Below are positions 1 through 24,056 of a stretch of DNA of 24,056 nt, piece by piece. Position 1 is the first letter of the stretch, and every line of letters starts with the position of its first letter. Location: positions 1 through 24,056 of IMG/VR virus record IMGVR_UViG_3300020183_000455; one strand, 5' to 3'. Origin of the DNA: a virus. The position numbers and the translations under genes were made by a program. Below the pieces are notes generated by a model. That model saw only the letters and a program-made list of their open reading frames with translations, had not been told where the DNA came from and ran no database searches.

Positions 1-20
1 AGAAGCTCGCAGACGACTAA
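1..20 (+). CDS. 3' end of an upstream plus-strand gene (partial)
   Basis: The frame read from position 3 gives K-L-A-D-D followed by a TAA stop at 18-20. Only six codons are visible, so the product cannot be recognised. The case for a real gene end is indirect: a perfect hairpin begins six bases later and a strong terminator hairpin with a T-tract follows, which is where a plus-strand transcription unit would be expected to finish. Another frame also stays open across 1-120 but runs straight through the hairpins, so it is less likely to be coding. Confidence 0.35.
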
Positions 21-25
21 TCCCG

Positions 26-44
26 CGAGAGATAGCATCTCTCG
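26..44 (+). other. perfect 8-bp hairpin upstream of the terminator
   Basis: CGAGAGAT (26-33) and ATCTCTCG (37-44) are exact inverted repeats around a three-base AGC loop. The hairpin lies between the putative stop at 18-20 and the terminator at 49-92. It has no T-tract of its own, so by itself it is not an intrinsic terminator. It could protect the 3' end of the upstream transcript from exonucleases or be a processing site. That role is inferred. Confidence 0.6.
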
Positions 45-48
45 TCCG

Positions 49-92
49 ACACCCCCGCCAGCTGCAGCTGGATCACGGGGGTGTTTCTTTTT
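49..92 (+). terminator. rho-independent terminator, plus-strand
   Basis: A perfect 9-bp GC-rich stem, ACACCCCCG (49-57) with CGGGGGTGT (76-84), is followed at once by TTTCTTTTT (84-92). The 18-base loop contains a 14-base perfect palindrome (58-71, CCAGCTGCAGCTGG) that could form an inner stem. The T-tract exists only in the plus direction, so the site ends transcription coming from the left. Its last bases abut the minus-strand stop codon at 91-93, so the two converging units end back to back. Confidence 0.85.
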
Positions 93-1449
93 ACATATGT
101 ACCTGACGGCGACCGGGTAAAGCCTTTAGGTTATTTAAAAATGTTGAGACACTTTCAGTGGTGGAGTTTATTTTTAAATCTCTAAAGTCATACATTTTAG
201 TCTGTGGTCTAGAAACATCTGCAATTGCCGCGCGACTGTTTGTATCTACTGGTGGATTTTTTGGTGCTTTTTCTTGATTTTCTTTATTTGTAGCAAGAGC
301 ATCAGATGAGTTTGTATTTTCTTTTAATTTTACATTTGATGTTATTGACTTACTTAGAGAGTTATCAATATTTGGTTGTATTTCATTTATTCTTCCGATA
401 GCAGCTGCAGCAGTGTCTATCCTACCTATAGGATGATTCCAATATTTTTCTATATTAACTTGTATTGGTGCTACCATTTCTGGTCTACTTTCTCCAAGTA
501 AAGCAAAAGTAGGAGAAGATACTAATGCTCCAGTCGAAAATGCTGGAATTAAAGCTTTGGTGTTTTCTTTTTTGTTTTTAATTAGTTTTGCTTTTTGCTT
601 ACTGACTAATCTATTTTTGAGATTTTTAAAGTTTAATTTTTCTCTCTTAGCAAGTTCAACTGGTATGTATGTTTCCTTTGATAAAAACTCAAATGAAGTT
701 GGATTTAATTGTTCTTCGTTGAATTGATTTATAGTATCAGTATTAATTGTTTGTTGATTTTGTGATATAAGATTTAAGACTTCTGTAAACAAATTTTTGG
801 TTCTATTATCATATGAATTTAAATCTTCTGTTTTAATCTGTTGAAAAAAATCAAAATATTCTTTATCTCGATCATCAATAGAAGGAACTGGTAATCTAGA
901 TTGAAGATTTTCAAATGTGGGTTTTGTTTCTTCTTTTATATTTACGTTATTCACTTTATTTTCTATTTTTTCAATTGAATAGTTTCCAGCATTCGTTATA
1001 AAGTTGTAAGGAGTATTGATAATAAAACTCATTGGAGTTTTTATGATACTTGATTTATTTTTGAATTTAGTTTCTGTAAACTTTTCTCTAATGATATTCG
1101 TCTTATCTTTTTGAGAATTCATCAACACATAGAGGTTGGAAGATAAGATATTAGGAACTAGTAGTTCATTTTTTTTTAAATTCACATTAACATTTTTTTG
1201 ATTAGTTTTAATGTTGAATGGACTTAATGATAATGGTTCTCTATTATTTTGATTTATAGTTACATTCAAATTAATAGATTTGTCATCTTCTCTAGTCAAA
1301 GATGGGGATTCTAAAGATGGCACATTTGTAGTAGAAAATGATTGAAGTTCTAAAGACTGATTTTCAATTGGGGTATGTTCTGTAGAGAGATACGAGGAAA
1401 ATACACCAATCATCGTTTCTCTTAGTTTTTCTAAATTTTTCTCATTCAT
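91..1449 (-). CDS. candidate tail tape measure protein (452 aa)
   Basis: The likely role is the ruler inside the tail tube that sets tail length. Residues 301-329 hold a motif typical of tape-measure C-termini: P-A-F-S-T-G-A-L-V, then S-S-P-T-F-A-L-L-G-E, then R-P-E-M-V-A-P (compare the family pattern GG-x-PTLALVGE-x-GPE-x-V-x-P). The first 300 residues are Asn/Lys/Ser-rich and look extended or disordered. A basic stretch at about 270-297 precedes the motif, and a short Ala run (347-350) follows. The ATG overlaps the stop of the preceding frame by ATGA, and AGGGG sits about eight bases upstream. It lies immediately downstream of the chaperone frameshift cassette, as lambda gene H follows G/T. 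T4 gp29 is longer (about 590 aa), and I cannot align to it by eye. The alternative is an unrelated disordered structural protein. The coding part is AT-rich like its neighbours. Confidence 0.6.
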   Translation of the reverse strand: MNEKNLEKLRETMIGVFSSYLSTEHTPIENQSLELQSFSTTNVPSLESPSLTREDDKSINLNVTINQNNREPLSLSPFNIKTNQKNVNVNLKKNELLVPNILSSNLYVLMNSQKDKTNIIREKFTETKFKNKSSIIKTPMSFIINTPYNFITNAGNYSIEKIENKVNNVNIKEETKPTFENLQSRLPVPSIDDRDKEYFDFFQQIKTEDLNSYDNRTKNLFTEVLNLISQNQQTINTDTINQFNEEQLNPTSFEFLSKETYIPVELAKREKLNFKNLKNRLVSKQKAKLIKNKKENTKALIPAFSTGALVSSPTFALLGESRPEMVAPIQVNIEKYWNHPIGRIDTAAAAIGRINEIQPNIDNSLSKSITSNVKLKENTNSSDALATNKENQEKAPKNPPVDTNSRAAIADVSRPQTKMYDFRDLKINSTTESVSTFLNNLKALPGRRQVHM

Positions 1450-1679
1450 CCATGACCCCTATTCTTCATCATTCTAGTAAGCGCGTCATCATTTTGAGAA
1501 TTTTTCATTTTTAGATTTTCTTCTTCTATGTATCGCCTCAGCATATCTAGGTGAATATCTCTTTCCCAAGGTATCATTAGTTCTAGTTCTGAAATGTTTT
1601 GTTTTAGAATTACGCTTAACTTAAACTTAACATCAAAAACACTGTCTAATGATATATGACTGAGGCTTACTCGAAAAAA
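1446..1679 (-). CDS. -1 frameshift extension of the gp26-like chaperone (gp51/gpT-like)
   Basis: This frame is open from inside the end of the gp26-like gene and stops at TGA 1448-1446. After slippage at 1679-1673 it adds 75 residues (Arg onwards) to residues 1-235 of the gp26-like protein, making a fusion of about 310 aa. Its core, I-P-W-E-R-D-I-H-L-D-M-L followed by R-R-Y-I-E-E-E-N, resembles the W-E-R/helix segment of T-type tail chaperone extensions. No ATG, GTG or TTG occurs in the first 32 codons of the extension. The first ATG (1577) has no clear ribosome site and would give only 43 aa, cutting into the conserved block. Expression by frameshifting is therefore the simplest reading. Its stop overlaps the tape-measure start by four bases. 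T4 encodes gp26 and gp51 as separate genes; whether this segment is homologous to gp51 is uncertain. Confidence 0.7.
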   Translation of the reverse strand, partial: FFRVSLSHISLDSVFDVKFKLSVILKQNISELELMIPWERDIHLDMLRRYIEEENLKMKNSQNDDALTRMMKNRGHG

Positions 1680-2377
1680 TCCTTTATACCCTTTAGTAAA
1701 ATTTTTCTAACAGAACCATCAGAGGTTTTATATTCAATCTCTTCCTCAATTTTTGGCATAGTTGCAAAAAAGTCTATGATTTTATCAAATTGTTGTTTTG
1801 TCATTGAATCAACAAATGATTTTATTTCTTCTTTTGTAATTTTTGAAGCTTCTACTTTCTGTTCTCTAGTTTCTACATAATCGATACATTCTATTGCCAT
1901 TTCATAAAAATCCATAACCGATTGTGTATCAATCTTTGCTTCTAATAAAGTAGATAATGACGGATACTTCATTCCAACAACTATATCTTCTGATATTTTT
2001 AATTTTTTAGTATGTGTCTTGTCTGTTTTAACTATGAGTTTGTCTAAGTTAATAACCAATTTTACTTTTTCCTTTGTCTCTGGACAAATTAAAATTGGAC
2101 TAGCATACTCTCCCACGGATTTAGATCTTAATTTTAAAAATAGATATTCTAAATCAAAAAGTGGGAGAGTTAGTGCATTTTTAATATCAGGAAAACAAGA
2201 CTCCACTATATCCTTTATTGCTAACAAAACACTAGTTTCGTCTCCAACTTCCTGAGCCATTAAAAGTGTTTTTTCTTCTTTTACTAAAAATGGTCTGAAT
2301 GAAATTTTTTTACCAGTTGAAGGAATGGTTTCTGTATATTTTGGTAATGATTTTTCTAACACTTCCGATAATGACAT
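1667..2377 (-). CDS. gp26: gp26-like baseplate/tail assembly chaperone (PF12322-type)
   Basis: 236 aa, close to T4 gp26 (208 aa). The N-terminal segment F-R-P-F-L-V-K-E-E-K-T-L-L-M-A (residues 28-42) is the hallmark of the T4 base-plate protein family PF12322 in marine T4-like phages. The middle has L-P-L-F-D-L-E-Y-L-F-L-K-L-R-S (71-85), followed by a V-G-E-Y-A-S-P segment and Cys-P-E-T-K-E, another typical stretch of this family. The protein acts in the cytoplasm during hub and tube assembly and is not clearly part of the finished tail. The ATG has AAGGA about nine bases upstream. The last codons, GAT TTT TTC GAG TAA, contain a perfect -1 slippery heptamer, so this is probably the abundant short form and the 310-aa fusion the minor form, as in lambda gpG and gpGT. 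Confidence 0.85.
   Translation of the reverse strand: MSLSEVLEKSLPKYTETIPSTGKKISFRPFLVKEEKTLLMAQEVGDETSVLLAIKDIVESCFPDIKNALTLPLFDLEYLFLKLRSKSVGEYASPILICPETKEKVKLVINLDKLIVKTDKTHTKKLKISEDIVVGMKYPSLSTLLEAKIDTQSVMDFYEMAIECIDYVETREQKVEASKITKEEIKSFVDSMTKQQFDKIIDFFATMPKIEEEIEYKTSDGSVRKILLKGIKDFFE
1673..1679 (-). promoter_or_regulatory. programmed -1 ribosomal frameshift site T TTT TTC
   Basis: Read on the minus strand in the gp26-like frame, the codons are GAT TTT TTC GAG TAA. The heptamer T TTT TTC fits X-XXY-YYZ in exactly the right phase. Slipping back one base gives TTT TTT CGA GTA AGC and enters the open 75-codon extension. AAAGGG and AAGGA lie a few bases upstream and could act as Shine-Dalgarno-like stimulators, as in dnaX. 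I see only a weak 3-bp GAG/CTC pairing just downstream, so the downstream stimulator is unresolved. Confidence 0.75.
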
Positions 2378-2402
2378 ATTTTATATCCTTTATAATATAA
2401 GG

Positions 2403-3038
2403 TTAAAGCATTTTATATGATCTGAAACTAAACACCACAACAAAAGTTCCATATGAGTTTGCTTCTGCTGCTAAATTAGTAGATGTGATTGTAGTTGGAT
2501 AAGCATCTTGTAGAAAAAATGCACTATTTGAAGACCAACTAGTTTCTTGTGATTTTTCTGTTAATAGATTTATTTCAATGGCTCCGGCAAAACTAAGATA
2601 AGGAAATGCAACATCTGAATATTCATTTGTATTTACTACTGGATTTCCTAATTCCGATTGATCTGGAACTATTCCTCCTAAATTTTCAGTTTGTATTCCC
2701 GGCCGGTTACTCGATCCTAAACCTTTTGTGGTTATTACATTGTCCATCCATTTTTCAAAATATTTTCTTTCATAGTTATCTGACCACATTATAAATGACA
2801 TTGCACATTCACCATAATCTCTTCTTGATGGTATCAAATAATCAGGACCCCAGAAGGAAAATGGTGTAACATTGAATGCTCTTGTTGGTAAAGATATACT
2901 TTCAGGATAAAAAATAACAGGTTCTTCATCAGGTCCAGATGCAAATCTTACAGCATATCTACTTGGTATTTGTGGCCCTCTCCAAGATAGAATTTTATTT
3001 CTATATTTTGTTACCGATTCTCCAAATCTATTAGTCAT
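2403..3038 (-). CDS. gp19-family tail tube protein, probable gp54-type tube initiator
   Basis: 211 aa. The arrangement matches the T4 tube protein fold (PF06841): F-x-P-E-S-I-S-L-P-T-R (residues 43-53), then P-S-R-R-D-Y-G-E-C-A-M-S-F-I-M, then the helix R-K-Y-F-E-K-W-M-D-N-V. The C-terminus, Y-P-T-T-I followed by a G-T-F-V-V-V-F-S-F strand, mirrors the W-P-T and F-E-V-T-L ending of gp19. It is longer than gp19 (163 aa) and shorter than gp54 (320 aa). Because gp54 normally sits on the gp48 cap and gp48 is encoded divergently next door, a tube-initiator role is likely, but it could be a second tube protein. Its ATG shares one base with the stop of the gp4-like gene (TAATG), with AGGAG upstream inside that gene. 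Translation is therefore coupled. Confidence 0.7.
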   Translation of the reverse strand: MTNRFGESVTKYRNKILSWRGPQIPSRYAVRFASGPDEEPVIFYPESISLPTRAFNVTPFSFWGPDYLIPSRRDYGECAMSFIMWSDNYERKYFEKWMDNVITTKGLGSSNRPGIQTENLGGIVPDQSELGNPVVNTNEYSDVAFPYLSFAGAIEINLLTEKSQETSWSSNSAFFLQDAYPTTITSTNLAAEANSYGTFVVVFSFRSYKML

Positions 3039-3469
3039 TAGAACAACTCCTCTTCTGTTAAAATAGTAAACTTTATATTATTTTTATCGCAAAATTTAAT
3101 TGCAGATTGCCACTTTGCTTTATTTATTTCATATGTCAAAGTTTCATTGAGAACTGTTCTTTTATGCTTTTTACCAATAATAGGCTCCATTGTTTGCTTT
3201 TTTGGTTTTATCTCTACTATTTTTGTTTCTATGGATCCATCGCTTTTTCTAGTTTCTACTATAAAATCTGGTATATAGTTTTTAACTTTATTATCGATTG
3301 GGGAGACATATGGTATTTTGATACTTTCAAATGACCACCTTACAACATTTTTGTTAGTATCTAAATACTTACAAAATTTTCTTTCCCATAAAGAACGGCA
3401 ATTAATTGAATTAATATCACCTACATATTTGGTGGGATTCTCTGGGATGTATTTTGTCTTGTATGCCAT
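3038..3469 (-). CDS. gp4: head completion protein gp4-like, TnsA/PD-(D/E)XK nuclease fold
   Basis: 143 aa, against 150 in T4 gp4. It keeps the family's features in order: the start M-A-Y-K-x-K-Y-I-P (T4 has M-A-Y-S-G-K-W-V-P), S-L-W-E-R-K-F (26-32) with Glu29, P-D-F-I-V-E with Asp68, and V-E-I-K-P-K-K with Glu86 and Lys88. It ends with K-W-Q-S-A-I-K-F-C, then I-K-F-T-I-L-T-E-E, equal to T4's K-W-K-A-A and I-K-F-R-I-L-T-E-D. The Glu29, Asp68, Glu86-x-Lys88 set suits a TnsA-like nuclease. In T4 this protein prepares the filled head for tail joining. It is the first gene of the leftward block, starting 25 bases from the divergent gp48 gene. The sharing of a transcript with tail genes is unlike T4. 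Confidence 0.92.
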   Translation of the reverse strand: MAYKTKYIPENPTKYVGDINSINCRSLWERKFCKYLDTNKNVVRWSFESIKIPYVSPIDNKVKNYIPDFIVETRKSDGSIETKIVEIKPKKQTMEPIIGKKHKRTVLNETLTYEINKAKWQSAIKFCDKNNIKFTILTEEELF

Positions 3470-3483
3470 ACTAATATCTATAT

Positions 3484-3489
3484 GAGGAG
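3484..3489 (+). promoter_or_regulatory. ribosome binding site of the gp48 gene in the divergent gap
   Basis: GAGGAG lies five bases before the ATG at 3495. The whole gap between the two divergent start codons is only 25 bases, so this site, both 5' ends and any promoters must overlap or lie inside the opposite gene. Confidence 0.8.
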
Positions 3490-3494
3490 TTTAA

Positions 3495-4391
3495 ATGTCA
3501 ATTGGTACAAATAAAGCAGATTACATATATCCAAAGGATCCTAGATTACAAAACCAAGTTCCTCTTTGGTTAAAATTTTATGCTCATGAATATACTAATA
3601 ACTCTTTATTAAGATCAAATAATTCTCCTTCTGGTGCGCCGGCAGCGTTTGGTACTCCAAGATTAGCATCAATATCGGTTCCTGCTCCTACAGATCTCAC
3701 TACTTACTCAAATGTTCATTATGCAACCGAAAGAGCAGGAAATGATACTCTTGCAAATCCCAGTCAAACCCTGGATACTGTTCTTAGTGCTGCCGGGATT
3801 GCGGCGGTTGCGGCCGGGCAGCCATGGGTAGCGGGGTTAGCGGCTGGTGGATTAATAGTAAAAGCAACTACCGAGTTTATGGTAAGTGCAATAAATGATG
3901 TCTTTCTTGGAAGTGTTTTACAGGATTTAGATCTTTCTGATACCAAGTTTATCGGTGTTGCTAAAAGAGTTTTTACTTTTAGACTATTGATGCCTTCTTT
4001 AAGTCAGGGAGAATCCGAAGCCGCGGCGGATGTATGTGATGCATTTCAGGCATATCAACTTCCTACAGCTTTGCCTTATCCATTTGCTGGAAAAATGAGA
4101 CATCCTCCTTTATGGAGAATAGGCGTAGGAGCAGCTGGAACACTAAAATTTGATCCCCATTGGAACAATCAACCACAGTGGTGTCTATTATCTGCTGTTA
4201 CTGTAAACAAGACAGCGTTCAAGGGAGCATATGGTGTAGATAGTGGAGGATCAATAAAACCTCTTGCACAATCAGTAACACTAGAATTTGTAGAACTTGA
4301 ACCAAATATGAGAAGTTCTGGATTGTATAGTAAGAATATTAAGTCTAGATCTTCTGCATTCTATGAGAGAGTTACTCCGGGTGGAGTATAA
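3495..4391 (+). CDS. gp48: gp48 baseplate tail-tube cap protein
   Basis: 298 aa, against 364 in T4 gp48. It matches the tail-cap family through K-R-V-F-T-F-R-L-L-M-P (about 157-167; T4 K-V-F-T-W-D-L-T-P), H-P-P-L-W-R-I-G (about 203; T4 N-P-T-V-W-M-V), V-N-K-T-A-F-K-G (T4 F-D-K-T-P-N-G) and the final strand V-T-L-E-F-V-E-L-E (T4 T-L-E-I-T-M-R-E-I). The protein caps the hub and starts the tail tube. Residues about 99-118 form an Ala/Gly-rich hydrophobic stretch encoded by unusually GC-rich codons in an otherwise AT-rich gene. It is the first gene of the rightward block, 15 bases before gp53, and pairs functionally with the gp54-like gene on the other strand. Confidence 0.85.
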   Translation: MSIGTNKADYIYPKDPRLQNQVPLWLKFYAHEYTNNSLLRSNNSPSGAPAAFGTPRLASISVPAPTDLTTYSNVHYATERAGNDTLANPSQTLDTVLSAAGIAAVAAGQPWVAGLAAGGLIVKATTEFMVSAINDVFLGSVLQDLDLSDTKFIGVAKRVFTFRLLMPSLSQGESEAAADVCDAFQAYQLPTALPYPFAGKMRHPPLWRIGVGAAGTLKFDPHWNNQPQWCLLSAVTVNKTAFKGAYGVDSGGSIKPLAQSVTLEFVELEPNMRSSGLYSKNIKSRSSAFYERVTPGGV

Positions 4392-4406
4392 GTTAAAAGG
4401 TTATAA

Positions 4407-5342
4407 ATGCTTTTCAAACGATATCCTAAAATAAATTACACCTTTCAAGACGATAAGACTATAGAAGTTGTTGATATCTTTAGAAAAATATCAATTTCAC
4501 AAAGCACTTTGACTAATTTTAACTTTTTTGATACCATTATTGTCTCTAATGGTGATACACCAGAACAAGTTTCTAGAAATTTATATGATTCTGAACAATT
4601 TTCACCATTTATTTTAATGACTAATCAAATAATTAACCCGAACAGAGATTGGGCAACTGAATTTACTACTTTCAATACTGAACTTTCTAACACATATAGT
4701 GGAACTGCTCTTTTTACATATAAAATGCAAAATGCTAAAGTAAACGACATTGTGGTTAAAACAGATTCCATTGGTAGAAATTTAGTAACATCTGTTTGGG
4801 GTAGAGTCGAAGAGGACTATGACAAAGTATTAAGAAAAACACTTGTCAAACAAATTTCAGGCACATTTGCAGAAAATGACTATTTCATAATACTTAGAAA
4901 AGATGGTAATAAGTTTCAGTTAGTCAGTGATACTCCAGGTGGTAGACTTGTAAGAGTAGAAAGTGAACTCTCTCTTCCATATAAGTTTTATGATCAGTAT
5001 GGAAATACAATAAATCCATATAGAATTGTCAATAGAAGTACTCAGACTCTAACTGATTTAGTTGCAGACAGTGATACTGAAATTACAACAAACTTACCTT
5101 ATACAGATACTACCACTCTTTATAATACTGTTTTGTTTTTGTATATAACTTCCTCTGCCATTCTTAGTGGAGCAAAGATTAAAGTGGTAAGTATAAATGA
5201 CTTTGAAAACAAAAGAAATGAAAAGAATCAAACAGTAAAAGTACCAAAAAGATCATTTATAAATACATTGTTCACTTTGTATGATCAATCTTTGTTATTA
5301 GATAGAGTAGATAGATCCACCTTTGTTGATGTGAAAGTTTAA
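4407..5342 (+). CDS. gp53: gp53 baseplate wedge subunit, enlarged
   Basis: The start M-L-F-K-R-Y-P-K-I-N-Y and V-V-D-I-F-R-K-I correspond to the start of T4 gp53. The LysM-like core follows: I-V-S-N-G-D-T-P-E-Q-V-S-R-N-L-Y (46-61), then F-S-P-F-I-L-M-T-N-Q-I-I-N-P and R-D-W (T4: I-x-G-S-P-R-P-E-E-L-A, W-V-L-L-M-C-N, G-W). The protein joins neighbouring wedges to the hub. At 311 aa it is about 115 residues longer than T4 gp53 (196), mostly through an extra segment between residues about 100 and 280. The C-terminus, F-E-N-K-R-N-E-K-N and K-V-P-K-R-S-F-I-N-T-L, returns to the family pattern. AAAGG precedes the ATG. The stop is three bases before the hub gene. Confidence 0.85.
   Translation: MLFKRYPKINYTFQDDKTIEVVDIFRKISISQSTLTNFNFFDTIIVSNGDTPEQVSRNLYDSEQFSPFILMTNQIINPNRDWATEFTTFNTELSNTYSGTALFTYKMQNAKVNDIVVKTDSIGRNLVTSVWGRVEEDYDKVLRKTLVKQISGTFAENDYFIILRKDGNKFQLVSDTPGGRLVRVESELSLPYKFYDQYGNTINPYRIVNRSTQTLTDLVADSDTEITTNLPYTDTTTLYNTVLFLYITSSAILSGAKIKVVSINDFENKRNEKNQTVKVPKRSFINTLFTLYDQSLLLDRVDRSTFVDVKV
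5258..5265 (+). promoter_or_regulatory. possible late promoter inside the end of gp53
   Basis: An exact TATAAATA, the T4 late promoter octamer, lies 80 bases before the hub start. In T4 spacing, RNA would begin near 5271. About three chance matches per strand are expected in DNA this AT-rich, and this one is inside a gene, so support comes only from its position ahead of a very large gene. Confidence 0.35.
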
Positions 5343-5345
5343 TTT

Positions 5346-8300
5346 ATGGAACCAGAATTTATTGACAATCCAAATCAGTTCATTTCCGCCCTACATTCGA
5401 TAACTATTATAAAGGATGATGCAACATATGATGTTGTTTCTACTAAATCAGTAGGATCAGGAGAAAGTAAACTTTTATCTTTACAATTCAAAGAGAACTT
5501 AACAGACTTATTCATGAGTGGTTCTGTTGAGTTCAAGGATAAAGATGACTGGGTAGGTCAAATGAATATCGTTGGCGGAGAAACCATAAAGATACGGTTT
5601 GGTTATATCGATCTACCTCTGACTCAGACTCCAAAAGAATTAAGTTTTAAAATTGTTTCATCTAAAATCATAAACACCTTTGCTGATGTTAATGAAATGA
5701 GGACGGGTGTTGCTGACAAGAACATCATTTATCGAATGGAATTCATGTCTTCTGAGTTCTTCGATAAAGAGTTTGATTCTTCTTTCTTAAATTTAGATAA
5801 AGACTTTATTGGATATATTTCCATAGGAAACGAACAAGGTAGTGGAAATTCTACAAACAAAATACCAGGTCTTATAAATGAAGTTTCTGCTAAATTGGGT
5901 TTGAGTCCAATGGAGATAGAATCAACTAAAAACGGAATCTGGTTAAAATATAAAGATATCAGTTATCCATCAGGGGTTAACCAAGGTCAAATTGATTTGG
6001 CCGCTCTTGTTAAATATGTTGCAACTAATGCCGTTTCAAAGACAAATCCAAATGCAGTGAATTTCTTTTTTTGGCAGGATGTAGATGGGTGGCACTTTAA
6101 ATCAATAGAAAAAATACTTCAAGAGAATTCAGAAGATGAATCGCTGACTTTTGATCTAAACACAGATAATCTTCAGGATCCAGAACAAAAATTAACAAGA
6201 GTTTTATCGGTAAATGTTAAAAATCAAAATGACTTACTAAATCTAAAAAACTCTAGAGCATTTTACTCACACTACACTAAACAAAAACCAAAATATGAAG
6301 ATCCGTATTTTGATTTCATGAGTTCAATTGAAGGATATACTTACTCGGTGATTGATTATGATTATCACAGAGACTTTTCAAAAATTAAGCACGTTGAAAA
6401 GCATAAACTAATTCCAGATGATGAAGAAACAAGTTCATTCATAAATAAAGCACAAAAGACAACAAAACCTTCTAGACTTGTTACTGACAATGTTTGGGGT
6501 TATTATGAATTAAATACTTTAAATTTCCCATTTGAAAATGGTGTTCATTATTCTTCTGACAGAGGGTTTGGTGCTAAACCAGACAATCCAAAAGTTGTAT
6601 GGTGGGACTATGTGGATCGTAAAGAAGATTCAAGATGGTCTAATATCACTTGGCAACCACAGTTCGATATAACTGAACTAGAAATTAAAAAACTATACGA
6701 TATTCATACTAAAATTCGAACTCCTTTAGAGCAAAAGAGAAAAGAATTTGTCAAGATGAAGAATCTTAAGAGGCGGTGGGAAGTTTACCGTTGTGTTGTT
6801 TGTTGTTTCAATGGTTTTGATTATGGAATAAAGGATAAGCAACAGTTAGAGGCACTAAAGTCTATTGGTTCTGCATGTGGTATCTCTGGTGATCTAGGAT
6901 GTATAAATGCTTCTCAACTTGGAATAAGCGGAGACACATATAACTTCTTGTTCGGAGAAAATGGAATATTCAAAGGGAAAGAAGAATATAGAGTTGTTGC
7001 TGCGGGTTCGTTTACAGATCTCATAGATTATGATAAGAAGAATGAATGTATCCAGCACGGTCTATCTCTTGCTGTGGATTTTAATAATCTACAATTTCAA
7101 GTACCTCCTGGCGTCAATGGAGCAGAATATAAACCCAATGAATGGTTAAATTCCACAATAGGTCAATTTTACAATCTAAAAGATCAAATCCCAAATTATT
7201 TAACTTTTGTAATAAATCGAGGTCTTTCTCAATACGATAAAGAAATACTAAATCTTCAAAATAAGAAGACCCTGGCCCAACAATTCCTATCAAATGTTGA
7301 CCTTTACATATTAGAAGCAGATGCATGGATTGACTCCAGACTATTACCTTGCTGTGAACCATATCCTAGAAATTCTACAACACCAACAAATGCACAAGTT
7401 TTAACACAATCAGCAGACTCTTTATGTCCTCCGTGTGGGCCTGACTGTCCATCTGGCTGTTGCATCTGTGGCGTTTGTATTGAAGGGTGTGGTGGAGGCG
7501 GTGGTGGAGATAATCAAGGCGAAATTACTTCAAAGCAAATAACAATATCTGTTCCTTCAAAGTTTCTCGACAATCGTGGCGCCTTCGGATTTGGATTAGA
7601 GGATCCATATGATGATGGATACAATGGTCCTGGAAAATGTGATTGGTCGCCAAATGGATGTGCTGGGTGTAAACCGGCCGGCGCTGACCCGGTGACGATT
7701 GAGTGGGGAAGTGGTATAGTAGGAGATCCTACTATAAGAGGATGTAATTTTTGTTTTGAAACAGAAATTAAAGCTTTACCTAACGGTAATACTGCGGAAC
7801 AGTTAACTGGTAAAGGACACTGGTGTTGTAATAATGAATTCGATATATGTTGTCCTCAACAGACAATACAAGCAGGCCTTAAAAGATCGATGAATGACTG
7901 TAAAGCAGTTCTAAATGATGATTCTGCTGGTGGTTGGTATTTAAACGGCAAGCAATCGTCCACGCCGGCCGGCCAAGTCCCCGTTGATCAAGGAATATAT
8001 GGTCCTTTTGGTAGATGTCTTCATAGAAGAGCAGGATTACCCTATTGTACTAGTTTAATAGGAGGGCAACAGAATTTCAACTTTGCATGTGTTACTCCCG
8101 GCGGTCCGTACGATAATGGTTTCCCTTCAGGTATACCGAATGATGGAATTGATGACAGATGTTCTATTCCATACCAGTTTTCATGGAATTGGAGCACTTC
8201 AAATGAACCATTTGATACCCCAGAAGGTTGTCATGATTTTTATGGTGGATTCTTTATTCCATATTGTTCATTAGGTGGTAGTTTTACTGGAACATATGAT

Positions 8301-11252
8301 TTGTGTGAAGAAGGAACAGAACCCTGTTTGCGACAAGGATGCACTGATCCATTAACAGGTAGTGTTTTTAGCAGAGAACCATCAGCATGTGTTGGATTTA
8401 ATTACATAGATGGACTCGGAGAAGTTCCTTTGATCGTTCTACCAAAAGACGATGAAGGTAGACAAATGTGCATGAAGTGTAATAACTTCTTAGAAAATGA
8501 TGCTGATATTGAATTCGATCAATTGAATTGTTGTAACTGCACAGCGGCTGAAGCAAAAACTTTTGTGGATTTTAAAACCGATTCTGCATTGGGATGGTGT
8601 AGAGACTGTTCTAAAGATAAATTTATGAAAACTCTAGCACAGTATATTGGAACTGAAGAAAATTGGTATTTCAATTATCAATACACACCAGGCGGCGGCT
8701 CGGCATTTGCAGATATTGATGATTACATAGGACCAAATGGTGATCCTTCTGCGACTAGGAGATGTCTAGAAAATGGAGATTGTTATAATAAGTTGTGTTT
8801 CAATCCGTTGTATCTTGAAGTAGAGAAAAGAAGAGCACAACAAGAAATTAAAATAATAGATGCTGAAATTAAGTTACTTCAGTATGCAAAGAATTTATTT
8901 GCATCGGGCTTGGTTCTAAAATTCCAACAAGAATATTTAACATGGTGGAATAGAAAAGCATTCTTCTATTCTAAACTACCGGGGAAAAATGTATTTAGTG
9001 ACTTATCTACTGGATTGCCAGGAAGTATTCAAAACGGAAGATTACAACCAATTGTCACCAACAAATCTCTTTTCAATATAAAATCTATAAAGAGAAAATC
9101 TATAAGAGGAAGTAGATATGAACTTCTTGCTAGGAATAGAGGAATAACAGGAGCACAAGTAGGATCTTGGTTATATAACATAACATTCAATGGATCAGAT
9201 CATCCATATTATGGACAAAAATATAACACAACATCTGCATTCAAAACATCTAGAAAATTCTTTCAAAACTATAAAGTTACAAATGCAAATACTTTTAATG
9301 ATTTTCCATTTTTATCTAGATATGCTCCTGGCAATTGTTCATCGGGTATATTTACTGACATAACTTATATCAGTGCTCCAGCCGCGGCATTGAGCGGACA
9401 GGGCCCTGTTGCAAATGTCAATCCTACACTTGATTTTATTCCTGCTACTGCACAAACCGATTTAGAATCATTTGGTCCATCAATAAACACGCCATTTAGA
9501 GAAACCTTTGATTTGTATAATATACAGGGCAATTCAATTCCTCCAAATTTAAAGAGAGAACAACTTAGCTCATATGTAAGAATTGAATTTGAAACTCCAA
9601 TTGGGTTAGAAAGTATTCAAGATTTCCCCGATGGGTTTGTCCGAGACGCAGGAACAGAATACTTCCTACCATACATTGTATCTCTTACAGCAGGCCCAAA
9701 TGGTCGGCAAACTATAAGAAATAACGCGGTAGTAATAGGACAAGATCCATATGGATTTGATGTTGCTATTAAGAAATCAAAAGTAGAAGATGAAGAAACC
9801 ACTAAAACATACGGTTGGTGGGAAGAATATAATAAAAATCTAAATGATACATCTCTTACCAATAACGGAATGGAACTTTGGCCTGAAGTTGGATTTGAAA
9901 CCAAATTCCCATATTATGTCGCAGAACCAAAGGGTTGGTGGTGGGATAATGCATGGCATCACGGAGAAAATAGGGTAGATGTAAATAGAGAAGATGTAAA
10001 TAGTTACGATTGGTATAATGGTAGATCTGCTGATGTAGATCCAGAATATAAAGAAAGCGCACACGGAAGTGGATATTTACAATTTTCGCACAGAAAGATT
10101 AAACCACATAGATCTTGGTGGTCTTTCCATATTCCAAAGAATATTTTCATTCCACAAGAACTCTTCCATGTTCTGGCAACAAAATTTGGAGAAATAGGTG
10201 GAGAAAAATCTGGTATATTGGGTGATATTTTAGCGTACAAGTATAAGCAATATAACTGGTGGTATCCTGATGAGTTAGATCGTTGGTTGCAACTAACACA
10301 GGCTGGAAAAAATGCTATAGCCAGCGGTCTTAGTATATTAAACACCTCACAACTAAATGCCAATGATATTATAGATGTTCATAGTCCTGCAATAGCCGGA
10401 TGGTTTACTAGTACAACTATGAATTGGGCTCAAGGAAACAGTATACTCTATCGTCCAACACTAGTAACTCAGGATGTATGGAAATACGATTTAACAGGAG
10501 AATCAGACTATGGAATGGTTACTCCTCCAACAATGAATCCAAATTACGATTTGTTTGACAATAATTTTGCTGCACAGTTCTTGGTATTCTCAAGATCTAG
10601 TAAAATTTGTGAAGGATTTGTTTGTGCTAATCCTTCAGGTCCTATTGGAGATGCGAACTGTCCTCCAAATAATCCATATTGCAATTGTCCGTGTCAGGAT
10701 AAAAAACCAACACAACCAGAACCAAGTTACTTGGATCTATTCTGCAAATGGCAAGAACTAAAAGAATGCGATCTAATAAAGAGTGTTCTTGGAGAAGAAT
10801 ATTTGGGTTGTGTATGGAGTGATCCTAATGCGCCATGTAGTTGTATCTGTCCATGTCAAAACAGTAAGTTCAAAGAATATCTTGAATATAATAGAACTTA
10901 TGCCACATTCTGGGATACTCCAGAAAGAACTCCATTGAATAGACTAGCACAGATAATTCAAATGTCAGCACAAGAAATGGAAATTATCGTTCCATATACA
11001 TCCCTACCAAAAGTAGGAAAGGTTATCAATATTAAACATTATGGTGCAATCAGTCCAAGTTTACCAAAGCAAGAGAAAAATACACATGGTAAATGGTTAA
11101 TTACAGGGATACAATATCGTTTCTATAAAGACAACAACGCAGTAATGGTTCTAACTCTTAATAGAGATACCTTGGAAAGAGATCCCAAGTTTACCGTTCC
11201 GAACCTAGAGCAAATTTACGCGGGAATGGATGAAATGTTTGAAAATGGCTAA
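5346..11252 (+). CDS. gp27: gp27-like baseplate hub protein with a giant cysteine-rich insertion (1968 aa)
   Basis: The first ~260 residues look like the start of a gp27-type hub: a strand-rich domain (18-100), F-K-I-V-S-S-K-I and Y-R-M-E-F-M-S-S-E-F-F, then F-F-F-W-Q-D-V-D-G-W-H-F-K-S-I. The last ~120 residues return to a hub pattern with V-G-K-V-I-N-I-K-H, G-K-W-L-I-T-G-I-Q-Y-R-F and M-V-L-T-L-N-R-D. T4 gp27 is 391 aa. The extra ~1500 residues hold about 60 Cys, all between residues 483 and 1837 and none before. They include an eight-Cys cluster (694-715) followed by Gly6, many CC/CxC pairs, Trp-rich stretches and helices suited to coiled coils near 440-480 and 1160-1200. No gp5-type lysozyme motif is visible. 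The stop codon of gp53 is three bases upstream and no clear ribosome site exists, suggesting coupling. The gp27 assignment is moderate; the insertion has no recognised function. Confidence 0.6.
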   Translation: MEPEFIDNPNQFISALHSITIIKDDATYDVVSTKSVGSGESKLLSLQFKENLTDLFMSGSVEFKDKDDWVGQMNIVGGETIKIRFGYIDLPLTQTPKELSFKIVSSKIINTFADVNEMRTGVADKNIIYRMEFMSSEFFDKEFDSSFLNLDKDFIGYISIGNEQGSGNSTNKIPGLINEVSAKLGLSPMEIESTKNGIWLKYKDISYPSGVNQGQIDLAALVKYVATNAVSKTNPNAVNFFFWQDVDGWHFKSIEKILQENSEDESLTFDLNTDNLQDPEQKLTRVLSVNVKNQNDLLNLKNSRAFYSHYTKQKPKYEDPYFDFMSSIEGYTYSVIDYDYHRDFSKIKHVEKHKLIPDDEETSSFINKAQKTTKPSRLVTDNVWGYYELNTLNFPFENGVHYSSDRGFGAKPDNPKVVWWDYVDRKEDSRWSNITWQPQFDITELEIKKLYDIHTKIRTPLEQKRKEFVKMKNLKRRWEVYRCVVCCFNGFDYGIKDKQQLEALKSIGSACGISGDLGCINASQLGISGDTYNFLFGENGIFKGKEEYRVVAAGSFTDLIDYDKKNECIQHGLSLAVDFNNLQFQVPPGVNGAEYKPNEWLNSTIGQFYNLKDQIPNYLTFVINRGLSQYDKEILNLQNKKTLAQQFLSNVDLYILEADAWIDSRLLPCCEPYPRNSTTPTNAQVLTQSADSLCPPCGPDCPSGCCICGVCIEGCGGGGGGDNQGEITSKQITISVPSKFLDNRGAFGFGLEDPYDDGYNGPGKCDWSPNGCAGCKPAGADPVTIEWGSGIVGDPTIRGCNFCFETEIKALPNGNTAEQLTGKGHWCCNNEFDICCPQQTIQAGLKRSMNDCKAVLNDDSAGGWYLNGKQSSTPAGQVPVDQGIYGPFGRCLHRRAGLPYCTSLIGGQQNFNFACVTPGGPYDNGFPSGIPNDGIDDRCSIPYQFSWNWSTSNEPFDTPEGCHDFYGGFFIPYCSLGGSFTGTYDLCEEGTEPCLRQGCTDPLTGSVFSREPSACVGFNYIDGLGEVPLIVLPKDDEGRQMCMKCNNFLENDADIEFDQLNCCNCTAAEAKTFVDFKTDSALGWCRDCSKDKFMKTLAQYIGTEENWYFNYQYTPGGGSAFADIDDYIGPNGDPSATRRCLENGDCYNKLCFNPLYLEVEKRRAQQEIKIIDAEIKLLQYAKNLFASGLVLKFQQEYLTWWNRKAFFYSKLPGKNVFSDLSTGLPGSIQNGRLQPIVTNKSLFNIKSIKRKSIRGSRYELLARNRGITGAQVGSWLYNITFNGSDHPYYGQKYNTTSAFKTSRKFFQNYKVTNANTFNDFPFLSRYAPGNCSSGIFTDITYISAPAAALSGQGPVANVNPTLDFIPATAQTDLESFGPSINTPFRETFDLYNIQGNSIPPNLKREQLSSYVRIEFETPIGLESIQDFPDGFVRDAGTEYFLPYIVSLTAGPNGRQTIRNNAVVIGQDPYGFDVAIKKSKVEDEETTKTYGWWEEYNKNLNDTSLTNNGMELWPEVGFETKFPYYVAEPKGWWWDNAWHHGENRVDVNREDVNSYDWYNGRSADVDPEYKESAHGSGYLQFSHRKIKPHRSWWSFHIPKNIFIPQELFHVLATKFGEIGGEKSGILGDILAYKYKQYNWWYPDELDRWLQLTQAGKNAIASGLSILNTSQLNANDIIDVHSPAIAGWFTSTTMNWAQGNSILYRPTLVTQDVWKYDLTGESDYGMVTPPTMNPNYDLFDNNFAAQFLVFSRSSKICEGFVCANPSGPIGDANCPPNNPYCNCPCQDKKPTQPEPSYLDLFCKWQELKECDLIKSVLGEEYLGCVWSDPNAPCSCICPCQNSKFKEYLEYNRTYATFWDTPERTPLNRLAQIIQMSAQEMEIIVPYTSLPKVGKVINIKHYGAISPSLPKQEKNTHGKWLITGIQYRFYKDNNAVMVLTLNRDTLERDPKFTVPNLEQIYAGMDEMFENG

Positions 11253-11257
11253 TTCAA

Positions 11258-11265
11258 TATAAATA
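11258..11265 (+). promoter_or_regulatory. T4-type late promoter upstream of gp25
   Basis: An exact TATAAATA sits in the 22-base gap between the hub stop (11252) and the gp25 start (11275). With T4 spacing (octamer at -13 to -6) the RNA would begin near 11271, only about four bases before the ATG. Its position in so small a gap makes chance unlikely. Confidence 0.7.
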
Positions 11266-11274
11266 TTTTCAATC

Positions 11275-11691
11275 ATGCAACTAATAGGTAAAAATCTTCA
11301 TTCAGATCTTCCGTTTTTCCTTAGTAAAAATTCTTTTACTCAAGATATCAATTTGAAAAAGGACAGATCTGCAATACAACAATCAGTCATTAATATTGTA
11401 TTAACTAGATTGGGAGAGCGACCATTTGTTAATACTCTTGGAACTAATGTTTATGATTTGATGTTTGAAAACATGAATCCTAGTAATCCAAACGATGATA
11501 TTAATATTTTAGGGTATAAGTATACGATAAAAAATGCATTAGATATACATGAACCAAGAATCTACTGTGATGATGTAATTTTTAGTGTAGATCCTAGTAA
11601 TGTATATTTGCTCAACATCGATGTAGTATATGGCGATACCAACAGTTCATCTTTACAAACAGTAAGAGTTAGTATAGAAAGGACCAGATAA
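11275..11691 (+). CDS. gp25: gp25 baseplate wedge subunit (GPW_gp25 family)
   Basis: 138 aa, T4 gp25 being 132. The family pattern is clear: the N-terminal D-I-N-L-K-K-D, I-x-Q-S-V-I-N-I-V-L-T-R-L-G-E-R-P-F (34-51; T4 I-K-N-S-L-L-G-I-I-T-T-R-K-G-S-R-P-F), L-M-F-E-N-M-N-P (62-69) and the E-P-R triad at 93-95. The protein forms the sheath-initiating part of the inner baseplate wedge with gp6, encoded just downstream. No ribosome site precedes the ATG, and the promoter upstream predicts a nearly leaderless message. Alternatively the gene is read by coupling from the hub transcript. The next gene starts on the base after its stop. Confidence 0.95.
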   Translation: MQLIGKNLHSDLPFFLSKNSFTQDINLKKDRSAIQQSVINIVLTRLGERPFVNTLGTNVYDLMFENMNPSNPNDDINILGYKYTIKNALDIHEPRIYCDDVIFSVDPSNVYLLNIDVVYGDTNSSSLQTVRVSIERTR

Positions 11692-13443
11692 TTGGCAAAA
11701 GCAAAACCACCAGTTTTAGGTAGTTTGGACTATGAGGAAATCAAGACCAGTCTTATAAACTATCTAAAAGCGCAAAGTATTATCAAAGATTATAATTACG
11801 AGGGTTCTGCAATACGAACTCTAATTGATCTTTTAGCATATAATACATTCTATTATGCATACTATATGAATATGGTTGCTAGTGAAATGTTTATTGACTC
11901 TGCACAAAGAATAGAATCTCTAATATCTTTAACTAAACCACTAGGATATACGGTTTCTGGTAGAAGATCAGCAAGAGCAAAACTACTTGTTACAGGAATT
12001 GACATAGGAGCATTAGAAGTTGGAACTTTTCCAGAACATGAAGTATTCTATGGAATTAATGAGGATGGATTAGAATTTACATTTGTTAATCTAGAAACTA
12101 GCATAATACAAGACAGTGATACTTTGATCGAAGTAACAGAAGGTGAACTTATTGTAGATTCGTCTGCAATCAACACATTTGATTTTGACAAACAGAAGTA
12201 TTACATCACCAATGAAAATGTAGATATGTCTTCCATTAGAGTAAGAGTTAAATTGAGTGGGGAGGAAGACTATACTACATGGAAGTTGGTTGGTAACATT
12301 GGTTCAAATTTTCAAACAGAAGATAATATTTACTTCATAGAAAGATTAACATCCGGTGGTTACGCAGTTCAGTTTGGATTTACCAATAGTCTAGGGAAAT
12401 CTCTTCAAGAAGGAGATTTATTAGAAGTTAGACATGTTATATCATCTGGTTCTGTTGCTAATGGAATATATCAGTTTAGAGCAGGAGAACCTAGAGGATA
12501 TACACCAGGAAATTTAGATGTAGGAACTTCGTGCGATGAATGTGATCCATCAAACGGTGGTCTTGATCAACCAAATATAGATTTAATCAAATTTGTTGCA
12601 CCCAAATGGTTTTCATCTCAAGGCAGAGCAGTAACAAAACGAGATTATCAGGCATTAATATTAAATTCAAATTTAGTAAACGATGAAAATGACTTTATTG
12701 TATTTGGGGGAGAAGAAATATATCCACCAAGATATGGTAGAGTTTTTGTTTCACTAAGTGGATTGGAAGAAGCAAATATCTCAAAACTTCTAACGATTCT
12801 AAAAGAAAATTCCGTAATAACTATACTGCCAGAATATGTTCAACCCAAAACAGTGGATTATAGAGTTGAAATTGCTTTTAAATTGAAAAATCAATTCTTA
12901 ACACCCAGTCAAAGACAAGAATTAGAAAATGACATAAAGCAGTATATTCAAAGAAATTTCATAGAATATAATAAATTCAATTTAGAACTTTATTCAGATG
13001 AAGTTTCTCAGAGTGTAAATTCTGCATACATTAATGATGCAACATTATCCTCAGAAGACTTTAGTATAAGCATGAGAGTTGCCGGAGTTCCAAACGAAGA
13101 ACTAGTAGTGAATTCATCAAACGAATTTAATATTGGAATGAATCAAAATCTAAGAATAACTTCTGAACTAACAGATAGTTTAAATAGAAAATACGCAATA
13201 CATGTAGTCACTACCTCACAAACAGATATCAACAAGATGATATCTCTTAGAGCATTCAATACAGACACTAATGTGGAAATACCTGGATCTTTTGGTGAAA
13301 TTGATATAAAGAAAGGTATATTGAGAATTCCTGCAATATCTCAGGTGGACTATACAGCAATATTACCTCTTGCAAAGAAATATATCAATGCTGGTATAAA
13401 TGTAAATAATATTTACCTAACAAAAGTAGTATCCAGAACATGA
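11692..13443 (+). CDS. gp6: gp6 baseplate wedge subunit (Baseplate_J-like)
   Basis: 583 aa, against 660 in T4. The N-terminal block with Y-E-G-S-A-I-R-T-L-I-D-L-L-A-Y-N-T-F-Y, then A-S-E-M-F-I-D-S-A, and the later P-K-W-F-S-S-Q-G-R-A-V-T-K-R-D-Y (about 304-319) are typical of gp6/Baseplate_J proteins. gp6 forms the closed ring of the baseplate iris around the hub. The start is TTG at 11692, directly after the gp25 stop. GAAAGGA about eight bases upstream and the conserved M-A-K-A-K-P-P start support it, and no ATG in frame occurs before the conserved block. A C-D-E-C-D insertion (about 282-286) is a lineage extra. It overlaps the next gene by ATGA. Confidence 0.92.
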   Translation: MAKAKPPVLGSLDYEEIKTSLINYLKAQSIIKDYNYEGSAIRTLIDLLAYNTFYYAYYMNMVASEMFIDSAQRIESLISLTKPLGYTVSGRRSARAKLLVTGIDIGALEVGTFPEHEVFYGINEDGLEFTFVNLETSIIQDSDTLIEVTEGELIVDSSAINTFDFDKQKYYITNENVDMSSIRVRVKLSGEEDYTTWKLVGNIGSNFQTEDNIYFIERLTSGGYAVQFGFTNSLGKSLQEGDLLEVRHVISSGSVANGIYQFRAGEPRGYTPGNLDVGTSCDECDPSNGGLDQPNIDLIKFVAPKWFSSQGRAVTKRDYQALILNSNLVNDENDFIVFGGEEIYPPRYGRVFVSLSGLEEANISKLLTILKENSVITILPEYVQPKTVDYRVEIAFKLKNQFLTPSQRQELENDIKQYIQRNFIEYNKFNLELYSDEVSQSVNSAYINDATLSSEDFSISMRVAGVPNEELVVNSSNEFNIGMNQNLRITSELTDSLNRKYAIHVVTTSQTDINKMISLRAFNTDTNVEIPGSFGEIDIKKGILRIPAISQVDYTAILPLAKKYINAGINVNNIYLTKVVSRT

Positions 13444-14558
13444 TTTCATTAATACAAGCATCACAAGATTTTCAATCACAACTAGACAGTTTTTATGAAC
13501 TTGTCACTAGTGAAGTTGATTTGGACATTGATACTTGTAATACTAAATTTGATATAACAAAATATATACCTCTCTGGATCATCTTCGAAAAAGAGAAGAT
13601 GCAAAATGAGGGTCAGAATCCAGTAAGCGTATTCGACTTTGTACAAAAATATTATGACTGGTTATATTGTGATGACGTAGACGGTGCTGGATATAGTCTA
13701 TCTACAAATTTACTGGATTTGATTGATATAGAAAAAACAAGACAAGCATATTATGATTCTTTTATTACAACATATGCTGATGGTTTTGATAAAAATTTAT
13801 TAGAATTAAATGGCGGCAAAGTAACAACGGAACAATTCATAGAGTTTATAAAAAATATAAGATCTGCTCTATATCAAAAGAAAACAACATTAGAGTCTGT
13901 AAAATATTTCTTCAATACTTTATTTGCGGTTAGCAAAGAAGACATTGAAGTATATTACCCAAAGAAATTAGTTTTGAGACTGAACGGTGGAAGATTCTAT
14001 AACGATTCTTTTAAATTTAAAGGCGGAACTGGATCATATGATACTAGAAACGATTTAGCAGGATCTTATTTAAATGGTTCAAGATTGCAGGATTCTGATT
14101 GGATTCAAGACTTTTCATATCTACTAAAAGTAGGAATCACTGCGGACACATATCGTGACATATATTTAAACATGATGCATCCCACAGGTCTAAAGGTAGT
14201 TTTTGAAAAAACTATGAATGACTATGAGGGTCCTGGAGATGGAGATATAGTGTTTACTGTTTGTGAATCTCCACTAATTGGTAATTACTTTCCATATGGA
14301 TTGACTACCACATATACAACTCAAATAGGAACAGGCCCGGATGGAACTACACCTTTATACGGACTGACTGCATGTGTTGGTTGTGCGGATCCTTATGATA
14401 AAGAGTTTGAAATGCCCACACATGTCTATCCCAATTGGACTGGTGAAATTACTGCTACCAGATTTTTTGATATAAATATCACGGACATGTTCCAACTATG
14501 CTATGTACAAGGATTTACAAGTCCAAACTATGGTGCAACATGCGGTGGATGTCCATAA
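13440..14558 (+). CDS. baseplate wedge protein in the gp7 position (372 aa)
   Basis: I do not recognise the whole protein, but its position between gp6 and gp8 is that of T4 gp7, which is far longer (1032 aa). The first ~150 residues are helical, with F-V-Q-K-Y-Y-D-W-L-Y (67-76) and F-I-K-N-I-R-S-A-L-Y-Q-K-K. Next comes L-E-S-V-K-Y-F-F-N-T-L-F-A-V, then I-E-V-Y-Y-P-K-K-L-V-L-R-L-N-G-G, a pattern found in wedge proteins of marine T4-like phages. The remainder is strand-rich and ends with a Cys-containing tail (C-V-G-C, C-G-G-C near the end). It shares four bases with gp6 and is thus translationally coupled, consistent with equal wedge stoichiometry. A gp7 counterpart is an inference from order. 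Confidence 0.6.
   Translation: MISLIQASQDFQSQLDSFYELVTSEVDLDIDTCNTKFDITKYIPLWIIFEKEKMQNEGQNPVSVFDFVQKYYDWLYCDDVDGAGYSLSTNLLDLIDIEKTRQAYYDSFITTYADGFDKNLLELNGGKVTTEQFIEFIKNIRSALYQKKTTLESVKYFFNTLFAVSKEDIEVYYPKKLVLRLNGGRFYNDSFKFKGGTGSYDTRNDLAGSYLNGSRLQDSDWIQDFSYLLKVGITADTYRDIYLNMMHPTGLKVVFEKTMNDYEGPGDGDIVFTVCESPLIGNYFPYGLTTTYTTQIGTGPDGTTPLYGLTACVGCADPYDKEFEMPTHVYPNWTGEITATRFFDINITDMFQLCYVQGFTSPNYGATCGGCP
14471..14478 (+). promoter_or_regulatory. possible late promoter inside the end of the gp7-like gene
   Basis: Exact TATAAATA, 92 bases before the gp8-like start; RNA would begin near 14484. It is within coding sequence, and chance matches are expected at this base composition, so support is limited. 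Confidence 0.3.
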
Positions 14559-14569
14559 TAGGAGAATAA

Positions 14570-16324
14570 ATGTCAAAGGCAAGAGAATATGTAAAATCAT
14601 ACGGTAAAGACAAGATTCAGTATCTTTTGACAGGATCAACTGACTCTACTTTAAATGCCAGTTCTCCTAAGTTCTTTCAGAATGCATGGAGAGATGCACA
14701 TCTATCCATAAGGGTTACAAAGAATGATATAATCGGAGTTGTTCCCAATACCTCTTGGAATAGAAGTTCATATTATTCTTACTGGAGAACAAATTTAGAT
14801 TCTAACTCAAATTATTACGTTTATGTTCCACAGACTAGATTAATATATCTTTGTATATCTAATAATCCAAACAATAGAATAGACGAAGACGGAGAGTATG
14901 TTTCTACTGTAATTCCAACTCATAGTTACGGTAAGCAAACATATGATGATGGATATACATGGTTACCTATATTCAGAGTAAATAGTGATATTTTTAAATA
15001 CCTAAGCAATGACTGGATTCCAATTGTAAGTTTTGATTTTATTGATACTGATGGTAATCAGGTTAGTCAATATAGAAGATCCTTTGATTTCTGTTCTGGT
15101 TACGGAACTGGAGTTTCTGGAAACTGTGGTGTTTACTTCAACGAAGACACTCAACTAGCAATATCAGATAGCACATACAAGGAATATGCAAAGGGTGATT
15201 TATTTACCACTATATCTGGTATTTCCTGTGGTGATTGTTTCTATTTGTTCGATGGTAAAAACGATAAGTATACTTCTGTTTTCTATGGAGCAAGTGCTGC
15301 ATCATCTTCAATAACAATCAAAACAAAGTTAGAAGAAATAGAAAGCCTCATAGAAACTAGTCAGATATCTCCTAATTCTTCTTACTATAGTTTATATGAT
15401 TTATATGAAAACAACCAAATATTAGATGGAGCAATAATTTCTACATTCATCGACTTAAGTGGATTGTCTGGATCTGATTTAGTAACAACCACAGAAAATC
15501 CATCATTCGTTGTTAATTCTGTTACGGGTGAAGATGCAGAAATACGATTAAAAACATTTGTCAATAGCACTGGCAATAATGAAATAATTGGAATAGAAGT
15601 TATTGAGGGTGGAACTGGATATAAAGATATATTGCTGACTATTAGTCAATCATATTTGAGTGGCATATCATCAAGTGATTTAATTGCTAGAGTTGTTGTG
15701 AATACAGATTTAACTGACTTTATAGGATTTGATCCATATACAACACTTAATTGTTCAAATGTTTTGACCAATGTATCAGTCTATACTCAAGACTTAAGTG
15801 ATCAATCTATTTTTATACCAAGTAGCATTAATTTTTATTCACTAGTAGAAAATCCAATAGAAGTGACCGGATCTTACGAATTTAAAGCTTCTAAATCCAC
15901 AGCAACTCCATATACAAAACAAATCAAACCAATGTATACTGAATTTGCAACATCAACAGTAATATCTGGTGGAGATAGAACAAATTTAGAAGATAAAACA
16001 AAATGGTCTGATGCTGGTACATACACCACCGATACTAGTGGAAAAAGACAAAACATTAAGATAATACAAGTAAGAGATCAGTCATCAAAAACAAGAATTA
16101 AAGTGGTAGGGGATTACAAAGATGATGCATCTGGAGTAAATAGACTAATTGTTAATGGTGTAAATTACACTATAGATTCTGTAATCGAGAAACCAACACA
16201 TATAAGTCAGTTCTCTGGTAATTTGTTAAAAGCAAAAACTTTTACATCAAGAACCATACAATCCGACGATAATTCTACAAATGTTGCAACAACATTTAGA
16301 ATCATAACACCAATTCAAGGATAA
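14570..16324 (+). CDS. gp8: gp8-like baseplate wedge subunit, extended (584 aa)
   Basis: Residues about 25-155 follow T4 gp8: F-F-Q-N-A-W-R-D, V-x-x-N-D-I-I-G-V-V-P-N-T-S-W (T4 V-I-P-R-R-D-W), a V-Y-V-P then Y-L-C-I-S-N-N-P segment, D-D-G-Y-T-W-L-P-I-F (T4 G-D-G-Y-V-W-E-Y-L-F) and D-W-I-P-I. In T4 a gp8 dimer binds gp7 and gp6 in the wedge. T4 gp8 is 334 aa. The additional ~250 residues include I-E-V-I-E-G-G-T-G-Y (about 343-352), a repeat-like segment frequent in phage structural proteins. TAGGAG precedes the ATG by about five bases. The stop is four bases before the next gene. Confidence 0.78.
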   Translation: MSKAREYVKSYGKDKIQYLLTGSTDSTLNASSPKFFQNAWRDAHLSIRVTKNDIIGVVPNTSWNRSSYYSYWRTNLDSNSNYYVYVPQTRLIYLCISNNPNNRIDEDGEYVSTVIPTHSYGKQTYDDGYTWLPIFRVNSDIFKYLSNDWIPIVSFDFIDTDGNQVSQYRRSFDFCSGYGTGVSGNCGVYFNEDTQLAISDSTYKEYAKGDLFTTISGISCGDCFYLFDGKNDKYTSVFYGASAASSSITIKTKLEEIESLIETSQISPNSSYYSLYDLYENNQILDGAIISTFIDLSGLSGSDLVTTTENPSFVVNSVTGEDAEIRLKTFVNSTGNNEIIGIEVIEGGTGYKDILLTISQSYLSGISSSDLIARVVVNTDLTDFIGFDPYTTLNCSNVLTNVSVYTQDLSDQSIFIPSSINFYSLVENPIEVTGSYEFKASKSTATPYTKQIKPMYTEFATSTVISGGDRTNLEDKTKWSDAGTYTTDTSGKRQNIKIIQVRDQSSKTRIKVVGDYKDDASGVNRLIVNGVNYTIDSVIEKPTHISQFSGNLLKAKTFTSRTIQSDDNSTNVATTFRIITPIQG

Positions 16325-16328
16325 TTAA

Positions 16329-17069
16329 ATGGCAATAGATAACACTAGTTTTCCATTAAGCATTGCACCATACAAAAGTAGAATCTCTGGTTTAATTTTT
16401 CCAGGATTGGCAGGAGATGCTGCAAAAAATTATCCATATGTTGCATTTAAACCTGGCTTTCCACTTCAAGCATCCGAACTAAATGAGATGCAAGAAATGT
16501 TGATACTACAGACAAATTTAAATACTACATTTATTGCTAGATTCTTTTCTCAGAATAATGAAGAACCCACTTCAGAAAATTCAATTGCATCTTATACTTT
16601 ATATGGGAATGGTTATTTGGATGAAACACCAGGATTTACCATAACCTCATCAGGAGGCACAATAGAAATTGTTTTAAACATAGGATGGATTTGTCTTCTT
16701 TATAATGGAATGAGATATTGGATATATAATGAATTTAATAGAGAGATCACAGTTTCAAGATCTGATTTTTCTTCGTCTTCCACTAAGTTTATAAAATTAA
16801 ATACATCATTGCAGTATATTCCTTGCTCTTCTGATGAAAATGTTGAAGGGTGGATATTAAATGACAATTCAGATAATACCTTTGAGTCTGGAACATGTGG
16901 GGCAAATAGAATTAAACTTAGATTGGCAGATACACCAATAACAGTTACAAACTCAGCACAAGAAAATTCTCTATTGAAATTAGAAGCAACAACAGATGGT
17001 AGTTTTTTTCAAGTAGAAGTCACCGATCTTTCTGTTAATAGAATATTAGATACAACATATCAGATATAA
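16329..17069 (+). CDS. virion structural protein, first of a tandem paralogous pair (246 aa)
   Basis: The clearest feature is F-K-P-G-F-P-L-Q-A-S-E-L-N-E-M-Q-E (about 39-55), a motif widespread in phage baseplate or fibre-connecting proteins (DUF4815-like use, from memory). A strand-rich middle has I-G-W-I-C-L-L-Y-N-G-M-R-Y-W-I, and a later block has V-E-G-W-I-L-N-D-N-S-D-N-T. The following gene has equivalents of all three, so the two are full-length paralogues. They occupy the place of T4 gp9/gp10, which connect fibres to the wedge, but I see no direct similarity to either. AAGGAT lies just upstream of the ATG, and the stop is one base before the next start. Confidence 0.75.
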   Translation: MAIDNTSFPLSIAPYKSRISGLIFPGLAGDAAKNYPYVAFKPGFPLQASELNEMQEMLILQTNLNTTFIARFFSQNNEEPTSENSIASYTLYGNGYLDETPGFTITSSGGTIEIVLNIGWICLLYNGMRYWIYNEFNREITVSRSDFSSSSTKFIKLNTSLQYIPCSSDENVEGWILNDNSDNTFESGTCGANRIKLRLADTPITVTNSAQENSLLKLEATTDGSFFQVEVTDLSVNRILDTTYQI

Positions 17070-17070
17070 A

Positions 17071-17814
17071 ATGGCAATATCATTATCTGACAATCCACTT
17101 CTGACACAGGATTCATATCCACTTAGTCCATGGCCATTATATGGTAGAAAATATGAATCATTAAATACCAAACATAATTTTGTTATGGAAGGATTTAAAC
17201 CGGGTGTCCCATTACAGGCGGCCGAATTAAATGAGATCCAAGAAAATTTCTATTTAAATCAATCTTTGAATTTAATTTTTTTAACACAATGGAAAGTCTA
17301 TAAAGGACAGGAAGCATCTGTAATCGAAGAACTCACTGGTGATTCCACCAAATTAATGACTTTTCCTAATTTTCATTATTATGCATATCCACTACAAAAG
17401 AAAAATCAAATAGACATTTCAGTTTCTTCTGATAATGTTACTTTGATTTTAAGTCCCGGTTGGTACGTCCTACCTATAAATTCAGTTGCACATTGGGTTT
17501 GTTTGTTTGATGCAGTTGCGGTTTCAGGATTAGTTCCCGTTGATACAACCAGAAATTTTTATCTAAAATTTGATTATAAAGCAATTCTCACTTCTGAAAA
17601 TAAAAATGATGTTGGTTATTTCTTTAACGATAGATCAAATAGAACTGTAAATCCAATAACTGATGGGGCTGATAGAGTGGAAATTACAATTACCTCTGTC
17701 GAAAATGAAGAGATGGATAACACCGTTGCTTTGTGTTCCGTCGAACACAGCGAAAATACTTTTTTCTTAAGAGCAATGAATAATTATCTTATGCAAACAA
17801 TAACGGTGGAATAA
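17071..17814 (+). CDS. virion structural protein, second of the tandem paralogous pair (247 aa)
   Basis: It carries F-K-P-G-V-P-L-Q-A-A-E-L-N-E-I-Q-E (about 43-59), nearly identical to the motif of the preceding protein, and matching blocks P-G-W-Y-V-L-P-I-N-S-V-A-H-W-V and V-G-Y-F-F-N-D-R-S-N-R-T in the same order and at similar distances. Outside these the two have diverged strongly, so the duplication is old. Such a pair could form a heteromer at the baseplate rim linking wedge and fibres; this is inference. The start is one base after the previous stop, without a strong ribosome site. The gene is followed by a late promoter. Confidence 0.75.
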   Translation: MAISLSDNPLLTQDSYPLSPWPLYGRKYESLNTKHNFVMEGFKPGVPLQAAELNEIQENFYLNQSLNLIFLTQWKVYKGQEASVIEELTGDSTKLMTFPNFHYYAYPLQKKNQIDISVSSDNVTLILSPGWYVLPINSVAHWVCLFDAVAVSGLVPVDTTRNFYLKFDYKAILTSENKNDVGYFFNDRSNRTVNPITDGADRVEITITSVENEEMDNTVALCSVEHSENTFFLRAMNNYLMQTITVE

Positions 17815-17817
17815 AGA

Positions 17818-17825
17818 TATAAATA
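17818..17825 (+). promoter_or_regulatory. T4-type late promoter upstream of the first tail-fibre gene
   Basis: Exact TATAAATA in the 28-base gap between 17814 and 17843. RNA would begin near 17831, leaving GAGGG (17832-17836) as ribosome site ahead of the ATG. Promoter, start point and ribosome site are all correctly spaced, making this the best promoter in the window. Confidence 0.78.
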
Positions 17826-17842
17826 CAGATTGAGGGCAATAA

Positions 17843-20143
17843 ATGGCAATTACTAGAGACACAATAATTGGAGATTTGGGAGGAACTGCAAGTTTCTTCG
17901 ATTGGTGGACTAAAGAAAACACCGAAATTATCGAAAAACTTAACCTTCTTAAAGTATTCGGATTAACAGCAGGTTCCGGGATAGGTGTAACTAGTAATTC
18001 TACAACAGGTGTGTGGACTGTTAGTTTTGGTGGAACCGGTCCAATTACAACCGATGTGACCTTTTCGGGTAAAGTTAACTTTGATGGACCTACAATTTTA
18101 CCAAATGTTTCATATAAAATAACAGGGATTACATCAGGTACTCCTGGATTTACATTCGGAACACCAATTTATTTTGATTCTACTGTTGGATATACTGCTT
18201 CTAAAGCTAATTCTCAACAGGGTGGTGAAATGATTGGTATGATCACTCAGAGAACAGAATCATATTCAACAGTAACTGTTACTGGTAAAATAGATGGAGA
18301 TTTTCAAGATGTTCTCGGTGGTGGAGGAGCAACATTAAGTGCCGGATGTGTTTATTTCTTGAGTGATTCCACTTTAGGAGAAATAACAACAACTGAACCA
18401 ACTACTAGCGGAAGTGTCTCCAAACCAGCACTCTATGCTATAGGGGCAACCTCTGGAGTTGTGTTGAGTTATAGAGGAAATTATCTAGATTCTTCCGGTT
18501 TAACTGGAGCATCTGGTGGAAATAGATTTTATATTTCTATTCCTACTGCATCCAATCCTGGGTTTTTAATGAATAGTGTTGTTTCCTATAATCCATCAGT
18601 TAATACAAATTCATTAGATAGTTATCTTTCTAATAGAGGAAATAGACCTGCATCATATTCTGGATGGTTTTTAAGTAGAGCATACAACTCATCAGAAGGA
18701 ACAGATAACTTATTTTTTGGATCGGAAGAAGATTATGTAGTTGGAATAGTAGTGGATGTTATAACGAGTGGTGGAAATAGCATTTTCTGGATAGTAACTC
18801 ACGGTGAAGTGGGCGAAAATCTAGGAGGTGAAGGAGTATACCAACTTTCAAACACATGGGACTATTCTTCTTCGCCATCATCTGGACAAATATTCAAAAC
18901 CGATTCCACTGTTGCTCCTGGAAAAATTATAGCATTTCAGTATGAACCAAACAGATATACTGTAGTGAATAGTAATAGAAAAGCAGCAGGATCTAGCACA
19001 TCTGCAAGTGTTGCTGCAATCACTAGTAGCACTACAGATGAGAAAATCAGTTTAGAAAATGTATTACTCAATGGCGATTTCTCTATTTGGCAAAGAGATG
19101 TTGGAAAGAATTCTGGTTATACTGGAACAGAAGATCTTATTTTTGCTGACATGTGGAGACGAGTTGATGGAGTCACTGCTTCTGCGACTAAATACTTTTC
19201 GATTGAAAGAAAGAGATTCAGTGACGCAGATGTAACTATTGAAGGCTCGCCTGAATATTACATTGAAGCAAAGGCATTTGGTTTAACATATTCAACATTA
19301 GACGATAATAAAATAACAATAGGTCATGTTATACCAAACGCAAAATCTCTTTTCAGTAGCGATGTCACTTTAAGTTTCTATGCCAAATGTGAAACTAATG
19401 GATATAAAATAAAACCATACTATAGAAGATATAATAATTCAACTGCATTGGATACCTATTCATTTGAAGATATATTTTTAACAACTTCATGGGCTCGACA
19501 CGATGTTCAATTTACAATTTTAACAAATGCAGGAATAAGTCCAAGAGTTGATGATTATTTAGAGATTGGATTTGATTTATTCCCAATAACAGAAACAGCA
19601 GTTGGTGCTGGTGCATCTACAGATCTAAGTACTAAGGTTGGAATTGCTTCTGTTTGTTTACTAAATGGACAACCAACGATTGGAAACTTTAATCATAATC
19701 ATGGTAAGATCGAAAGTAGATTACTAGAATGCCAAAAGTATTACTATAGATCATATCCATTAGCAAACGAAGACGGTGATAGTACAATGGTTAATGCACA
19801 AATTCCAGAGTATGGTGTGCCCAATCATTTAATATTACCAACACAACCATGTAACTATTATGCATGGCCTACAAAAATGAGAACTACTCCAACTGTATCA
19901 GTATACTCGCCATCGAGCGGCACTGCGGGGGCGTTCAATGAAACATCTGGAAGAGATTGTAAAAATAGTGGTGGAACCGTTGGATATAATGGATCAAATA
20001 GATTAGTAAAAGCAGGATTACCAGTTATATCTACTAGTGCTTCTCCAACTGGAGTTAGAATCTGTGCAGATCAAGGAATCGTGATCTATGACAGAGTTTT
20101 CTACCACATAGTTGCAGATGCAGATTTCCCACTACCAAATTAA
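17843..20143 (+). CDS. tail fibre / receptor-binding structural protein (766 aa)
   Basis: Residues 1-40 include a short helical segment (F-F-D-W-W-T-K-E-N-T-E-I-I-E-K-L), probably the attachment end. Residues about 105-215 hold a strand-rich module ending in Y-F-L-S ... P ... S-V-S-K-P, which recurs in the next gene. From about 405 comes the common fibre domain L-L-N-G-D-F-S-I-W-Q-R-D ... F-A-D-M-W-R-R, a carbohydrate-binding-like jelly-roll with R-L-L-E-C-Q-K-Y-Y-Y-R-S-Y near 623-637. The last ~120 residues look like a receptor-binding tip. The product probably trims on the baseplate rim and contacts the host surface. GAGGG and a late promoter precede it. The host ligand cannot be read from sequence. 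Confidence 0.82.
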   Translation: MAITRDTIIGDLGGTASFFDWWTKENTEIIEKLNLLKVFGLTAGSGIGVTSNSTTGVWTVSFGGTGPITTDVTFSGKVNFDGPTILPNVSYKITGITSGTPGFTFGTPIYFDSTVGYTASKANSQQGGEMIGMITQRTESYSTVTVTGKIDGDFQDVLGGGGATLSAGCVYFLSDSTLGEITTTEPTTSGSVSKPALYAIGATSGVVLSYRGNYLDSSGLTGASGGNRFYISIPTASNPGFLMNSVVSYNPSVNTNSLDSYLSNRGNRPASYSGWFLSRAYNSSEGTDNLFFGSEEDYVVGIVVDVITSGGNSIFWIVTHGEVGENLGGEGVYQLSNTWDYSSSPSSGQIFKTDSTVAPGKIIAFQYEPNRYTVVNSNRKAAGSSTSASVAAITSSTTDEKISLENVLLNGDFSIWQRDVGKNSGYTGTEDLIFADMWRRVDGVTASATKYFSIERKRFSDADVTIEGSPEYYIEAKAFGLTYSTLDDNKITIGHVIPNAKSLFSSDVTLSFYAKCETNGYKIKPYYRRYNNSTALDTYSFEDIFLTTSWARHDVQFTILTNAGISPRVDDYLEIGFDLFPITETAVGAGASTDLSTKVGIASVCLLNGQPTIGNFNHNHGKIESRLLECQKYYYRSYPLANEDGDSTMVNAQIPEYGVPNHLILPTQPCNYYAWPTKMRTTPTVSVYSPSSGTAGAFNETSGRDCKNSGGTVGYNGSNRLVKAGLPVISTSASPTGVRICADQGIVIYDRVFYHIVADADFPLPN

Positions 20144-20155
20144 AAGAGGTAAAAT

Positions 20156-21454
20156 ATGCCAAGTTGCGGTAATAGTTCAAATATACTTTCGACAAATAAC
20201 AATATAACCATAACATCTTCCGGTGCTGGTTCTAGACTATTATGCAATTTGACAAGTGGTTCGTATGATCCCGGTATTACTGGCGGAGATGCCATTTATT
20301 ATAATGTTGCGGGTGCATCGTATTTTAAATCAAGAGCAGACGATCAAGTAACTGCTGAAGTATTTGGTGTGGTTGAAACTTATAATGAAGATGGAAGTTT
20401 GAGTGTAGTAATTGCAGGATCTATAAATTTAGACAATTCGGTTCTTGCGGATTCTGGTCTAAATGGACTTTCTGGAGGAAAGGATATTTACTTCCTTAGT
20501 GGATTAACTGCTGGAAAATTAGTAGATGTTGCACCAACAGAAGTGGGTAACATTGTAAAACCAGTTTATCAGAAATCACCACATGGTTCTTATACTGGAA
20601 TTATTCAAAACTATATTGGATATGTAATAGGTTCAGACACTGTTGCAACTGTTGCAGATAATTTAACTGGTAATATTGGAACTTTGATTCTTGTACCAAA
20701 TGGATATGATGCACCACAAAATTATGCAAAATGCGACGGAGAGACAGTTGTAACAGTTACAGACAATCAAGAATTTTTAAATAAGTTTGATCTTACTTTA
20801 CCTTATATAATGAAAGTAATTCCGTATAGTGCATCTGGTTCAACAAAAACACCAGATAGAAAATGGATAGGATCAAAAATTGCAGCAGATTCAAGAGCAT
20901 TTGCTGCTACTCCTGATAGAGCACAATGGAAGTTCCCAGAAGTAACAGTATTTAATGCAGACTCAACTTACTATTACTTTAAAGTTACTCCACCAACTTA
21001 TTCATACAACGGAAGTAAACCATCTTCAAAAATAAACACATCCGCACATATATTTTCAAGTGGATCCACTATGCCGCCAATAGGATTTACTCATAACTGG
21101 TTCTTTTTTAATGGACTAGATCAAACTGAAAGATACGGTGGTTACTTTTATGTAAACGGTAACTTTACTCTTCACGGATTGGTTACTCCTAAAATATCAT
21201 TTACTAACAATGTGTTTTCATACGGAACAACAAAGGCACAATCTTTCTCAGATGCTTCTCAAGAAGCAAGTCCAATACAAGTTTACATGAAAGTAAAAGG
21301 AGAAAGTTCAACTTCAATTTATGTTCCAGATGAACTTTCGGTTGAAAGAATAAATGCTGATACATTATATCTTTCAGATCAAAATATCAATACATGGAAA
21401 ACTTCAGTAGACGCCGATATCGCTGCAATTAAAGCCATTCTCAGATTATCATAA
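20156..21454 (+). CDS. tail fibre protein with tail-collar-like domain (432 aa)
   Basis: Residues about 38-155 repeat the module of the preceding fibre: G-D-A-I-Y-Y, F-G-V-V-E-T, L-S-G-G-K-D-I-Y-F-L-S, then G-N-I-V-K-P-V and Y-I-G-Y-V-I-G. Next comes I-G-T-L-I-L-V-P-N-G-Y-D-A-P (about 172-185) and Y-A-K-C-D-G-E ... L-P-Y-I-M-K-V-I, the pattern of a phage tail-collar domain (P-x-G-W-x-x-C-D-G). The C-terminus is a helical stretch, I-N-T-W-K-T-S-V-D-A-D-I-A-A-I-K-A-I-L. AGAGGT lies six bases before the ATG. Probably a short-fibre or fibre-tip component in the same adhesion complex as its neighbours. Confidence 0.75.
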   Translation: MPSCGNSSNILSTNNNITITSSGAGSRLLCNLTSGSYDPGITGGDAIYYNVAGASYFKSRADDQVTAEVFGVVETYNEDGSLSVVIAGSINLDNSVLADSGLNGLSGGKDIYFLSGLTAGKLVDVAPTEVGNIVKPVYQKSPHGSYTGIIQNYIGYVIGSDTVATVADNLTGNIGTLILVPNGYDAPQNYAKCDGETVVTVTDNQEFLNKFDLTLPYIMKVIPYSASGSTKTPDRKWIGSKIAADSRAFAATPDRAQWKFPEVTVFNADSTYYYFKVTPPTYSYNGSKPSSKINTSAHIFSSGSTMPPIGFTHNWFFFNGLDQTERYGGYFYVNGNFTLHGLVTPKISFTNNVFSYGTTKAQSFSDASQEASPIQVYMKVKGESSTSIYVPDELSVERINADTLYLSDQNINTWKTSVDADIAAIKAILRLS

Positions 21455-21464
21455 AGGTTAAATT

Positions 21465-24056
21465 ATGCCCTCATCCAATCCAGGGAGCAGTAGATTACTC
21501 CTAACAAAAATATACAGGGTTGTGGGCTATACAGGCCCACAAGGTGTAACTGGAGCTATAGGAAATACTGGTAATACTGGTAATACTGGATATGGAGAAA
21601 CTGGTGCAACTGGTCCAAGTCTAATAGATCTTCAATATGTTAATCAAAGAATAGTAAATGTTTATGATACTGGTGAATCCTTTCAAACAGCAGGTACTAT
21701 TGTCGGTCCTACCGGATATTATATGGTGGGGATTTCAGGTGATGCATTAGGTTCAGAACCAAATATTTTTAGATTGAGCGGTGAATTTCTTTACAATGAT
21801 CCACAGACAGTGGATGATCCTGAATATAGAAAAATAGTATATGTCAGAAATATATCAACTACTACTCCAAATGAAATACAATTTGAATATGGATCTGGAG
21901 GAGAAATACAGGTTGATTATAATTTAATTGATATTTCTTCTCTAGAGGTAGATGGCGCTCCTAATAAATTAGTAGTAAACCTACCAGGAAATCTACAATC
22001 TGGAATAGATGGAACAACATACGATACAAGCAATGGATCTGTATTTGCTGTTATGGCAAATATAGGAAGTAAACTTAGAGTAAAAAATGGAACAACGGAC
22101 ACAAATCCAATAACGTATCAATATTGGACATGTGATATAAACACCGAAGGAAATGCGTTTTATCTTTCACCATCCCCCAGCAATCTAAGTTCTGTTTCCT
22201 TCAATAAATTAATTTTAGTAACTCCACAAAATCCTTCTTATGCACATAGCATAACTGTTGTATTTCCTCCGAATTCAAAATCTGGATTACCCATGTTTTT
22301 TGAATATTCTGCAAGTTCTTCTACCCAACCACGAAATACAGAAGATCTATCTCCTGTTGTTTGGCCTCTTGGAGATGTTCCTTGTTTAAGTGGAAATTAT
22401 GATGTATTTAATTTCATATCAATAGGTGGTGTTTGGTATGGATATGTTGCAGCATATAATAGAACTGCTGCTACTATAGATGACACAACAGGTGTTACTT
22501 TTGATAATGTCGATGATGCATCCACCATATATGGGTGTCATTCCCAAAGTGGAATAAGTGCAAGATCTACTAGTTTACTACTAAATCAATCTGCATGTGG
22601 ATATACATTTGGTGTGTGTTGTAACTCTACTTGTGGATTTACACTCACGGATACCTATGGATGTACTGGTTACTTTTTTCCAGGAATAACAAATGGAGTT
22701 ACATTTTGTTCATCTGAAGGCGCATGTTGTTTATTCACAAAGGAAGGTTCTCCATTAAAATGCGAAGAATTGACTTATTGTGAGTGCTCTACTATTGCCT
22801 CCGCTTCTAATTTTAATTTTAGTTGGACTGCTTTTACTGGAATAAAAACTAGTTGTAAAGATTTTGATTGCACTTTGTCTTATGGAAAAATAGGTGCATG
22901 TTGTGACGGAACTGGAATTTGCGTAGAAACTACAAAAGATCAATGTTCTGGACACTGGCAAGGTGCTGGTATAAAGTGTGTCAACAAAGACAATTTAAAT
23001 GTTTGTTATAGTGGATATGGAGCATGTTGTGATTCTGGTGTAACTTGTGAAAATGGTATAACTGGATCTACATGCTTTGAACAAAATAAAACTTATTTTG
23101 GAGATCAATCTACATGTGGTTGTGTAGATTGTTCTGCCGAAAGTATTCCGTGTTATGGTGTAGTTCCAAATCAAACATTGAAGATAGGTGATGTTTTTGA
23201 AAACGGAATAGTTGTTGGTATATTCAATCCAAATGGAGCAGAATGTTTTGGTAACGGTGCGTTCGGAGCAAATACATCAACTCAAGATTTGAATAAAAAA
23301 GTAACAAATCAAGTTCCAGTAAAGTATAGATCAATATATGATTATTCTGGATATGGACATGATTTATCATCAACATGTGAAAACAATTCAGATTCTTATA
23401 TCATGCTAATGTCACTTCATCCAGTAACTTTAGATGATAATAAAGAAGTCGTAACCTATACTGGAAATTCAGAATATCAAACAACATTTATATGGAATAA
23501 TGGATCAAATGGATGGGGCCCTATAATTAACTCAGTAAATTATAGTGTAAATACAACTTCATATAATACAAAACAAGAGGGATATATCTTCAATCGTTCT
23601 GTAAATGAAACAAGAGATAATATTTCATATCTGTCCTTCCCGTTGTGTGGGATGATAAGAAAAACAGATAGTCCTGATGATTGGTTAATTAATAATCCAA
23701 ATACATCATTTAATGGTAAATGGTATAGAAATTACGGATTCATGAACACATTGAGATTATTAAATTCCGAGTATTTCTACTTTAAGGGAGTATCTGCAAG
23801 CGGAATAGAAGCTTCTGATTATACACCAGTAGAAGACGAAAAAGAGATAACAATAGCAAGAGCAGTATCACTGTATAATATAAAATATCCTGCTACAAAC
23901 AATATGGTTTCCGACTGGTTTATTCCAAGTCATGATGAATTGGCATTCATAGCAAATTCTTGTGTAAATTTAGATGCGAATGAAAATATTAATTTAAAGT
24001 TAATGCTTGCAAACGGAACACCATTATATGATTGGTATTGGTCATCTACTGGTTCA
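21465..24056 (+). CDS. large adhesin/tail fibre with collagen-like, Cys-module and Lcl_C-like regions (3' partial)
   Basis: The frame from ATG 21465 (AAAGG eight bases upstream) stays open for all 864 codons to the window edge. Residues 21-52 are Gly-x-y collagen-like repeats with one interruption. Residues 53-380 are strand-rich. Residues about 383-565 are cysteine-rich, with four G-A-C-C/G-V-C-C modules at 22611, 22719, 22893 and 23019; the third continues D-G-T-G-I-C-V-E-T-T-K-D-Q-C, a well-known secreted-protein style repeat. Later come L-K-I-G-D-V-F-E-N-G-I-V-V-G-I, then D-W-F-I-P-S-H-D-E-L (817-826) and Y-W-S-S-T (858-862), the two landmarks of an Lcl_C/DUF1566 domain related to C-type lectin folds. 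This is the likely receptor-binding tip, cut by the window end. The collagen-like segment probably trimerises. Confidence 0.85.
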   Translation, partial: MPSSNPGSSRLLLTKIYRVVGYTGPQGVTGAIGNTGNTGNTGYGETGATGPSLIDLQYVNQRIVNVYDTGESFQTAGTIVGPTGYYMVGISGDALGSEPNIFRLSGEFLYNDPQTVDDPEYRKIVYVRNISTTTPNEIQFEYGSGGEIQVDYNLIDISSLEVDGAPNKLVVNLPGNLQSGIDGTTYDTSNGSVFAVMANIGSKLRVKNGTTDTNPITYQYWTCDINTEGNAFYLSPSPSNLSSVSFNKLILVTPQNPSYAHSITVVFPPNSKSGLPMFFEYSASSSTQPRNTEDLSPVVWPLGDVPCLSGNYDVFNFISIGGVWYGYVAAYNRTAATIDDTTGVTFDNVDDASTIYGCHSQSGISARSTSLLLNQSACGYTFGVCCNSTCGFTLTDTYGCTGYFFPGITNGVTFCSSEGACCLFTKEGSPLKCEELTYCECSTIASASNFNFSWTAFTGIKTSCKDFDCTLSYGKIGACCDGTGICVETTKDQCSGHWQGAGIKCVNKDNLNVCYSGYGACCDSGVTCENGITGSTCFEQNKTYFGDQSTCGCVDCSAESIPCYGVVPNQTLKIGDVFENGIVVGIFNPNGAECFGNGAFGANTSTQDLNKKVTNQVPVKYRSIYDYSGYGHDLSSTCENNSDSYIMLMSLHPVTLDDNKEVVTYTGNSEYQTTFIWNNGSNGWGPIINSVNYSVNTTSYNTKQEGYIFNRSVNETRDNISYLSFPLCGMIRKTDSPDDWLINNPNTSFNGKWYRNYGFMNTLRLLNSEYFYFKGVSASGIEASDYTPVEDEKEITIARAVSLYNIKYPATNNMVSDWFIPSHDELAFIANSCVNLDANENINLKLMLANGTPLYDWYWSSTGS
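21525..21620 (+). repeat. collagen-like Gly-x-y repeat coding segment
   Basis: Ten or so Gly-x-y triplets encoded within the adhesin gene (residues 21-52), including three tandem nine-base units AATACTGG(T/A) at 21564-21590. One triplet is shortened (Gly-Tyr-Gly at 42-44). It is a coding repeat that could change copy number by slippage. Confidence 0.8.
22611..23160 (+). repeat. four divergent CC-containing cysteine modules
   Basis: G-[AV]-C-C starts at 22611, 22719, 22893 and 23019, spaced 36, 58 and 42 codons apart. Each is followed by further Cys, often with x-x-C-x(5-6)-C. The repeats are diverged at the base level and are recognisable only as protein modules. Confidence 0.65.

Follow-up and report, generated by a model that had tools for sequence, protein, structure and literature searches.

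A described counterpart of the locus studied here is the G/GT pair of phage lambda, in which a short form is encoded by a gene with an in-phase -1 heptamer at its 3' end, the extension beyond the heptamer lacks a start codon, and the pair lies adjacent to the tape measure gene. Lambda G/GT and a wider family of frameshifted tail genes were reportedly set out by Xu, Hendrix and Duda. In Escherichia coli dnaX, an internal Shine-Dalgarno (SD) sequence precedes the heptamer A AAA AAG, and a strong hairpin lies downstream. The T4-like tail assembly chaperones gp26/gp51 are said to be the subject of Vladimirov, Gautam and Davidson (2022, Virology 566:9-15). Marine T4-like phages are one of the most abundant marine phage groups, and public records annotate their gp26/gp51 pair as two genes ('baseplate hub subunit' and 'baseplate hub assembly catalyst') or omit the second.

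Proteins of the gp26/gp51 type have already been identified as T4-like tail assembly chaperones (Vladimirov et al. 2022, as cited in the PRFect paper, PMC10885494), and the PRFect paper states after these authors that T4 encodes the short and long forms as two paralogues. PMC12846349 refers to Vladimirov et al. (2022) for -1 slippery sequences of the poly-T kind in the TAC-N genes of T4-like phages. The central idea has therefore been published, and our finding is largely anticipated; a direct description of the marine case was not found in the literature searched, in which Vladimirov et al. (2022) is known via citing papers. The locus described below shares with those chaperones a short form of the gp26 family and a gp51-type extension in the long form. 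It differs in its arrangement: T4 and its close relatives encode the long form as a separate, fused, duplicated gene, whereas our locus has one gene and a -1 frame. It lies in a stretch of viral DNA of 24,056 nucleotides (IMG/VR record IMGVR_UViG_3300020183_000455), which in its whole length is called the window.

Results

Judged by its sequence, the locus belongs to a marine T4-like phage and encodes its tail assembly chaperone (TAC) (Table 1). On the minus strand, the gp26-like ORF ends GAT TTT TTC GAG TAA. The -1 frame is open from 1706 to the TGA at 1448-1446; the first codon after the slip is CGA (1673-1671), from which 75 codons run to the stop (RVSLSH...NRGHG). A preliminary description of the DNA had given the end of the gp26-like gene, the heptamer, its phase, the extent of the -1 frame and the number of codons, all of which we confirmed on the minus strand. 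Its reading of the site as a programmed -1 frameshift is strongly supported by the retention of the heptamer in relatives and by selection on the extension as protein, and the site very probably acts as a programmed -1 frameshift of a T4-like tail assembly chaperone.

Table 1. Features of the chaperone locus in the window
Feature	Position	Strand	Description	Basis
Next gene	91..1449	-	452 aa; ATGA overlaps the extension stop; tape-measure candidate	position only
-1-frame extension	1446..1673	-	75 codons + TGA; gp51 homologue (T / C-terminal part of TAC-NC)	phrog_634
Predicted frameshift product gp26-gp51	1446..2377	-	310 aa (235 + 75); GT / TAC-NC equivalent	inferred
gp26-like gene	1667..2377	-	236 aa; short tail assembly chaperone (G / TAC-N equivalent)	PF12322, phrog_150, AF2 model
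Slippery heptamer T TTT TTC	1673..1679	-	in phase with gp26 (X XXY YYZ)	sequence
Shine-Dalgarno-like AAAGGG	1689..1694	-	9 nt before the heptamer; candidate stimulator	family-wide anti-SD energy dip

The gp26-like protein belongs, by its profile matches, to the PF12322/phrog_150 family of T4 gp26. Residues 12-236 matched PF12322 (T4_baseplate / gp26) with an E-value of 4.9e-55 and 187 bits (cutoff 24.5), and phrog_150 was matched with an E-value of 1.7e-55. A search by sequence for relatives with solved structures found none. The AlphaFold2 model, for which 44 sequences served as input, had a pLDDT of 93.8, and its top PDB match in two programs was the HK97 gp13 tail assembly chaperone (2OB9). 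This match covers the N-terminal residues 1-88 of the model at 10% identity (VIA Z 7.7, rmsd 4.1, 87 residues; this Z is below 8 and inside the range of chance best matches of which the tool warns), with an E-value of only 0.39 and a probability of 0.60 in Foldseek, and the window protein has ~150 more residues that lack a clear fold match. The runners-up were the uncharacterised 3FGX (Z 7.5), 5IR0 (Z 5.1) and a fourth-ranked structure (Z 3.0). The predicted fold likeness to the HK97 protein is supportive of a chaperone, short of proof.

The extension matched phrog_634, 'baseplate hub assembly catalyst', with an E-value of 1.2e-15 over profile positions 55-118, and the match begins at the slip. 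Its P-W-E-R-D-I block is the conserved block of phrog_634 (gp51). As described previously, ATG, GTG and TTG are absent from the first 32 codons of the extension; the first of them is the ATG of M-I-P-W-E-R-D-I, at codon 33. Relatives likewise mostly lack a good start and ribosome site for an independent extension gene, the circumstance that the preliminary description had proposed to check: past the slip, their first start codon falls anywhere from the third to the 35th codon, an SD-like sequence before it is rare, and the annotated gp51 starts disagree between public records. Nor is an upstream start kept, since 5' of the slip the open stretch of the -1 frame measures just 0-46 codons across sequences. 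Conserved residues (FFR[IVL]..L.H..L..Y) lie upstream of the first start in a third of the sequences. In the 33 sequences without ATG, GTG or TTG in the first 20 extension codons, pN/pS over codons 5-19 was 0.41 in the -1 frame versus 1.06 and 1.48 in the other two frames, so the conserved residues precede any usual start.

The heptamer is nearly invariant in relatives, which were gathered from IMG/VR and from named phages by their gp26 protein and not by the heptamer. An in-phase TTTTTTN is present at the 3' end of gp26 in 115 of 116 sequences, although these sequences are related and should not be counted as independent events (of 93 closer ones, 59 representatives remain below 85% identity). 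The -1 phase is also kept, with 54-81 codons past the slip in complete contigs, and the conservation that the preliminary description had proposed to test was thus found. Among the 100 unique sequences, the two slip codons are TTT TTC in 84, TTT TTT in 12, TTT TTA in three and TTT TTG in one. A T always precedes them: the preceding codon has T as its third base in 100/100, whichever of D, S, N, A, G, R or T it encodes. Elsewhere in gp26-like genes, only three of 107 Phe-Phe pairs have the T TTT TTY form. A chance origin of the heptamer in AT-rich genes was rejected, there being 17 such T6 runs in 25,499 codons of gene bodies. T4 gp26, which has no extension, encodes its Phe-Phe pair as TTC TTT and has no heptamer, so the protein does not need the T6 run; by these comparisons of codons, the run is not forced by the protein sequence.

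In four Ackermannviridae-type relatives (L130, L131, L132 and L096) the arrangement differs: the gp51 extension is retained in the -1 frame, but CTT TTT, CTT TTC, GTT TTT or ATT TTC stands in place of T TTT TTY. Three of the four, VAP7, K476 and D506, have a TAATG overlap, and the other, Se_EM3, has no heptamer, no early start and no TAATG. Two further exceptions, XG4 and RHph_I9, have T TTT TTA and T TTT TTG, respectively. Re-initiation may have replaced or joined slippage in these heptamer-less relatives. Searches of the viral collection with the KVP40, OLIVR5 and K476 proteins as queries recovered two, one and no loci, respectively.

On average over the family, an SD-like site lies upstream of the heptamer. 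Pairing with the anti-SD reaches its optimum directly upstream of the heptamer, with a mean of -6.3 kcal/mol versus -2.3 to +1.5 elsewhere. The observed energy was -6.54 versus -5.16 (sd 0.13) in synonymous shuffles, and the Glu of a conserved Glu-Gly pair is encoded by GAG in 47 of 60 cases versus a background of 27%, both differences being inflated by relatedness. The window's own site is moderate, as 12% of the blocks of its gene pair with the anti-SD as well or better; a second SD-like sequence, AAAGGA, lies at 1685-1680 on the minus strand. Codon choice thus indicates that an SD-like site ~10 nt before the heptamer is conserved in the family beyond the need of the protein and is weak in the window.

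Downstream RNA structure is confined to part of the family. The preliminary description had suggested a downstream pseudoknot, which is unsupported in the window by nearest-neighbour folding (a model without pseudoknots): the 80 nt downstream of the slip had no significant structure, with z from -0.08 to -0.77. Over the family, folding relative to shuffles had a mean z of -1.4 directly after the slip and of about -0.3 from 30 nt on. A universal downstream stem was rejected, since an RNAalifold consensus was absent among the 59 representatives, and strong downstream hairpins are restricted to some clades. One clade (L034, L047, L058, L064, L074 and L075) has an 11-bp hairpin 5 nt past the heptamer with one compensatory pair (T-A/G-C/A-T), the 3' side of which alters an amino acid (Glu, Ala or Val).

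T4 arrives at the same pair of proteins by another route. In T4 gp51 (249 aa), a PF12322 domain (1-201) and a match to phrog_634 (147-246) stand in a single frame, and their junction falls at the slip position of other phages. By these domain matches, T4 gp51 is a paralogue of gp26 that carries the same extension, joined to it in one frame, and T4 would therefore make its short and long forms from duplicated genes. The earlier statement that T4 encodes gp26 and gp51 as separate genes holds as to there being two genes, but gp51 itself is a gp26-like domain fused to the extension. Both alternatives of the preliminary description, a frameshifting lineage and fused genes, are borne out, in different lineages. 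PF12322 occurs twice in the genomes of T4, RB43, phage 31 and a Krischvirus. Each of the 16 non-T4 genomes in the first set has one copy, and 15 of the 16 carry the heptamer. Straboviridae include both kinds, with the slip site in KVP40, Aeh1 and LPCS28, which belong to those 15, and the duplication in the four genomes with two copies. A second gp26-domain ORF fused to the extension was not recognised in the 24-kb window, which is a genome fragment. In a tree of the gp26 domain, the T4-group copies fall outside the single-copy set (96/90), with long branches and a root placed for drawing only. It is plausible that the frameshift is ancestral to the T4-type duplication.

Discussion

The proposed mechanism involves one gene with two products. 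Most ribosomes on gp26 would terminate at TAA and release the 236-aa chaperone. We infer the slip and its rate: some ribosomes would move back one base on T TTT TTC and read 75 more codons, giving the 310-aa gp26-gp51 fusion. The slip is probably aided by the SD-like sequence ~10 nt upstream, which, as in dnaX, may pair with the 30S subunit of the moving ribosome. If the two products act like lambda G/GT, coating of the tape measure protein would fall to the short form, and the minority long form would recruit tail tube subunits via its C-terminal part. The window has in common with lambda the short form, the in-phase -1 heptamer at the 3' end, the start-less extension and the place adjacent to the tape measure candidate; lambda, however, slips on G GGA AAG, whereas the window would slip on T TTT TTC with an SD-like site upstream. 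The resemblance to dnaX is the internal SD ~10 nt upstream of a homopolymeric -1 heptamer. The strong downstream hairpin of dnaX has no significant counterpart in the window, and some relatives have a clade-specific one.

In the main alternative, the extension is a small gene of its own (gp51, its label in most records), on which ribosomes would re-initiate once past the gp26 stop, without any frameshift. Public records do annotate it as a separate gene, with varied starts, and KVP40, Cr30, YB07 and RHph_I9 have a -1-frame ATG that overlaps the gp26 stop (TAATG or TGATG); the TAATG of some heptamer-less Ackermannviridae-type relatives points the same way. In the window, however, the first start is 32 codons in, beyond the N-terminal half of the conserved region, and an SD is nearly always absent before the extension start across relatives. 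A separate gene also leaves the near-invariant T6 run in the gp26 frame unexplained. The strongest evidence against re-initiation is, by the substitution patterns, the selection on start-less extension codons, as the pN/pS of 0.41 was obtained where no start was available. We therefore consider re-initiation improbable. The variant in which a separate gp51 has its own ribosome site was set aside as disfavoured by the erratic starts, the rarity of SD sequences and the selection on start-less codons.

The T run could also be kept for the sake of the protein (Asp/Ser-Phe-Phe at the gp26 C-terminus), with the -1 frame an untranslated relic of a broken fusion. The gp26 C-terminus of T4 indeed has the two Phe residues (GLKEFFELL) without a frameshift, but it encodes them without the heptamer. 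Moreover, a relic would gather stops, whereas in complete contigs the -1 frame never ends sooner than 54 codons after the slip. Selection also acts on the extension in the -1 frame, and an untranslated relic is very improbable. A further alternative is a long form produced from a second, fused gene elsewhere in the genome, as in T4, with the site in the window being vestigial. The window covers only 24 kb of its genome, and T4-type genomes do use a second gene. Against this, PF12322 occurs only once in each of the 16 non-T4 relatives in the first set, and T4 gp26, which has such a partner, is without the heptamer. We regard a vestigial site as highly unlikely.

According to the sequence evidence, a single gene with a programmed slip encodes the marine chaperone pair, and T4 gp51 is the fused equivalent. 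One gene with a slip explains why annotated gp51 starts disagree between genomes. It also supports regarding the 'catalyst' of T4 as the long form of the chaperone, a reassignment that earlier literature has proposed. Within one family, Straboviridae, two ways of setting the ratio of short to long form can be compared, slippage and gene duplication. With about an even chance, an internal SD under synonymous selection, ~10 nt ahead of a T6 heptamer, is the general stimulator of frameshifting in marine T4-like gp26/gp51, replacing a universal RNA structure, and the T4 group escaped by duplication and fusion, which would have freed the short:long ratio from slippage.

The tape-measure assignment of the next gene is less firm. 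The preliminary description had the extension stop overlapping a tape-measure candidate; the ATGA overlap stands, and the tape-measure identity is positional only. The 452-aa ORF had only a marginal match to phrog_12798 (E 0.04), and no recognisable relative of it was found among the fetched loci. Annotated tape measures lie shortly downstream of gp51, past one small ORF, in HTVC008M and Cr30. The candidate is Asn-rich and Cys-free, and of the long ORFs found behind the extension it has the smallest length.

Several further observations concern annotation. In many cyanophage records the gp51 extension is unannotated or has inconsistent starts; the ACG-2014e record (L136, 2013-2195) has no annotated gene for it, and one cyanophage extension has matches encoded in ~558 phage records. 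Elsewhere in the window, a head-closure protein (gp4-like, phrog_218) at 3041-3469 on the minus strand scores against PF08722, a TnsA-like endonuclease domain, with an E-value of 8.4e-19. On the plus strand, a 1968-aa ORF at 5346-11252 adjoins the gp53-like gene; it contains many Cys-rich stretches and is odd for a T4-like baseplate protein.
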